Shown piece after piece: positions 1 through 64,000 of a DNA stretch of 64,000 nt. A model generated the notes under the pieces. That model was not told the origin of the DNA, did not search any database, and saw nothing but the letters and a program-made list of their open reading frames with translations. How positions within the stretch are numbered: the first letter of the stretch is position 1; every line of letters begins with the position of its first letter. The DNA comes from Serratia proteamaculans (lineage in GTDB: Bacteria; Pseudomonadota; Gammaproteobacteria; Enterobacterales; Enterobacteriaceae): assembly GCF_013337185.1 (NCBI RefSeq), contig NZ_SWDE01000006.1, positions 1-64,000 of the forward strand. The letters run 5' to 3'. Position numbers and translations under genes: made by a program.

Positions 1-2
1 AC

Positions 3-32
3 AAAGCCTCATGCGAAAGCATGGGGCTTTTT
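3..32 (+). terminator. Rho-independent terminator at window start
   Basis: A G/C-rich stem (AAGCCTCATGC paired with GCATGGGGCTT) closes on a GAAA tetraloop and runs into five T residues. No gene precedes it inside the window, so it must end a transcript from the left. In E. coli the gene beyond kgtP is an rRNA operon (rrnG), and a GAAA-capped hairpin is typical of rrn terminators. That identity is inferred from gene order only. Confidence 0.75.
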
Positions 33-223
33 GCTGTGTGCGGCTATAAGTAAATGACCGTTATCCCATCAATTTTCACCCCACTCTTCAATGCGCATCA
101 CATAAATCACGCTATATTCTTCGCCCGCTATTTGTTTTAATCGTTAACTAAACACCAACAATTAAATCACATTTAAACGGCAGGACGCCGACTTCACTGT
201 TTATCTGGCTCGGAGAATATAAA

Positions 224-1534
224 ATGACAGAAACAACCTCGGCCATTGAGGATGGAGGGGCCGCCGATCTGGCGGTTCAGGACAAAAAGAAACGCATTTT
301 CGCGATTGTAGGGGCTTCATCAGGGAACCTGGTGGAGTGGTTTGATTTTTACGTCTATTCCTTCTGTTCTATCTACTTTGCCGCCTCGTTTTTCCCCGCC
401 GGCAACAGCACTACCCAACTGCTGCAAACGGCCGGTGTGTTTGCCGCAGGTTTCTTCATGCGGCCAATCGGTGGCTGGTTATTCGGTTATATTGCCGATA
501 AACATGGCCGTAAAAACTCGATGCTGATCTCGGTCTGTATGATGTGTGCAGGATCGCTGGTGATCGCCTGTTTACCGACCTATGAGTCGATCGGCAGTTG
601 GGCACCGGTGCTGCTGCTGGTTGCCCGTCTGTTCCAGGGGCTGTCGGTTGGCGGTGAATATGGCACCAGTGCTACCTATATGAGCGAGGTGGCCATAAAG
701 GGGCGGCGCGGGTTCTATGCATCATTCCAGTATGTCACGCTGATTGGCGGCCAACTGCTGGCATTGCTGGTTCTGGTGGCGCTGCAGCAAATCCTCTCTG
801 CCGGTGAACTCAAGGCCTGGGGCTGGCGTATTCCTTTTGCGATAGGGGCGGTATTGGCCGTGGTGGCGTTATATCTGCGTCGTTCGCTGAATGAAACCTC
901 CGATGCCAAGACCCGTAATCATAAGGATGCCGGTTCACTGAAAGGGTTGTGGAAGAACCGTAAAGCTTTCCTGATGGTGCTGGGCTTTACCGCCGGTGGT
1001 TCGCTAAGTTTTTATACTTTTACTACCTATATGCAAAAGTATCTGGTCAATACCTCTGGAATGGACGCCAAGCTGGCCAGCGGTATTATGACCGCAGCCC
1101 TGTTTATCTACATGTTGATGCAGCCGTTGGTTGGGGCGTTATCGGACAAGATTGGTCGCCGTAGCTCAATGCTGATCTTTGCTTCCTTCGCCACCTTACT
1201 CACAGTACCTATTCTGCTAACCTTGAAAAATGTCAGCAACCCTTATGCGGCATTTGGACTGATCGTGCTGGCGTTGTTTATTGTCAGTTTTTATACCTCG
1301 ATCAGTGGGTTGCTGAAAGCCGAGATGTTCCCGCCGGAGGTGCGGGCGTTAGGCGTTGGTCTGTCTTATGCGGTGGCTAACGCGATGTTTGGCGGGTCTG
1401 CAGAATATGTTGCTCTGTCGCTGAAATCGTACGGTATAGAGAATACCTTCTTCTGGTATGTTTCCGGCATGTGCCTGTTGGCGTTGATCGTTTCACTTCG
1501 CTTGCATCGCAAGGGGAAAGAAATCCAACTGTGA
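224..1534 (+). CDS. kgtP: KgtP-type 2-oxoglutarate/proton symporter
   Basis: Inner-membrane major-facilitator permease of the metabolite:H+ symporter group, expected to import 2-oxoglutarate. The 436 residues match the usual length of about 432. About twelve hydrophobic segments are visible, with the MFS loop signature [15 protein letters not shown] between helices 2 and 3 and a second copy-like motif ([11 protein letters not shown]) in the second half. The ATG is preceded by CGGAG at a good distance. The gene stands alone, converges on yfiM with a 1-bp gap and follows a terminator. The position beside yfiM and pssA is as in E. coli. Substrate specificity is by family and synteny; other dicarboxylate symporters share the fold. 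Confidence 0.9.
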
Positions 1535-1535
1535 A

Positions 1536-1868
1536 TCAGCGGGTGGCGTGGTACAGGCTATACCCCGTGGCCGCCCCCGCCACATCCCAGGCAAAATCCT
1601 TCCAGCTCCAGCCAGTGCCGCCTTCGCGACTGTCATACAGTTCTTTGGCGGCACCCAGTCCGATAGAGAACATCAGGCCAAAGCTGCGGCTGCGAGCCTC
1701 ACTCCAGTTTTGATGATCGCCATAAGCGGCACCGGCGGCGGCAAAGGCTGCGGAAGAGACAAAATGTTGCGCCTTGTCTTTTCCGGTCCAGCTGTCATTT
1801 GCCCAATGGGTGCAACCGCTGGTGAACAGGACAAAGGGCAGCACAAACAGACAGTGGAGTGGGCGCAT
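1536..1868 (-). CDS. yfiM: YfiM-family (DUF2279) lipoprotein
   Basis: A 110-residue protein with a lipoprotein signal peptide: a hydrophobic stretch over residues 4-17 ends in the lipobox LFTSGC, so Cys19 should be lipidated. The mature part begins with an amphipathic GKDKAQHF segment and has small-residue-rich helices typical of DUF2279 proteins. Its molecular role is unknown. It is the last gene on the minus strand before the convergent kgtP and lies downstream of the pssA terminator, so it is probably transcribed separately. The identification rests on sequence type and on the E. coli order pssA-yfiM-kgtP. Confidence 0.85.
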
Positions 1869-1897
1869 AATGAAAACATCCTGTTGTCATGGCTCAT

Positions 1898-1921
1898 AAA
1901 AAACCCCGGCATGGGCCGGGG
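1898..1921 (-). terminator. Terminator after pssA
   Basis: Read on the minus strand, a 7-bp perfect stem (CCCCGGC/GCCGGGG) with a 4-nt loop is followed by a run of six T residues. It sits about 27 bp past the pssA stop and separates it from yfiM. Confidence 0.85.
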
Positions 1922-1947
1922 TCTGCGATAGCTGAATTATAGCGCGC

Positions 1948-3303
1948 TTACAGTATACGGCTAATCAATCGGTCGATACGGATACGGCGCAGACGGCGGA
2001 TCAGCTTACGCACTTTGATCGGATACTCCTGGATGCTTTGCAATTCCAGATAGTGTCCCACCACGGTGGTATGGGTACGGATGCACTCCAGCTCTTTATG
2101 CCGCTGCTCACGCATTTCCTGCTTGGGATCGTGGATCAGAATGGCATTTTCCAGATCCAACCGCCAGGCGCGTGGGTTGAGGTTATTACCGGTAATCAAC
2201 TGCCATTCGTCATCTACCCACATGCCTTTCAGGTGATAGCTGTTATCGCCGTCTTTCCACAGACGAACAATCAGCTGACCGGTATCGATATAACGTTGCA
2301 GACGGCTGAGAAAGCGTCGCAGATTGATTTCGTACAGGTAAGGCAGCGCACCGATAATTTTGAATGGCTGATCTTCCGGAATATAGAAGTCATTAGCGGT
2401 TTTATCACCGACAATGATTTCCACCTGCTTGCCCTGGCGCAACAGGTAGATGATATTGCGCACCAGCAGCGCCGGCAGGTTGAAGTAGGGGGTGCACAGC
2501 GTCAGTTTCTGATCGGCGCTGGACATCAGGTGGTGAATGGTTTTATTCAGAATGCTTTGTTTGCCCAGCCCAACCAGCGGAGTTACCGCCAGTTCATCGT
2601 TACCGGCGTTGTTGCGAAACTGATAGCCGGCACGGCGCAGGCCGAAACGGAACAGGCGAGTTTCGTTTTTGATCTCAGGGCTTTTCGGGCGATCGTCACG
2701 ATCCAGACGTTGTACGGCACCGGCGGTTAGCAGATGCTGCTTGATGTAATCGACCAGGGTATTGGCCAATTCACCGTTGGTGATCAGTTGGTAGCGATCG
2801 TAACGGTATTTTTCATGCTGATGCAGGTAAACGTCATTGATACTGGCACCGCTGTAAATCACGGTATCGTCGACAACAAAACCTTTCAGGTGCAACACGC
2901 CCAAGGCTTCACGGGTGTTGACCGGCACGCCGTATATCGGTACCGGCAGCCCCGGGTGCTGGTCTGCCATTGAGCAGTACCAGTCGGCGTTGGTATTGGC
3001 GGCCGCGGCGCCGATGCGCCCACGCTGGGCACGATGCCAGTCGACCAGAATGCAAATCTCCAGCTCCGGACACCGCTGCTTCGCCTGATAAAGTGCATTG
3101 AGAATATCGCGCCCGGCGTCGTCGTGCTCCAGATACAGAGCGACCAGATAAATACGTTGGGTGGCGTTAGCGATTAATTCCAGCAGGGTGGCGCGGTAAT
3201 CAGACGGCGTGTACAAAGTGCGTACATCAGCCACCGTCTGGGGGAGTTTGGGCAGTTGTGCAAGGTGTTGTTGATGTTTGCTACGTTTAAATTTTGACAA
3301 CAT
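1948..3303 (-). CDS. pssA: CDP-diacylglycerol-serine O-phosphatidyltransferase
   Basis: Makes phosphatidylserine from CDP-diacylglycerol and serine, the first committed step to phosphatidylethanolamine; the enzyme is peripheral to the inner membrane. It belongs to the phospholipase D superfamily and both HKD motifs are intact: H138-x-K140-xxxx-D145 and H357-x-K359-xxxx-D364. The ATG at 3303 gives 451 residues starting MLSKFKRSKH, the same as E. coli; a GTG one codon upstream (3306) is possible but less likely. It is separated by about 150 bp from patZ upstream and by a terminator from yfiM downstream. Confidence 0.96.
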   Translation of the reverse strand: MLSKFKRSKHQQHLAQLPKLPQTVADVRTLYTPSDYRATLLELIANATQRIYLVALYLEHDDAGRDILNALYQAKQRCPELEICILVDWHRAQRGRIGAAAANTNADWYCSMADQHPGLPVPIYGVPVNTREALGVLHLKGFVVDDTVIYSGASINDVYLHQHEKYRYDRYQLITNGELANTLVDYIKQHLLTAGAVQRLDRDDRPKSPEIKNETRLFRFGLRRAGYQFRNNAGNDELAVTPLVGLGKQSILNKTIHHLMSSADQKLTLCTPYFNLPALLVRNIIYLLRQGKQVEIIVGDKTANDFYIPEDQPFKIIGALPYLYEINLRRFLSRLQRYIDTGQLIVRLWKDGDNSYHLKGMWVDDEWQLITGNNLNPRAWRLDLENAILIHDPKQEMREQRHKELECIRTHTTVVGHYLELQSIQEYPIKVRKLIRRLRRIRIDRLISRIL

Positions 3304-3456
3304 CACAGTGCGCTTCTTCTCTCATGATTAGATGGCCTGAACGCCAAATACGGAAAAACAACAAATCGAATAATCGGGCGATAATACCACTAGTTGCCTC
3401 GATTGTGCGTATGTTTTGGCGTTAAGTGGTGGATTCGTAGCGCATTGCGACACAGG

Positions 3457-6105
3457 TCACTGCGCTTCCTCCGCCTGCAGCGGCAGGGTCAAATTGACGA
3501 TACCGTCCTCTATCTGCACATCGATACCAAAGCCCAACCGCTGTGCCAGTCCGATCATTCCGCGGTTGTTTGGCATAGTGATACCGGTCAGACGGGTCAA
3601 CCCATGGGCTCGGGCATAGGCGATCATTTTTTCCAGCAGTTGGCGTCCCAGACCGAGTCCTTTCAGGTCGGAACGCACTAGCACGGCAAATTCCGCATCG
3701 GTATTGTCCGGGTCGGACAGGGCGCGCGTTACGCCGATGATCTGTTCATCACGTACTGCGACAAAAGCCATTTCTCGATCGTAGTCGATCTGCGTCATGT
3801 TAGCCAAATCGTCATGGGTAAACTCGTTGATCTCACTGAAGTAGCGATAGTAGAGATCTTCCTTGGTCACGCGATCGATAAAGTGTTTCAACGCCGGCTC
3901 GTCTTCCGGCAGGATCGGCCGGAACAGGCATTGCGAACCGTCTTTCAACCCAATGGTTTCTTCCAGTTCATGAGGATAAGGACGGATCGCCAGCCGCGCC
4001 TGCGGGTCACCCACAAACGGGGCAAGCTGCATGGAAACGTCCAGCAGGGTGAATTCGCTGCCGGACGCCAGTACCGGGTGGATATCCAGACGAGTGATTT
4101 CCGGGCAGTCGAGGATCAGATTGGAGACTTGCACCAACAGGCGGCTCAGCCCGGGAATATCCAGCGGCCTCAGGGCGCTGCGCCCGCGGATTTTTCCTCC
4201 TTTTACCGCCTGCAATACCAGATAGCGCGCCAGCGCCATATTCAGCGGCGGCAGCGCCACCGCGACCTGATTTTCCTGCCGCCATTCGATGCCGCCTTCG
4301 CCCAGCATGATCAATGGGCCAAAAATGGCATCCTGTTCTACCGCAATACGCAGCTCTTGTGCCCCGGCGCGGTTGGCCATGCTTTGCACCAGCAAGCCGT
4401 GGATACGTGCCTGTGGATAGGTGCGTTTCACCCGGTCAAGAATGGCTTCTGCGGCACGCTGCACTTCAGTCGCGGTACGCAAATAGAGCATTACGCCCTG
4501 AACTTCAGACTTGTGGGGAATATCCGGCGAACGCAGTTTCAGGGCTACCGGGTAGCCAATTTGTTCGGCGATATGCACCGCTTCGGCGCTGTCTTCGGCA
4601 ATCCAGGTCGGCAGAGTGGTCAGGTCATAGGCCTGCAGAATCGATTGCACCTCGTGGGTATCGAGTTGTGTAGCGCCTTCGGCCAGCGCCTGTTGAATTA
4701 ATCGGTGGGCATCGGCGGTGTTGGCGGTCAGGCCGACCGGGAGCGCCGGGGTTTCTTTTAGCTGCTTCTGATTACGGCGATATTCCACCATATGCATAAA
4801 CGCGGTCACCGCACCTTCCGGGGTGCGATAGGTGGGGATACCCGCCTCGGTAAACAGCCGTCGGGCTTCCTGCGAGGAATATTCACCGCACCAATTGGTG
4901 AGCAGCGTAATGCGTTTGCCACGCGGGTGTTGACGCACCGCTTCGATAATACGTTCGGCGGTAATGGTGCCCGGGGCCGCCGCGCTTGGGGCATGGATCA
5001 GCAGCAAGGCGTCGTAGTCATGGCTGTCGAGCAAAGTTTTAACCGCCGCCAGATAACGTTGCGGTGTCGCGTCATCACGCAGGTCAATCGGGTTGCCCGC
5101 GAGGATAAACTCGGGCAAAGCCTCGCCAAGCTGCGTCAGGATCTCGTCCCCTAACTGCGCCAGCTTGCCATTGCGGCCCAGCAGCTCGTCCAGAGCCATA
5201 GCGGCCGGTGCGGCACCGTTGCTGACGATCATCAGCCGCTCGCCGCGTAGCGGGTGCATATGGCTCAGGGTTTCTACTGCGGAGAACAGCTCATGAGTAT
5301 CCTGCACGCGCAACAAACCGGCGCGCTGAATAGCGGCATCGTAGGCGGCATCCAGCCCCTGCTGGCTGTTAAGCAACAGCTGGGCCTGCTGGCTGCGGCC
5401 GCTTTTGACCACCAGAATCGGTTTGTTGCGTGAAGCGCTGCGCGAGGCGGATAAAAAGCGCCGTGCATCGCTGATGTTTTCCAGATACAGCAAAATGGCA
5501 CTGGTCTTACTGTCGCGCGCCAGAAAGTCCAGCAGGTCGTCGACGTCAATATCCAGGCTATCGCCCAGCGCGATAAAATAGGAGAAGCCAACCTCACGCT
5601 GTTGTGCCCAGTCGAGAATGGTATTGGCCACAGCGGCGGACTGGGAAATAAACGCCAGCTTGCCTTTGAGAATGGGGACCGGTGAGAAACTGGCGTTAAT
5701 GCCTTGCCACGGCGCCAGCAGGCCCAGGCTGTTTGGGCCCAGCAGGCGCATCGAATAACGCTGCGCGCAGGCTTTCAGTTCTGCGAACTGTTCAGGCGGG
5801 GAGGAGAGCACAATGGCGGTTTTGCAGCCACGCTTGCCCAGATCTTCAATCAATGTCAGGTTGCGCTGCGCATGGGTACAAAGTATCGCCAGATCGGGGC
5901 TGATGGGCAGGCTGGCGACGTCCGGGTAGGCCATCACGCCGCACACCGCCTTGTAGCGTGGGGTGACCGGCATCACCGGCCCGTTGAAACCGCCGGCCAG
6001 CAGGTTGCTCATCATCAGGTTACCGGCACGGCCGGGCTGTTGTGAAGCGCCGAGAACGGCAATCGATTTAGGACGTAAAAGCGCTTCTAACCCTCGCTGG
6101 CTCAT
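3457..6105 (-). CDS. patZ: Protein lysine acetyltransferase PatZ (Pka/YfiQ)
   Basis: An 882-residue enzyme that transfers acetyl groups from acetyl-CoA to protein lysines; in relatives acetyl-CoA synthetase is the classic target. Domains in order: an N-terminal CoA-binding Rossmann domain (SIAVLGASQQPGR near residue 15), a succinyl-CoA-ligase-like region, an ATP-grasp-like subdomain (GYPVALKLRSPDIPHKSE near residue 520), and a C-terminal GNAT domain (LVRSDLKGLGLGRQLLEKMI near residue 815). Length and order are those of the E. coli protein (886). The start is supported by AAAGGAG six bases upstream. It lies 33 bp downstream of tapT and is probably co-transcribed with it. Confidence 0.94.
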   Translation of the reverse strand: MSQRGLEALLRPKSIAVLGASQQPGRAGNLMMSNLLAGGFNGPVMPVTPRYKAVCGVMAYPDVASLPISPDLAILCTHAQRNLTLIEDLGKRGCKTAIVLSSPPEQFAELKACAQRYSMRLLGPNSLGLLAPWQGINASFSPVPILKGKLAFISQSAAVANTILDWAQQREVGFSYFIALGDSLDIDVDDLLDFLARDSKTSAILLYLENISDARRFLSASRSASRNKPILVVKSGRSQQAQLLLNSQQGLDAAYDAAIQRAGLLRVQDTHELFSAVETLSHMHPLRGERLMIVSNGAAPAAMALDELLGRNGKLAQLGDEILTQLGEALPEFILAGNPIDLRDDATPQRYLAAVKTLLDSHDYDALLLIHAPSAAAPGTITAERIIEAVRQHPRGKRITLLTNWCGEYSSQEARRLFTEAGIPTYRTPEGAVTAFMHMVEYRRNQKQLKETPALPVGLTANTADAHRLIQQALAEGATQLDTHEVQSILQAYDLTTLPTWIAEDSAEAVHIAEQIGYPVALKLRSPDIPHKSEVQGVMLYLRTATEVQRAAEAILDRVKRTYPQARIHGLLVQSMANRAGAQELRIAVEQDAIFGPLIMLGEGGIEWRQENQVAVALPPLNMALARYLVLQAVKGGKIRGRSALRPLDIPGLSRLLVQVSNLILDCPEITRLDIHPVLASGSEFTLLDVSMQLAPFVGDPQARLAIRPYPHELEETIGLKDGSQCLFRPILPEDEPALKHFIDRVTKEDLYYRYFSEINEFTHDDLANMTQIDYDREMAFVAVRDEQIIGVTRALSDPDNTDAEFAVLVRSDLKGLGLGRQLLEKMIAYARAHGLTRLTGITMPNNRGMIGLAQRLGFGIDVQIEDGIVNLTLPLQAEEAQ

Positions 6106-6138
6106 GCACGACTCCTTTAGGCAACGTTACGCCTGATT

Positions 6139-6843
6139 CTAGGCGTTTTGCGACGGCTTTGCTGTGACCGGTGCCTCCGGGCGGGTAGGTTTCCCGGCCA
6201 GATACTGTTGACGGAAATAGTGAAAATGCTCGACCAGTCCGTCGGCGGCGGCCACATCCCCGGCCTGCTGCAACAGCGCTGCCGCCACTTCGGCCGTGCA
6301 GTGCTGCTCGGTGCGGCTGGCTTCGCGCAGTTGGTAATTCGAAGCGGCGGTCACGTTGAGTGAAAACACCGGGAACTGATTAAGGTACGGGCTTTTACGG
6401 AACATTTTGCTCGCCTCGGTCCAGGTGCCATCGAGCATAATAAACAGCGGCGGTTTGCCACCGGCAGGCAATTCGCTGAACACCGGCCGCTCGGGGGCGA
6501 CATAGGAGGCGGGAAACACCACGTAAGGCTGGCGCTCGGGATCGTTAATCGCCGCCAGCAGGGCAGGGTCAACCTCGGTGCGCGACCAAAGAAATGCCTG
6601 GGTTTCCGGCAGAATATCGGCGATCAGTCGGCCGGTATTGCTCGGTTTCAGCGGCTCTGCTCCAAACATGATCAGGCAAAAACGGCTGGCGGCCGGCTGC
6701 GGTTGGATAGTGTCACACAGGCAGTTTTTATGGGGTAGCAGGCAGCCCTGACAACGCGGTACGCGGTTGCCACGCGCCAGAAAAGGGCGGGTAGAGCGTT
6801 CCAGGCGAAATTGGCGCAGGCGAAGGACGGCGTTGTCGGTCAT
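6139..6843 (-). CDS. tapT: tRNA-uridine aminocarboxypropyltransferase (DTW domain)
   Basis: DTW-domain protein of 234 residues, the family that adds 3-amino-3-carboxypropyl from S-adenosylmethionine to U47 in the variable loop of some tRNAs (TapT, formerly YfiP). A zinc-binding cluster (CQGCLLPHKNCLC) lies near residues 31-43, the family motif appears as LDGTWTEASKM, and a SPOUT-like fold is expected. It lies between the trxC terminator and patZ, as in E. coli. No strong ribosome-binding site is visible before the ATG. Confidence 0.88.
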   Translation of the reverse strand: MTDNAVLRLRQFRLERSTRPFLARGNRVPRCQGCLLPHKNCLCDTIQPQPAASRFCLIMFGAEPLKPSNTGRLIADILPETQAFLWSRTEVDPALLAAINDPERQPYVVFPASYVAPERPVFSELPAGGKPPLFIMLDGTWTEASKMFRKSPYLNQFPVFSLNVTAASNYQLREASRTEQHCTAEVAAALLQQAGDVAAADGLVEHFHYFRQQYLAGKPTRPEAPVTAKPSQNA

Positions 6844-6877
6844 AAAAGTCTCGGGGAAAACCGCTATTGTAACGCAG

Positions 6878-6905
6878 AAAAAAGCCCGACGGGAGCGTTC
6901 GGGCT
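6878..6905 (-). terminator. Terminator after trxC
   Basis: On the minus strand a 7-bp stem (AGCCCGA/TCGGGCT) is followed by at least six T residues. It lies about 75 bp past the trxC stop and just before tapT, so trxC and tapT are probably separate transcripts. Confidence 0.8.
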
Positions 6906-6980
6906 GGATTGAGTCACGGCGGTGTCACGGGCAATGGGCAACACCGCCTATTGAAAGGCGACGGGTGTAGACTTTCTGCG

Positions 6981-7400
6981 TTAAACTAGTTCATTGAGCC
7001 AGTTATCGAACGGCGTTTTCGGCATGGCGCCGTTAAGCATGTCGACCATTTTCCCTTCGCGGAACAGCATGATGGTCGGAATGCTGCGGATGCGGAAACG
7101 GGCGCTCAGTTCGGGTTCCGCCTCGGTGTTGACTTTAACGAAGCGAACTTTGCCGGCGCGCTCTTCGGCGACGTCTTCAAAGATCGGGGCAAAACTGACG
7201 CAAGGGCCGCACCACGGCGCCCAAAAATCGACCACTACTGGCAGGCCATCTTGCAACAACGAGTCCAGTGTGGCAGCGGTGGCATTGATCACCTCGCCGT
7301 CAAAGAGCGCATGGCCGCAACGGCCGCATTTCGCGCCGTCAGCCACTCGTTCTTCAGGCACGCGGTTGGTGGCATTACAAGCTGGACAAACTGTATTCAT
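6981..7400 (-). CDS. trxC: Thioredoxin 2
   Basis: A cytoplasmic disulfide reductase of 139 residues. The thioredoxin fold carries the active site W63-C64-G-P-C67. An extra N-terminal zinc module is shown by two CxxC pairs, C5/C8 and C25/C28, which separate thioredoxin 2 from thioredoxin 1. The start has GAGG six bases upstream. In E. coli trxC is controlled by OxyR; no OxyR site was identified here by eye. It is divergent from trmG with about 200 bp between the starts. Confidence 0.95.
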
Positions 7401-7608
7401 GATGACCTCGGATACGGTGAAAGCACGACATACCGCACTCGGGTTGCGGATATGTATCTTTAATGCTGCTTATTATCGTTAAAAGTAGGGCAATGAACAA
7501 AGAGGTTTGTTCGATGAATACGATAGTTGTTAGCTTTTAGCGCAAGTAGGTGGCTTAGCACCCCAACATCAGGTAATCTTCGCGCCCTGCGCGTTGGTGG
7601 AGAAGAAA

Positions 7609-8709
7609 ATGAACGATTCATTTAGTGGCAAGAACGGTAAAGTTAAAGTGATGTACGTCCGCAGTGACGACGACAGCAACAGCGACGACCGTAACAAGAA
7701 TAAGCGTCCGGCCGGCAAAGGCCGTCCGGCAGACGGTGCGCGCTCTTCGGGCCGTACCGGTCAGGACAAGCCGCGCGGTAATAACGATCGCCGTGGCTCT
7801 GGCTCTGATTCCCGCCGCAGTGAAAGCGATCGTCCTCGCCGTCCAGCGCAAACTGAAGACCGTGGCGGTTATGATTCGCCGTGGAAAACCGTGTCACGTG
7901 GCCCGGAAGAAGAGCCGGCGTTTGATCACGGCGGCATCAGCGGCAAGAGCTTTATCGATCCAGAACAGTTGCGTCGTCAGCGTGCGGAAGAAACCCGCGT
8001 GTACGGCGAAAACGCCTGTCAGGCCCTGTTTGCCAGCCGTCCGGACGCTATCGTCCGCGCCTGGTTCGTACAGTCGGTCACGCCACGTTTTCGTGAAGCA
8101 CTGCGCTGGATGGCGGCAAACCGCAAAGCCTATCACGTGGTGGATGAAGAAGAGCTGGCCAAAGCGTCCGGTACCGAACACCACGGCGGCGTTTGCTTCC
8201 TGATTAAAAAGCGTCAGGGTCTGGATGCACAAACCTATCTGAAAGAAGCCCCGGCGAAAGACTGCGTGCTGGCGCTGGAAGAAGTAGGCAACCCGCACAA
8301 CCTGGGTGCTATCGTCCGTTCTTGCGCCCACTTTGGCGTTAACGGCGTATTGCTGCAGGATCCGGCGGTGCTGGAATCAGGTGCCGCGGTGCGTACGGCT
8401 GAAGGCGGTGCGGAACACATCAAGGCGATTAACGCCGATGACTTCCTGTCGGTGCTGGATACCTTCCGCAAGGCAGGTTACGCCATCGTCACCACCTCGA
8501 GCCACAAAGGCACCCCATTGGCGCAGGCTAAACTGCCGGCCAAAATGGTACTGGTACTGGGTCAGGAACGTGACGGCCTGAGCGACAGTGCCTGGCAGCA
8601 GGGCGACATGAACGTGTCTATCGGCGGTACCGGCAAGGTAGAAAGCCTGAACGTATCGGTCGCGACCGGTATTTTGCTGGCTGACTGGTGGCGTCAAAAC
8701 CAGGCCTAA
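7609..8709 (+). CDS. yfiF: SPOUT-family RNA methyltransferase YfiF
   Basis: A 366-residue protein with a low-complexity, arginine/aspartate-rich N-terminal tail (about residues 15-95), an RNA-binding substrate domain (around [19 protein letters not shown]), and a C-terminal SpoU/TrmH knotted methyltransferase domain with [31 protein letters not shown] and [14 protein letters not shown], the three SPOUT motifs. It should methylate a 2'-OH on tRNA or rRNA, but the substrate is not shown by the sequence. The ATG at 7609 is chosen over the upstream TTG/GTG because GGAG lies six bases before it and the [18 protein letters not shown] start matches E. coli YfiF. Confidence 0.9.
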
Positions 8710-8756
8710 TATACCCGTCGCCTTTCAAGCCGCAGCGTTGTGACCTGCTTTGGTTC

Positions 8757-8815
8757 TGTAGGGTGCGAATATATTCGCACCGAATAACACGGGCGCAGCA
8801 TGCAGCGCCCCTACA
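8757..8815. repeat. Compound palindromic intergenic repeat
   Basis: A 59-bp element bounded by the inverted arms TGTAGGG and CCCTACA. Inside are two further palindromes: a perfect 20-bp GGTGCGAATATATTCGCACC and a near-perfect GGGCGCAGCATGCAGCGCCC. The nested structure resembles the short MITE-like or REP-like elements scattered between enterobacterial genes. It lies in the 3' region of yfiF, ahead of the shared terminator. Copy number elsewhere cannot be seen in this window. Confidence 0.65.
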
Positions 8816-8875
8816 ATTCCTGGGGATGAGTGAGTTGGTCTGAAATTCATAGGGTATAGGGTCAAGAATAAAAAA

Positions 8876-8900
8876 ACGGGCGCCTCAGGGCGCCCGTTTT
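8876..8900. terminator. Bidirectional terminator between yfiF and emrB
   Basis: A 9-bp perfect stem (ACGGGCGCC/GGCGCCCGT) has T residues on both outer sides: TTTT on the plus strand and a run of about six on the minus strand. It should end both the convergent yfiF and emr transcripts. Confidence 0.85.
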
Positions 8901-8912
8901 GCTTTCTACTGT

Positions 8913-10448
8913 TTAGTGAGCGCCGCCGCCCCCACCGCCGGAGCTGAATGGCGGTTTCGCCACCCAGACCAGCGCCAGCAGGATCAGGAACACCCCAGCC
9001 GATAGCCAGAATATCTCGTTAGCCGAGATAATCAGCCCCTGCGCGGTGATCTCGTTGGCGATATAGGCCGACGCCTGCTGCTTGCTCATGCCAATCTGTT
9101 CCAACTGCCGGTACATCTCTTGCGACTGCGGGCTGTAAGGGTTCACAAATTCCGCCAGCTGCGAGTGATGCTGCGATTCACGCTGAGTCCACAGCGTGGT
9201 GGTGATCGACGTCCCGATCGACCCCGCTAGCGTACGGGTAAAGTTCGACAGGCTCGACGCCGCCGCCATACGCTCCGGCGGCAGGCCGGACAGCGTAATG
9301 GTGGTCAATGGCATAAAGAAGCAGGCGATGGCGAAGCCCTGGACAAACTGCGGCCACGCCGAAGCGCCAAAGTCCATTCCCGGTTCAAACGTATAAGCGC
9401 GCCAGTAAAAGCACACGGCATACATAATGAAGCTGAAGGTCACCAGTCGTCGCATGTCGAGCCGGTTACCGAACTTGCCGATGATCGGCGACAGCAATAC
9501 CGGTATCAACCCGATAGGTGCCGAAGCCAGCCCCGCCCAGGTGGCGGTATAGCCATACACCTCCTGCAGTAGCTGCGGCAATAGCACGATAGCGCCGAAA
9601 TACAGCATATAGGCCAGGCTGATACACAGGCAGCCGACGGTAAAGTTGCGCGACTTGAACAGCGACAGATCCACCACCGGGTGGTCGTCCGTCAGTTCCC
9701 AGATGATCAGGAACACCAGCGCCACCACCGCCACTACCGTTAGCACTATTATTTCGGTGGAGTTGAACCAGTCCAGCTCCTTACCCTGATCGAGCATCAC
9801 CTGCAGCGAACCAATACCGACGATCAACAGCACCAGACCGATGGTATCGATCGGTTTGATCTCGGTTTTGGTTTCCCTGCCTTTCAACGTCGACATCGCC
9901 ACCAGGATCACTACGGCGCCAATCGGAATGTTGATGAAGAAGATCCAGCCCCAGTGATAGTTATCACTGATATAACCGCCGAGGATAGGCCCGAATATGG
10001 GCGCGACGATCACCGTCATTGACCATAGCGCCAGGGCCATCGCTCGTTTGGCGGGTGGATAGTTGTTCAGCAACAGACTTTGCGACAGCGGGATCAGTGG
10101 CCCCGCGACCACGCCCTGGATCACGCGGAAGAAGATCAGCATGCCCAGACTGTTGGAGATGCCGCACAGCCAGGAAGCGAGCACGAACAGTGCGGTGGAC
10201 CAAAGGAACAGGCGCACTTCACCGACGCGCTTCGCCAGCCAGCCGGTGATCGGGATCGAGATAGCGTTTGCCACGCCAAACGAGGTGATCACCCAGGTCC
10301 CCTGCGAGTTGGAGGACCCGAGGTTACCCGCGATGGTCGGGATCGCCACGTTGGCAATGGTGGAGTCCAGCACCTGCATAAAGGTCGCCATGGCGAGCGC
10401 GACCGTCATCCAGGCGAGCTGGGCACCTTCAAGCGGTTTCTGTGCCAA
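8913..10448 (-). CDS. emrB: Multidrug efflux MFS transporter EmrB
   Basis: Fourteen-helix DHA2 proton-driven exporter of 511 residues in the inner membrane; with EmrA and an outer-membrane channel it expels hydrophobic drugs and uncouplers. Family motifs seen: LDSTIANVAIPTIAG in helix 1, GWLAKRVGEVRLF in the 2-3 loop, and the helix 5 antiporter motif SMTVIVAPIFGPILGG. The C-terminus is a glycine run before AH, as in E. coli. The start codon is TTG, supported by GGGAGG five bases upstream and by alignment with the known N-terminus. It lies 17 bp downstream of emrA in one operon. Confidence 0.94.
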   Translation of the reverse strand: MAQKPLEGAQLAWMTVALAMATFMQVLDSTIANVAIPTIAGNLGSSNSQGTWVITSFGVANAISIPITGWLAKRVGEVRLFLWSTALFVLASWLCGISNSLGMLIFFRVIQGVVAGPLIPLSQSLLLNNYPPAKRAMALALWSMTVIVAPIFGPILGGYISDNYHWGWIFFINIPIGAVVILVAMSTLKGRETKTEIKPIDTIGLVLLIVGIGSLQVMLDQGKELDWFNSTEIIVLTVVAVVALVFLIIWELTDDHPVVDLSLFKSRNFTVGCLCISLAYMLYFGAIVLLPQLLQEVYGYTATWAGLASAPIGLIPVLLSPIIGKFGNRLDMRRLVTFSFIMYAVCFYWRAYTFEPGMDFGASAWPQFVQGFAIACFFMPLTTITLSGLPPERMAAASSLSNFTRTLAGSIGTSITTTLWTQRESQHHSQLAEFVNPYSPQSQEMYRQLEQIGMSKQQASAYIANEITAQGLIISANEIFWLSAGVFLILLALVWVAKPPFSSGGGGGGAH

Positions 10449-10465
10449 GGTAGCCTCCCACGCGC

Positions 10466-11638
10466 TTAGCCGGCATTCGCATGGATCACGTCGGCGATCA
10501 TCTGGTTAACCGGTGTCAGGTTCAACGCCAGCGCGTCGGTCTGATACAGCGGCTTGTCACGCACCACGTCAGACAGCACTCGGCCGTCCAGGTTGGTGGT
10601 GTCAACTTTCACCAGCGTCGACAGACCGATACGCAGCGGATGATCGGCGATTTGCTTGGCATCCAGCTCAATACGTACCGGCAGGCGCTGAACCACCTTG
10701 ATCCAGTTACCAGTAGCATTCTGCGCAGGCAGCAGTGAGAAGGCGCTGCCGGTGCCCATATCGATACCGACCACTTTGCCGCTGTACACCACATCGTCAC
10801 CGTAAATGTCACTGACTACGGTGGCCGACTGACCGATGCGCATATTGGCGATCTGGGTTTCTTTAAAGTTGGCGTCCACCCAAATGTGATCGGCAGGCAC
10901 CACCGCCATCAGCGGGGAACCGGCGGCGATTTGCGCGCCAACCTGTACGCTGCGGCGAGACACATAGCCGGTGATCGGGCTGATGATCTTGGTACGCTGC
11001 AACGCCAGCCAGGCGTCACGCATTTGCGCAGAGGACTGTTGGATAGCCGGCTGTTGCTCCAGCGGGGTGTTCAGCACCATTGCCTGGTTAGCGTTATATT
11101 GCTGAACCGCCACTTCCAGTGCTGCTTTGGCGCTGTCGACCGCATCACGAGCATGTTGCAGTTCTTCACGGCCGATGGCGTCAAGGCTGCCCAGTACCAC
11201 GCGGCGCTTGAGATCGTTTTCCGCCTTGCTCAGGTCAGACTTGCGCAGGGCAATGTTGGCCTGATACTGCTTGCTGTTGATGATCAGCTGGTGGGTCTGA
11301 CGCACGCTGTTGGCCAGGCCGGTTTTGGCGCGTTCAAGCGCCTGTTCGGCATCGGTCGGATCCAGCGTGAGCAGCACATCCCCCTGCTTCACATAGTCGG
11401 TATTGTCGAAGTTGACGCTGTTCACGCTACCGTTCACCTGGGCCATGATCTGCACCTGGTTACCGGACACGTAGGCGTCGTCCGTTTCCTGGTGATGACG
11501 CAACACCAGGAACCAATACACTAAATATGCCACCCCAATAACAATGAAAATAACCGTCATCAACAGCAGCCAAAACTTGCGCTGCTTCTTTTTGCCGACA
11601 GGTTGTGGCGGGGTCTGAGTCTCCGCGCTTGCGCTCAT
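10466..11638 (-). CDS. emrA: Membrane fusion protein EmrA
   Basis: Periplasmic adaptor that links EmrB to an outer-membrane channel. The 390 residues have a short cytoplasmic tail (GKKKQRK), one N-terminal membrane anchor (about residues 23-45), a lipoyl/biotinyl half near the front (VNSVNFDNTDYVKQGDVLL), a long coiled-coil hairpin (about 95-200), the second lipoyl half (ISPITGYVSRRSVQVGAQI) and a beta-barrel region. The ATG at 11638 has TTGGAG six bases upstream and gives the same length as E. coli EmrA; longer readings upstream have no ribosome site. It lies in the operon emrR-OMF-emrA-emrB. Confidence 0.94.
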   Translation of the reverse strand: MSASAETQTPPQPVGKKKQRKFWLLLMTVIFIVIGVAYLVYWFLVLRHHQETDDAYVSGNQVQIMAQVNGSVNSVNFDNTDYVKQGDVLLTLDPTDAEQALERAKTGLANSVRQTHQLIINSKQYQANIALRKSDLSKAENDLKRRVVLGSLDAIGREELQHARDAVDSAKAALEVAVQQYNANQAMVLNTPLEQQPAIQQSSAQMRDAWLALQRTKIISPITGYVSRRSVQVGAQIAAGSPLMAVVPADHIWVDANFKETQIANMRIGQSATVVSDIYGDDVVYSGKVVGIDMGTGSAFSLLPAQNATGNWIKVVQRLPVRIELDAKQIADHPLRIGLSTLVKVDTTNLDGRVLSDVVRDKPLYQTDALALNLTPVNQMIADVIHANAG

Positions 11639-11663
11639 GGTGTTCTCCAAGCTCTCTATTTTA

Positions 11664-13115
11664 TTATGCTTTTGAATCCGCAGCGACCGGGGCCTGATAG
11701 CCACCGCCCAGCGCACGGATCAGTCCTATCTTCGCCTGCAGCAAGTTGCTGTTGGCATTCAGTTCCGCCTGTTGCTGCTGCAAGAGCTGCGTCTGGCTGG
11801 TTAACAACTGGTCGCGCCCGATAATCCCTGCCTGGTATCGAGCGTTAGCGACGCGGTACACCTGTTGCATCGATTGGGACGCAGATGCCGCCTGCAGCTG
11901 CTGTTGCGCAGTGCTTTGTTGGACGGTGATGGCATCGGCAGTTTCCTGCACGGCATTCAGGATGGTTTGGTTATAGGACTCCACAGCCTGGTCGTACAGC
12001 GCGGACTCCTCACCCAGTTTGCTGCGCAGCGCACCGGCGTGGAAGATCGGCAATGAAATCGCCGGTACCACGTTCCAGGCCTGGCTGGCCGCTTCAAACA
12101 GATTCGGGCTGGTCCCACTGGTGTTGGTGGTCGTCAGGCCGGCAAAGGCTGAAATGGTCAGGCTGGGGTAAAATTCTTTGCGGGCGGCGCTGACGCGTTG
12201 GTTATAGGACTCCACCAACTGACGCTGCGCGGCGATATCCGGGCGTTTGCCCAGCAGATCGGCGGTCAGTTCACCTTTTGGCGCCATCAGATTACTGGCG
12301 GGCAGGGCCACCGGACGCAGATGCTGCATGGCGCTCGGGCCCTGGCCGGCCAACGCGGCCAACTGGTGTCTTAGTTGTTCAATCTGCGACTGCAGTTGCA
12401 GGATCTGCTGCTTGGCACCGTCGGCCTGCGCCTGGCTTTGTTGCGGAACATCAACGCCGGTGATGCCGGCTTTATATTGTTGTTGGCGCAAATCCGTCAG
12501 GCGTTGGTTGTTGTCGACTTCCTGCTGGAGCAGTTTTTCCAGCGCGAAATTGCTCTGCAACTGGAAATAGGCGGAGGCCACCGAGCTGGTCAGCGTCAGC
12601 GCAGCCTGTTCCTGCTCGGCACGGGCCGCATCGACCTGTGCCTTGGCGGCGTTAACCTGATTGCGGTATTTGCCCCACCAGTCAAACTCATAGGCCAGAT
12701 TCAGCCCCAGCGAGTTGGATGACTCGTAGATCGGCTGATGCGGATAGCCCAACCCCAGGTTGACGTTCTGCGGAATTTTCTGGCGGTTGCTGCTGGCATT
12801 CAGATCCAGATTCGGGCCGTTGGCTGCACTGGCTTCGCCCACCACGCTTTGTGCTTCACGCACGCGCCCGGCGGCTTGCCTCAGCGTCGGTGAGCTTTGC
12901 AGCGTCTGGGTCATCAGGCTGTCGAGCTGCGGATCGTTGAGCGAACGCCACCACTGTGGGCTAACGTTCAGCGAGCTGACTTTCGGCTGTGACAATTGCA
13001 GGCTCTGCGGATCCATCAGGGTGGATTGCGGGGCAATATTGTCGGTAGAAGCGCACCCGGCCAGCAGCAATACGGCGAACAGCGGGGTGAATCTCCAGTT
13101 AAACGGGGATCGCAT
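11664..13115 (-). CDS. Outer-membrane efflux lipoprotein (NodT/OprM family)
   Basis: A 483-residue TolC-superfamily outer-membrane channel. The signal peptide ends in the lipobox LLLAGC (Cys21), so it is a lipid-anchored member like OprM or CusC, not TolC itself. Two repeats of the outer-membrane-factor domain are seen, with long heptad-rich helices full of Gln/Ala and the typical LPIFHAGALRSKLGEESALY segment. It is placed between emrR and emrA with about 21-26 bp gaps, so it is presumably the dedicated exit duct for EmrAB. The E. coli emr operon has no such gene and uses TolC. Which EmrAB partner is used in this organism is inferred from context. Confidence 0.88.
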   Translation of the reverse strand: MRSPFNWRFTPLFAVLLLAGCASTDNIAPQSTLMDPQSLQLSQPKVSSLNVSPQWWRSLNDPQLDSLMTQTLQSSPTLRQAAGRVREAQSVVGEASAANGPNLDLNASSNRQKIPQNVNLGLGYPHQPIYESSNSLGLNLAYEFDWWGKYRNQVNAAKAQVDAARAEQEQAALTLTSSVASAYFQLQSNFALEKLLQQEVDNNQRLTDLRQQQYKAGITGVDVPQQSQAQADGAKQQILQLQSQIEQLRHQLAALAGQGPSAMQHLRPVALPASNLMAPKGELTADLLGKRPDIAAQRQLVESYNQRVSAARKEFYPSLTISAFAGLTTTNTSGTSPNLFEAASQAWNVVPAISLPIFHAGALRSKLGEESALYDQAVESYNQTILNAVQETADAITVQQSTAQQQLQAASASQSMQQVYRVANARYQAGIIGRDQLLTSQTQLLQQQQAELNANSNLLQAKIGLIRALGGGYQAPVAADSKA

Positions 13116-13136
13116 AGTAGGTTACCTGAACAGAAA

Positions 13137-13658
13137 TTATTGGGATAACTGTCCTGAAACTTCCATCTGGTCCAGACGCGTTAACAGCTTGCGCGTCAGC
13201 TGTTCAAGCTGTTGCTGTTCATCATCGTTCAGCGTGGACCACAGGAAATGCAGACATTTGTGCTGCGGTGGCAGCAGTTGGTTGAGAAACTCTTCTCCCT
13301 GCGGCGTCATGTGCAAATGCAGGCAACGACGGTCATGGTCGCTTTCCCGGCGTTCAATCCAGCCGCGCTTTTCCAGTTCATCGGCAATCCGCGTGGCATT
13401 GGTGCGTGACGAGCCCAGAGCAGAGCTTAGCTCAGAAGGCTGGATGCTGTGATTCTCCTGCGCATCCAGAGTAATCAGCGCCATAAACAGTGTTTCGTTA
13501 ATCCCTTGTGCCTTGAGCATTTTATTGCGATTTTCCAACAACTTGCTTTGCATGTGCATGCACAGCCGGGTCAGCAGAATTTCCTGATAAGGAAAATCTT
13601 TCTGACGTTTTGCGCGGAAATTAAGCATTTGTTCAATGGGAGTAAACGAGCTTTCCAT
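13137..13658 (-). CDS. emrR: MarR-family repressor EmrR (MprA)
   Basis: A 173-residue winged-helix regulator that represses the emr operon and releases DNA on binding uncouplers or phenolic drugs. The winged helix lies around [36 protein letters not shown] (two adjoining blocks) with the [12 protein letters not shown] wing. The start [10 protein letters not shown] (13658) matches the E. coli protein; an in-frame ATG at 13673 would add five residues. It is the first gene of the operon followed by the outer-membrane lipoprotein, emrA and emrB. The 160 bp upstream should hold the autoregulated promoter, but I could not place an operator with confidence. Confidence 0.93.
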
Positions 13659-13817
13659 AATTTGGGGCCTCATTAATTTCGTTCGAGATAGTAACGATAG
13701 TGATTAATAATGTAAATCTTCAGCCGTGCGAATAATTTAGCAATTCGTGTCATTTGTAAGTTATTTGTCAACGCCCCATTGGCGAGCGACAGCTCAGAAT
13801 GGGGATGACGGATAAAA

Positions 13818-14171
13818 TCAAAGGCTGGCAGGACCGAAAATCATAAATATTTTTAACGTTATGCCAAAGGCGAGTGCACCGATCAAGGTAGACAGAATGA
13901 TGCTTTTGCTGCGGTAAAAGCATAGCCCCAGAGCGGCGAAGCCGAGCAGGGTTGGCCACAGCTTGTCCGGTTCACGCATCACCACCGGCGTGCTGGATAC
14001 CACCAACAGTGCGCAAATGGAGGCGATACCAATGCTGTCGAGCAACAGCGCGGTTTTACCGCGTTTAATGCCCGGTTGGGCACGCGCCGGTGCCAGGCGT
14101 AAGGGCAAGTAACGGAACAGGTAATTAGCGCAACCGACCACCAGGCCAATCACCACCACATCAGTGTTCAT
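13818..14171 (-). CDS. ygaH: YgaH, small subunit of AzlCD-type amino-acid exporter
   Basis: A membrane protein of 117 residues with four hydrophobic segments and the AzlD-family front VVIGLVVGCANYLFRYLPLRL. With YgaZ it forms an exporter for L-valine (and methionine in E. coli). The ATG at 14171 overlaps the end of ygaZ by 11 bp, which indicates translational coupling. It is followed by about 160 bp before emrR on the same strand. Confidence 0.88.
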   Translation of the reverse strand: MNTDVVVIGLVVGCANYLFRYLPLRLAPARAQPGIKRGKTALLLDSIGIASICALLVVSSTPVVMREPDKLWPTLLGFAALGLCFYRSKSIILSTLIGALAFGITLKIFMIFGPASL

Positions 14172-14907
14172 CGATGGCCTCCGTTGCGGTGGGTTGGAAC
14201 AGGGCGGCAATACAGCCGGCGCTGATGCCGGCTAAAATGGCGACGGGAATAGAAAACAGCACCACGCCGAGCAGCGCGCCAGCCAGTGCGGCGAAGATAG
14301 TCAGGCTTTGTGGACGCCTGAAGGCGGCCAGCAGGAAGCTGAGGAACAGCGCCGGCAGCATAAAGGACAACGAGGCTTCAATCGCCGGGTATTGGTCCAG
14401 CGGCCCGTTACCGAACAGTGCACCGATGGCGGTGCCCGCTACCCACGACAGCCAGGAGCACAGTGAAATGCCGAGCATCCAGTTCTCGCTCCAGCTGCGG
14501 TTATTGCGCATCAGTTTGGCGGTCGCGGCAGCGAATACTTCGTCGGTCAGGCCGAAGGCCCAGAGTGCGGTTTTACCGCCCGACATGCGTGAGACGATGC
14601 GGTGGCGCAGAGCGGGGCCATACAGCAGATGCCGGATATCCATGGCCATCACGGTCAGCGCGGAAACCCACAGCGACATGCCGGCGCTCAGCAGGGCGGT
14701 GATCACGAACTGGCTGGCACCTGCATAGATAATGCAGGAAAAGAAGATGCTCTCCAGGGGGGAGAACCCCAGCTTAACGGCGCTCAGGCCAAAGGCAAAA
14801 GCCACCGGCACATAGCCGATGACGATCGGTAAACTGTCGACGATGCCGTGGGTGAAGGTCGAGCTGACGGCAGGGGGATTGAGGTTTTCTGCAGCTTGGC
14901 TTTGCAT
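14161..14907 (-). CDS. ygaZ: YgaZ, large subunit of AzlC-type amino-acid exporter
   Basis: Inner-membrane AzlC-family protein of 248 residues with about seven to eight helices. Typical segments are LPIVIGYVPVAFAFGLSA near residue 26 and the conserved TVMAMDIRHLLYGPALR loop near residue 86. It works with YgaH, encoded by the overlapping downstream gene, to export branched-chain amino acids. The order ygaZ-ygaH-emrR is kept from E. coli. Confidence 0.9.
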   Translation of the reverse strand: MQSQAAENLNPPAVSSTFTHGIVDSLPIVIGYVPVAFAFGLSAVKLGFSPLESIFFSCIIYAGASQFVITALLSAGMSLWVSALTVMAMDIRHLLYGPALRHRIVSRMSGGKTALWAFGLTDEVFAAATAKLMRNNRSWSENWMLGISLCSWLSWVAGTAIGALFGNGPLDQYPAIEASLSFMLPALFLSFLLAAFRRPQSLTIFAALAGALLGVVLFSIPVAILAGISAGCIAALFQPTATEAIDEH

Positions 14908-15027
14908 TTTTATTAGTGTCGCAGGATAGAGAGATCAATAGTTCATCTGCAGAACATTACCAGAGAGTGAGTAATGTTTATACCCTGCGGCGCTAATAAA
15001 TTCCTGATATGACTATTCGCTTGCTAA

Positions 15028-16227
15028 TCAGATTGTCGCTGGTCCTTGCGGATCATGATGCTTGCCGCACCACCAGGTCAGTAGGTTGAGCAGGCATAAA
15101 ACGCCCCCGGCAGCGGCAACGCCGGTCCAGCCCGCATGTTGATAGGCTGAGGCTGACAGCAGCGAGCCGAGTGCCCCACCGATAAAATAGCTGGTCATAT
15201 AGCCGGCGGTCAGACGGTTACGCGCTTCCGGCATAATGCGGTAAATCACGCTCTGATTGGTGACGTGTACGGCTTGTACGGCCAGATCGAGGATCAGAAT
15301 ACCGGCGATCAATGCCCATAGTGATTGTTTAGCGAAAGCGATGGGTATCCACGAAAGCAACAACAGCACCAGGCCCACGCTGGTGGTTAACCCGGCTTTG
15401 CCCTGATCCGCCAAATGTCCGGCGCGTGAAGCTGCCAGCGCACCGGCAGCGCCGACCAGGCCGAACAGACCTATCACCCCTTCGGAATAACCAAACGGCG
15501 GTGCGGCCAGTAAAAAGGCCATCGAAGTCCACAGCACGCTGAAGTTGGCGAACGACAGCGCCCCGAGTATCGCGCGGGTACGCAGCAGCGGAGTACCGCA
15601 AAACAGGGTGAAGATCGATTTCAGCAACTGCGGGTAATTCAGTCCCGAATGCTGCTTGTAGCGCGGCAGTGCGCGCCACAGGATCAGCGCCATCAGGATC
15701 ATCAATACGCTGGCGACCCAATAAATGGTGCGCCAGCCGCCGATCGAGGCCAGCGCTCCGGCCACGGTGCGTGCCAGCAAAATGCCGAGCAGCAGTCCGC
15801 TCATGATAATGCCGACGGTTTTGCCGCGTTTTTCCGGGTGTGCCAGCGTCGCCGCCAGCGGCACCAGGATTTGCGCGACCACCGAGAATAGCCCGGTGAG
15901 CGCGGTACCGAGGATCATCATCGGCAGGGTGGTGGAACTGGCGGTGATCAACATGCCGCCCGCCGCCAGCAGAGTCATAAAGACGATCAGTCCGCGGCGT
16001 TCAAACATATCGCCGAGGGGCACCAGCAACAGCAGGCCAACGGCGTAGCCCAACTGGGCGGCAGTGACGATAAAGCCGGCCTGATTCACCGATAAATCGA
16101 AGTTCTGGGCGATGGTTTCCAGCAGCGGCTGGGCGTAATAGTTACTGGCGACCGCCAGACCGGTGGCGATGGCGATCAGCACGATCAGCGCCGGGCTGAG
16201 ACCTGGCTGTGCATGTTGTTGGCTCAT
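15028..16227 (-). CDS. MFS transporter (DHA1, YgaY-like)
   Basis: Twelve-helix major-facilitator exporter of 399 residues. The N-terminus reads AIATGLAVASNYYAQPLLETI, the type found in YgaY/YtbD-like carriers, and the 2-3 loop reads PLGDMFERRGLI. It occupies the place where E. coli K-12 carries a broken ygaY between ygaZ and proX; here the frame is intact. It is divergent from a LysR gene with 104 bp between the starts, so it is probably that regulator's target. Its substrate is unknown. Confidence 0.82.
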   Translation of the reverse strand: MSQQHAQPGLSPALIVLIAIATGLAVASNYYAQPLLETIAQNFDLSVNQAGFIVTAAQLGYAVGLLLLVPLGDMFERRGLIVFMTLLAAGGMLITASSTTLPMMILGTALTGLFSVVAQILVPLAATLAHPEKRGKTVGIIMSGLLLGILLARTVAGALASIGGWRTIYWVASVLMILMALILWRALPRYKQHSGLNYPQLLKSIFTLFCGTPLLRTRAILGALSFANFSVLWTSMAFLLAAPPFGYSEGVIGLFGLVGAAGALAASRAGHLADQGKAGLTTSVGLVLLLLSWIPIAFAKQSLWALIAGILILDLAVQAVHVTNQSVIYRIMPEARNRLTAGYMTSYFIGGALGSLLSASAYQHAGWTGVAAAGGVLCLLNLLTWWCGKHHDPQGPATI

Positions 16228-16331
16228 AAGATATTAATCACAAAGAGAAGTTGAGCGCAGTATCGGGCAGGACAGCGCGTTAAACCAATGTATAATTTTC
16301 ATTTGATTAATCTCATTTTGCGATAGATACC

Positions 16332-17210
16332 ATGAACCTGAAACAGATCCGCTTTGCGCTGGCGGTAGCCGAAGAGCAGAGCTTTACCCGTGCGGCACAG
16401 CGCTGCCACACGGTACAGTCAGCCCTTAGCCACCAGATAGCCAAACTGGAGGAGGAACTGGGCTGTGCATTGTTTGAGCGTACCTCACGTCGGGTCAGAC
16501 TGACCACCGCCGGGCAGGCGTTTATTCAGCCTGCACAACGGCTACTGGCGGCGAAGCAGACGCTGGTGGAAGAAGTGCTCGCGGCCAGCGGCACGGTATC
16601 CGGCACCCTGACCATTGGCACTATTTCGACCATAAACGCGATTGATCTGACCGAAAAACTGGGCAACTTCCATCGCCACTATCCGGCGGTGAATATCCGG
16701 CTGTACGTAGGCATGAGCGAAGCATTGCTGGAAGACGTCCATCAACAAAAAACCGATGTGGCGTTTGTCGGTATCTGGCCGGGGGATATCGATATGCTGC
16801 CGGTGTCACATCGGCAGCTAACCGATGAGCCGCTGGTGGCGCTGATGGCGTCGCAGCATCCGCTGGCCAGCCGTCAGCGGGTCAATCTGCAAACCCTGTC
16901 GGAAGTGCCGCTGGTGGACTTTTACAGCGGCACCGGCGCCCGACGGCAAACCGACCGCGCGTTTCAGGCAGCGGGTATCAAGCGGCATGTCAGTTTTGAA
17001 ATTGATCATATTGAATGGTTGGAGAATTTGGTGCGGCGTGGTTTGGCGGCGGGCATTGTGCCGATTTCTACGGCGCAGCGTTTGAGTTCGCTGGTGTCGA
17101 TCCCGATTGAGGACGGTCCGCGGCGACAGGTGTATTGCGTATGGCCGCAGCCGCTGTCCAGAACCGCCGAGCGTTTTTTGCAGTTTAGTGGGATAGATAT
17201 TGCGGAATGA
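16332..17210 (+). CDS. LysR-family regulator beside YgaY-like MFS gene
   Basis: A 292-residue regulator with an N-terminal winged helix-turn-helix (FALAVAEEQSFTRAAQRCHT, residues 7-26, then SALSHQIAKLEEELGCALF) and a two-lobed effector-binding domain from about residue 90. It is transcribed away from the MFS transporter across a 104-bp shared promoter region, the classic LysR-target layout. The effector is unknown. Confidence 0.87.
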   Translation: MNLKQIRFALAVAEEQSFTRAAQRCHTVQSALSHQIAKLEEELGCALFERTSRRVRLTTAGQAFIQPAQRLLAAKQTLVEEVLAASGTVSGTLTIGTISTINAIDLTEKLGNFHRHYPAVNIRLYVGMSEALLEDVHQQKTDVAFVGIWPGDIDMLPVSHRQLTDEPLVALMASQHPLASRQRVNLQTLSEVPLVDFYSGTGARRQTDRAFQAAGIKRHVSFEIDHIEWLENLVRRGLAAGIVPISTAQRLSSLVSIPIEDGPRRQVYCVWPQPLSRTAERFLQFSGIDIAE

Positions 17211-17217
17211 ACAGAGC

Positions 17218-17245
17218 AGGGGCGCAGTGGTGAACTGCGCCCCCT
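17218..17245. terminator. Hairpin between convergent LysR gene and proX copy 2
   Basis: A strong inverted repeat (AGGGGCGCAG against CTGCGCCCC with a 7-nt loop) lies in the 40 bp between two convergent genes. The position suits a shared terminator, but neither side has a T-run, so it may stop transcription weakly or serve only to protect 3' ends. Confidence 0.45.
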
Positions 17246-17251
17246 GTGCGA

Positions 17252-18253
17252 TTACTTCTTCGCGGCTTCGGCGGCGGTTTTCACCCAGCCGTCAAAGGTG
17301 GCCTGATGCGCTTTGATCCAGCCATTAACATGGTTCTGGATATCGGCTTCGGACGCCTGACCTTGATGCATACGCAGGTTCTGCGCATTCACATCGCTAA
17401 TCGGCAGCTTCATGATGGCAAACAGCTTGGCGGCTGCCGGGTTGGCCTGCGCCCACTGTTTGTTGGCGACGATGCGCATGACGCTCACCGGGAAACCATA
17501 GTTGGCACCGTTGGGCAGCTTGGTGTCGATATCTTTCTGACTGCCAGGCAGGGAGGAGAAAGGAACTTGCAGCCAAACCACATCGCGACCCGTGACCAGT
17601 ACGTCACTGAGCCAATAAGGGGTCCAGGTGTAGTACAGGATGGGTTTGCCTTCCTTGTAGCGGGTAATGGTATCGGCAACCATCGCCGCGTAGTTACCCT
17701 GGTTGTGTTGGACGGTTTTATCCAGGCCGTAGGCCTTGATCTGGTGATTAATCACCGCTTCACAACCCCAACCTGGCGTACATCCGGTCAGATCGGCCTT
17801 ACCGTCGTCGTTGGAGTCAAACAATTTGGCAATTTTGGGATCTTTCAACTGCGCAATGTTGGTGATGTGGTACTTATCGGCGGTTTTCTTGTCGATCAGA
17901 TAACCCTGCGCGGCGTTGTTTACATAAATGCCTTCGCGATAAAATTTGGCATCACCGCCGGCGGCCTTGTATTGATCGTTGTGCAGTGGCTGCCAGTTCA
18001 CTGCCATGAAGGTTGCGTCGCCAGAGGCGATTGAGGTGTAGGCGACGTTATAGTCCACTTCACGGGTGTCCTTGACGTCATAGCCCAACTTTTCCAGCGC
18101 CTTGCTGACCAGCATCGTCTGGAAGGTTTCTTCAGAGATGGTGCTTTGCACCGGCTGAACGCTAATGCCTTTACCCGGCAAGTCCGCGGCGGAAACCGCC
18201 TGTGAGCCAATCAATGTGGTAAGGGCAACTGCCCAGATTCCTGTAGTGCGCAT
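17252..18253 (-). CDS. proX: Glycine betaine-binding periplasmic protein ProX, copy 2
   Basis: A 333-residue substrate-binding protein with a Sec signal peptide (cleavage after about SQAVSA, residue 22). Mature motifs match ProX of E. coli almost throughout: VNWQPLHN and TWTPYWLSD hold tryptophans of the betaine cage, GCTPGWGC holds the conserved disulfide, and [13 protein letters not shown] is present. This copy is closer to E. coli ProX than the copy before it. It is last in the proV-proW-proX1-proX2 array, 50 bp after copy 1. It should deliver glycine betaine or proline betaine to ProVW. Two binding proteins may widen the ligand range. Confidence 0.92.
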
Positions 18254-18303
18254 AGTGAAATACCTTTTTATGTTATGAAGCCGGGATTTCCGGCACGTCG
18301 GGA

Positions 18304-19299
18304 TTATTTCGCTGCCGCCGCAGCGGTGCTGACCCAGCCGTCAAAAGTGGCCTGGTGGGCTTTAATCCAGCCGTCTACGTGACGTTGTATATCGTCGGCG
18401 CTGTTCTCGCCCTTGTGCATACGCAGGTTCTGCGCATTCACGTCTGCCAACGGCAGCTTCATGATGGCGAACAGCTTGGCCGCCGCCGGGTTGGCCTGTG
18501 CCCATTGCTTGTTGGCAACGATGTGTTCGTCGTTGACGGCGAAGCCGTAATTTTTACCGTTCGGCAGTGCGGTATCCTTATCTTTCAACGAACCTGGGCT
18601 GGCGGAGAAGGGGACGGTCAACCAGACCACATCACGGCCGGGTGCCAGCTCGTCGCTGACCCAGTACGGCGTCCAGGTGAAGTACAGCACCGGTTTACCC
18701 TGCTTGTAGCGGGTCAGGGTGTCGGCGATGATGGCGGTGTAGTTGCCCTGGTTTTGGGCCACCGTATCGCTCAGACCATAGGCCTTGATTTGCGTGTCGA
18801 TCACTTTTCCGCACGTCCAGCCAGGCTCACAACCGGCCAGATCGGCCTTGCCATCACCGTCGGCGTCAAACAGTTTGGCCAGCTTGGGATCTTTCAACTG
18901 CGAAATATCGCGGATGTGGTATTGATCGGCGGTTTTCTTGTCGATCAGATAGCCCTGTGCCGCATTAGTGATATAGGCACCCTGGCGATAGAACTTGTTG
19001 TCGCCGCCGGCGCTTTGGTACATGTCGGTTTGCAGTGGGTCCCAGTTCACCGCCATATAGGTGGCGTCACCGGAGGCGATAGAGGTATAGGCGATGTTGT
19101 ATTCCACTTCGCCGGTCGGCTGGACGTCATAACCCAACTTGGTCAGGGCGCGGTTAACCAGTTCGGTCTGGAAGCTTTCTTCGGCGAGGGTGCTTTGCAA
19201 GGGCTTAACCGTGACGCCTTTGCCGGGAAGTTCGACGGCGAACGCCTGTGTGCCAAGCAATGAAGTCAGGGCCAAAGCCCAAATTCCTGTCGAGCGCAT
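18304..19299 (-). CDS. proX: Glycine betaine-binding periplasmic protein ProX, copy 1
   Basis: A 331-residue periplasmic binding protein with a signal peptide ending near TQAFA (residue 21). It shares the ProX frame with the neighbouring copy: [16 protein letters not shown] (disulfide pair) and TWTPYWVSD. Differences cluster in the middle lobe ([26 protein letters not shown]). It lies 63 bp after proW. The two copies are clearly tandem paralogs; by eye roughly two thirds of positions agree. Copy 1 sits in the normal proX place but is the more divergent one from E. coli. Confidence 0.92.
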
Positions 19300-19362
19300 A
19301 GTGGTTCCTTCGATTTTATTGGTGCTTGTCGGTGCCCCCGACGCGGGCCGGGGGCAGGGCGA

Positions 19363-20487
19363 TTAAGGCTTTTTGATGAAGGGCCGGGTGATCAGGCCGA
19401 TGGGGCCGTGTGCGAACCAACGTCCCATGCCTTTGCTGCGGCGATCGCGCCCCAGCGACTGGGTGAGACGGTCGAGTATAATTGCCAGGATCACGATACC
19501 AACCCCACCGACCGCGGCCAGCCCCATATCGAGGCGACCGATACCACGCAGTACCATCTGGCCCAGACCGCCGACGGCGATCATCGAGGCGATCACCACC
19601 ATCGACAGTGCCAGCATCAGCGTTTGGTTTACCCCGGCCATTATGGTCGGCATCGCCAATGGCAACTGCACTTTAAACAGCAGTTGGCGTGGGCTGGCAC
19701 CAAAGGACTCCGCGGCTTCGATCAGATCTTCCGGCACCTGCTTAATGCCCAGAATGGTCAGCCGGACGATTGGCGGCAGGGCGAAGATAATGGTGACCAC
19801 CACCCCCGGCACGTTACCGATACCGAACAGCATGACGATCGGTACCAGATAGACGAAGGCCGGCGTGGTTTGCATGGCGTCCAGCAACGGCCGTATGACC
19901 TTGCCTGCGTACTTGCTGCGCGCCAGCCAGATGCCGAGCGGCAAGCCGATGACGATACAGAAGAACAGGGCGGTCAATACCAGCGCCAGCGTCACCATGG
20001 CCTGTGACCAGGCACCAATAGCGCCGATGGCAATCAGGGAGACCAGCGTGGCGGCACCCATACCGAGGCTGGAAAGCTGCCAGGCAATCAGCGAGAACAG
20101 CAAAATGGCTACGGGTGCCGGCATGCCCAGCAGCAGTTGTTGAAAACCGCTGAGGATAAAGTCGACCGGGACGCGGATCCCCTGGAACAGCGGGCGAAAG
20201 TGCATTACCAGCCAATCAATGCCGTGGGTTACCCAGGAGTCAAACGGCACCCAGGTCTTGTGGAACGGATCCAGCAGGTTGAAATGCTCCGGCTGGGCCG
20301 GTGCGCTGTTAAGCCAGTCGGAACCTTGAGCGGCCTGATTAACGGCGTCATGGCTTGCCGGTGGCGGCGCGCTGGACCAGGCATCGCCGGCGGGAGCCGC
20401 TGAATTTGCAGCGTCAGTGGCCGGTGCGGCACTGGCACCGGCGTCGGCAGGCGCAGTGGCCCATGGATCCTGTGTAGTATCACTCAT
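19363..20487 (-). CDS. proW: Glycine betaine ABC transporter permease ProW
   Basis: Inner-membrane permease of the osmotically induced ProU importer, 374 residues. A long Ala/Pro/Ser-rich N-terminal tail (residues 1-65) precedes the membrane part, as is known for ProW. The permease coupling loop is seen as [24 protein letters not shown]. The ATG overlaps the proV stop by 8 bp, indicating coupling. The tail is about 20 residues longer than in E. coli. Confidence 0.95.
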
Positions 20488-21682
20488 TCGTTGGGCCCTC
20501 TTTATCCAGGGCCTGCAACAGCATGGCCTTGGAAATAATTCCGATATAGTTATTTTCTTCGCAGACCACAGGTACCGCGCAAGGCGCCAGAGCGACCAAT
20601 GAAATCAGTTCGCTTAGCGGCATGTCGGCCGGTACCGGGGCGGGAGCTTCCAGCAGGGCGTCATCCAGTGTCTGGTTGGCCGCCAGCGCCTGCTTGAGCG
20701 AATCTACCGACACTACGCCGATAAATTTCTTTCCGCGTTCAACAACATAACCATAATCACGGTCTTCATCGCGCAGCAGCTGTAATGCTGAGCGCGGACC
20801 AAAACCGGGGGTTTTACGAATAAGCGCTACCGGACGACGCTTGGCGATATCCCTGGCGCTGAAAACATGGCTGACATCAACGCCACGGAAGAAGGTGCGC
20901 ACATAATCGTTGGCCGGATTATTTAATATTTCCTCCGGCGTACCGACCTGAATCACCTCACCGCCCTGCATAATGGCAATACGATCGCCAATACGCATAG
21001 CTTCGTCCAAATCATGGGAAATAAAGACGATGGTACGCTGATGTTGGGCCTGTAATTTAACCAGTTCATCCTGCATTTCGGTACGAATTAATGGATCAAG
21101 TGCTGAGAAAGCTTCATCCATCAATAATATATCCGGATTATTAGCCATAGCACGGGCTAATCCAACGCGTTGACGCATCCCACCGGAAAGTTCATCGGGA
21201 TAAGAATGAGCGTAATTCTCCAGACCGACCTGACGCAGGGCCTCCAGGGCTTTTTCCTGACGTTCCTGCGGCGGAATACCGGCTAATTCCATACCGAATG
21301 CGGTGTTATTCAATACATTCATATGTGGCATTAAAGCGAATGATTGAAACACCATGCTGATCTTATTGCGGCGCACGGCGCGCAGTGCGGTGTCGGATAT
21401 TTTCGATATATCCTCACCGTCAATCAGCACCTGCCCACGGGTGGGTTCTATCAGACGATTGAGAAGGCGTACCAGGGTGGATTTTCCCGAACCGGAAAGC
21501 CCCATGATGACAAAAATCTCGCCTTCTTCAATGGCCAGAGAGGCGTCTTTTACGCCTAGTGATAACCCGGTTTTTTCAAACAGTTGATCTTTTGTCAGAC
21601 CTTTCTCAATCAGTTTGAATGCGCGATCCGGATGTTCGCCAAATATCTTATACAGGTTCTTTACTTCGAGTTTAATTGCCAT
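20480..21682 (-). CDS. proV: Glycine betaine ABC transporter ATPase ProV
   Basis: Cytoplasmic ATPase of ProU, 400 residues from the ATG at 21682, the same as E. coli; in-frame upstream codons were not used because the [18 protein letters not shown] start is conserved. Walker A is GLSGSGKS (near residue 61), the ABC signature is LSGGMRQRV, Walker B is [12 protein letters not shown], and two CBS domains follow (from about residue 280), which sense ionic strength in relatives. First gene of proVWXX. AGAGGAAA lies about 12 bases before the start. Osmotic induction is known for the family. Confidence 0.96.
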
Positions 21683-21963
21683 GCAATTTGCTGTTTCCTC
21701 TGATGAATTATCAAACGATAAAAAATGTCCCAATAGAAAATAATAGTCCCCTATACCCTAACACAGTGAATATCTGAGACAACCCTCAATGTCCGATGAA
21801 TGGGATATTAGCGATTTACATCAACATTTCTATTGGTTATGGTAGTGGGGTGGATATTCAATTATTTGAATCTACTATTTGCCTTAAATGCTTGGTTTTA
21901 AGTAAAAATAATCCTGCTGCATTAATGTTATTATTTCCCCGTTCGGCGCTGAATTCAGACAAT

Positions 21964-21987
21964 AAAAAACCCGACCATAGGCCGGGT
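21964..21987 (-). terminator. Terminator after CitB/DcuR-type regulator
   Basis: On the minus strand an 8-bp stem (ACCCGGCC/GGTCGGGT, one G-T pair) with a short loop is followed by a run of six T residues. It lies about 100 bp past the response-regulator stop, on the same strand as proV. Confidence 0.75.
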
Positions 21988-22050
21988 AAAAGTCATCAGT
22001 ATTTCATTAATTTCAACGACAGGTGCCGATATCGAGGGGATATCGCCGCA

Positions 22051-22074
22051 GTCATATTATCCGCCTAATATGAC
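22051..22074. repeat. Perfect 9-bp inverted repeat
   Basis: GTCATATTA and TAATATGAC are separated by six bases, just 15 bp after the response-regulator stop. It has no T-run. It may be an mRNA 3' structure or a protein-binding dyad. Confidence 0.5.
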
Positions 22075-22088
22075 AGGCAGATGTCAGA

Positions 22089-22778
22089 TTAAACCTTGCG
22101 ATACAGGCGGCGTGGATGGCCGATATTGCCGTACATCATCTCTACGCGCACGAACTGGGTAGCGACGCAATATTCCAGATAACGCCGGGCGGTGGTCTTG
22201 CTGATACCCACCTGTTTGACCACGTCTTCCACCGCGTGCGCAGCCTCCGGCTGTTCGATAAACAGCGCCTGTACCAACTCCAGCGTGTTGGTTTCAATGC
22301 CCTTGGCACTGGGCTCGCTGGAGAACTGTTTGGATTGCAGGTTATACAGCGCGTCGACGTTGCTTTGGTCGATCACCTTAAAGGTTCGCTGGGTTTGAAC
22401 AAACTGCATAAAACGTTCTAGCGAATTGCGCAGCCGCTTGTAGGACACCGGTTTGATGATGTAGTCGAAGGCACCGTTGCGGATCGCCTGGCTGCAGGTG
22501 TTCATATCGCTGGCGGCGGTAATGAAGATCACCGAACAACCGGGGTTTTTCACCGCAGTTTCTTCCATCAGTTCGATGCCCTGGCCGTCCGGCAGAAAAT
22601 TATCCAGCAGGATCAGACGTGGCTGGTGGGCGTTGACTTTGGCTCTGGCCTCGGCCAGCGTGGCGGCATAAGCCACCACCCGCAGAGCAAAGTTCTGCTC
22701 AATAAACTCGGCGTGCAGCGTGGCCAACTGCGGCTCATCTTCCACGATCAAAACGTCCAGTGCTTCTGGTTGCATCAT
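22089..22778 (-). CDS. CitB/DcuR-family response regulator
   Basis: A 229-residue two-component regulator. The receiver domain has the acidic pair E13/D14, phospho-acceptor D59 (LLDNFLPDG), T87 and K109 (DYIIKPVS). The C-terminal part (about 165-229) is the helix-turn-helix of the CitB/DcuR/DpiA group (VVKQVGISKTTARRYLEYC). It lies 18 bp downstream of its sensor kinase. The likely target is the divergent 2-hydroxycarboxylate transporter gene, whose upstream region has repeated CACCAT-centred words. Start could be either of two adjacent ATGs (22778 or 22775). Confidence 0.9.
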   Translation of the reverse strand: MMQPEALDVLIVEDEPQLATLHAEFIEQNFALRVVAYAATLAEARAKVNAHQPRLILLDNFLPDGQGIELMEETAVKNPGCSVIFITAASDMNTCSQAIRNGAFDYIIKPVSYKRLRNSLERFMQFVQTQRTFKVIDQSNVDALYNLQSKQFSSEPSAKGIETNTLELVQALFIEQPEAAHAVEDVVKQVGISKTTARRYLEYCVATQFVRVEMMYGNIGHPRRLYRKV

Positions 22779-22796
22779 TCGGGTGCTCGAAACGGG

Positions 22797-24395
22797 TTAT
22801 AAGGTTTTAGGGATAAATAAAGAAAAAATAGCCCCGTGCGGCTCGTTGTCCGACACTTCTATACTGCCATGGGCCTGCGCTACGTGGCTGGCGACCAAAT
22901 GCAAACCTATGCCGTGGTCGCCTTTGTCATCTTTGGTGGTGATGCCCTGCTCGAACAGCGTGTCACGCACCTCGGCTGCAATGCCGGTACCGCGATCGGC
23001 CACTTCAATCACCAGCTCATTGCTGTTATCGCTAATATAGAGTTCTACCGCCTCGTGTGGTTCGGCGCAATGCAGCGTAGCGTCTACCGCATTATCCAGC
23101 AAATTGCCGATGATCGACATCAGTTCGGTTTCATTCAGCGCCGCCGGGATTTGCCGTAGCTGACAGGCGGGATCGAAGCGCAGCTCAACGCCTTTTTCCT
23201 TCGCACTGGAGTACTTGCCCAACAGCAAACCACAGAGCGCCGCCGAGCTGAAACGCTGTGAAATAAAGTCTAGGATCTCCTGCGCGCCTTCCGATTGAGC
23301 CTCCACATAGCGGATCGCCTCGTCGTAGCGCTGCATATGCAGCAGCCCGGCCAGGGTGGCCGTCCAGTTAAGCTGCTCATGGCGCATGATGCGCAGGTTG
23401 TCAGCGTAGCGTTTGACCTGGCTGAGCTGGCTGCTCAGGGTATTGATGTCGTTCTTGTCACGGAAGCTGATCACCCAGCCCTGCAACTCTTGTTCCTGCA
23501 TGATACGTACCCGGCTGGCGATCACCCGCACGTGGTTAAAGCGACAAACCTCGTCGTGGGTGTCGTGCCCCAACTGGGAAGCACCGAAGAAGTCCGGCTG
23601 TGACTGGATAATCTCGCCGATATTGCGGCCCATCAGAGCGGCGGCAGGCTGGCGTAGCTCCAGCAGTTCGCGCGCCGCGTGGTTAATGGTGATGATCCGC
23701 AGTTGCGGGTCGACGGCAATCACCCCTTCGTAGATGGCTTCCAGCAAGGCTTTTTGCTGACGCACCAGCAGCGCAATTTCTTTGGGTTCCAGCCAGAACA
23801 TCTGGCGTTTTAAATTCTTCGACAACAACCAGGAAAAAACAAACAGAGCGATTAATAACAACACAATAGATCCGACGATTTGCGTCAGGGTTCTGGCATT
23901 CAGGTTGTCGATATGGGATTTCAGATAGCCGACCGAAACAATGCCGATGACGTTATTATGCTCATCCATAATGGGCGCTTTACTGCGCAGTGAAATTCCG
24001 ATGCCCCCTTTGCGGATGGAAATAATACTTCTCCCTTCCAAAACTTCTTTATTATCACCTCCGACCATCGGGGTACCAACAATATTGGCGTATTCGGAGT
24101 GGTAAAGGTGCCGGGTTTGCTTATCGCCGATGACGATATAGCTGGCATCGCTGCTGGCACGTATTTTTTTCATCAGCTCGGCAATTTTAACCGGGTCGTT
24201 TTGTTCCACCGCGCTGACCAGCGAAGGGATCAGGGCAATCTCCCTGGCCTGCACCTGCGCTCGCGCGCCAAGATCGCGATGCAACTGGGCATCGAGCTGG
24301 TAGTAGGTGTAAGCGCCAATAAAGGTTAACAGCACGCAGGAGAAGGCGACCAGGCACAGGAACAGCTTGATTTGAAATGAGAGTTTTATGCGCAT
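22797..24395 (-). CDS. CitA/DcuS-family sensor histidine kinase
   Basis: A 532-residue membrane kinase for di- or tricarboxylates. Order: helix 1 (about 10-33), a periplasmic PAS/CACHE-like sensor (about 34-168), helix 2 (about 170-192), a cytoplasmic PAS domain (about 212-320), and a SpoOB-type H-box with H339 (RHEQLNWTATLAGLLHM, with the partner Asn343). The ATPase domain has the N-box SIIGNLLDNAVDATL and the G-box DRGTGIAAEV...DHGIGLHLV. First gene of the kinase-regulator pair. The ligand is unknown; the adjacent transporter suggests citrate or malate. Confidence 0.91.
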   Translation of the reverse strand: MRIKLSFQIKLFLCLVAFSCVLLTFIGAYTYYQLDAQLHRDLGARAQVQAREIALIPSLVSAVEQNDPVKIAELMKKIRASSDASYIVIGDKQTRHLYHSEYANIVGTPMVGGDNKEVLEGRSIISIRKGGIGISLRSKAPIMDEHNNVIGIVSVGYLKSHIDNLNARTLTQIVGSIVLLLIALFVFSWLLSKNLKRQMFWLEPKEIALLVRQQKALLEAIYEGVIAVDPQLRIITINHAARELLELRQPAAALMGRNIGEIIQSQPDFFGASQLGHDTHDEVCRFNHVRVIASRVRIMQEQELQGWVISFRDKNDINTLSSQLSQVKRYADNLRIMRHEQLNWTATLAGLLHMQRYDEAIRYVEAQSEGAQEILDFISQRFSSAALCGLLLGKYSSAKEKGVELRFDPACQLRQIPAALNETELMSIIGNLLDNAVDATLHCAEPHEAVELYISDNSNELVIEVADRGTGIAAEVRDTLFEQGITTKDDKGDHGIGLHLVASHVAQAHGSIEVSDNEPHGAIFSLFIPKTL

Positions 24396-24721
24396 GGCCT
24401 GGGGTTCACCCTGAGAGATCCTGAGTGCTTACCCTATCATGAGTCGCCGTTAATGTAATATTGCGCCGGATCAACTTGTGATCGCAGCCACGGGTTTATT
24501 CTTGGCGGGTCGCCACATTCACGGCTGCAATAAAAGTGATAAGTTTTAAAGTTTAAATAACATTAACACCATTAAAACCGCGCTCTATTTTACATAACCT
24601 CTATTAACACCATAGAAACCATAACCACCATTAAAAACCCTTTTTTAATTTGAACAAAATCACAGCAGATAATCCGTGCGTTTCTCTATGATGGCTGAAC
24701 AAACTAATAAGAGGCCAGATT
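24396..24721. promoter_or_regulatory. Divergent control region, kinase/2HCT transporter
   Basis: A 326-bp spacer between the divergent kinase and transporter genes. It holds three imperfect direct repeats of TAACACCATTAAAA: 24564-24577, 24605-24618 (TAACACCATAGAAA) and 24622-24637 (TAAC-CACCATTAAAAA). The CACCAT cores start at 24567, 24608 and 24626, all on the same strand and ahead of the transporter. The surroundings are strongly AT-rich. These are good candidates for binding sites of the CitB-type regulator, whose known sites are A/T-rich. The TAAGAGG-type ribosome site lies just before the transporter ATG. Confidence 0.6.
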
Positions 24722-26077
24722 ATGAGCACAACCGATGATTCTTACCTCGTCGCCAAAGACAAAGCAGCTGAAATACCGTTGCGTGAAAAATGGTGGCGCA
24801 TACTGGATACTTACAAAGTAGGGATTATTCCGTTGCCGTTCTTTGTTCTGGCCGGCATGCTTATTTTACTCGATTGTCTGGAAGGGAAATTACCCAGCGA
24901 TATCGTAGTGATGGTCGCTACCTTGGCTTTCTTTGGCTTTGCCTGCGGTGAGTTCGGTAAACGCCTGCCGTTGATTGGCAAAATGGGAGCCGCGGCGATC
25001 TGCGCCACCTTTATTCCATCCGCGATGGTGCATTACGGCCTGCTGCCGGATGTCGTGGTGGAGTCGACCACCAAATTCTATAAGTCGACCAATATTCTGT
25101 ATCTCTATATCTGCTGCATTATCGTCGGCAGCATTATGAGTATGAACCGCCAGGTGTTGATCCAGGGGTTCCTGCGCGTCTTCGCACCAATGTTGTGCGG
25201 TGAGGTTGTTGGCATGCTGGTGGGCATGGCCGTTGGCATGGCTCTTGGGCTGGAACCCTTCCAGATTTTCTTCTTCCTGATCTTGCCGATCATGGCCGGC
25301 GGCGTCGGTGAGGGCGCTATCCCGCTGTCGATGGGCTACGCGGCCATCCTGCATATGGACCAGGGGGTTGCACTGGGCCGCATTCTGCCAATAGTGATGC
25401 TCGGCGGCCTGACCGCGATTGTTCTCGCCGGCTTGCTGAACCAACTCGGCAAGCGCTACCCGCACCTGACCGGCGAAGGCAGCCTGATGCCCAACAAGCA
25501 GGGCGACAGCGAGATGAGCGCGGTAGAAAAATTCAGTGGCAAGGTGGATGTCAGCACCATTGCCTGTGGCGCACTGCTGGCGATTCTGCTGTACATGGTA
25601 GGGATGTTGCTGCACCGCATGATTGGCCTGCCGGCACCGGTCGGCATGCTGTTTGCCGCAGTGGTGGTGAAGCTGGCGCACGGCGTGTCGCCACGTATTC
25701 AGGAAGGTTCGCAGGTGGTGTACAAGTTCTTCCGTACGGCGGTGACTTACCCGATTCTGTTTGCCGTCGGCGTAGCTATCACCCCGTGGCAGGAATTGGT
25801 TGATGCCTTCACTATCCAAAATCTGGTGGTGATTGTCAGCACCGTTTGCGCACTGGTGGCGACCGGTTTCTTCGTCGGCAAAAAAATTGGTATGCACCCG
25901 ATCGACGTGGCGATTGTCTCCTGCTGCCAGAGTGGGCAGGGCGGTACCGGTGATGTGGCCATCCTGACTGCCGGTAACCGTATGTCGCTGATGCCGTTTG
26001 CCCAAATCGCCACCCGCATCGGCGGCGCGATTAACGTCTCCCTCTCTTTATTAGTCCTGGCCAAATTCTTCGTATAA
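24722..26077 (+). CDS. 2-hydroxycarboxylate transporter (CitS/MaeN family)
   Basis: A 451-residue inner-membrane symporter of the 2HCT family, which moves citrate or malate with Na+ or H+. Eleven or so helices, with both re-entrant-loop signatures: GGVGEGAIPLS (first half) and GQGGTGDVAILTA (second half). No citrate lyase, oxaloacetate decarboxylase or malic enzyme gene is beside it, so it cannot be assigned to the anaerobic citrate cluster. It is divergent from a CitA/CitB-type kinase-regulator pair, which very likely controls it. ATG has AAGAGG about ten bases upstream. Confidence 0.9.
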   Translation: MSTTDDSYLVAKDKAAEIPLREKWWRILDTYKVGIIPLPFFVLAGMLILLDCLEGKLPSDIVVMVATLAFFGFACGEFGKRLPLIGKMGAAAICATFIPSAMVHYGLLPDVVVESTTKFYKSTNILYLYICCIIVGSIMSMNRQVLIQGFLRVFAPMLCGEVVGMLVGMAVGMALGLEPFQIFFFLILPIMAGGVGEGAIPLSMGYAAILHMDQGVALGRILPIVMLGGLTAIVLAGLLNQLGKRYPHLTGEGSLMPNKQGDSEMSAVEKFSGKVDVSTIACGALLAILLYMVGMLLHRMIGLPAPVGMLFAAVVVKLAHGVSPRIQEGSQVVYKFFRTAVTYPILFAVGVAITPWQELVDAFTIQNLVVIVSTVCALVATGFFVGKKIGMHPIDVAIVSCCQSGQGGTGDVAILTAGNRMSLMPFAQIATRIGGAINVSLSLLVLAKFFV

Positions 26078-26106
26078 ATAAAAGAACCTCAGTTTTCTTT
26101 GCCTTT

Positions 26107-26131
26107 CCCCGCCCCCGCGGGGATTTTTTTT
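26107..26131 (+). terminator. Terminator after 2HCT transporter
   Basis: A stem of CCCCGC/GCGGGG with a C-rich loop is followed by eight T residues, about 30 bp past the stop codon. Confidence 0.85.
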
Positions 26132-26212
26132 GCCTGTGTCATCGCTCTTCCGGGCAGGCTCTGGGTTTTGCGTTAATACTTAGCGCTGCCAAATTTACAA
26201 TATGGAGTCGTT

Positions 26213-27157
26213 ATGTTCTGGAAACGTTACCTGCTGGGGGCGGCGCTGGCCGTCATGTCACTGCAAACTCTGGCCGCTGCGGCACAGGTGAAAACCCCCG
26301 CGCCGGGTTTTTATCGCATTATGCTGGGCAGCTATGAAGTCACCGTATTGTCCGATGGCATCATCCGTTTGCCGGTGGACAAACTGCTGCTTAACAGCTC
26401 GCCAAAGCAGATTGAAACCGCCTTGGCGGAGCATCATCAGAAACTGCCGTTAGCCACCTCGGTCAATGCCTATTTGATCAACACCGGCAGTAAGCTGATC
26501 CTGATTGATACCGGTGCCGGCAAATTGCTGGGGGACGGGTTGGGCAAGCTGGTTGCCAATCTGAAGGCTGCCGGCTACCAGCCGCAGCAGGTGGACGAAA
26601 TTTATCTGACCCATCTGCATCCGGATCATCTCGGCGGCCTGTCGCAAAACGGCAAGGCGGTATTCCCGAATGCGGTGGTGCGCGCCAGTCAGCAGGATGC
26701 CGATTTTTGGCTGAGCGAGAGCCGACTGAAGCAGGCGAAGAGCGAAGACAAAGCCTCGTTTGAAAGGGCCATCGCGGCGATCAAACCTTATCAGGCTGCC
26801 GGGCACTTTAAATCTTTTGCCAGTGACGGTGAGTTGTCTCCGGGGATCAGCGCGTTCGCGGCTCACGGCCATACGCCGGGCCACAGCATTTATCAGGTAG
26901 AGAGCCAGGGCAAAAAGCTGCTGGTGATTGGCGATCTGATCCATGTGGCGGCAGTGCAGCTTCCCGATCCGCGCGTTGCAATAAGTTTCGACAGCGATGC
27001 CAAAGCGGCGGTGGCTCAGCGCCTGCGAGTCTTTAGTGATAGTGCCCGACAGAGTGTGCTGGTGGGCGCAGCGCATCTGTCATTCCCGGGTTTGGGCTAT
27101 CTGAATCAGCAGGGTGAAGGCTACAACTGGGTACCGCTGGATTACGGCACCCTGTAA
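26213..27157 (+). CDS. Secreted metallo-beta-lactamase-fold hydrolase
   Basis: A 314-residue protein with a Sec signal peptide (hydrophobic residues 8-22, cleavage near LAAAA). The metallo-beta-lactamase fold is shown by LILIDTGAG, the metal motif THLHPDHLGG (HxHxDH, about residues 137-146), a later histidine in AHGHTPGHS, and a GDLIH aspartate. This is the layout of glyoxalase-II-like and lactonase-like hydrolases. It could open lactone rings such as acyl-homoserine lactones, but that is only one option. GGAG precedes the ATG. It stands alone between two terminators. Confidence 0.85.
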   Translation: MFWKRYLLGAALAVMSLQTLAAAAQVKTPAPGFYRIMLGSYEVTVLSDGIIRLPVDKLLLNSSPKQIETALAEHHQKLPLATSVNAYLINTGSKLILIDTGAGKLLGDGLGKLVANLKAAGYQPQQVDEIYLTHLHPDHLGGLSQNGKAVFPNAVVRASQQDADFWLSESRLKQAKSEDKASFERAIAAIKPYQAAGHFKSFASDGELSPGISAFAAHGHTPGHSIYQVESQGKKLLVIGDLIHVAAVQLPDPRVAISFDSDAKAAVAQRLRVFSDSARQSVLVGAAHLSFPGLGYLNQQGEGYNWVPLDYGTL

Positions 27158-27164
27158 GCCATTG

Positions 27165-27189
27165 ACCGCCCTTATGGGGGCGGTTTTTT
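27165..27189 (+). terminator. Terminator after MBL-fold gene
   Basis: The stem ACCGCCC/GGGCGGT closes on a short loop and runs into six T residues. Its T-run abuts the stop codon of the convergent LysR gene. Confidence 0.85.
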
Positions 27190-28082
27190 CAGCGGTTGGC
27201 TGCGGCGAACACCTTGCTGAACCAGTCGATAAATACCCGTACCCGGGGCGAAAGCTGGCGACTGCGCGGATACAACAGCGATACCGGCATCGGCGTGGAG
27301 GGGAATTGTGGTAACAGCGGCAGCAGGCTGCCTCTGGCTAAGTCTTCGCGCAGATGATAGCGCGGAACCTGAATAATCCCCAATCCCATACGGGCCGCTG
27401 CCACCAGGCTTTCCGCCGCGCTGACCGACACCGTGCAGGGCAAGATTATCTGCTGCGGCTGGCCTGCGACGTTAAACTCCAGTGGCATTATGCTGCCGCT
27501 GGCCGAGGAGCGAAAACCCACCATGCGGTGTCCTTCAAGTTCATTGATGCCAAGCGGCGTGCCGAAGCGTTGCAGATAGTCCGGCGCAGCGCAGGTCACT
27601 TCCTCCAGCTCACCCAGCCGACGCGCCACCATATCGCTGTCTTTCAGTTTGCCGACGCGGATCACGCAGTCGATGCCTTCCCGCACCGGATCCACCAGCC
27701 GATCGCCTTCGCTCATAAAAAATTCGATATCCGGATATTGCGCCAGAAAGTCGGGCAACCCTGGCAGCAGAAAGTGCCGTGCCAGCGTGCCGTGTACATC
27801 AATGCGTAATAACCCACGCGGTTTTGCGCCGGCAAAGGCCATCTCGGCATCTTCGATATCCGCCAGAATAGTCAGGCAGCGCTGATAGTAGGCCTCACCA
27901 TCTAGCGTGGGGCTGACGTGGCGAGTGGTGCGCTGTAGCAGCCGCACCTGCAACCGGGCCTCCAGCTGTTTGATAGCATCGGTCACCGTCGATCGTGGCA
28001 GAGCCAGATCCTGCGCGGCCTGGGTAAAACTGCGTTGTTCCACCACGCGGGTGAACAGACGCATGGCGTCAATTCTGTCCAT
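27189..28082 (-). CDS. LysR-family regulator beside SDR gene
   Basis: A 297-residue LysR protein of the DsdC/CrgA-like subgroup. The helix-turn-helix spans about residues 17-45 (RSFTQAAQDLALPRSTVTDA), followed by LLQRTTRHVSPTLDGEAYY and an effector domain with the usual RVGKLKDSDMVARRLG region. It is divergent from a short-chain dehydrogenase gene with 123 bp between the starts and likely regulates it. Confidence 0.88.
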   Translation of the reverse strand: MDRIDAMRLFTRVVEQRSFTQAAQDLALPRSTVTDAIKQLEARLQVRLLQRTTRHVSPTLDGEAYYQRCLTILADIEDAEMAFAGAKPRGLLRIDVHGTLARHFLLPGLPDFLAQYPDIEFFMSEGDRLVDPVREGIDCVIRVGKLKDSDMVARRLGELEEVTCAAPDYLQRFGTPLGINELEGHRMVGFRSSASGSIMPLEFNVAGQPQQIILPCTVSVSAAESLVAAARMGLGIIQVPRYHLREDLARGSLLPLLPQFPSTPMPVSLLYPRSRQLSPRVRVFIDWFSKVFAAANR

Positions 28083-28205
28083 GAGATTGTTCGCTAAATT
28101 CGAATAGTGATACCGAAGATTAGGGGATTATCCGCCATTGCGAAAGGTGCATGATGACCTCACGCCAGCAAGCCTGCCGGCGCAGCGCCGACGAGGAGAG
28201 ATCAG

Positions 28206-28946
28206 ATGAACACTACTACCCAACAAGTTGCCATCGTAACCGGCGCATCACGCGGCATCGGTGCCGCCATCGCCGAACGGCTGGCCGCCGACGGTATGAC
28301 CGTGATCGTCAATTATTCAGGTAATCAGGCCCTGGCCGATCAACTGGTGCGCAAAATTGAGCAAAATGGCGGCCGCGCGCTAAGCGCCAAAGCGGACGTC
28401 AGCGATGCCGCAGCGGTGGCAAAAATGTTTGATCATGCCGAACAGGCCTTCGGCGGCGTGGATATTTTGGTCAACAACGCCGGGGTAATTGCACTGGCCC
28501 CAGTGGCGGAAATGAGCGATGCCGATGCCGACCGGCTGATCGACATCAACCTGAAAGGCACCTTCAATACTCTGCGTGAAGCGGCGAAACGTCTGCGCGA
28601 CAATGGCCGCATCATCAACTTTTCTTCCAGCGTGGTCGGGCTGTTGCAACCGAGCTACGGCATGTACGCCGCCAGTAAGGCCGCCGTTGAGGCGTTGACC
28701 AGCGTGCTGGCGAAAGAACTGCGCGGGCGTAATATCACCGTCAATGCGATAGCACCAGGCCCGACCGCCACCGGATTGTTCCTGGACGGTAAAACGCCAG
28801 AGTTAATCGAGCGACTGGCGAAAATGGCGCCGCTGGAACGCCTGGGCCAGCCGCAGGATATCGCCGCGGCGGTGTCATTTTTAGCCGGTGCCGACGGGGC
28901 CTGGATCAACGGCCAAACCCTGCGTGCCAACGGTGGCATTATCTGA
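28206..28946 (+). CDS. Short-chain dehydrogenase/reductase (SDR)
   Basis: NAD(P)-dependent oxidoreductase of 246 residues, the normal length for classical SDRs. The Rossmann dinucleotide motif TGASRGIG is at residues 13-20, NNAG at about 90-93, and the catalytic Ser/Tyr/Lys set is seen in SSSVVGLLQPSYGMYAASK (YxxxK). It resembles 3-oxoacyl-ACP reductase-type SDRs, but the substrate is not predictable. GAGGAGAG lies just upstream of the ATG. It pairs with the divergent LysR regulator. Confidence 0.88.
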   Translation: MNTTTQQVAIVTGASRGIGAAIAERLAADGMTVIVNYSGNQALADQLVRKIEQNGGRALSAKADVSDAAAVAKMFDHAEQAFGGVDILVNNAGVIALAPVAEMSDADADRLIDINLKGTFNTLREAAKRLRDNGRIINFSSSVVGLLQPSYGMYAASKAAVEALTSVLAKELRGRNITVNAIAPGPTATGLFLDGKTPELIERLAKMAPLERLGQPQDIAAAVSFLAGADGAWINGQTLRANGGII

Positions 28947-29018
28947 TGCCTGCGGCCGGTTTTTCCGCCACGGGATCGGGTATCCTGTGGCAGGAAATCC
29001 ACCGTGAGGAAGTGTTTA

Positions 29019-29234
29019 ATGGTAGGCCGTAGTAGAAGAAGGAAGGCGGGCAGCCAGATTGACGATGGCGTCCGTTCCCCCTGCAATAACGTTTGCCAGA
29101 TCGACACCGAAAAGGCGTGGTGCCGTGGCTGTTGGCGTACGCTGGATGAAATCGCCACCTGGTCGAGCGCCGATGACGATGAAAAGCGGGCCATCTGGCA
29201 ACGCATCCGGCAGCGTGCAATGGCGATTAAATGA
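29019..29234 (+). CDS. DUF1289 small Cys-rich protein
   Basis: A 71-residue protein with the DUF1289 pattern CNNVC..., then WCRGCWRTLDEIATW, in which four cysteines could hold a metal ion. The N-terminus is basic (GRSRRRKAG). The ATG at 29019 is chosen because GAGGAAG lies six bases upstream. Its function is unknown; YdhL of E. coli is of this family. It follows the SDR gene by about 70 bp and may be co-transcribed. Confidence 0.78.
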   Translation: MVGRSRRRKAGSQIDDGVRSPCNNVCQIDTEKAWCRGCWRTLDEIATWSSADDDEKRAIWQRIRQRAMAIK

Positions 29235-29261
29235 ACAATGCTGTTGAGTAATCAATGTTGA

Positions 29262-29281
29262 TGTAGCACAATTGAGCTACA
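29262..29281. promoter_or_regulatory. Dyad operator candidate for toxin-antitoxin pair
   Basis: TGTAGC and GCTACA flank a CAATTG centre, giving a near-perfect 20-bp palindrome 31 bp before the antitoxin ATG. The position and symmetry fit autoregulation by the ribbon-helix-helix antitoxin. Confidence 0.6.
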
Positions 29282-29312
29282 TTCGCTTTGTCTGTGTCGA
29301 GGTTTGTTGACT

Positions 29313-29600
29313 ATGCCGACTACCACCATCCGTATACCAGAAGAACTTAAAGCCCGAGTTGCGGCCGTAGCAGAGCAAGCCGGCGTGACTTCACACAGCT
29401 TTATTCTGCAGGCTATTGCCGAGAAAACTCAGCAGGAAGAATTGCGGCGTAATTTTGAAGAAGAAGCGGAAAAACGTTATGCCAACATTGTTGCTACGGG
29501 GGAAACTATTCCCTGGAGTGATATGCGTAGCTATCTGGAAAGTTATGTAGCAGGGGACACTGCTGCAGCCAAACCTTCTGTTAAAAAGCTGGGGGACTAA
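29313..29600 (+). CDS. Ribbon-helix-helix antitoxin
   Basis: A 95-residue protein with an N-terminal ribbon-helix-helix DNA-binding motif (TTTIRIPEELKARVAAVAEQ, residues 3-22, then GVTSHSFILQAIAE) and a charged C-terminal tail that would wrap around the toxin. GAGG lies ten bases before the ATG at 29313. Its stop codon overlaps the start of the toxin gene (TAATG), the usual layout for a type II toxin-antitoxin pair. It should bind the dyad at 29262-29281 and repress its own operon. Specific family (ParD/RelB-like) not fixed. Confidence 0.82.
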   Translation: MPTTTIRIPEELKARVAAVAEQAGVTSHSFILQAIAEKTQQEELRRNFEEEAEKRYANIVATGETIPWSDMRSYLESYVAGDTAAAKPSVKKLGD

Positions 29601-29887
29601 TGACAAAAGTCGAGTTGGCGCCAGAGGTCAGGGATGATATTGAGCGTATTCTCGTCCATTTGGCACATTATGAGGTTGCAGACTCAGGACGGCGAATTGA
29701 GGAAATTATCCAGGCTATTGCAGTACTGGAACATAATCCGCTAATTGGTCGGCCGCTTGGGTCAGGAAAGCGTGAGTTGATCATTGGTCAGCAAACTCAT
29801 GGATATTTGGCTCTTTACAAATACATTCCTGATATTGATACGGCATTTATTCTGGCGATCCGAAGTCAGAAAGAGCTTGGTTATTAA
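29600..29887 (+). CDS. RelE/ParE-superfamily toxin
   Basis: A 95-residue basic protein with the ParE/RelE fold pattern: LAPEVRDDIERILVHLA as the first helix, an NPLIGRPLGSGKRELII segment, and a C-terminal beta strand ending AIRSQKELGY. RelE relatives cut ribosome-bound mRNA and ParE relatives poison gyrase; the R-S-Q-K tail region does not decide between them. It starts within the antitoxin stop codon, so the two are translationally coupled. The pair is more AT-rich than its flanks, which suggests acquisition. Confidence 0.82.
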   Translation: MTKVELAPEVRDDIERILVHLAHYEVADSGRRIEEIIQAIAVLEHNPLIGRPLGSGKRELIIGQQTHGYLALYKYIPDIDTAFILAIRSQKELGY

Positions 29888-29932
29888 TGTTGCGATACCG
29901 TCCTCATTAGGACGATATCGCGATAATTAACC

Positions 29933-33038
<3,106 letters not shown>

Positions 33039-33057
<19 letters not shown>

Positions 33058-33443
33058 AATGCGGTTACTCCCTGTCGAACGTTTGCAACGTCTTGTGTGG
33101 TGCCGAGCAGTTCAAAGCGGTAAAGAAAAGGCACCTGACATTTTTTGGCGATGATATCGCCGGCAATGCCGTACGCTGCACCGAAATTGGTATTCCCGGC
33201 GGCGATAACGCCGCGCAGGAAGGCGCGATTCTGCGGATCGTTGAGAAAGCGGATCACCTGGATCGGCACGGCTCCCACGGCGCTGCCGCCGCCATAGCTG
33301 GGCACGATCAAAATATAGGGTGTTTCCATCAACAGTTTGCTGCGGGCACCGGCGATCGGTATGCGCATCGCCGGCAAGCCCAGCTTTTCAACGAACCTGT
33401 GGGTGTTCTCCGAGCTGCTGGAGAAATAGACCAGCGGGTTCAT
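33039..33443 (-). CDS. nrdI: NrdI flavodoxin-like activator
   Basis: A flavodoxin-like protein of 134 residues that supplies oxidant for assembly of the dimanganese-tyrosyl cofactor of NrdF. It has the FMN phosphate loop [13 protein letters not shown] and VPSYGGGSA. The ATG at 33443 has GAGG six bases upstream and gives the conserved start; a reading four codons longer is less likely. It sits 8 bp after nrdH and overlaps nrdE. Confidence 0.93.
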
Positions 33444-33451
33444 GGTCGGCC

Positions 33452-33688
33452 TCAAGGCACCAGGGCGTGAGCCAGTGCGCCAATTTTGTCCGGGCGGAAA
33501 CCGGACCAGTGATCGTCACCGGCGATAATTACCGGAACCTGCTGATAGCCAAGGGATTTGACATGGCTCAGCGCCTGCTGATCCTGGGTGAGGTCGATCA
33601 CCTGATAACCAATCCCTTGTTTATCGAATGCGCGATAGGTGGCGTTGCACTGGACACAGTCCGGTTTACTGTAAATAATAATGCTCAT
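33452..33688 (-). CDS. nrdH: NrdH glutaredoxin-like redox protein
   Basis: Small electron donor for NrdE: glutaredoxin fold but thioredoxin-reductase dependent. Active site CVQC is near residues 11-14, and [10 protein letters not shown] near residue 60 is the NrdH signature. Start is uncertain: the ATG at 33688 (MSIIIYSK) is taken, while 33697 would add three residues but leaves only a 3-base gap after AAAGG. First gene of nrdHIEF; two NrdR-type boxes lie upstream. Confidence 0.92.
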
Positions 33689-33805
33689 GATTCGCATTTA
33701 CCTTTTAAGCTGAAGGAAAGGCGGAAAGGTCAGATAACGGAGCATTGAACGGCGTTTCTGACGGCGTTATCGACCGCGACATCGTCCCTGCGGTTGATGG
33801 ACTAA

Positions 33806-33852
33806 ATACTATATGTAGATATTTAATTTATCAACCGCGCTATATATGGTGT
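33806..33852. promoter_or_regulatory. Pair of NrdR boxes upstream of nrdH
   Basis: Two 16-bp sites fit the NrdR consensus (acaCwATATATwGtgt): 33806-33821 (core CTATATGTAG) and 33837-33852 (core CTATATATGG). Their starts are 31 bp apart, three helical turns, the known arrangement of NrdR box pairs before nrd operons. They lie about 120-165 bp upstream of the nrdH start. NrdR represses ribonucleotide reductase genes when dATP is plentiful. Confidence 0.8.
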
Positions 33853-33969
33853 TTTGATGGATTTTACGTGCAGGGCGCAGCCGGGCTGGGAAAGCGGTGG
33901 GTAAATATTTTTTGCAGAGGGTTATTGACGGAAAACCCCTCTCGCCGCGAGAGGGGAAATGCGGTTTTA

Positions 33970-34401
33970 TCACTGACGCATGCTGATGGCCAGGCGGTTA
34001 AAGGCGTTCATGATGCTGATGGCGAAGGTCAAATCGGCAATTTCCACGTCGCTGAAGTGCGCTTGCAGTGCTTCAAACGCGCTGTCCGGTGCGCCGGTTG
34101 TGGCGATCAGGGTGACGGACTCTGCCCATTCCAGCGCCGCACGCTCGCGCTCACTGAATTCATGGCTGACGCGCCAGCCTGCCAACTGGTCCAGTTTGGC
34201 GTTATTGACGCCGCTTTCGCGTAGCGTTTTACCGTGCATATCCAGGCAGAAGGCACAGCCGTTGATCTGCGAAACACGCATGAACATCAGTTCAATTGTC
34301 GCTTTGTCCAGCGCGCCTTTCTCCAGCGCCATCAGGGCGCTCACCATGCTTTTGTACGGCGCGGGGGAGAGTACGGAATAGTTCAAACGTTGCTTAATCA
34401 T
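33970..34401 (-). CDS. Carboxymuconolactone decarboxylase/AhpD-like protein
   Basis: A 143-residue AhpD-fold protein with the peroxidase-type motif CAFCLDMHGK (C-x-x-C-x-x-x-H), the signature of alkylhydroperoxidase-D-like enzymes. It probably reduces peroxides or acts as a redox partner. The ATG at 34401 has GAGG six bases upstream. It is divergent from a MocR/PdxR-type regulator with 96 bp between the starts, which suggests control by that regulator. Confidence 0.85.
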   Translation of the reverse strand: MIKQRLNYSVLSPAPYKSMVSALMALEKGALDKATIELMFMRVSQINGCAFCLDMHGKTLRESGVNNAKLDQLAGWRVSHEFSERERAALEWAESVTLIATTGAPDSAFEALQAHFSDVEIADLTFAISIMNAFNRLAISMRQ

Positions 34402-34497
34402 GGTCAACCTCGGTGAGCGAATAACAGGAACATGACGCTACTTTAGCGGTGATATGGACTATGCTATAGGGCCATAAAATGATTATTTAACCGGGCC

Positions 34498-35931
34498 ATG
34501 ATGCGTCAGTTTCTTTCCTCCCTACCGCTGGACAGCCGGCTCGCCGACCCGCTGTACCGGCAGATCTATCTGCGGATCAAAGACGCCATAGCGCAGGGAA
34601 CCCTGCCGGCGGGCAGCCGCTTGCCTTCGGTTCGTGGACTGGCGAGCGATCTGGGCGTGGCGCGCGCCACGGTAGAAAGTGCCTATGCCCAGCTGATTGC
34701 CGAAGGTTTTCTGCAAAGTCGGGGGCAGGCGGGTACCTATGTTTCGCCGCAGTTGCAGAACCTGCCGGTGCGTGCGGCGCTGGCGGTGGAGCCGTTGCCA
34801 ACGGTGACGGCAAATCCGCTGCATCCGAACGGCGCCACCCAGCCGTTTCAACTGGGGCTACCGGCGTTGGATGCCTTTCCTCGCGCACTGTGGCAGCGGA
34901 TTGTCGGCCGCCAATTACGCACCAGTCCACTGGCTGCTTTGGCCCATCCTTCAACGCAGGGATTGCCTGAACTGCGTGCGGCGATCGTCAATTATTTGCA
35001 GCTTTCACGCGGCATCAGTTGCCGACCGGAACAGGTATTTATCTGCGCGGGCTATCAGGCGCTGCTGGATCTGGTGATCGGTACCCTGCTCAAGCCGGAC
35101 GATCAGGTCTGGCTGGAGGATCCGGGCTATCCGGTGACGCTGCCGCTGTTTCAAGCCGCCGGCATGCGGCCGGTGGCGGTACCGGTCGATGAACAGGGCA
35201 TGAATATTGCCAGCGGCATGGCCAGGGCGCCTCAGGCAAGGATGGCGGTGCTGACGCCGACCCATCAAAGTCCGTTGGGGGTTTCGCTTAGCCTGGCGCG
35301 GCGCATGGCATTGCTGGAATGGGCGCAGCAACAGGCGGCATGGGTGATTGAAGATGATTACGACAGTGAGGTTCGTTACCACGGCAGGCCGTTGCCGCCG
35401 CTGAAAAGTCTCGATCGTCAGGGGCGGGTACTCTACGCCGGAACCTTCAGCAAAACGCTGTTCCCGGCGTTGCGCATGGCGTATTTAGTAGTACCGACAG
35501 GGCAGGTGGAAGCCTTTGGTCACAGCAGTCGGCTGCGTGGCTGCGGTTGCCCACCGCTGTTACAGGCCAGCGTGGCGGACTTTATTGAACAGGGGCATTT
35601 CTATCGTCATTTGAAGCGCATGCGGCCAATCTACCGTCAGCGCAGGGCATGGCTGGCGCAAGCGCTGGAACAACAGTTGAGCGACTATTTGACGGTGGCG
35701 TCGCAGGACGGCGGCATTCAGCTATTGGCGCGTTTTAAACAGGATGGACAGGATCGGCGTTTGGCGCAGGACGCCTGGCGGTGCGGGTTATCGGTGCAGG
35801 CGCTATCGGACTGGCGAATCACAGAACCTGCAGGGACTGGCTTGCTGATGGGGTTTGCCAACTTTACTCAGCAGGCCGAGACGGAACGTGCGGTGGCCAG
35901 ATTGGCTGAGTTGTTCAAAGGCAGAAATTAA
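34498..35931 (+). CDS. MocR/PdxR-type GntR regulator with aminotransferase domain
   Basis: A 477-residue fusion: a GntR winged helix at residues 15-85 (PLYRQIYLRIKDAIAQGTLP, SVRGLASDLGVARATVESAY) and a fold-type-I aminotransferase domain from about residue 110. The PLP-binding lysine is K319 in TFSKTLFPALR, with IEDDYDSEVRY before it. These proteins sense pyridoxal phosphate or amino compounds and often control the divergent gene, here the AhpD-like gene. The start may be either of two adjacent ATGs (34498 or 34501). Confidence 0.9.
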   Translation: MMRQFLSSLPLDSRLADPLYRQIYLRIKDAIAQGTLPAGSRLPSVRGLASDLGVARATVESAYAQLIAEGFLQSRGQAGTYVSPQLQNLPVRAALAVEPLPTVTANPLHPNGATQPFQLGLPALDAFPRALWQRIVGRQLRTSPLAALAHPSTQGLPELRAAIVNYLQLSRGISCRPEQVFICAGYQALLDLVIGTLLKPDDQVWLEDPGYPVTLPLFQAAGMRPVAVPVDEQGMNIASGMARAPQARMAVLTPTHQSPLGVSLSLARRMALLEWAQQQAAWVIEDDYDSEVRYHGRPLPPLKSLDRQGRVLYAGTFSKTLFPALRMAYLVVPTGQVEAFGHSSRLRGCGCPPLLQASVADFIEQGHFYRHLKRMRPIYRQRRAWLAQALEQQLSDYLTVASQDGGIQLLARFKQDGQDRRLAQDAWRCGLSVQALSDWRITEPAGTGLLMGFANFTQQAETERAVARLAELFKGRN

Positions 35932-35933
35932 AC

Positions 35934-35955
35934 GGCCCACGGTTTCCCGTGGGCC
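35934..35955. terminator. Hairpin between MocR-type gene and ygaM
   Basis: A 9-bp perfect stem (GGCCCACGG/CCGTGGGCC) starts 2 bp after the MocR-type stop and lies 40 bp from the ygaM stop. T residues are sparse on both sides, so termination efficiency is uncertain. Confidence 0.55.
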
Positions 35956-35994
35956 AGACGCACATCTGTTTTATCTTTATGACTGCAAGGGGTG

Positions 35995-36303
35995 TTAACG
36001 CCGGGCCAGCAGTACGCCAAGGACGATGCCGACAGCGGCCCCAATCCCAACGCCCTGCCAAGGTTTGTCGCGCACGTAGCTGTCGGCTTGTTCGACGGCA
36101 TCGCGGGCGTGCTGTGTCAAATTGCTGGAGCCATTGAAGCGCGCACGGGCATCGCGTAAAACGCCTTTTGCCTTACTGTGCAACTCTTTCAGTTCCTCCT
36201 TGGTCTTGTCACCGGATTCGCGTAGCACCTCATCCAGCGTATCCGCCAGCAGGGTGACGTCCTGATCGATGTCGCGTTCAACTTTTTCAGATCTCTTAAA
36301 CAT
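35995..36303 (-). CDS. ygaM: YgaM, DUF883 membrane-anchored ribosome-associated type protein
   Basis: A 102-residue protein of the ElaB/YqjD/YgaM family. The N-terminal two thirds are charged and helical (DEVLRESGDKTKEELKELHS), and the C-terminus is a glycine-rich membrane anchor (GVGIGAAVGIVLGVLLARR) typical of C-tail-anchored inner-membrane proteins. Relatives bind ribosomes in stationary phase. The place near nrdHIEF fits YgaM of E. coli rather than its two paralogs. Confidence 0.85.
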   Translation of the reverse strand: MFKRSEKVERDIDQDVTLLADTLDEVLRESGDKTKEELKELHSKAKGVLRDARARFNGSSNLTQHARDAVEQADSYVRDKPWQGVGIGAAVGIVLGVLLARR

Positions 36304-36426
36304 TCGATTCTCCGTTTCGACACATGTCTTTTAAGTGTAGACCATTTTTCAAACTGTGTAGGCGATCACGGAAAAAACGTCCATTAGGTTCTGTTTTCGC
36401 GGCAGATAGCGACGTAATGGATGCCA

Positions 36427-37407
36427 TCAGCATCCGGCGGCAATAAAGTCGCCGTTGGCACTGACCGGGATGACCGAACTGAACAGCACCAGCGCGAACA
36501 GGACCAGCAGCACACCGCCTAAAATAACCGCCAGCCGCGATGCTTGTGCCAGGCGCTTGCCCGTTAGTTGACCGTTGGCAGCGATAAATTTTTCACGCGC
36601 GTGGTGTACCAAAGTGGCGAGGATCATGATCGACAGCGCGGTTCCCAGCGCCATGCTCATGGTTGAAATTACACCCCAGGTGAACATGCCAACGGCGTTG
36701 GCAAATACCAATATGAGGATCGCGCCGCTGCAGGGGCGAATACCGATAGAAACGATAAGCCACAGCGCATTGCGCCAGCCGCCGGTCAGGTCTGCAGCCT
36801 CGGGCAAATGCCGGTGGCCGCAGTCACAATCGTCTTCATGGCTGTGTTGAGCGGTGGCTGTTAACGGCCTTGGTGCTTTGAACGTCGGTAGCTTGCGCCA
36901 GCGCCACCCGGTGGCGCGCAGGATCACCATCAGGCCGAAAGCGGCAATAAACAGCGCGCTGCCTTTTTCCAGCCAGTAACGGCTCAGGCTGAGATCGCCC
37001 ATTGACAGGTTCAGCGTCACCGCCAGTATCAGCACGAAAAGGATAGCTACAACGCCCTGCATCAGGCTACCGAGCAGAGTGATAAGCCGGCTGGCGTTCA
37101 ACTGCCTGCGGTGAGTGGCCAGGTAAGTGGTGATAACAAACTTGCCGTGGCCGGGGCCAACGGAGTGTAAAAAACCGTAGATAAAGCTGCCCAGCGCCAG
37201 CATCACCCCACCGCTGTACTGATGATTGCGCTGTTGCAGCAGGTACAGCACCAGATAGCGGTGCATATAGATCTGGGCATTGATGCAATATTGAACGAAC
37301 TCAGCCCAGTGGCGGATAAACAGATAGAGCAAAGCCAGCAGCAGCAGGGCACCAGCGCTCAGCCCGGCAAAGTTTGCCGGGGTCACTTTTATCGATGAGG
37401 TTTTCAT
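36427..37407 (-). CDS. NicO-family nickel/cobalt transporter
   Basis: A 326-residue inner-membrane protein. About seven helices carry the family motifs [16 protein letters not shown] (near residue 82) and [15 protein letters not shown] (near residue 225). A histidine/cysteine-rich cytoplasmic loop ([16 protein letters not shown], near residue 187) looks suited to bind metal. It may be an uptake or an efflux system; RcnA is a shorter relative. No rcnR-like regulator or DUF1007 partner is adjacent. The start has no strong ribosome site. Confidence 0.83.
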
Positions 37408-37594
37408 GGCGCTGTCAGCCTGTCGTAAAGGGGTTTTCAGCTTCCAGCATAGACTTGTGTACGCGGTTCACAAGCGCTGTACATTTGGTTACTCGGCGAA
37501 ACCAATCACTCACGGAAGCCGCTCATCGATTCCTCTAGTATCTGCTTCAACGGCCCAACGGGGCTTACTGAAAAAACACTCTGAGGAATTAAAG

Positions 37595-38062
37595 ATGAAA
37601 AAAGTATTAGCCCTGATCGTTGCAGCTACCATGGGTCTGTCTTCTGTTGCTTTCGCTGCTGATGCAGTGGCTCCAGCAGCTGCAGCTCCAGCGGCAACCA
37701 TGACTAAAGCTGCACCAGCAGCCGCTGCTGAGAAGGCTCCAGCTAAAGCCACTCATCATAAGAAAACGCATCACAAGGCAACCAAAAAAGCCCCAGCACA
37801 GAAAGCTCAGGCTGCTAAAAAACACCACAAAAAAGCCGCCGTGCAGAAAGCTCAGGCCGCTAAAAAGCACCACAAAGCGGCCACTAAAGCCCCAGCCCAG
37901 AAAGCCCAGGCTGCTAAAACTCACCACAAAGTAAGCAAAAAAGCCCCAGCTCAGAAAGCTCAGGCTGCTAAAAAACACCACAAAAAAGCGCCAGTGCAGA
38001 AAGCTCAGGCCGCTAAAAAGCACCACAAAGCGACCAAAAAAGCAGCTCCAGCCGCTAAATAA
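37595..38062 (+). CDS. asr: Asr-type acid-shock, Lys/His/Ala-repeat periplasmic protein
   Basis: A 155-residue, very basic protein with a signal peptide cut after SSVAFA (residue 22) and an Ala-rich pro-region. The rest is built from repeats: QKAQAAK followed by a lysine or threonine and HHK occurs five times, joined by KKAPA or KKAPV. This is the layout of Asr, induced by acid and phosphate limitation and processed in the periplasm. E. coli Asr is shorter (about 102). GAGG lies eight bases upstream of the ATG. A strong terminator follows. Confidence 0.85.
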
Positions 38063-38101
38063 GTGAAGTCTGCGGGTACCGCAGCATCCAGACGCTATGT
38101 A

Positions 38102-38124
38102 AACACCCGGTTTTGCCGGGTGTT
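38102..38124 (+). terminator. Terminator after asr
   Basis: A 9-bp perfect stem (AACACCCGG/CCGGGTGTT) with a 5-nt loop, followed by T-rich sequence, about 40 bp past the asr stop. Confidence 0.85.
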
Positions 38125-38146
38125 TTCTTTTGAGGGCTAGCTCTTG

Positions 38147-38245
38147 ATGATCAATCGTTATTTATTCGAAGTGATTTTCAGCGCCGTTACCCTGTGTGGG
38201 CTGATTGTCGCCTGGGAGCTGTTCCTGGCCGACGGCTTTCTCTGA
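38147..38245 (+). CDS. Possible 32-residue single-span membrane peptide
   Basis: A short reading frame with an ATG and TGA encodes a peptide beginning MINRYLFEVIFSAVTLCG and ending ADGFL. Most of it is one hydrophobic helix with a basic start and an acidic end, the pattern of known enterobacterial small membrane proteins. A GAGGG lies about twelve bases upstream, a little far. Its stop abuts the stop of the convergent SnoaL-like gene. There is no wider family evidence, so chance is possible. Confidence 0.4.
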   Translation: MINRYLFEVIFSAVTLCGLIVAWELFLADGFL

Positions 38246-38626
38246 TTACTGTGCCAGCGTGGTTTCATGCAGGTGCCGCCAGCCCAGCCCGGCTTGGGTC
38301 TGTTCGAACACCACGGTGGAGTTGCGTAGCGTTGCCGCCTGCCCAGGCAACATTTGCTTTTCACGGTAGCTGACCACCGCACCCGTCGGCCATTCGGCCA
38401 CTAACGTCATCTCTTCTATAGTAATTTCCAGCCCCGGTTTAGCGGCGCGATGCGCGTGGAAAAAAGCGCTCAGTGCGGCGAAATCCAGCCGACTGCCGTT
38501 TAGCGCGATCATGCTGAACGCCGGATCAAAACGTGCCAATAAGGCCTGTTCTTCCCCTGCACCTTTCTCCAGCCAGTTTTCAATGGCGACATGAGCGTCT
38601 ATCACTTCGGTAAAATAGCGGTTCAT
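38246..38626 (-). CDS. SnoaL/NTF2-fold small protein
   Basis: A 126-residue protein with the NTF2-like pattern: an N-terminal helix (EVIDAHVAIENWLEKG), LLARFDPAFSMI, a LDFAALSAFF helix and a final WRHLHETTLAQ strand, as in SnoaL-like/DUF4440 proteins. No catalytic residues can be assigned. Its ATG overlaps the stop codon of the upstream MFS gene (ATGA), so the two are coupled and probably act together. Confidence 0.7.
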   Translation of the reverse strand: MNRYFTEVIDAHVAIENWLEKGAGEEQALLARFDPAFSMIALNGSRLDFAALSAFFHAHRAAKPGLEITIEEMTLVAEWPTGAVVSYREKQMLPGQAATLRNSTVVFEQTQAGLGWRHLHETTLAQ

Positions 38627-40005
38627 CAGTTTTCCTGTTGAGTATTGAGACGGCGCACGATGGCGCGGTTAGCGATGCGCAGACACAGCAGCAGTGGGAT
38701 CAGCGTGCTGGCGGCGGCCAGGTAAAAACAGCTTTGGTAAGCGACGGCGGGTGAAAAATGTTCAAGCAGCAGATTCAGCAGCAGGCTGAGCAGGGCGACC
38801 CCCAGGCAAAAGCTGAGCTGCCGATTGATATTCCACAGTGCGCTGGCATCCGCCAGTTGCTCATCGGCAATCTGCAGGAAAGCGCTGCTTTGCGCGGTGC
38901 TGCTGCACAGGCTGCCGCCAAAGCCCATCAGGGCGAAGGCCGCCAGTTGCAACCCATGATCCCCGGCGTGGCTAATTTGCGATAGCGCCAGAATGCCCAG
39001 CCCCTGCAGCAGGCAACCGGCGATAAACAGCGGTCGTGGGCCAAGGCGGTTAAATTTCTTGCCGGTCAGCGTAATGGCCAGGAACGAGGCCAGCGACCAA
39101 GGGAGCATCAGGCTGCCGACCTGGGCGGCGTGCATACCCAATTGATTTTGCAGATACAGCATGGCGACCAGGCTGACGCCGATAAACAGGCCGGGGATGC
39201 ATTGATAAATCATCATTGAAGTGCGCAGCAACGGATCTTGCATCAGCCGCAAATTCAGCAGCGGTTGGGCAATGCGCAGGCTGCGTCGCAGGTAATAGGC
39301 CAGCATCAGTGCTCCGGCAGCCAACAACACCATGCCCTGCGTCAGGCCATCGGTTTCACCCAGCCGGGTCAGTCCCAGCAGGATTAGCGTCAATGCGGCG
39401 CAGGCGCTGAGTAGCCCATTGAGATCGAGCGGCCTGCGCTGAGTATCCGCTGCCTGCGGGCGTAACCACAGCGCGGCCAGCAACAACGCCAGTGCCGCCA
39501 GCGGCAGGTTGGCGAAAAACACCCAGCGCCAGTCAAGACTGTCGACAATCAACCCACCCAATGCAGGTGACAGCGCCGGGGCCAGCAGGCCGACCAGCAT
39601 AATGGCGGCGGAAAGCCCAGCGCGTTCGTGGCTGCGATACAGCTGATAGGTTAGCGTTTGGCCGATAGGGATCAACAAGCCGCCCCCCATACCTTGTAGC
39701 ACCCGCCAACCAATCAACTCGCCAATGGAGCCGGCGTAGCCCGCCGCAGTCGTCGCCAGCATAAACAGCGTCAGCGACAGCAAGAATACCCGCCGTCCCC
39801 CGATACGCTGTGCCAGCCAGGCGCTGAGCGGGATCACCAGCGTCAGGCCGAGAATATAACCGTTACTGACCCAGGCCAGTTCACCGACCGAAGCCTGCAG
39901 CGCATGGCCGATCGACGGGTAAGCGACATTGGCGATAAACATGTTGATCAGATCGACAAAAAATCCGAGCAGATAGACGATTGCGACTTTGATGCGATAG
40001 GGCAT
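38626..40005 (-). CDS. MFS drug transporter (DHA2/EmrB-like)
   Basis: A 459-residue inner-membrane exporter with about fourteen helices. Motifs: FFVDLINMFIANVAYPSIG in helix 1, AWLAQRIGGRRVFL in the 2-3 loop, and LAPALSPALGGLIVD (antiporter motif C) in helix 5. It is transcribed away from a LysR gene, with a perfect 19-bp palindrome between them, and is followed by the coupled SnoaL-like gene. Substrate unknown. Confidence 0.85.
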   Translation of the reverse strand: MPYRIKVAIVYLLGFFVDLINMFIANVAYPSIGHALQASVGELAWVSNGYILGLTLVIPLSAWLAQRIGGRRVFLLSLTLFMLATTAAGYAGSIGELIGWRVLQGMGGGLLIPIGQTLTYQLYRSHERAGLSAAIMLVGLLAPALSPALGGLIVDSLDWRWVFFANLPLAALALLLAALWLRPQAADTQRRPLDLNGLLSACAALTLILLGLTRLGETDGLTQGMVLLAAGALMLAYYLRRSLRIAQPLLNLRLMQDPLLRTSMMIYQCIPGLFIGVSLVAMLYLQNQLGMHAAQVGSLMLPWSLASFLAITLTGKKFNRLGPRPLFIAGCLLQGLGILALSQISHAGDHGLQLAAFALMGFGGSLCSSTAQSSAFLQIADEQLADASALWNINRQLSFCLGVALLSLLLNLLLEHFSPAVAYQSCFYLAAASTLIPLLLCLRIANRAIVRRLNTQQEN

Positions 40006-40077
40006 GGGGCCTCCGGTTGAAGGCCCGCAGTGTAGCGGGTGGGAAACTGCGGATAAATCGGCTGCGAACGATTACAC

Positions 40078-40096
40078 TGTCAAAATAATTTTGACA
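40078..40096. promoter_or_regulatory. Perfect 19-bp dyad between MFS and LysR genes
   Basis: TGTCAAAAT-A-ATTTTGACA is a perfect palindrome centred in the 106-bp divergent spacer, 16 bp before the LysR ATG. It is probably the regulator's operator, controlling both promoters. Confidence 0.7.
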
Positions 40097-40111
40097 ATAA
40101 CGGGCAACACT

Positions 40112-41008
40112 ATGCTTAACCTGCAGCGTTTGGCGATTTTTGTGGCGGTGGTAGACGCGGGAAGTTTCACCGCCGCAGCGGTGGCATTGGGGCAAACCAA
40201 GGCGGTGGTCAGTTTCAATGTCAAACAGTTGGAAAGCGAGTTGGGCGTATCGTTGCTGGTGCGCAGTACCCGGCGGCTGGCGTTGACCGATGCCGGCGAG
40301 CGCTTTTATCAACGCTGCCTGCGGCTGCTGCAAGACGCGGAGAATGTGCTGGATGACGTGCGCCGCGATCACCACGGCCTGAGCGGGGTATTGCGTATCA
40401 CCACCACGCCGGAATACGGCGCGCAGGTGGTGGTACCGGCGCTGGCGGCATTTTCCCTGTTGCATCCGCGCTTGCGCATTCAGCACGTTTCTTCTTCTTA
40501 TCATGCCGATTTGATTTCGGAGCGCTTCGACGTGGCGATCCGGCTGGGGCAACTGGCGGACTCCAGTCATCACGCCGCACGGCTCGACAGCTTTGCTATC
40601 CTGCCGGTCGCCTCACCGGCGTATCTGGCCCGCCATCCCGTTGGCTCGCTGGCGCAACTGGCACAGGCGCAGTGGATAGCCCACAGCCGACTAAGTTCCC
40701 CCTTGAACTGGCAGGTGATTACCCCGGAACGGCAGGCGGTGCTGTTCAAGGTTGAAGATGCCGCCACGCTGATGGGGGACAGCGCCGCCGCCCTGTTGGC
40801 TTTTGCCCTGCACGGTGCCGGGGTGGCATTGCTGCCCGAATGGCTGGTGCGGCCCGCCATTGCCGAAGGCAAGCTGTGCCCGCTGCTGGCAGACCATCAA
40901 TTTCCGGCGCAAAGCATTTATGCGCTTTACCCAAACACGCGCCACGTGCCGGAAAAGGTGCGGGCGTTTATTGATTTCCTGCGGGCGCGGGTAGCCACGG
41001 GCGAATAA
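40112..41008 (+). CDS. LysR-family regulator of divergent MFS gene
   Basis: A 298-residue LysR protein. The helix-turn-helix covers about residues 15-45 (GSFTAAAVALGQTKAVVSFN), followed by LLVRSTRRLALTDAGERFY, typical of the CrgA subgroup. The ATG at 40112 is used; upstream in-frame codons run through the operator and would add an unlikely N-terminus. Its last 41 bp overlap the end of the convergent hydrolase gene. Confidence 0.87.
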   Translation: MLNLQRLAIFVAVVDAGSFTAAAVALGQTKAVVSFNVKQLESELGVSLLVRSTRRLALTDAGERFYQRCLRLLQDAENVLDDVRRDHHGLSGVLRITTTPEYGAQVVVPALAAFSLLHPRLRIQHVSSSYHADLISERFDVAIRLGQLADSSHHAARLDSFAILPVASPAYLARHPVGSLAQLAQAQWIAHSRLSSPLNWQVITPERQAVLFKVEDAATLMGDSAAALLAFALHGAGVALLPEWLVRPAIAEGKLCPLLADHQFPAQSIYALYPNTRHVPEKVRAFIDFLRARVATGE

Positions 41009-42008
41009 ACGTCATTATGGCCGCGAGGGTCTTCTGGTGTACCCATTCACGCTGCGTATTGGAGGAAGCGCATAACACCGCTGCCTCTTCCTCCTCTGCG
41101 GCCAGAATTTGGCGGCCATTCGGCTGACACAGCGGAATAAAATCGAAATGGTTACCCTTCGACAGCCGTAGTGCATCAATTGGTTGCTGGCCTGCGTCTT
41201 TGGCCAGTGCGGCACCGCCAAGGCCGGGGAGCCGACTGTCGGGTTCAAAACGCTGAGGTTCGATGACCAATAAAGGGGCGCTGAGCCGACGCAGGCTGGC
41301 AGGCAGCAGATAAGGCACCATGCCGGGATCGAGGGCAACGGCAAAGCGGATGCGTGGGTCGGTATAATCAGCCTCAAATTGCCGGGCGGAAAGCGCGCCC
41401 AAATCAACCTTGGCCTGGGTATAAAACTGGCAGTTGGGTGACTGCGGGGCCTGTCGGCAGCCGCTGATGAAATCGGCCAGCCGGACTCGCCCACCGATGG
41501 CGGCAATGGCACTGTAACCGCCCTTGGAGTGGCCGATAACGCCAATCATCTGGCGATTAATGACTTTATCCCACTGGGGTTCGGCAGTGATGGCGCTGAT
41601 CAAGGCGGAAATATCTTCGGTCTGTAACCACAATTCGGCGGAGAGTGCCGGGACAGAGTTGCCGGTGGTACTGCCGGGGTGATTGGCCGCCACGACAATG
41701 ATTCCCTGTTGGGCTAACGCCGCCGCCAGCCAGGCCTGACTGGCATTGTTGCCGCCGCTGCCGTGGCTGATAACGATCAGCGGGAAACGTCCACCGGCGA
41801 CAGCGGCATCCGGTTGGCTGTTGATACCGGTAAAGACCGGATTCGCCCCGATGACCCTTTGTTGATGGGTCTCGGTGGTGGGGTAGTAAATTCGGCTGTT
41901 CAACGAACGTGAACCGGCCTGAAAGACTTCATCGCGGGTGGCGACCTGATAAGGGGTAGCGCTGGCAACGCCGCACAGCAGTATCCACAACAATAACGCT
42001 CTGTTCAT
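40968..42008 (-). CDS. Secreted alpha/beta hydrolase (dienelactone/PAF-AH-like)
   Basis: A 346-residue exported enzyme with a signal peptide (cleavage near GVASA, residue 17). Alpha/beta-hydrolase hallmarks: an oxyanion-type VISHGSGGNN (near 80), the nucleophile elbow GHSKGGYSA (GxSxG, near 163), and a late acidic/His region (GNHFDFIPL). It resembles the exported dienelactone-hydrolase or PAF-acetylhydrolase-like group; true substrate unknown. The ATG at 42008 has GAGGAG five bases upstream. It is divergent from an AraC-type gene. Confidence 0.82.
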   Translation of the reverse strand: MNRALLLWILLCGVASATPYQVATRDEVFQAGSRSLNSRIYYPTTETHQQRVIGANPVFTGINSQPDAAVAGGRFPLIVISHGSGGNNASQAWLAAALAQQGIIVVAANHPGSTTGNSVPALSAELWLQTEDISALISAITAEPQWDKVINRQMIGVIGHSKGGYSAIAAIGGRVRLADFISGCRQAPQSPNCQFYTQAKVDLGALSARQFEADYTDPRIRFAVALDPGMVPYLLPASLRRLSAPLLVIEPQRFEPDSRLPGLGGAALAKDAGQQPIDALRLSKGNHFDFIPLCQPNGRQILAAEEEEAAVLCASSNTQREWVHQKTLAAIMTFIRPWLPAPAGNQ

Positions 42009-42137
42009 TTTCACTCCTCAAAATGTTGACCTGGGGAGGGTGGCATTGGCGGCGCTATCCGGCGACCTCGATCGCGATCCGGGTCGTTAAATGATTGTTT
42101 TGACAGTACACTGCCGGTTCTGTGTGAACACAACAAG

Positions 42138-43151
42138 ATGCCGATAATGCCACTTATTCCGCTCACTTTTCTGTTTGGTTTGCTGTGCCTGGGGCTGCTG
42201 TACCGCCTGGGACGACCACGGGCGCAGCTTTGGGTTTTCCAGCTATTGCTGCTGTTATGCGCCTGGCAAAGTTTGCTGGTGGGAGTTCGCTACGGCTATG
42301 GCGTGACGCAATTCAATGGGTTGCAACCCTTCGGCGCGGTGGCGATCCCGGCGTTGACCTATCTGGCCTTTTTGGTCAGTACCCAGGGCCGGCTTCGCTG
42401 GCGTGAACTCGGGCACCTGACGCCGCTGGGGCTGACGCTGTTGGCCAGCCTGATCGCGCCTTTCTGGCTGGATACCCTGATTGTTAGCGCTTATCTGGGT
42501 TATGGCGTGGCACTGTTGTACGCGTTGCGGCGCGGTGAGAACGCTTTACAGCAGGTGGCGCTGGCGGAAAGCTGGCTCAGTTACCGGTTGTGGCGCGGTT
42601 TGGGCATGCTGCTGATAGCCATCGCGCTGGCCGAACTGGTGATTGCACTCGATTTTTCACTGTTCGATGGCCGGCAAGCAGGCGTGCTGGCGACCATCGT
42701 TAACTTGCTGGTGGCCTTGAGCCTATACCTGGTGCTGTCCCGTAGCCGCCCTCTGGATAACCCGGTGGAGCCGCTGCCGGAGCCGACACCGGAGGTTATT
42801 GAAAACGAAGGGCAACTGGCCGAGTGGTTTGACCGGGTACAACAGCGGCTGCGGCAGGATGATCTTTATCTGGAGCCCGAGCTGAATCTGGCCCGATTGG
42901 CGCGTAAAGTGGGCTTGCCGACACGTCGGGTGTCACAAGCCATCAATCGGCATGCGGGCATGAATGTGTCGCAATATGTGAATCAGCTGCGTGTCCACCA
43001 GGCGGCGCAGTGGCTGCTTGCCAGTGATGATCCGGTGACAGATATCATGCAGGCGGCGGGCTTTACCACCAAGTCGAACTTTAACCGCGAGTTCTTGCGT
43101 ATTTATGGCGTCAATCCGAGCGAATGGCGCAGGCAACAAACGCGTAGTTAA
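42138..43151 (+). CDS. AraC-family regulator with membrane N-terminal half
   Basis: A 337-residue protein in two parts. Residues 1-200 are strongly hydrophobic, with about seven spans (PLTFLFGLLCLGLLYRLG, LLASLIAPFWLDTLIVSAYL and others). Residues 225-335 are an AraC DNA-binding domain with both helix-turn-helices (LNLARLARKVGLPTRRVSQA and ITDIMQAAGF-like VTDIMQAAGFTTKSNFNREF). It is therefore a membrane-embedded one-component regulator. The divergent secreted hydrolase is its likely target. Start may be 42138 or the ATG at 42147. Confidence 0.85.
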   Translation: MPIMPLIPLTFLFGLLCLGLLYRLGRPRAQLWVFQLLLLLCAWQSLLVGVRYGYGVTQFNGLQPFGAVAIPALTYLAFLVSTQGRLRWRELGHLTPLGLTLLASLIAPFWLDTLIVSAYLGYGVALLYALRRGENALQQVALAESWLSYRLWRGLGMLLIAIALAELVIALDFSLFDGRQAGVLATIVNLLVALSLYLVLSRSRPLDNPVEPLPEPTPEVIENEGQLAEWFDRVQQRLRQDDLYLEPELNLARLARKVGLPTRRVSQAINRHAGMNVSQYVNQLRVHQAAQWLLASDDPVTDIMQAAGFTTKSNFNREFLRIYGVNPSEWRRQQTRS

Positions 43152-43245
43152 ATAATAATTCGTTATAACTCTCGCATTTATCATCGGATCCCATCGGGGT
43201 ATGCTGAGCACTGTTGCTTACCCCGTTCGATGCGAGCCACCTTCG

Positions 43246-44436
43246 ATGACCGCAATCAGTTCCAAAGAAAACCATCTCCAACTGAATAAACGTATTTTGT
43301 CGGTCGTGATGTTCACCTTCGTCTGTTACCTGACCATCGGCCTGCCGTTGGCGGTGCTGCCTGGGTTTGTGCATAACGACCTGGGCTACAACTCGGTACT
43401 GGCCGGTTTGATTATCAGCGCCCAGTATTTCGCTACCTTGTTTAGCCGCCCGCATGCCGGGCGCTATGCCGATCAGCTCGGGCCAAAAAAGGTGGTGCTG
43501 TTCGGCCTGGCCTGCTGCGGTGCAAGCGGTCTGTTTTACGCCGCGGCCTTTTGGTTCAGCGGCCTGCCGTTGTTGAGTTTAATTCTGCTATGTGTCGGCC
43601 GGGTGTTTCTCGGCGTCGGCGAAAGCTTTGCCAGCACCGGCTCCACGCTGTGGGGCATTGGTCTGGTGGGGCCACTGCATACCGCCCGGGTAATTTCATG
43701 GAATGGGGTGGCGACATACGGTGCCATGGCGGCCGGAGCGCCACTCGGCGTCTATCTCAACCAGCATTGGGGATTGGCCGGGGTGGCGGCGCTGATTGTG
43801 CTGGCGGTCGCGGTTTCGCTGTGGCTGGCGAGCGGTAAGCCCAATGTGACGATCGCCGCCGGTCAGCGCATTGCCTTTAGCGCCGTGTTCGGCCGCATCT
43901 GGGCTTACGGCCTCGGACTGGCGATGGGCACCGTGGGTTTTGGCGTGATCGCCACTTTTATCACCCTCTACTATGCTGATAAGGGCTGGAGCGGGGCCGC
44001 GTTCTCACTGACGCTGTTCAGCGTTGCCTTTGTCGGTATCCGCCTGATATTTAGCCAGACGATTAATCGCCACGGCGGTTTGAAGGTCACGCTGGTGTCG
44101 TTCCTGATCGAGATTATCGGCTTGTTGATGATTTGGCAGGCTGGCGATCCGCTGATGGTGCAGGCCGGGGCTTTGCTGGCGGGGGCCGGTTTCTCGCTGG
44201 TGTTCCCGGCACTGGGCGTGGAGGCGGTGAAACAGGTGCCGCAACAGAATCAGGGCACTGCGCTGGGCACCTACTCGGCGTTTCTCGATCTGGCGCTGGG
44301 GATCACCGGGCCGTTGGCCGGTTTGCTGATGAGCCGCATGGGCGTGCCATCAATCTATCTGGCGGCGGCGCTGATAGTGTTTCTGGGCGTGCTGTTGACG
44401 CTGCGCTTGCTGCTGCAAAACCGCCAGAATCCATAA
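43246..44436 (+). CDS. MFS transporter, YfcJ/YhhS family
   Basis: A 396-residue twelve-helix transporter matching the YhhS/YfcJ group: FVCYLTIGLPLAVLPGFVH in helix 1, SRPHAGRYADQLGPKKVV in the 2-3 loop, GRVFLGVGESFASTGSTLWG in helix 4, and KQVPQQNQGTALGTY. E. coli YhhS has been linked to glyphosate and arabinose-like efflux, but no natural substrate is clear. The ATG at 43246 is taken by alignment; no strong ribosome site is seen. It follows the AraC-type gene by about 95 bp. Confidence 0.86.
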   Translation: MTAISSKENHLQLNKRILSVVMFTFVCYLTIGLPLAVLPGFVHNDLGYNSVLAGLIISAQYFATLFSRPHAGRYADQLGPKKVVLFGLACCGASGLFYAAAFWFSGLPLLSLILLCVGRVFLGVGESFASTGSTLWGIGLVGPLHTARVISWNGVATYGAMAAGAPLGVYLNQHWGLAGVAALIVLAVAVSLWLASGKPNVTIAAGQRIAFSAVFGRIWAYGLGLAMGTVGFGVIATFITLYYADKGWSGAAFSLTLFSVAFVGIRLIFSQTINRHGGLKVTLVSFLIEIIGLLMIWQAGDPLMVQAGALLAGAGFSLVFPALGVEAVKQVPQQNQGTALGTYSAFLDLALGITGPLAGLLMSRMGVPSIYLAAALIVFLGVLLTLRLLLQNRQNP

Positions 44437-44538
44437 TTAAGGATTATTCCTAAACCCACATCCATACCGAAAAATTTATTGTTTCATCTCATGATTACGG
44501 TAAGGTCGCTCAGCGGTCCAGAACGAGAGGAGAAATCG

Positions 44539-44877
44539 ATGTATTTACGGCCGGATGAAGTGGCTAGGGTGTTGGAGAATACTGGCTTTGAGCGTGATTA
44601 TGTCACCGACCAGTCTTATGGTTACCGCAAGGGTGAGCACTACGTATATGTGAATCGTGAAGCGCGGATGGGCAGAACCGCGTTGGTGATCCACCCGGCG
44701 CTAAAAGAGAAAAGCGTGCATTTTGCCACGCCGACCTCGCCGGTGCGCATCAGCAATCAGTACCTTGAGTTTCCCCTGGATTTAAGCAGCGATGCCCCGA
44801 GTGCGCGTTATGGCATTCCACACGGCTTCAGCTCGCGTGATGCGCTTTCGCGCTATATCTACAGCATGTTCCAGTAA
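44539..44877 (+). CDS. DUF2002-like small protein
   Basis: A 112-residue soluble protein beginning [20 protein letters not shown], with a [19 protein letters not shown] central region and a [19 protein letters not shown]-terminus. I recognise it as the enterobacterial DUF2002 type; no function is known. AGGAG lies seven bases before the ATG at 44539. It is followed by a short G/C hairpin (44883-44898) and by a convergent gene. Confidence 0.65.
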
Positions 44878-44906
44878 TGCTTCCCCCGCCTGCGGGGGAC
44901 ACATTC

Positions 44907-45353
44907 TTACCAGTTCGCAATCGCTTCCTGATTAAAACGCTCATTGTAAGCGCGGCGAAACTGCGCCAGTTCGAAAGCGTCGATATCCAGATCGGCAAAG
45001 TAAAACAGCGCGGCTTCGGTATGTTCGGCATGCAGCTCCGGCGACAGCCCGGCGCGTATCAGCGTTTCCCGCCACAGAGCTATCTGGTGGTCATCCGCCT
45101 GTTTGATAAAGGTCAGATAGATAAACAGCAAATAGACCGCCTGGTGCATCTCTTCGGTGTAACCGTTGTTCAGCACGCGGATAAAAGTCTGGCTGTTGCG
45201 GCTGCCCATCTCCTGAATCATGGATTCAATCAGCATCGGTTTGACTTTCAGCAGGTGGGCCAGAGAGTCGATGGCTTTGCGAGTATCGGAAGTCAGAATG
45301 CGGTAACCAATAATAAATACAACGATCAGGGCAGCGATGATGATCCAGGTCAT
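44907..45353 (-). CDS. DUF1198 family protein (YicN-like)
   Basis: A 148-residue protein with an N-terminal membrane anchor (TWIIIAALIVVFIIGYRIL, residues 2-20) and a helical cytoplasmic part (LLKVKPMLIESMIQEMGS, then FIKQADDHQIALWRETLIRA). This matches the DUF1198/YicN family. Function unknown. Alone on its strand between two unrelated genes. Confidence 0.72.
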   Translation of the reverse strand: MTWIIIAALIVVFIIGYRILTSDTRKAIDSLAHLLKVKPMLIESMIQEMGSRNSQTFIRVLNNGYTEEMHQAVYLLFIYLTFIKQADDHQIALWRETLIRAGLSPELHAEHTEAALFYFADLDIDAFELAQFRRAYNERFNQEAIANW

Positions 45354-45419
45354 TTATGATTTATTACACTCTCATAGCGCCAGTATTTGGCAGGAGGCGC
45401 TGCGTGACAGCGCCCGGTG

Positions 45420-45758
45420 TCAACGCTGTTCGCCGCTGAAATTGTCGGCTGCCCGCTGTTGATGACGCAGGTGGTGGTTAAAGGTGGCTGCATCCTTGGC
45501 CAGCGCGTCCAGATGGGCGCCCAGCATTTTGATTTGCTTCACTAACGCGTGCTGTTCCGGCACTGAACTGGCGGTGCTCAGCTTGCGCACCAGCTGCTCA
45601 TTTTGCATACGCAATGCGACTTCGCGCTGTTTAGCCTCTTCCAGCAACTGCTGCAGTGCCTGATAGCTGTGCTGCCATTCACGGTGCTGCTTTTCGAAGC
45701 TGGCCTGCAACTCGCTCATGGCATTTTGAAACTGGGTTTCCAGCTCGCGCATTTTCAT
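45420..45758 (-). CDS. MbeD/MobD-like coiled-coil protein
   Basis: A 112-residue, almost wholly helical protein: ELETQFQNAMSELQASFEKQ opens a long coiled coil rich in Gln, Glu and Leu. The pattern resembles MbeD/MobD entry-exclusion or mobilisation proteins of ColE1-type plasmids, yet no relaxase is nearby and similar chromosomal genes exist. The ATG at 45758 has AAGGA eight bases upstream; a GTG at 45779 would add seven residues. Role unknown. Confidence 0.6.
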   Translation of the reverse strand: MKMRELETQFQNAMSELQASFEKQHREWQHSYQALQQLLEEAKQREVALRMQNEQLVRKLSTASSVPEQHALVKQIKMLGAHLDALAKDAATFNHHLRHQQRAADNFSGEQR

Positions 45759-45930
45759 GGGATCGATCCTTTGCGGCACTCAATAATGGTTTAGCAGTAT
45801 AACGAAAACTGCACAGAACCTCACCCGTTGACGACGATTGCGGAAAATTCCCGGCTTGCAACCGGGGTGAGGCGTCTTACAATCAGGGTCATTCCCGGCA
45901 TTAAAGGCCCAGTCTAGGAGTGGCAGAGCG

Positions 45931-46503
45931 ATGAGCAACCAGGACAAAGACTTTTTTGAACAGGCGATGGCGGATGTGATCCCGTTATCCAGTGCCCCCG
46001 AGACCTTGTACCTCAAACCGCAGGACACGGTGGATAAAAGCGCACGCCGTGAGGCCGAGGCGCTGCGGCAGGAAAACTTTCTCAGCACCGGCTTTCTCGA
46101 ACTGATCCCTTGCGAAGTCCCGTTGGAATACAAAGGCGAGGGCATTCAGCAGGGCGTTCTGGACAAGCTGAGCCATGGCCGCTATCCGCCGCAGGCCAGC
46201 CTGAACCTGCTGAAACAATCGGTGGAGGCTGCGCGGCAGGCGCTGTTTCGCTTTATTCTGCAGGCAGAAAAGCAAAACCTGCGTTCGCTGCTGATTATCC
46301 ACGGGCGTGGGCGGGAAGAGGAGAGCCATGCCAATATCATTCGCAGCTATCTCGCCAAATGGCTGGCACAGTTTGAACAGGTGCAGGCTTTTTGCCGGGC
46401 GCTGCCGCGTGACGGCGGTGAAGGGGCTTGCTATGTCACGCTGCGCAAATCGGCGCAGGCCAGGGCGGATAATTTCGAGCGCCACGCCAAGCGCAGCCGT
46501 TAG
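45931..46503 (+). CDS. smrA: Smr-domain nuclease SmrA (YdaL)
   Basis: A 190-residue protein. The C-terminal Smr domain (about 85-180) shows the core IIHGRGREEESHANIIRSYL and LDKLSHGRYPPQASLNLL, the family signature for a small MutS-related endonuclease. An N-terminal extension (FFEQAMADVIPL, then TVDKSARREAEALR) is the YdaL type. GGAG precedes the ATG. Alone in its orientation. Acts on DNA or RNA; the in vivo role is unclear. Confidence 0.85.
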   Translation: MSNQDKDFFEQAMADVIPLSSAPETLYLKPQDTVDKSARREAEALRQENFLSTGFLELIPCEVPLEYKGEGIQQGVLDKLSHGRYPPQASLNLLKQSVEAARQALFRFILQAEKQNLRSLLIIHGRGREEESHANIIRSYLAKWLAQFEQVQAFCRALPRDGGEGACYVTLRKSAQARADNFERHAKRSR

Positions 46504-46550
46504 GGTATTGTGGAGGATCAGCCGGCAGCGCTGCCGCCGGCTGGAAGAGA

Positions 46551-46964
46551 TTATTTATTGAAGAATTTGTAGTCCAGCGAATAACGCCCGGCACCGGTGA
46601 CCGCCAACAGCAGCAGACCGCCGATAATGCTGATATTTTTAAAGAAGTTTATTTCGTTGCCCATCATTTCCATGCCGGTCATTTTCCAGAACGGGTGACC
46701 GATAAAAGCGGTGCCGAGGACATAGACGGCAAAAATAACCGCAATAGGGCGGGTAAATAACCCGAGAATAAGCGCGATGCCAAAAAAGAATTCAACCACC
46801 ACGGCGATAATCGCCGCCAAATACGGCATTGGCGTACCATAACCCTCCATTGCCGTCACGGTTGCGCCAAAGCTGGTCAGCTTCATCCAGCCAAAAATGA
46901 TAAACAGGATCATCAACAAGATTCGAGATAGCAGAATAACGCCGTCTTTTGAGCTTTCACCCAT
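46551..46964 (-). CDS. DoxX-family membrane protein (YqjF-like)
   Basis: A 137-residue protein with four hydrophobic segments in the DoxX layout: LSRILLMILFIIFGWMKL, then YLAAIIAVVVEFFFGIALIL, IAVIFAVYVLGTAFIGHPFW and a last helix before GRYSLDYKF. Relatives occur in quinone and redox contexts; YqjF responds to aromatic compounds. The ATG at 46964 has AAGGAG six bases upstream. Confidence 0.83.
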   Translation of the reverse strand: MGESSKDGVILLSRILLMILFIIFGWMKLTSFGATVTAMEGYGTPMPYLAAIIAVVVEFFFGIALILGLFTRPIAVIFAVYVLGTAFIGHPFWKMTGMEMMGNEINFFKNISIIGGLLLLAVTGAGRYSLDYKFFNK

Positions 46965-47081
46965 TTTGAACTCCTTAGCCACTGTCAACATTATGCTGTA
47001 TTACTGTTTAAATAGTAGTCTAATATCAGGTTTGTTCTAGCGATCACCAACAGTTACGCACTTTTAAAATGGGATAAATTT

Positions 47082-47360
47082 ATGGATCTTGAAATTCTGG
47101 CAGACGAGAAACGTTTCTATATAAACGATCGGCAGGGAAAAATGATCGCCGAGATCTCCTTTGTACCGAGCGGCGACAAATTAACCATTATCGATCACAC
47201 CTGGGTGGATGAGGTATTGAAAGGTCAGGGCGTCGGTAAAAAGCTGGTGGCGCTGGTGGTGGCGAAAATGCGGGCGGAAAACCGTAAGATTATTCCGCTG
47301 TGCCCGTTCGCCAAACATGAGTTTGACACCACGCCGGAATATCAGGATATCCGTGCCTGA
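47082..47360 (+). CDS. YjdJ-type GNAT acetyltransferase
   Basis: A 92-residue minimal GNAT domain: [20 protein letters not shown], then the acetyl-CoA loop [16 protein letters not shown] and [13 protein letters not shown], as in the YjdJ/NATD1 group. The substrate is unknown. No clear Shine-Dalgarno site precedes the ATG (GGGATAAATTT). Transcribed alone. Confidence 0.8.
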
Positions 47361-47440
47361 AGGTTAGGCCATAGGTGACATTGGGGGAGGCAGCCTCCCC
47401 AATATTGGATGTGTTAAGAATTTACTGTGGCAGGGGATAA

Positions 47441-48175
47441 CTACGCGGGTTTATGGGCAGCCAGAATAAAAATCATCGGGCGTTCTTTCTCTTCGTCCAG
47501 CGCGGGGGTTTCTGCGATTTGCTGCGCCGAAGGGCCCCATTCATTGAGATAACTCACGACAAAACCTTGCTGCACCAGCAGATTAAGGTAGCTGCCGAGC
47601 ATGCGGTGCTGCTTGATCACCCCTTCCGCCAACCAGTTTGAAATGCGTTGGCCTTCCTGCTGATAACCGTTGACCGGCCAGGATTTTTGCCCGTTCTCAT
47701 CCACCAACCAGCCCTGCTGTTTTGGTGCGGTGTAAATCGGGTGTTCGGCGGTAAAGATAAACTGTCCGCCCGGCACCAGCGCCTGATAAACCGTGGCGAA
47801 CAGCCGGGCCAGATCTTCGATGTAGTGCAGCGTCAGCGAGCTGTAGGCCAGATCAAAAGAAGCCGTTGGCAGTTGAAGCTGCTCCAGATCCTGTTGGCGG
47901 TATTCTATACCGGCATCCTGAGTCATCGCCCGTGCCTTATCGAGCATTTTCTCCGACAGATCCAATCCCAAAACGCTAGCGGCGCCTTGTTCACGCGCGC
48001 TGCGGCAGAACCAGCCATAACCACAGCCGAGATCGACCACTTTTTTATCCTGCAAATCCGGCAGGATGCTACGGATGGTTTGCCATTCCGGTGCACCGTC
48101 CAGCCCGTGCACCGAGCGGCTGAGCTGGGCATAGCCGTCGAAAAACGCCTGATTGTCATAAATGTTTTGTGTCAT
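47441..48175 (-). CDS. Class I SAM-dependent methyltransferase
   Basis: A 244-residue enzyme with SAM motif I KVVDLGCGYGWFCRSARE (near residue 44), an acidic LGLDLSEKML (post I) and LAYSSLTLHYIEDL (motif II/III region), the Methyltransf_11-type arrangement. Small-molecule substrate likely but unknown. It lies 33 bp after a LysR gene on the same strand and may be in its operon. Confidence 0.84.
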   Translation of the reverse strand: MTQNIYDNQAFFDGYAQLSRSVHGLDGAPEWQTIRSILPDLQDKKVVDLGCGYGWFCRSAREQGAASVLGLDLSEKMLDKARAMTQDAGIEYRQQDLEQLQLPTASFDLAYSSLTLHYIEDLARLFATVYQALVPGGQFIFTAEHPIYTAPKQQGWLVDENGQKSWPVNGYQQEGQRISNWLAEGVIKQHRMLGSYLNLLVQQGFVVSYLNEWGPSAQQIAETPALDEEKERPMIFILAAHKPA

Positions 48176-48208
48176 AACGACTCCTGTTTGAGTAAACCAC
48201 TCACTGCA

Positions 48209-49156
48209 CTAGACCAATCGATGTTCGTGCAGCTTGATGGTATTCATGATGCTGTCCATCATCACCTGCACCCGGTGGGGGAGCACGCCGCGTTGGCGGT
48301 AAATAAGATACGCCTGCATATCGATGCAGCGTTCGCGTTCAATGCAGGGCAGCAGCGAACCGGACTCCAGCGCCGAGGCCACCGAGTAATAAGGCGCATG
48401 AACAATCCCCAACCCCTGTTTGGCCAGTTCGACCGCCGGCAGAATATTGTCGCAGATGCTGGTGCCATTGACCTCCACCTGCTCCAACTGGCCCTGCAAG
48501 TTATAACAACTCCAGGTATTACGGCTGCCGCCCAATACCCGCAGGGTAATGCAGCGATGCTGCGTCAGTTCCGCCAGTTCGGTTAGCGGGGAGCGGGCAA
48601 TATAATCTGGTGAGGCAAACAGCCCGACGCGAAAACGGGTCAATGGCCGAGCAATCAGGCTTTCGTTTTGGGGCTGGAAGAAGCTAATCAGCAGATCGCA
48701 GTCGCTGTCGAAAACCGCGCCGTACTTTTTCTCACGCTCATCCGGGTTACGGGTGACCAGGTCGATAATCAGTTCGGGGGATTCTCGCAGCAGGGGCGGC
48801 AGAACATAACGGGTCAGGAAAGAATGAATGCCGATCGGCGCACCGAGCGTCACCATGCCATTCAGGCTTTGTTTATAGGTGCCGGACATATCGAGCAGGT
48901 CGTTATGCTCATCCAATAGCTGAGCGGCACGGCGTAAAAACTGCTCACCAAACTCGGTCAAAGACAGCGTTCTTGGGCTGCGTAGAAATATCTCCAGGCC
49001 AAGCCGCCGCTCCAGCGCCGTCAGGGTGCGCGACACATTGGATTGCGGCATATCCAACAGCTGTGCCGCCTTGCTGACGCTGGCGGTTTCGGCGATGGTG
49101 CGAACGATCCTGAGTTCATCGATCCTGAAGTCTTTTGCTTTCACGCGGTGAGCCAT
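48209..49156 (-). CDS. LysR-family regulator
   Basis: A 315-residue LysR protein with helix-turn-helix ASVSKAAQLLDMPQSNVSRT (about residues 24-43) and LFIRSPRTLSLTEFGEQFL-like follow-up. The ATG at 49156 is used; a TTG six codons earlier has no support. It is upstream of the methyltransferase gene on the same strand and divergent from the DUF3313 lipoprotein gene, so either could be its target. Confidence 0.82.
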   Translation of the reverse strand: MAHRVKAKDFRIDELRIVRTIAETASVSKAAQLLDMPQSNVSRTLTALERRLGLEIFLRSPRTLSLTEFGEQFLRRAAQLLDEHNDLLDMSGTYKQSLNGMVTLGAPIGIHSFLTRYVLPPLLRESPELIIDLVTRNPDEREKKYGAVFDSDCDLLISFFQPQNESLIARPLTRFRVGLFASPDYIARSPLTELAELTQHRCITLRVLGGSRNTWSCYNLQGQLEQVEVNGTSICDNILPAVELAKQGLGIVHAPYYSVASALESGSLLPCIERERCIDMQAYLIYRQRGVLPHRVQVMMDSIMNTIKLHEHRLV

Positions 49157-49281
49157 TCTGAGTTTGCATATCAAAAATGATATACATTTTTGCCGGTATT
49201 GTCATATGACTTATCACTGACCGGCGGGTATTCTTTTGGTCAATTATTTGCTATGCATTAAAATTGACATGGAAGATTATA

Positions 49282-49935
49282 ATGAAAATAACCTGCGCGA
49301 TAATTTTACCCGTGACGTTAACATTGGCCGCCTGCTCATCATCGGTCACTGAAAAAGAGAAATACTCGACGTTTCTGCCTAATTATAATGATATTACCAA
49401 GAGCCAATCGGCCTCCGGTAAGGACGTATTATATTGGAAGGATAAGAACGTTGATTTCTCCAAGTATAAATATCTGGTTTATCAGCCGATGATCTTTTTC
49501 CCACGGCCAAAACCTAGTGAGATGGTGAGCCAGCAGGCGCTCGATAATATCCTGGCTTATACCAACAGAGAATTCAAGAAAGCCATGGGTTCTCATTTTA
49601 TCCTGAAAAATACACCGCGTGAAAATACGCTGATTTTCCGTGGCGCCATCACGGCGATTGACACGCAGAAGAAGGGACTGCAGGTGTATGAGGTACTGCC
49701 GATTACGCTGCTGGTTGCCGCAACACAAAGCGTAACCGGCCACCGCACCATGGAAAGCGCCGTTTATATGGAAGGTGAGTTTATCGACGCTTCAACCCAC
49801 CAGCCGGTAATCAAAGTGGTGAGGAAGGCCTCCGGAGACAATCTGAATAATGAAAAGTCGCAGTTAAAAGTGGCCGATGTTAAAAATGCCATAGATACCA
49901 TTGCCAATGATATTAAAGAATATAAGACGTCATAG
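49282..49935 (+). CDS. DUF3313-family lipoprotein
   Basis: A 217-residue lipoprotein: hydrophobic residues 5-17 lead to the lipobox TLAAC (Cys19). The mature domain has DVLYWKDKNVDFSKYKYLVY and an AITAIDTQKKGLQVYEVLPI segment, typical of DUF3313. GGAAG lies seven bases before the ATG. It is followed within 40 bp by the yiaW-yiaV pair, so it may be the outer-membrane element of that system. Confidence 0.78.
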   Translation: MKITCAIILPVTLTLAACSSSVTEKEKYSTFLPNYNDITKSQSASGKDVLYWKDKNVDFSKYKYLVYQPMIFFPRPKPSEMVSQQALDNILAYTNREFKKAMGSHFILKNTPRENTLIFRGAITAIDTQKKGLQVYEVLPITLLVAATQSVTGHRTMESAVYMEGEFIDASTHQPVIKVVRKASGDNLNNEKSQLKVADVKNAIDTIANDIKEYKTS

Positions 49936-49975
49936 GCGTCGATAATTATTTTAGCCTTATTAACCAGGGTTTCGC

Positions 49976-50323
49976 ATGTTTCTAGATTACTTCGCTTTAG
50001 GCGTATTGATCGCCGTGTTTTTAATTCTGTTTTACGGCGTGATTATTATTCACGATATTCCTTATCTGCTGGCCAAAAAACGCCAGCACCCGCATCAGGA
50101 TGCCATCCATGTGGCGGGCTGGGTCAGCCTGTTTACCCTGCATGCCATTTGGCCACTGTTATGGATTTGGGCGACCTTATACCGGCCGGAACGGGGCTGG
50201 GGAATGAGCGATAAAGCTGAGCAACCTGATGTGTTGCAGGCGCGAATTAATCGGCTCGAAAGTGAATTGCAGCGTATGCAGACGCAGGTTGCAGATCAAA
50301 GCTCGTCGTCCAATAAAGGTTAA
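49976..50323 (+). CDS. yiaW: YiaW, DUF3302 membrane protein
   Basis: A 115-residue inner-membrane protein with two or three spans (YFALGVLIAVFLILFYGVII and GWVSLFTLHAIWPLLWIWAT) and a C-terminal coiled-coil tail (INRLESELQRMQTQVADQ). DUF3302 genes nearly always precede a YiaV-type adaptor, as here (8-bp gap). Function unknown; presumed partner of YiaV in an efflux-like complex. Confidence 0.86.
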   Translation: MFLDYFALGVLIAVFLILFYGVIIIHDIPYLLAKKRQHPHQDAIHVAGWVSLFTLHAIWPLLWIWATLYRPERGWGMSDKAEQPDVLQARINRLESELQRMQTQVADQSSSSNKG

Positions 50324-50331
50324 ACAACAGT

Positions 50332-51468
50332 ATGGATCTCTTAATTATTCTCAGCTACGTTGCGCTGAGCTACGGCGTATTCAAACTGTTCCGTATCCCG
50401 GTCAATAAATGGACGGTGCCGACGGCGGTGCTTGGCGGTATTTTCATTGTGGGTGCCTTAATCCTGGGCATGAATTACAACCATCCTTATACCTACCGGG
50501 CGCAGAAGATCGCGATATCCGTGCCGATCGTCCCGCAGGTCTCGGGGATGATTGTAGAAGTCACCGATAAAACCAACGTATTACTGCGCAAAGGGGAAAT
50601 TCTGTTTCGCCTTGATGATACCCGCTACCGCGCCCGACTCAACAAGCTGCAGGCGGAGCTTGCCGGTGCGCAGGCGGATGTACGCGGACGCCAGGCAACA
50701 TTGAATGAGTCTGCCGCGAATGTTCAGCGGGTAAATGCCGAGTATGAGCGAGCCCGCAAGGATTATCAGCGCTATGCCAAAGGCGCGACCATGGCAGTCA
50801 ACCCTTTTTCTGAGCAAGACATCAGCCATGCGCAGCAACAATACCAGGCACAATCCGCCGCGCTGCAGGCCGCCAGGGCTCAGCATCAGCAGGCGAAGGA
50901 ACAGCTTTCGGGCCACTTCAATGGTGAAGATGCCCATATCGCCAGCCTGAAGTCACAGATTGCAGAGGCCACTTATAACCTGGAACAAACCACTATTCGC
51001 GCACCCAGCGACGGCTATGTTACCCAGGTATTGGCCAGACCGGGCACCACGGCGGTGCGTTTGCCTTTCAAGCCGGTGATGATTTTTATTCCGCAGCAAA
51101 AACGGCAGGTGGTGGCGGTATTCCGGCAAAACTCGATTCTGCGCTTAACCGAGGGCGATAAGGCCGAGGTGGTATTTAACGGCTTGCCGGGTAAAGTCTA
51201 TGGCGGTTCGGTGACGCGGGTGTTGCCGGTGGTACCGGACGGTAGCTACCAGGCCAGCGGGGCATTGCAGGGGTTAAATGTCGGTGCCCAGCAGGAAGGG
51301 GTTTACGTGATGATTGATCTGGCCCCCAGCAAGGAACTCGACAAACTGCCCGATGGCGTAACGGCGCAGACTGCGGTCTATACCGAGCACTTTGAGCATC
51401 TTTCCATTATGCGCAAAGTCCTGCTGCGCATGACCAGCTGGATGCACTACCTGTATTTGGATCACTAG
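50332..51468 (+). CDS. yiaV: YiaV, HlyD/EmrA-type membrane fusion protein
   Basis: A 378-residue periplasmic adaptor. Two N-terminal membrane segments (about 5-15 and 28-48), then split lipoyl halves (VPIVPQVSGMIVEVTDKTNV and TIRAPSDGYVTQVLARPGTT) around a coiled-coil hairpin (about 105-210) and a beta-barrel. No ABC or MFS partner gene adjoins it; the transport partner is unclear, as for E. coli YiaV. Last gene before the island boundary. Confidence 0.88.
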   Translation: MDLLIILSYVALSYGVFKLFRIPVNKWTVPTAVLGGIFIVGALILGMNYNHPYTYRAQKIAISVPIVPQVSGMIVEVTDKTNVLLRKGEILFRLDDTRYRARLNKLQAELAGAQADVRGRQATLNESAANVQRVNAEYERARKDYQRYAKGATMAVNPFSEQDISHAQQQYQAQSAALQAARAQHQQAKEQLSGHFNGEDAHIASLKSQIAEATYNLEQTTIRAPSDGYVTQVLARPGTTAVRLPFKPVMIFIPQQKRQVVAVFRQNSILRLTEGDKAEVVFNGLPGKVYGGSVTRVLPVVPDGSYQASGALQGLNVGAQQEGVYVMIDLAPSKELDKLPDGVTAQTAVYTEHFEHLSIMRKVLLRMTSWMHYLYLDH

Positions 51469-51480
51469 CTGTTATCTGTT

Positions 51481-51504
51481 TTACAGACACAAAAAAGCCC
51501 GCAA
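51481..51504. repeat. 24-bp direct repeat, left copy
   Basis: TTACAGACAC... followed by AAAAAAGCCCGCAA is identical over 24 bp to 52277-52300. It lies 12 bp after yiaV. The left copy holds only the left arm of a terminator hairpin whose complete form is in the right copy; the right arm is replaced by the IS3-type end. The pair may be attachment-site-like or a result of a duplication. Confidence 0.7.
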
Positions 51505-51511
51505 CGTGAAT

Positions 51512-51613
51512 TGAACTGCACCCCAAAAGTTGGAGATCCAACTGAGTAAGGTGCAGTTTTTTATGGCAAAACCAAAATACTCCCTCGAAACCAGACTGGC
51601 AGTGGTCACGCAT
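51512..51613 (+). pseudogene. Clipped left end of an IS3-family element
   Basis: Starts with a TGAACTGCACCCC... terminal repeat and carries the first 17 codons of an IS3-type OrfA (MAKPKYSLETRLAVVTH, from 51563). After the 17th codon the similarity stops and the frame runs into unrelated sequence. The right end of the element is missing, so it cannot move. Its start codon is fused in frame to the region before the DUF6404-like gene, but that fusion is probably not translated. Confidence 0.7.
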
Positions 51614-51718
51614 ATTCTTCCTTTCATCTGCCTATTTTCGCTCATTTCACGCTATGGCTGCCTCTGGATAAGGCATATTATTAGACGGTCTTTATTGATA
51701 CCCAATGAAAGGATTCGG

Positions 51719-52069
51719 ATGATGGCATTTGAAGATAAGAAGAAAAAGGCAATAGCCCTGATGGAAGATAAAAAGATGTGGCGGAGCAATTATGCACCAC
51801 CGATCTTGCGCCTGTTTTGGAAAATGGGGGGTAAAATGCCACCGCCACCGTTTGCCCCCTTCTGGCTGAATACGTTGTTCTTCGCCGTCTGGTTCGGCCC
51901 TCTATGGGGCATTTTCATGTGGTTTAGTAGCTGGAAAAATCAAGGCTTAAGCGTATTGCTTGCGGTGTTTACCGCCCTCTTTGCCGGTTTGCTGTTTGGT
52001 TTATTCATGGCGCTAATTCACTCTTGGCGCAAGCGGGCCAACAAACTGCCTGACTGGAAGAGTCTCTAA
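51719..52069 (+). CDS. DUF6404-like small membrane protein
   Basis: A 116-residue protein (two adjacent ATGs, 51719 and 51722; AAAGGA about seven bases upstream). A charged N-terminus with FEDKKKKAIALMEDKKMWRS is followed by APPILRLFWKMGGKMPPPPF and two membrane spans (FWLNTLFFAVWFGPLWGIFM and LSVLLAVFTALFAGLLFGLF). I take it as the DUF6404 type. The in-frame extension to 51530 belongs to the IS remnant and is rejected as the start. It lies between the two 24-bp repeats. Confidence 0.72.
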   Translation: MMAFEDKKKKAIALMEDKKMWRSNYAPPILRLFWKMGGKMPPPPFAPFWLNTLFFAVWFGPLWGIFMWFSSWKNQGLSVLLAVFTALFAGLLFGLFMALIHSWRKRANKLPDWKSL

Positions 52070-52080
52070 CAGGGCAATAA

Positions 52081-52173
52081 TCTGAACGCCAATCGGAGCT
52101 GCGGAGAAGTCCGATGCTACGGATGCAGGTTGCTAACGAACTGAAGGAAAAACGCCAGCGCTTGCAACAATAA
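52081..52173 (+). pseudogene. Possible C-terminal remnant of a mobile-element protein
   Basis: Thirty codons between two stops encode RQSELRRSPMLRMQVANELK followed by EKRQRLQQ and a stop. The highly basic, helical end looks like the tail of a longer coding sequence, perhaps a recombinase or phage protein. There is no start context. Low certainty. Confidence 0.3.
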
Positions 52174-52276
52174 GGGGCCACGCAGCCCGTTGTGTACCCA
52201 TTCTTGGCATACGGTTATGGCATACATTTCCATGCATACCAATAACTCCAATATTTATCAGGATATTCTCGGACTA

Positions 52277-52300
52277 TTACAGACACAAAAAAGCCCGCAA
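52277..52300. repeat. 24-bp direct repeat, right copy
   Basis: Identical to 51481-51504 over 24 bp. Here the repeat continues into an intact hairpin (52291-52321). Confidence 0.7.
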
Positions 52301-52321
52301 ACCTAGGTGGTATGCGGGCTT
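52291..52321. terminator. Terminator hairpin at right repeat
   Basis: AAGCCCGCA pairs with TGCGGGCTT over 9 bp with a 13-nt loop. A run of T residues follows on the minus strand (AAAAAA in the plus strand), so it most likely ends the minus-strand gene at 52514-53209. On the plus strand only CTTTCC follows. Confidence 0.65.
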
Positions 52322-52513
52322 TCCGTACTTCTCCGGACTTATCTGGTAATACCCGGATCATCATTTGGGGCTGGGGGAATCTGAATAAATCGATTAGTCT
52401 GTTGTAATCATTGATGAAAATCGAGTTCAGATTTGTTGGGTATACCTAAACGTATACCAATGCAGGAAAGTGACACCGATTTAGAGGGGGATTTTAGAAT
52501 CTGGTACCACCAA

Positions 52514-53209
52514 TTAGCGCCTTTTTTCCCATGCTTGCTTGATGAGCTGCACATCAGGTTTGAAGCGCGACATGTGGCGGATACCTACCACAGGCACATC
52601 GAATTGCTTAAACCGTGCTGTAAAGCAGAACGTGGAGTAGTAGCGGTTTCGGCTTATGTACTCGGGTTCATCGCCATCGCCGAATGCTTTTAATAGCAAG
52701 CGAGCTGCTGAGTGAGAGTTCATTCCGTTACTGTAAGCAATAATTAGCTCAGGTTTGCATAGGGGGACGGTAACGTTTTCAAAGAAACTCATTGATTTTT
52801 CAATCAGTCGATCCAAACTGCCAATCGCGCTCTCTTGAGCACATTTTTTGAGCGACAGGGCATCTTTAGAACACATGAGTAGTGCATTGGTATAGACAGT
52901 ATCTTGCCATCTAAAGCCTAGCTGTTCAGGGACTGATTGCAGGCGGTTTGCCAAATGTTTGATACCCCATTCACCTTCAGTACCGGCCTGAACATTAGAG
53001 AAATAAGGTGAATTAAAGCCGCTTATCACTGCTTCAGCATTTGTAAAACCGTCATCCGCAGATGAACCATTGAACCCAACCATGATTAAACGCTTTCTTG
53101 CTGGCTTGGCGGCCAGTAATTCGAAGGAACAGTCATAAGGGCGGCCGGGGAGTTTGCTTAAACCATGCCGCTCTAATCCTTCCATAATTATTTTCTTGGT
53201 CGTTTCCAT
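52514..53209 (-). CDS. Unknown 231-aa protein, uracil-DNA-glycosylase-like motifs
   Basis: A soluble protein I do not recognise by family. Its motif order resembles the uracil-DNA-glycosylase superfamily: RLIMVGFNGSSADD (near residue 40, like the GxNxS water-activating loop), DTVYTNALLMCSK (near 103), a strand-plus-helix CKPELIIAYSNGMNSHSAA (near 155), and a late VPVVGIRHMSRF (near 205, like the HPS/HxSR loop). It could be a base-excision or nucleotide-binding enzyme of that fold. It lies alone at the edge of the defence island and reads toward the core. Codon use is more AT-rich than the core. Confidence 0.6.
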   Translation of the reverse strand: METTKKIIMEGLERHGLSKLPGRPYDCSFELLAAKPARKRLIMVGFNGSSADDGFTNAEAVISGFNSPYFSNVQAGTEGEWGIKHLANRLQSVPEQLGFRWQDTVYTNALLMCSKDALSLKKCAQESAIGSLDRLIEKSMSFFENVTVPLCKPELIIAYSNGMNSHSAARLLLKAFGDGDEPEYISRNRYYSTFCFTARFKQFDVPVVGIRHMSRFKPDVQLIKQAWEKRR

Positions 53210-53304
53210 CTTAGTGGTTACCCCTTAAATGAGTCTGTTTTTGGCTCTGCCCCATGATAGATCCAATCCGTCATCTCACTCAGAAAAAAAAGATTTATAG
53301 AAAA

Positions 53305-53410
53305 ACTGGTCACACTGTTCACTTTTGGTTTTAGTTGTTTTAAAACAATGAATTAACTGGTGATTAGTCGGTGATGAGTTTGCCCTGACTGGTCACTTAC
53401 CGTGAACAGT
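53305..53410. repeat. Cluster of ACTGKTCAC-type words (iteron-like)
   Basis: ACTGGTCAC at 53305-53313 abuts ACTGTTCAC at 53314-53322; ACTGGTGAT is at 53356-53364, ACTGGTCAC at 53388-53396, and the inverted form GTGAACAGT at 53402-53410. The GTGAACAG core recalls the type I iterons bound by the P4-phage alpha replication protein. No such gene is in the window. Confidence 0.45.
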
Positions 53411-53450
53411 CAGCCCCAAAAAGGCAAAATGCCGACTTGAACCGATTATT

Positions 53451-53671
53451 GAGTTACTTTTCACTATGATGTCGGTGATTTCTGCTGTCGCAGAATTTGA
53501 GCGGGATCTGTTGCTTGAGCGCACGCACTCAGGTATTGCGAGGGCAAAACAGCTGGAAAGCGATTTGGTCGTCCTTCAGCACTGAATGAAGAACAGCAAC
53601 TTACTGTGATTATACGTATAAACACCGGGATCAGTATCAGCGCCTTTGCACGGGAATTTGATAACACCTGA
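53451..53671 (+). pseudogene. Frameshifted serine recombinase (resolvase/invertase) fragment
   Basis: The frame from 53451 reads [20 protein letters not shown], then [13 protein letters not shown], the E-helix region of small serine recombinases. Near 53548 one base is missing; in the shifted frame the sequence goes on [20 protein letters not shown] and ends with a helix-turn-helix-like [11 protein letters not shown] and TGA (53671). The catalytic N-terminal domain is absent. It is a relic of a transposon or phage. Confidence 0.75.
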
Positions 53672-54017
53672 TAAACAATACTCTGGGTTAACAGGTTGCT
53701 ATGTGCCAGAAGCAAACCCTGCGAGCATCATTGTGTAGTAAACGGGTATTACCATATCTCCAACCTTTATTAATCAGGCTTTTTATAAATAGGTTTTTAG
53801 TAATGTGATGCTCTCCCAAGTTAAAGGCAGCAGTTAGAAGTATGATGCTGGCTGGATTGTGGCAGATGCCCATTACATCGCTGCAAAAATGACCAAGCCC
53901 AACAAATTTAACAAGATATCCGAGAAACCACGTTATTTGAGATTTTCATTTACCTGTTGGAGTGATTTAATCGAGTCTCAATTTATTTAGGATACCTGTA
54001 GCCTCGGGATTGCTTAG

Positions 54018-55049
54018 ATGCAATATTTTGAAGTGGATACGTTTTATGACGAGGTCCCTACATGGGCTGCTACTGCTCTAAGTCTGGGCTATCGGTGGAA
54101 CCTAGGTTGCGGTAATGCTCGTCGGATCGGTCTGTTGTCTATGCCGTGCGAGTCGGAGGCTGCTGGTCTTATCGCTCTGGGCGCCCTGCGGAATGATCTG
54201 GAGCGTACGACGGCAAACCACGTGGATATGCACTTCGATTTTCTGCTGCGAACATGCCACGAGCGTATTGCCGCGAAGGTGCGATGCGGGGCCCATCCTG
54301 AAGAGCTCTCGTGGGATGTGCGTGACTCCGTTGACGATACTCGCTGGCGTTTTGTTGCCTTTAATGGCGAGTTAGATGCCATTGTTCTCGAGAAAGCTAC
54401 ATACCGGCCTTTTGTCAAAAGGAAGGGCAAAAGCATCCCTAATCCGCACGGGGTCTGCACCTGTTACATCATGCGTGGCAACGCCATCCGCTGGCAGTTG
54501 CGCGATTGCCCCTTGCCGCAGTTACCTCATGACGGGAAGGGGCTGGAATACTCCGAGTATCGCGATCTCCCGGGATGCGCCGGCCCTATCTTGGAAGCAA
54601 ATCTGCGTCAGTCCTATGATGGCCTAGTCTTGGTTGGGCAGGGGGGGGCGCGTGACTCCAGTTATATGCAGAAGCTTTATGCTGCGGGTTTCGCAACAGC
54701 TGACCGCAGATTTTCGCTGGGCGATCTGCTGACTCTGCATCACACTGAGCGGCAATACATACGGCGCCTTCGCTTCCTCAACGAGAGAGTGCATCAAGAC
54801 GAGGCCATACATGCGGCCTGGTTAGTGGTGGCCGATGGCATATCGGCGCTGCTCTGTGCGGAGAAACTGTTCCCTTCGAGCGACATCATTGGTGTCTGCA
54901 ACCGTGATGCATCTGTCGAGTCGATCCTCCAGCTCAAGGACTGGTTGAATAATATCAGCCGCTACTACAAAGATAGGGACGCCAGCAATTGTCTGTTGGG
55001 TGAAATGCAAACCGGAATGCAGCTGCGCGTGCTGCAACGAAGGATGTGA
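54018..55049 (+). CDS. Unknown 343-aa protein, first gene of DISARM-like operon
   Basis: I do not recognise this protein. It appears soluble, with no signal peptide or membrane span. Visible features: an aromatic-rich front (MQYFEVDTFYDEVPTWAATA), a Cys-containing middle (GVCTCYIMRGNAIRWQLRDC), a glycine-turn segment LVLVGQGGARDSSYMQKLY, and a helical, charged C-terminal third (LLTLHHTERQYIRRLRFLNE, then AAWLVVADGISALLCAEKLF). No nucleotide-binding loop or nuclease motif is evident. It opens a coupled five-gene operon with a NERD-helicase, DrmA- and DrmB-like genes, so a role in that defence complex is inferred. Its stop overlaps the next gene's GTG; the alternative ATG follows at 55052. The start has only a weak GGGA site. 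Confidence 0.8.
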   Translation: MQYFEVDTFYDEVPTWAATALSLGYRWNLGCGNARRIGLLSMPCESEAAGLIALGALRNDLERTTANHVDMHFDFLLRTCHERIAAKVRCGAHPEELSWDVRDSVDDTRWRFVAFNGELDAIVLEKATYRPFVKRKGKSIPNPHGVCTCYIMRGNAIRWQLRDCPLPQLPHDGKGLEYSEYRDLPGCAGPILEANLRQSYDGLVLVGQGGARDSSYMQKLYAAGFATADRRFSLGDLLTLHHTERQYIRRLRFLNERVHQDEAIHAAWLVVADGISALLCAEKLFPSSDIIGVCNRDASVESILQLKDWLNNISRYYKDRDASNCLLGEMQTGMQLRVLQRRM

Positions 55050-55051
55050 CC

Positions 55052-56659
55052 ATGATTATCCCGACAACCGCGCGCTTGCAGTTTCTAGATAGTAATCCGC
55101 CGTTCCAAGAGCTCTTTATTGGCGAGTCTCCGCTTTTTTCCGCGATCCGCCACCATATGCGGATACTTTATTCAGCACTTTACCAGCTAGATAGCGGCCC
55201 TGACGTGAACGAGTCGGCCCTGCTGCTTCGCTTCGAGATGCAGAAGTGGCTGACGTCACCTTTGATACCCGATATTGGCCTCTTTCCCCGCTGTGGCCTT
55301 GCCGATGCAGCGCAGATTCGCCGGCAGTGGGGGGCGAATGCCGTACAAACCGTCGAGCTCCTGAAAGACCTGATCACCTGTTACGCTGAGGAGGGCTCTG
55401 TACTTAATGCGGAGTTCGTCCGGTTATTCATCGAACTTAAGTGCGAATATGGGAAAGACAACGTCAGGATTTGGTGCCATCCCAAAGAACGCGACCTTTT
55501 TCGCAAGCTGCTCGAAGGGTTGGTGGACCTCAATGATGGGGGATTCGTAAGCACACTTGCAGAGTACCGCAAGATCCCTCCGGCAGATGCGTTGATCCGA
55601 TTCGGACCTTTGCGCACGCGTGGCTTCGGCAGTGCGCCGGAGGCATTAATTACTTCCCCATCATACCGTCGTCTGGTCCGCTTTGTTTGGTCAGGGCTGG
55701 CAGATGAGGAAGGATTTGCCGATGATCCGGTACTGCCCACCTACAACTATCTGGCCAGCCTGCGTTCAGTTCGGACTACCGTCAGCGAGAATCCCAGAAC
55801 GATGACTGTGCCTCCTACGGCTGAACAAGTTGATGATCTTGTGTACCTTGACAATAAGACGTCCACGGGCAAAGCCTTGCATCGATGTGTGCTAGTGGAG
55901 TTTCCAGCTGAGTACGGAGTGCTTCTTCGTCCGGGGTCCCGCTTGCTGGTATTCAGTCCCCATCGCACCGACATTGAGGCCATTGGCTACAGACAGATTA
56001 ATGAAGTAGAAGCAGATGATTACCTGCTGATTCACGATGCTGATGCTGACCTTGGTGAGGTTAGTGTCGATGCCTCTAAAGCGCCGCTGGCTGCCCTCTG
56101 GAAAAAGGCGCTGGCTGATGCTTGGAAACGACATCCCAATATATGTCTTCAGAAAATGCAGCAAGCCGGCATTGATCTCCAAGATCTGCATCGTGCGGTC
56201 CACAAATGGAAAGAAAGCAATGGTACTGTGATTCCGGCGCCGCTGCGTAAGAGGCATTTCGAAGCATTGCTGATAAAGGTACTTGATCCGGATCTTATTC
56301 CACCGATGGTGGTTAATGGCAGAACTGTTCCTGGATGGCGTCGGGCGTGGAGAGAGGTCGAGGCCTCTCGGGTTAACGCGATACAACATGGAGCGGTTGA
56401 GCATGCCATTGTAAACGAACAACTAACTGCGGAGCTGCGTAGAGAATTGCCTGCTATTCGCAGTATGCTCTCGTTAGTATATGTATATCCTCACCGGCTT
56501 GAGCCGGAAAGTGGCCTGACCGGCAGCGTGTTATTTAAACCTGTGATTAGTATTTCGCCGGACTTTGCTGCTCCGGCAGAGGTGCTGGAAAAACTGCTCA
56601 AGCTGCCGATTGCTGAACGGTATCGCGCAGGCTTAGGAGGCGAGCATTTGTGCGCATGA
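55052..56659 (+). CDS. Unknown 535-aa protein, second gene of DISARM-like operon
   Basis: Not recognised. Probably cytoplasmic. The first half has a helical block ending RFGPLRTRGFGSAPEALITS and SYRRLVRFVWSGLADEEGFA. The middle has a beta-rich region with LLRPGSRLLVFSP and VEADDYLLIHDADADLGEVS, and the last third is helical with a W-x-x-AL pattern (LWKKALADAWKRH) and GTVIPAPLRKRHFEALLIKV, which vaguely recalls the C-terminal regions of other phage-defence proteins such as DrmE. The ATG at 55052 has GAAGGA seven bases upstream; a GTG two codons earlier overlaps the previous stop. Its own stop lies inside the start of the NERD-helicase gene, so translation is coupled. Confidence 0.8.
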   Translation: MIIPTTARLQFLDSNPPFQELFIGESPLFSAIRHHMRILYSALYQLDSGPDVNESALLLRFEMQKWLTSPLIPDIGLFPRCGLADAAQIRRQWGANAVQTVELLKDLITCYAEEGSVLNAEFVRLFIELKCEYGKDNVRIWCHPKERDLFRKLLEGLVDLNDGGFVSTLAEYRKIPPADALIRFGPLRTRGFGSAPEALITSPSYRRLVRFVWSGLADEEGFADDPVLPTYNYLASLRSVRTTVSENPRTMTVPPTAEQVDDLVYLDNKTSTGKALHRCVLVEFPAEYGVLLRPGSRLLVFSPHRTDIEAIGYRQINEVEADDYLLIHDADADLGEVSVDASKAPLAALWKKALADAWKRHPNICLQKMQQAGIDLQDLHRAVHKWKESNGTVIPAPLRKRHFEALLIKVLDPDLIPPMVVNGRTVPGWRRAWREVEASRVNAIQHGAVEHAIVNEQLTAELRRELPAIRSMLSLVYVYPHRLEPESGLTGSVLFKPVISISPDFAAPAEVLEKLLKLPIAERYRAGLGGEHLCA

Positions 56660-58359
56660 TTCCCGGATTTATCGACGAGACTTCACCGCCCGGTGAGATT
56701 GACCTTTACCGGAAACTCGAAAGTGCCCGGTGCAACTGGACCGTTATCCATTCGCTGGATCTGGCACCGAGCAACCATAACAGGCGCACCGAACTTGACT
56801 TTGTGATTGTGATTCCCGACGTTGGCATTCTCTGCATTGAGGTCAAATCGCATCGAGAGATTGGCTTCGACGGCGATCACTGGTACCCAAAAAGCATTAC
56901 AAAATCGCCGTTCCGCCAAGCACAGGATGCTCGTTATGTTCTGCGGCGTCGGCTGGTGGAGCGGTTAGCGATCTTTTCTCAAGTCCCAGTGATTCATTGC
57001 TGTGTTTTCCCTCGGGCAGATTTTACCGTGCCGCCCAATCTGTCGGTTAGTCCATACGAGGTGATGGACCGTTACCGGTTCGATGCCTGTACAACGGGCG
57101 ATGCGCTGTGTGAAGCTCTTAAAAAAATGGCCCTGCGGATCATCTATGCGGATCCAACGATCGCCCTGCTGAAGGCACCACTGTCAGGGGCGCAGGTAGA
57201 AGATTTCGTCAGTTTCTGCTTCCCCATCCGTACACGCCGGCCGGAAAAGTTCACCGAAATTCGCTATCGCGAGGAGGAGCTTGAGAAGCTATTGCGCGAT
57301 CAACAATACCCGGTGCTTCGTTTGACGGATTACAACCCGAGGGTGCTAGTTGAAGGGGGGGCAGGAACCGGTAAGTCACTAATAGGTATTAGCGTGGCTC
57401 GGCTCAAGGCGGCTCAAGGTCTAAGGGTAGGTTATCTCTGTTTTAACAGGCTGATCGGTCAATGGGCTGCCAGTCAGCTAGAGGAAGAACACAACCCGCT
57501 TTTGGTCGGGGGCTCTGCCTTAAGCGTGTTGATGTCCCTTACTGGGGTAAGTGTGCCGGAAAATCCAAACGATGATTTCTGGTCCAGCGTAGCGCTGGAG
57601 GTCCAAGACCGCCTCACGGATCCATCTTGTGCGCATGATGCTCGGTTCGACTATCTGGTCATCGACGAGGCGCAGGATATTCTCGGGCGCCCAGACCTGT
57701 TGGACTGCCTCCGTCTGCTTATAGATGGTGACCTAGATGGCGGCCGCTTCCTTATGTTAGGTGACTTCCGCAATCAGGTACTGACAGGAGCAACGGCACT
57801 GGAGGTCCCCCTAGCTACCGTGCGGAAGAATTCAGCCCGCTGGGTACTTACGGAAAACTGTCGCAACTACAAGACCGTTGGCCAGTTCGCAATGAAGCTC
57901 TCTCAGGCAGACAGGAGCACCTACTCCGGTTACCTACGACAGGGGGGCGGCCTGAATGCATGGAACCTTGAGCTGTACAAGGACGCAGCGGATCAAATCC
58001 GCAAGATCATGATATGTATAGATTCAGCTTTGGCCAGCGGATTCCGGGAGGCCGACATTACGGTGCTTTCCTTCGGGTCTGAACGTCGCTCAGTGCTCCC
58101 ATTGCTTCGCGAGGCCTGCAACCGCGCATTCGTCTCCGTCGGAAATTCGAGCACCAAGGGCATACGCTACTCCACTGTTCCAGCCTACAAGGGGCTGGAG
58201 AACAAGGTCATCATCATCACTGATGTAATTCCTTCTGATAGTGGGTTTGATCGCAACCGCTTTTATACGGGAATCACCCGGGCCCAAGAGCGGCTCCATC
58301 TATTTTGTCATGCATCAGGTGCATCACAGCTAGCTGAATGGGTGACAAGTGCCAGGTAA
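56650..58359 (+). CDS. NERD nuclease-UvrD/PcrA-type helicase fusion
   Basis: A 569-residue two-domain protein. The N-terminal NERD domain (about 10-125) has the nuclease-like set E48/D50...E64-V-K66 (ELDFVIVI, LCIEVKSH). The superfamily 1 helicase part has Walker A GGAGTGKS (K242), Walker B VIDEAQD (D339), LGDFRNQVL (motif III), LTENCRN (motif IV) and NRFYTGITRAQERLHLF (motif VI, R544). The GTG at 56650 has AGGAGG nine bases upstream, better than the ATG at 56656. It likely unwinds and cuts DNA; NERD domains are found in several defence operons. It is third of five coupled genes and overlaps the second by 10 bp. Confidence 0.9.
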   Translation: MRMIPGFIDETSPPGEIDLYRKLESARCNWTVIHSLDLAPSNHNRRTELDFVIVIPDVGILCIEVKSHREIGFDGDHWYPKSITKSPFRQAQDARYVLRRRLVERLAIFSQVPVIHCCVFPRADFTVPPNLSVSPYEVMDRYRFDACTTGDALCEALKKMALRIIYADPTIALLKAPLSGAQVEDFVSFCFPIRTRRPEKFTEIRYREEELEKLLRDQQYPVLRLTDYNPRVLVEGGAGTGKSLIGISVARLKAAQGLRVGYLCFNRLIGQWAASQLEEEHNPLLVGGSALSVLMSLTGVSVPENPNDDFWSSVALEVQDRLTDPSCAHDARFDYLVIDEAQDILGRPDLLDCLRLLIDGDLDGGRFLMLGDFRNQVLTGATALEVPLATVRKNSARWVLTENCRNYKTVGQFAMKLSQADRSTYSGYLRQGGGLNAWNLELYKDAADQIRKIMICIDSALASGFREADITVLSFGSERRSVLPLLREACNRAFVSVGNSSTKGIRYSTVPAYKGLENKVIIITDVIPSDSGFDRNRFYTGITRAQERLHLFCHASGASQLAEWVTSAR

Positions 58360-58364
58360 AAAGT

Positions 58365-61300
58365 ATGAATAAGGAACGATCTGCAGAAATCGAGTTTCTT
58401 CGTGGAGAGCTGGTGGGGCCCTCGCGCGTCATCGAAACCGTTACAACCTTCGGAATGGTTACTATTGATGCACAAGGCAGCTTCCGGCTTTCCGGGGAAG
58501 AGTTCGGGCCCCTTTACTACCAATGCGGAGACAGCGATGTTCTGCAGGAAATCGTCCACTACAATGGCGAAACGCCTATGCAACGTTATGGCGCGGGCCT
58601 TTTGTACCCACGTAAATATATGCAGGGGATGGTAATTGACGATCATGCGGACCCTGGATCATCCGCTGGGCTAATAAACGACGGTGAGAATGGAGAGAAC
58701 GCATTGACTGAGACAGTGCTGGCAGTGGTCTCCAATCCGGAAGTGTCGACGTTGCCTGCAATGTTTACCAGCGGTGACCCAGCTTCAGAGGGAGGTGGCA
58801 CTGAGGCGGATGACGATGATTTCGAGGTTGGCAGTGACGATATGTACCAACCCTCGGTCATGGGTATTAGCTTCTGCCTGGAGGAGAGTGAAGGCGAATT
58901 TGTCGTATCGCTTCCCGCTGCTAAAAAGTTCTTTTGGCAGCTACCAGAGGCCGCCGCGTTCCCAGTCAACGGAAGGTATGAACCCTGTATTAAAGTAACG
59001 AGCAAGGAGAATGGTGAACATCGTGCGGAGGCGTGGCGGCGTGTGCCGGCTACAACTGTTGCTACGTGTGAACGATTTCTGTTGGCTAGCCTAAAGCCCG
59101 GAAAAACCGAGTCAAGGAGCCTGAGCTTGCCTGGGGGGCTTGCTTTACAGATCCAAGTTTTTCCACGACGCATGCATGGCAAGTGGATTGTCACATGCGT
59201 ACTGCGCAACCAACAGGATGCCCAAGCGGCCAAGAGCAAAGCAGATCAGATCCGAAGCATCCTCTTTCAGGCGTACTTCCAGGTGCGGGTGCAGGGCGGT
59301 GCAGTCTTTAGCCGTTACCCTGAAGGAGTCAGGCCGTTCGAACAGCTCGATGATGACGAGAAAACGCTCTCCCTGCTGTACCGTGACCAAGCTACTTGGG
59401 CGATCGGACACGGTTGTGCGGCGGGATGGGATCTTGTCGAAGGGGGAGTACCGGATGCTATTTTCGCGGATGTGATGCCGGCCGTGGAACTGCCGAGTAT
59501 GACTCCTGACATCACGGACCGCGAGGGAGACCCTGTCACCCTATCTATGCGTGATCTAGCGGGGCTTACAACCTTTGCCCCGGGCGCTCAGGACTGGGCA
59601 CCACTCGATAGTCTCGTGCAAGAGTATGCTGCTTGGATTGATGCTCGCGAGGCAGGCAGCGAGAAGCTATCGCCCCAGTTGCGTGATGTAGCCACAAGCC
59701 ATCTGGATGACTGCCGCCAAAGCCTCAAGCGCATCAGACACGGCATTGCGATCCTGCAAACCGACACCACTGCACTAGAGGCATTTCGTCTGGCCAATCA
59801 GGCAATGCTGCTCCAGCAGGTAGCATCCAAACAGATCTCTCGTCGCCCGCTAGTCCTCCTCAACAACTATGTGGTTGCTGAGGAGGTACCTGAAGGACAG
59901 CCACGCACACCATGGGAGGTGTGGATTGATGGTTCCGAAAAACAGGGTGTCGGCAAATGGCGAGCCTTCCAGGCAGCGTTCTTGCTTATGAGTATCGCCG
60001 GACTGGTTGAGGAACGTTGTGATGACCGGGAAATCGTCGACCTGATCTGGTTCCCCACAGGCGGAGGCAAGACCGAAGCCTATCTCGCAGTCGCCGCTTT
60101 CTACATGTTCCACCAACGCTTGATTTCGCGCGTAGATGATGAACTGCGTCGTGATGGCACCAATGTATTCATGCGCTACACCTTGCGGATGCTGACCACA
60201 CAGCAATTCCAGCGTGCTGCCAGCCTGATCTGCGCTATGGAACAAATCAGAGTACGCCGGGAAAAGGAGGCCGCCAGCCCCTCGCTAGGGACCTCCTGCT
60301 TCACACTTGGACTCTGGGTTGGTGGTGATGGTTCACCAAATAAATGGGCTGATGCCAGCAAAGCGGTCCGCAAATATGACTCCGGAGATGTGACAGGAAA
60401 TCCGTTAGTCTTGACGGAGTGCCCTTGGTGCCGGAGCACAATCGGCCGGTTGACTCAAGCCTCGTCCAGTAAAGGCAAGAAGAACAAGAACAGCAATCTC
60501 GCTGGGCTGGTCGGTGGAAAGCAGCCGTACCTGATGTGCTCTGACACTGGATGTGAATATGGTGGCGAACGCAGTAGGCTACCTGTCGAGGTTATCGACG
60601 AAGCCATCTACAAAGATCCACCATCCATGTTCATCGGGACCGCTGACAAGTTCGCAATGATGGCCTGGAAGCCGGAAACCGGCGCACTGTTTGGCTTGGA
60701 TCATGGCAAAGAGGGAGAAGTGATTCCTGTCAGACGCCCCCCAGGATTGGTGATCCAAGATGAGTTTCACCTGATTTCAGGGCCTTTGGGTACGATCTAT
60801 GGGTTATATGAGGGGGTGATCGAGCAGCTTTGCAGCGCAAAGAACAGGCGTTATCTGATAAAGCCCAAGATAATCGCCTCGACCGCCACCATTCGGGGGG
60901 CGGCAGAGCAGGTACGTACTGTCTATGCCCGTGAGAAGCTGCAGCTGTTTCCCAGCCCAGGGCTGGAGATGGGCGACTCGTTTTTCGGCCGTTACGCCAA
61001 GGACAAAGATGGACAGCTGAAACAAGGCCGACTCTACCTAGGAATTCACGCCAGCGGTTATCGGTCTTTCCTGACAACTCAGGTCCGTGCATTTTCGACT
61101 GTGTTGTTCAGAGCGTGGATGTTCGATGACAACAAGAAAGATGCATGGTGGACCCTGCTGGCGTTCTACAACAGCTTGCGTGAGCTGGGTGGTGCCCAGA
61201 CCCTGTTCCAGTCTGACATTGCTGCGCGTCTAAAGGACTATTCATCGCGTTATGGGCTCAAAGGCGGCCCTCAACGCTACCTCAATACTGTGGAAGAGTT

Positions 61301-62078
61301 GACCAGTCGTCAGAGTCAGGCACAGCTGGTTGAGTTAATGGATCGGTTGGCGCTCCCTTGGGATGCCAAGGACAGCTTGGATGCCTGTCTTGCGTCCAAT
61401 ATCATCGAAGTTGGAGTGGATATCGACCGGCTAGCGTTGATGGCTGTTGTCGGTCAGCCCAAGTCAACCGCTCAGTACATTCAGGTGACAGGCCGGGTAG
61501 GACGGCGCTGGTGGGAACGTCCTGGACTGATTCTGAGCATGTTCAACCCGGGGAAGAGTCGCGACCGCTCGCACTTTGAGCAGTTTCATAGTTATCACCG
61601 CCGTCTCTATGAGCGGGTCGAGCCGACTTCGGCTACACCATTTTCGGTTGAAGCAGTGGAGCGCGCACTGGCAGGAGTAATGCTGCTCTGGGCACGGCAG
61701 CGGCATGGTGCCAGCTCGCCTGGTGAGGCCTTCGGCGACTATGCCGACTATTTGAACGAGGCGCTTGAGCTGCTGCTTGAACGATGCGGAGCCATCATGG
61801 AGGTTCAACCAGATGAATTGGATCGAGTATGCGAAGCCATGCGCAAAGTACACAGTGAACTCCTCAATAAGTGGAAAACCAATCCACAAGAGTGGTGGGC
61901 GTACCCGCAAAAGAAAGATGGAGAGTATCTGATGCTATGGACAGGTGAGTTCGCGACTAGGGAGCAGAAACGAAAAGGGATGCGGGTTCTCAGCAGCATG
62001 CGCAATGTTGACGGCACTGCCCGGGCAGCAATCAGCAGCAACTATTTAGGCGAGGAGCATACAGAGCATGGCCAGTGA
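58365..62078 (+). CDS. drmA: DrmA-like giant DISARM helicase
   Basis: A 1237-residue superfamily 2 helicase-like protein. An N-terminal region typical of DrmA (MNKERSAEIEFLRGELVGP, later MQRYGAGLLYPRKY) precedes Walker A FPTGGGKTEAYL (K569), an inserted zinc-finger-like set (C686-P-W-C, then CSDTGC), Walker B-type IQDEFHLISG (D799), SNIIEVGVDIDRL and motif VI QVTGRVGRR (R1044). In DISARM, DrmA and DrmB form the DNA-binding, translocating core. The ATG at 58365 has AGG eight bases upstream; an in-frame ATG nine codons earlier (58338) overlaps the NERD gene but lacks a site. It overlaps drmB by 11 bp. Confidence 0.87.
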   Translation: MNKERSAEIEFLRGELVGPSRVIETVTTFGMVTIDAQGSFRLSGEEFGPLYYQCGDSDVLQEIVHYNGETPMQRYGAGLLYPRKYMQGMVIDDHADPGSSAGLINDGENGENALTETVLAVVSNPEVSTLPAMFTSGDPASEGGGTEADDDDFEVGSDDMYQPSVMGISFCLEESEGEFVVSLPAAKKFFWQLPEAAAFPVNGRYEPCIKVTSKENGEHRAEAWRRVPATTVATCERFLLASLKPGKTESRSLSLPGGLALQIQVFPRRMHGKWIVTCVLRNQQDAQAAKSKADQIRSILFQAYFQVRVQGGAVFSRYPEGVRPFEQLDDDEKTLSLLYRDQATWAIGHGCAAGWDLVEGGVPDAIFADVMPAVELPSMTPDITDREGDPVTLSMRDLAGLTTFAPGAQDWAPLDSLVQEYAAWIDAREAGSEKLSPQLRDVATSHLDDCRQSLKRIRHGIAILQTDTTALEAFRLANQAMLLQQVASKQISRRPLVLLNNYVVAEEVPEGQPRTPWEVWIDGSEKQGVGKWRAFQAAFLLMSIAGLVEERCDDREIVDLIWFPTGGGKTEAYLAVAAFYMFHQRLISRVDDELRRDGTNVFMRYTLRMLTTQQFQRAASLICAMEQIRVRREKEAASPSLGTSCFTLGLWVGGDGSPNKWADASKAVRKYDSGDVTGNPLVLTECPWCRSTIGRLTQASSSKGKKNKNSNLAGLVGGKQPYLMCSDTGCEYGGERSRLPVEVIDEAIYKDPPSMFIGTADKFAMMAWKPETGALFGLDHGKEGEVIPVRRPPGLVIQDEFHLISGPLGTIYGLYEGVIEQLCSAKNRRYLIKPKIIASTATIRGAAEQVRTVYAREKLQLFPSPGLEMGDSFFGRYAKDKDGQLKQGRLYLGIHASGYRSFLTTQVRAFSTVLFRAWMFDDNKKDAWWTLLAFYNSLRELGGAQTLFQSDIAARLKDYSSRYGLKGGPQRYLNTVEELTSRQSQAQLVELMDRLALPWDAKDSLDACLASNIIEVGVDIDRLALMAVVGQPKSTAQYIQVTGRVGRRWWERPGLILSMFNPGKSRDRSHFEQFHSYHRRLYERVEPTSATPFSVEAVERALAGVMLLWARQRHGASSPGEAFGDYADYLNEALELLLERCGAIMEVQPDELDRVCEAMRKVHSELLNKWKTNPQEWWAYPQKKDGEYLMLWTGEFATREQKRKGMRVLSSMRNVDGTARAAISSNYLGEEHTEHGQ

Positions 62079-63999
62079 CATTCGGCTGGGGCAATTGATT
62101 GTCCCCTTCGGGCCGGGGAGCATCTATACCGACAAGAACGGTGTACCTAATATAATCTGCGGGCTAGACTTCTGGCATAAACAGATGGATGAGAAAGGCA
62201 AGTGGACGGTGGATGAGGCCGCCATGCGCAGGCATGTGATTGACGAGCCTCGACTATCTGCTCTGCTTCAGGTTCCACAATTCCGCCAGCCGCCAGAATA
62301 CTGCCGTGACGACCAGAATCCAGGGCTATCGGGGCTGGAAATCCAGACTCACCGCTTTCCTACTTGGTATGTCGACAGCTACAGCGGAAAAATGCGCCGT
62401 TTCAGCCTAGATACCCGGAAACTTACCCCGCTCCCAAATGACAAAAAACCAAATTGGCGCCCCGTGCGTTTCATCAGCGTCTGCAGCCAAGGGCATATTG
62501 CAGATTTCCCATGGAAAGCTTGGTGTGGATGTACCTGCCCAGGGGATAGCGGACTGGTGCTTAAGGATTCCGGCGGCCCAGACCTGAGGTCCGTTAAAGT
62601 CACCTGCTCGATATGCAAGAAATGGAAAACCTTGGCGGGAGCAATGAGCATGGTTCGCGATCCCGACAGTGGCAAAATCGATAAATCCGGACTTAAGTCG
62701 GCAGGGATCTTCTGTAGTGGTGAGCGTCCTTGGCTGGGCTTGGCAGCTCAGCCATGCCAAGAACCCCCTGTTGCAGTGCTGATCAACCAGTCGAACATCT
62801 ATTTTGGAAAAGTGCTGTCTTCAATCTATCTGCCGAATATGAGCAGCGAACAATGCGTTACTGACATTCAGAAGATACTGAGAAATGATGATCTGGATTT
62901 AAGCGTCGTAAAGCTATTTATCCAGCTCGGAATTATCTCGGAAGCACTAAAAAAGCTCCATGAGATCCTGCTCCCCTATTACCCCAGCCTGCCTGATGAC
63001 GCGTTGATAATGCAGGCCATGGACGCTCTCAACCAAGGCAGCTCGCTGGCAGATGGAGGCCCTCAGCCTGTAATGGCAGAATCAGAGTCCCAGAAATACC
63101 GCCGGGCCGAGTACAACGTACTACGCAATGAAGTAGCCCTTGGAGTAGACAACGAACTAAGGGTAATTCCAAGCTTGGTTCCGCTTGGGCTGAAATCTTG
63201 GTTCGGGCGGATCAATCTGGTTGAAAAGCTGCGTGAAACCCGGGTTTTTTGTGGCTTTGACAGACTTATACGGGAAAGGGAGCCGTTGGCTAGCATGCCG
63301 GACTCAGCTATGAACCAGCTTTTCCTTCACCCGCCGGCACCAGAATCCCAGTGGCTGCCTGCTATCAAGAATTATGGTGAAGGTATTTTCGTCGAGTTGG
63401 ATGAGGGCGCCGTCAGCAATTGGCTTGCAGAGAATGCCGAGTGGCTTGCACACCGGCTGGATCAGGCGTTTGTGGCACGCATGGCTGACGAGAAAAACCT
63501 GATGCCACCGCTCCAGAGTAATTACGTTACGCCACAATGGGCTGCCCGATACCTTCTGGTTCACACCTTGGCTCACATCATGATCAATCAGATGGTGTTT
63601 GAATGTGGTTACTCCTCAGCTTCGCTGAAAGAACGCATCTTTGTATCTAGCGATCCAGAGGCACCGATGGCGGCCTTTCTCATTTTCACCGCAGCCGGAG
63701 ATTCGGAAGGTAGTCTGGGCGGGTTGGTTCGTATCGGCCGGCCTAAGCTTTTTGAGCCGATGGTTCTCAGGGCTCTTTCTCGGGCGTCTTGGTGCTCTGC
63801 TGATCCTGTCTGTTCGGAGGATTTGGGTGGGACGGGTTCGCGACGGGTCAACAAAGCAGCCTGCCATGCCTGTGTACTATTGCCGGAAACAGCATGCGAA
63901 ACAGTCAACAGCGGGCTGGATCGTGCTATGGTCATCGGGACGCCGCAGGCACCGCATCATGGATTCCTATCGGAATTGATTAAAGGGGGTTCCATCTGA
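62068..63999 (+). CDS. drmB: DrmB-like DUF1998 protein
   Basis: A 643-residue protein, complete at the very end of the window. The start (LGQLIVPFGPGSIYTDKNGV, then ICGLDFW) is of the DrmB type. A Cys cluster from residue 139 (CSQGHIADFPWKAWCGCTC and VTCSICKKW) looks like a zinc site. The DUF1998 domain is at about 490-620: YLLVHTLAHIMINQMVFECG, DSEGSLGGLVRIG, and a second Cys set ending AACHACVLLPETAC (C599, C602). In DISARM, DrmB binds DrmA. GAGGAG lies about 11 bases before the ATG. Whether drmC follows cannot be seen. Confidence 0.87.
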   Translation: MASDIRLGQLIVPFGPGSIYTDKNGVPNIICGLDFWHKQMDEKGKWTVDEAAMRRHVIDEPRLSALLQVPQFRQPPEYCRDDQNPGLSGLEIQTHRFPTWYVDSYSGKMRRFSLDTRKLTPLPNDKKPNWRPVRFISVCSQGHIADFPWKAWCGCTCPGDSGLVLKDSGGPDLRSVKVTCSICKKWKTLAGAMSMVRDPDSGKIDKSGLKSAGIFCSGERPWLGLAAQPCQEPPVAVLINQSNIYFGKVLSSIYLPNMSSEQCVTDIQKILRNDDLDLSVVKLFIQLGIISEALKKLHEILLPYYPSLPDDALIMQAMDALNQGSSLADGGPQPVMAESESQKYRRAEYNVLRNEVALGVDNELRVIPSLVPLGLKSWFGRINLVEKLRETRVFCGFDRLIREREPLASMPDSAMNQLFLHPPAPESQWLPAIKNYGEGIFVELDEGAVSNWLAENAEWLAHRLDQAFVARMADEKNLMPPLQSNYVTPQWAARYLLVHTLAHIMINQMVFECGYSSASLKERIFVSSDPEAPMAAFLIFTAAGDSEGSLGGLVRIGRPKLFEPMVLRALSRASWCSADPVCSEDLGGTGSRRVNKAACHACVLLPETACETVNSGLDRAMVIGTPQAPHHGFLSELIKGGSI

Positions 64000-64000
64000 C

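What the first reader, a model, noticed from the sequence alone, without database searches (positions are those of the whole stretch)
54018..63999. Five-gene operon with a DISARM core but a non-standard accessory set
Seen: five plus-strand genes, the last two with DrmA- and DrmB-type domain signatures, preceded by a NERD-helicase fusion and two unrecognised proteins. Known: class 1 DISARM has drmD and drmMI, class 2 has drmE and drmMII, with drmA-drmB-drmC in common. Inference: this is a DISARM-related defence module in which the helicase/methyltransferase part is replaced by a NERD-UvrD protein and two novel proteins. This is the strongest candidate in the window for an undescribed system.
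Basis: partly seen in the sequence, partly recalled or inferred. Interest (0 to 1): 0.92.

Follow-up and report, generated by a model that had tools for sequence, protein, structure and literature searches.

The report
DISARM variant with split DrmE
Five linked genes in a bacterial genomic island form a variant of the known phage-defence system DISARM, in which one known protein is cut into two genes and a different predicted DNA-cutting enzyme is present where the usual one is missing.

Summary
Genes 4 and 5 are DrmA and DrmB. The two "novel" proteins are not new families: gene 2 is the C-terminal half, and gene 1 most likely the N-terminal half, of DrmE, the class 2 DISARM protein. Gene 3 is a NERD nuclease fused to an SF1 helicase; its key residues are kept in 44 of 44 sequences aligned. 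No drmC, drmD or drmM gene was found beside it. All five genes recur in order in 26 other loci of the 101 examined, spread over ten named phyla. On a DrmA tree all 39 split-DrmE loci fall in one clade of 46; the other seven lie at contig or record ends. Two thirds of the split loci carry a C5-cytosine methyltransferase nearby. The window's genome has only chromosomal Dcm. The operon sits in a 29.7-kb island at ssrA that also carries Gabija. Best reading: a DISARM variant ("NERD-DISARM") that senses foreign DNA with DrmAB and cuts it with the NERD-helicase. It is a new variant of a known kind. The nuclease role, the dead-helicase fold of DrmE and the use of host Dcm are inferences.

The parts
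54018..55049 (+). gene 1, 343 aa: predicted N-terminal half of DrmE (DrmE-N); no P-loop
   Evidence: Profile of 37 relatives matches the N-terminal 400 residues of single-gene DrmE (hhalign prob 93.4, E 2.5e-7) and not the C-terminal half (prob 0.1); directly upstream of gene 2 in 36 loci
55046..56659 (+). gene 2, 537 aa: C-terminal half of DrmE (DrmE-C)
   Evidence: Profile of the family matches the C-terminal half of DrmE (hhalign prob 99.9, E 1.8e-33); relatives L017 and L018 hit DrmE_fam NF038316 and Pfam DrmE_C PF24957
56650..58359 (+). gene 3, 569 aa: NERD (PD-(D/E)xK-type) nuclease domain, residues 15-121, fused to an SF1/UvrD-like helicase
   Evidence: Pfam PF08378, PF13538, PF09848; nearest PADLOC model RTasNERD-Hel 4.3e-18; E16, E48, D50, E64, K66, Q90, K242, D339, E340, R544 identical in 44 of 44 aligned
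58338..62078 (+). gene 4, 1246 aa: DrmA, SF2 helicase of the YprA family
   Evidence: PADLOC DrmA 1.5e-202, NF038325 850 bits; PTGGGKT at 573, DEFH at 808
62068..63999 (+). gene 5, 643 aa: DrmB (DUF1998/MZB)
   Evidence: NF038324 374 bits, over cut-off; PF09369 MZB
52285..52368 (.). left end of the island: direct repeat, 83 of 84 bases identical to contig 81861-81944 at the 3' end of ssrA

Best explanation
The operon is a DISARM-type defence system related to class 2. DrmA-DrmB is the sensor/motor: by analogy with the solved complex it loads on unmethylated DNA with 5' overhangs and translocates. DrmE is made as two subunits (genes 1 and 2), which together look like a SF2 helicase fold that has lost its ATP-binding loop, and probably serve as a DNA-binding scaffold on the DrmAB complex. 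The gene 3 protein, a NERD nuclease with its own SF1 helicase motor, is the likely effector that unwinds and cuts the invading DNA, in a lineage where no DrmC (PLD) nuclease was found. Self DNA is spared through 5-methylcytosine: most relatives encode a C5 methyltransferase nearby, whereas this genome may rely on its chromosomal Dcm. Shown: gene identities, gene order, recurrence, one clade, intact motifs, no second C5 methyltransferase family hit in the genome. Inferred: anti-phage activity, complex formation, nuclease action, role of Dcm.
For: Gene 4/5 are DrmA/DrmB. Gene 2 is DrmE-C and gene 1 DrmE-N (prob 93.4 with the N half, 0.1 with the C half; gene 2 the reverse, 99.9 and 0.1). 19 of 20 single-gene homologues (835-1125 aa) upstream of DrmA match DrmE_fam NF038316, 5 of 20 also DISARM_DrmE. 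Five genes in order in 27 of 101 loci, window included. All 39 split loci in one clade of 46 rows on two DrmA trees, support 100. NERD-helicase directly before drmA in 31 of 39 split and 13 of 22 single-gene DrmE loci; drmC model hit in 0 of 39 and 0 of 22 at the threshold. NERD and helicase residues intact in 44 of 44. One PF00145 hit in the genome, the dcm-vsr locus. Gene 2 residues 16-222 resemble RecA2 of SF2 helicases, best Hef Z 11.2, 194 residues, 3.7 A. The operon shares an integrative island with Gabija.
Against: Gene 1 and gene 2 of the window hit no DrmE model themselves; the link is through relatives. Sequence support for gene 1 is moderate: HMMER --max reaches E < 0.01 in 4 of 20 single-gene DrmE, and its fold search gave Z 7.4 at best, within the noise band. 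Of four single-gene DrmE tested, PADLOC's DrmE model hit one. Foldseek gave no match under 0.001 for either model. 8 of 39 split loci lack the NERD-helicase beside drmA, so it is not essential to the lineage. 13 of 39 split loci lack a C5 methyltransferase in the held flanks; at least five of these are cut short. No activity was measured.
Confidence: 0.82

Rival explanations
1. Ordinary class 2 DISARM with DrmE split by chance; the NERD-helicase is a passenger gene of defence islands and DrmAB acts by blocking phage DNA, with no operon nuclease needed.
For: 8 of 39 split and 9 of 22 single-gene DrmE loci have no NERD-helicase beside drmA; Bravo 2022 reports DrmC dispensable (passages).
Against: The NERD-helicase sits directly before drmA, usually with overlapping or touching ends, in 31 of 39 split loci in ten phyla, always with intact residues. 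The split is shared by one old clade.
Confidence: 0.25
2. Gene 1 is not DrmE-N but an unrelated small subunit that occupies the place of a lost DrmE N-terminus.
For: Moderate sequence support (prob 93.4; 4 of 20 by HMMER) and inconclusive fold.
Against: Collinear position, combined length 343+537 = 880 aa against 835-925 aa in most single-gene DrmE, negative cross controls, always upstream of gene 2.
Confidence: 0.15
3. Abortive system: the NERD-helicase kills the cell by attacking host DNA after activation.
For: NERD-helicase proteins occur in other defence systems (PADLOC RTasNERD-Hel hit; NERD listed for Mokosh I and Nhi-like, passage of PMC10952713).
Against: DISARM and the related ARMADA act directly and without cell death in published work (ARMADA passages).
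Confidence: 0.12
4. Not a defence system: a DNA-repair operon built on YprA-family helicases.
For: YprA/MrfA relatives include repair helicases (PMC12458937 section 5).
Against: DrmE and DrmB types, mobile island, neighbouring Gabija, scattered distribution (1 of 198 genomes of the family for gene 1).
Confidence: 0.05

Closest known systems
DISARM class 2 (Bacillus paralicheniformis type; PADLOC type II: DrmA, DrmB, DrmC, DrmE, DrmMII)
   Same: DrmA, DrmB and DrmE homologues; most relatives with a C5 methyltransferase nearby.
   Different: DrmE is two genes; no DrmC found; a NERD-SF1 helicase precedes drmA; no methyltransferase gene with the window copy; DrmA falls in another clade than the Clostridia single-DrmE loci without NERD-helicase.
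DISARM class 1 (Serratia sp. SCBI type: DrmD, DrmMI, DrmA, DrmB, DrmC)
   Same: DrmA and DrmB.
   Different: No DrmD, PglX-like methyltransferase or DrmC; separate clade on the DrmA tree.
TALON and ARMADA (PMC12458937)
   Same: YprA-family helicase; TALON typically has a NERD nuclease.
   Different: Here drmA and drmB are separate genes and DrmE is present; the described TALON partners (TPR-CSD, TBP) and ARMADA partners (BrxHII-like helicase, PglX-like methyltransferase) are not in the operon.
NERD-helicases of other systems (PADLOC RTasNERD-Hel of DRT)
   Same: Gene 3 matches along its length (residues 11-552, 4.3e-18).
   Different: No reverse transcriptase in this operon; here the protein is tied to DrmA.
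MAD6 of the methylation-associated defence system
   Same: NERD domain similarity (NF047741, 35.5 bits, cut-off 460).
   Different: Gene 3 has a helicase in place of the kinase; far below cut-off.

Membership tests
DISARM (core) | DrmA helicase | tested here: met
   PADLOC DrmA 1.5e-202; NF038325 850 bits, below its 950 cut-off
DISARM (core) | DrmB (DUF1998) as separate adjacent gene | tested here: met
   NF038324 374 bits over cut-off 240
DISARM (core) | DrmC PLD-type nuclease | tested here: not met
   No drmC model hit in the island; nearest in the window is a 452-aa protein at 1948-3306 on the other strand, weak (1.4e-8). Published as dispensable and often missing (passages of PMC9142583)
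DISARM class 2 | DrmE | tested here: met
   As two genes: gene 2 firm, gene 1 moderate. No direct hit of the window's proteins to a DrmE model
DISARM class 2 | DrmMII C5-cytosine methyltransferase in the operon | tested here: not met
   Own genome has one PF00145 match, the dcm-vsr locus on another contig. Nearby in 26 of 39 split and 21 of 22 single-DrmE loci
DISARM class 1 | DrmD (SNF2) and DrmMI (PglX-like) | tested here: not met
   No hit in window or L002 with models from L026
[quoted passage not shown]
   No drmD- or pglX-type gene; DrmB is separate
TALON | NERD nuclease with TPR-CSD and TBP genes | tested here: inconclusive
   NERD present, but the other genes of the operon are DrmE halves, DrmA and DrmB; TPR-CSD and TBP were not searched for with their own models
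DISARM | Protection against phage or plasmid | not testable with these tools
   needs an experiment

The most novel reading that the evidence does not exclude
A third class of DISARM: a two-subunit, ATP-dead helicase (DrmE) and DrmAB deliver invading DNA to an operon-encoded NERD helicase-nuclease, which answers how DISARM operons without DrmC cut DNA; and in this enterobacterium the mobile copy has shed its methyltransferase and borrows the host's Dcm marks (CCWGG) to recognise self, so that it can be carried safely only by dcm-positive hosts.
Probability: 0.22. Interest if true: 0.78.

Novelty: new variant of a known kind. Interest (0 to 1): 0.58.

Why it matters
Published work states that it is a mystery how DISARM degrades DNA, since DrmC is dispensable and often missing (Bravo 2022, passages). 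A NERD helicase-nuclease next to drmA in a widespread lineage gives a candidate that can be tested with point mutants. PADLOC's published type II definition asks for DrmC and one DrmE (passage), and current models do not recognise the split halves, so such operons are likely to be missed or reported incomplete. A mobile copy without its own methyltransferase would test whether DISARM can use a host orphan methyltransferase.

Tried and rejected
ARMADA and class 1 DISARM: rejected on gene content.

Searches that gave nothing: DNA of the operon in E. coli genomes; gene 1 and gene 2 in plasmids and in viral contigs by single sequence; DrmA in the phage collection. Gene 1 in the genome's family: 1 of 198, the window's own. 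Fold searches: no Foldseek match under 0.001 for gene 1 or gene 2; gene 1 best Z 7.4 (NAT10, Zika NS3, MrfA among the rows), inside the tool's noise band. NF038316 in 299 genomes of the phylum found one, G825, whose 1792-aa DrmE carries an extra N-terminal ATPase-like part.

Dcm idea: methyltransferases near the relatives are varied; of 64 compared with the host Dcm, 56 matched at 1e-5, the best at 48% (L056) and 42% (L057), the next at 32-35% and lower, so a shared CCWGG target is shown for none.

An earlier count gave 28 of 36 with the NERD-helicase by a looser rule that took HelD in L018 and missed L045; one search replaces it.

Many are metagenome bins. The drmC model rests on five sequences; two ORFs outside the operons also matched it weakly (L052 1.5e-13 and window 1948-3306).

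Full report
What is there. The window is the first 64 kb of a 309,439-base contig in a 5.28-Mb genome. At 54018-63999 five plus-strand genes overlap end to start. The last base of gene 5 is one base before the end of the window, so I read the next 36 kb of the contig as well. Gene 3 is a NERD nuclease domain fused to an SF1 helicase, gene 4 is DrmA and gene 5 is DrmB. Genes 1 and 2 have no match in PADLOC, Pfam or NCBIfam up to E 0.1.

Recurrence. A search for DrmA in 369 genomes of the class gave 9 with a match at 1e-30, the window's own included; G529 and G410 have the whole five-gene block at 29% (gene 1), 27-30% (gene 2), 41-44% (gene 3), 50-51% (gene 4) and 46-48% (gene 5) identity (percentages are BLAST local alignments and rounded). 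Rhodococcus opacus plasmid pROB02 has the same layout. A scan of genome contigs with eight aligned DrmA proteins kept the best 80 of 544 confirmed loci. Profiles of genes 1 and 2, iterated on these loci, grew to 37 and 39 members. All five genes stand in order in 27 of 101 loci, that is 26 besides the window; those with a named organism lie in Actinomycetota, Acidobacteriota, Pseudomonadota, Nitrospirota, Thermodesulfobacteriota, Rhodothermota, Myxococcota, Dormiibacterota, Verrucomicrobiota and Chloroflexota. The loci were chosen by likeness to this DrmA, so these are not frequencies.

Genes 1 and 2 are DrmE in two pieces. The gene 2 relative in Nostoc sp. HK-01 matches NCBIfam DrmE_fam over profile positions 393-802 of 838 (3.6e-18, 65 bits, cut-off 80) and Pfam DrmE_C above its cut-off; the Priestia relative does likewise over 580-837. 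The gene 2 profile aligns to the C-terminal halves of single proteins of about 835-1125 aa that stand before drmA in other loci (for example residues 420-886 of 887). Of 20 such proteins, 19 match DrmE_fam and 5 also DISARM_DrmE at E 0.001, although PADLOC's DrmE model hit only one of four tested. Profile-profile comparison puts gene 1 on the N-terminal 400 residues of DrmE (prob 93.4, E 2.5e-7; 89.8 against the whole protein) and gene 2 on the C-terminal part (prob 99.9, E 1.8e-33); the cross comparisons gave prob 0.1. Single-profile support for gene 1 is weaker: 4 of 20 single-gene DrmE at E under 0.01 with all filters off. In 23 of 35 loci with adjacent genes 1 and 2 a start codon of gene 2 overlaps the stop of gene 1 by four bases.

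One lineage. On a FastTree of 101 DrmA proteins all 39 loci with split DrmE fall in one clade of 46 rows with support 100; a quick IQ-TREE run on 904 columns gives the same 46 rows with support 100. Three of the 39 show only one half: L037 is cut at the contig end, and in L061 and L116 the partner was not recognised. The seven rows without gene 1 or 2 (L021, L025, L029, L038, L040, L041, L054) begin at or within 1.7 kb of a contig or record end. Single-gene DrmE loci lie outside this clade.

The NERD-helicase. It is the gene directly before drmA in 31 of 39 split loci and 13 of 22 single-gene DrmE loci. The eight split loci without it are six from Bacilli and two from Nostoc. Residues E16, E48, D50, E64, K66 and Q90 of the NERD domain and K242, D339, E340 and R544 of the helicase are identical in 44 of 44 sequences; that D50, E64 and K66 are the catalytic set of this nuclease superfamily is recalled. 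A drmC model hit none of the 39 split or 22 single-gene loci at the threshold; with a five-sequence drmC model two distant ORFs matched weakly. So the NERD-helicase occurs where DrmC is absent; that it replaces DrmC in function is inference.

Methyltransferase. A C5-cytosine methyltransferase lies somewhere within the held flanks in 26 of 39 split and 21 of 22 single-gene DrmE loci. The window copy has none: the genome's one PF00145 match is on contig 13 and aligns with E. coli dcm and vsr at 69% DNA identity. A review states that the B. paralicheniformis DISARM methylates CCWGG (passage of PMC5957327); that E. coli Dcm has the same target is recalled. Four other loci with all five genes also lack a methyltransferase in the held flanks, L044 with a short flank (L044, L046, L052, L066). 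The methyltransferases beside relatives are diverse, 48% identical to the host Dcm at best. The borrowed-Dcm idea is thus open and testable, not shown.

Structure. AlphaFold2 models with 34 and 33 sequences gave mean pLDDT 80.7 (gene 1) and 81.2 (gene 2, pTM 0.56). Gene 2 residues 16-222 resemble the second RecA-like domain of SF2 helicases: Hef Z 11.2 over 194 residues at 3.7 A, then XPF, MDA5 and SNF2-type entries; 87 of 997 chains reach Z 8. Gene 1 gives SF2 helicase entries at Z 7.4 or less, which is not above noise. No P-loop pattern occurs in 37 of 37 gene 1 relatives; 5 of 60 gene 2/DrmE sequences hold one, in three cases in an extra N-terminal part. This suggests, and does not show, that DrmE is an ATP-dead helicase split between its two RecA-like domains.

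Setting. An 84-base direct repeat with 83 matches lies at 52285-52368 and at 81861-81944, the latter touching the 3' end of the tmRNA gene ssrA (81942-82322, minus) next to smpB; a tyrosine integrase lies just inside (80556-81791). The element of about 29.7 kb also holds a D5-type primase (65351-67684, minus) and a Gabija pair, GajB at 71494-73221 and GajA at 73218-75104. The tmRNA tag equals that of Serratia species in ARAGORN's list. The operon is therefore mobile defence cargo.

How it probably works. From the published DrmAB work (abstract and passages of PMC9142583): DrmAB is held inactive by a trigger loop, is opened by 5'-overhang DNA and is slowed by 5-methylcytosine. I infer that the two DrmE subunits dock on DrmAB and DNA, and that the NERD-helicase is recruited to cut. 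Confidence 0.82 refers to the filing as a DISARM variant with split DrmE and an operon NERD-helicase; the effector role alone I put near 0.6, the use of host Dcm near 0.3.

Novelty. Searches of the open paper library for DISARM with NERD, UvrD, DrmE or nuclease-related domain showed no paper describing this set. In PMC12458937 (abstract, passages, sections 5 and 8) NERD is tied to TALON and DISARM to PLD nucleases. PMC10952713 (passages) lists NERD for Mokosh I and Nhi-like only. The founding DISARM paper (Ofir 2018) is not held, so I cannot exclude a mention there.

Noticed in passing
contig C16 52285-81944 (window from 52285; L002, L003): About 29.7-kb integrative island at ssrA, bounded by an 84-base direct repeat (83 matches), with tyrosine integrase, D5-type primase and Gabija besides the operon.
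   Followed up: partly
window 51652-52091 and contig 64530-64969: Two copies (94% over 440 bases) of a DUF6404 gene on both sides of the operon, one outside and one inside the island; a second 172-base repeat (87%) lies at 53281-53452 and 64968-65139.
   Followed up: partly
window 53474-53691: Fragment about 87% identical to recombinase family genes of E. coli plasmids, just upstream of the operon.
   Followed up: no
window 52514-53209 (-): 231-aa reading frame between the left repeat and the operon with no Pfam or PADLOC match.
   Followed up: no
L036 4612-9990, L077 2762-7939: Very long DrmE proteins (1792 and 1725 aa) with an extra N-terminal P-loop ATPase-like part before the DrmE region.
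   Followed up: partly
L022, L023 (Azospirillum and Rhizobium plasmids): Other DrmAB arrangement: UvrD-helicase gene before drmA and NERD-helicase gene after drmB; possibly a further DISARM variant.
   Followed up: no
L020 (Streptomyces fungicidicus plasmid p1): DrmAB preceded by a 1273-aa protein annotated as a sigma-70 family factor.
   Followed up: no
L120 (IMG/VR contig): Methyltransferase, single-gene DrmE, NERD-helicase, DrmA and DrmB on a contig filed as viral.
   Followed up: no
L017 (Nostoc sp. HK-01 plasmid): A transposase gene sits between genes 1 and 2; a second HK-01 plasmid holds an 86% identical gene 2 relative.
   Followed up: no
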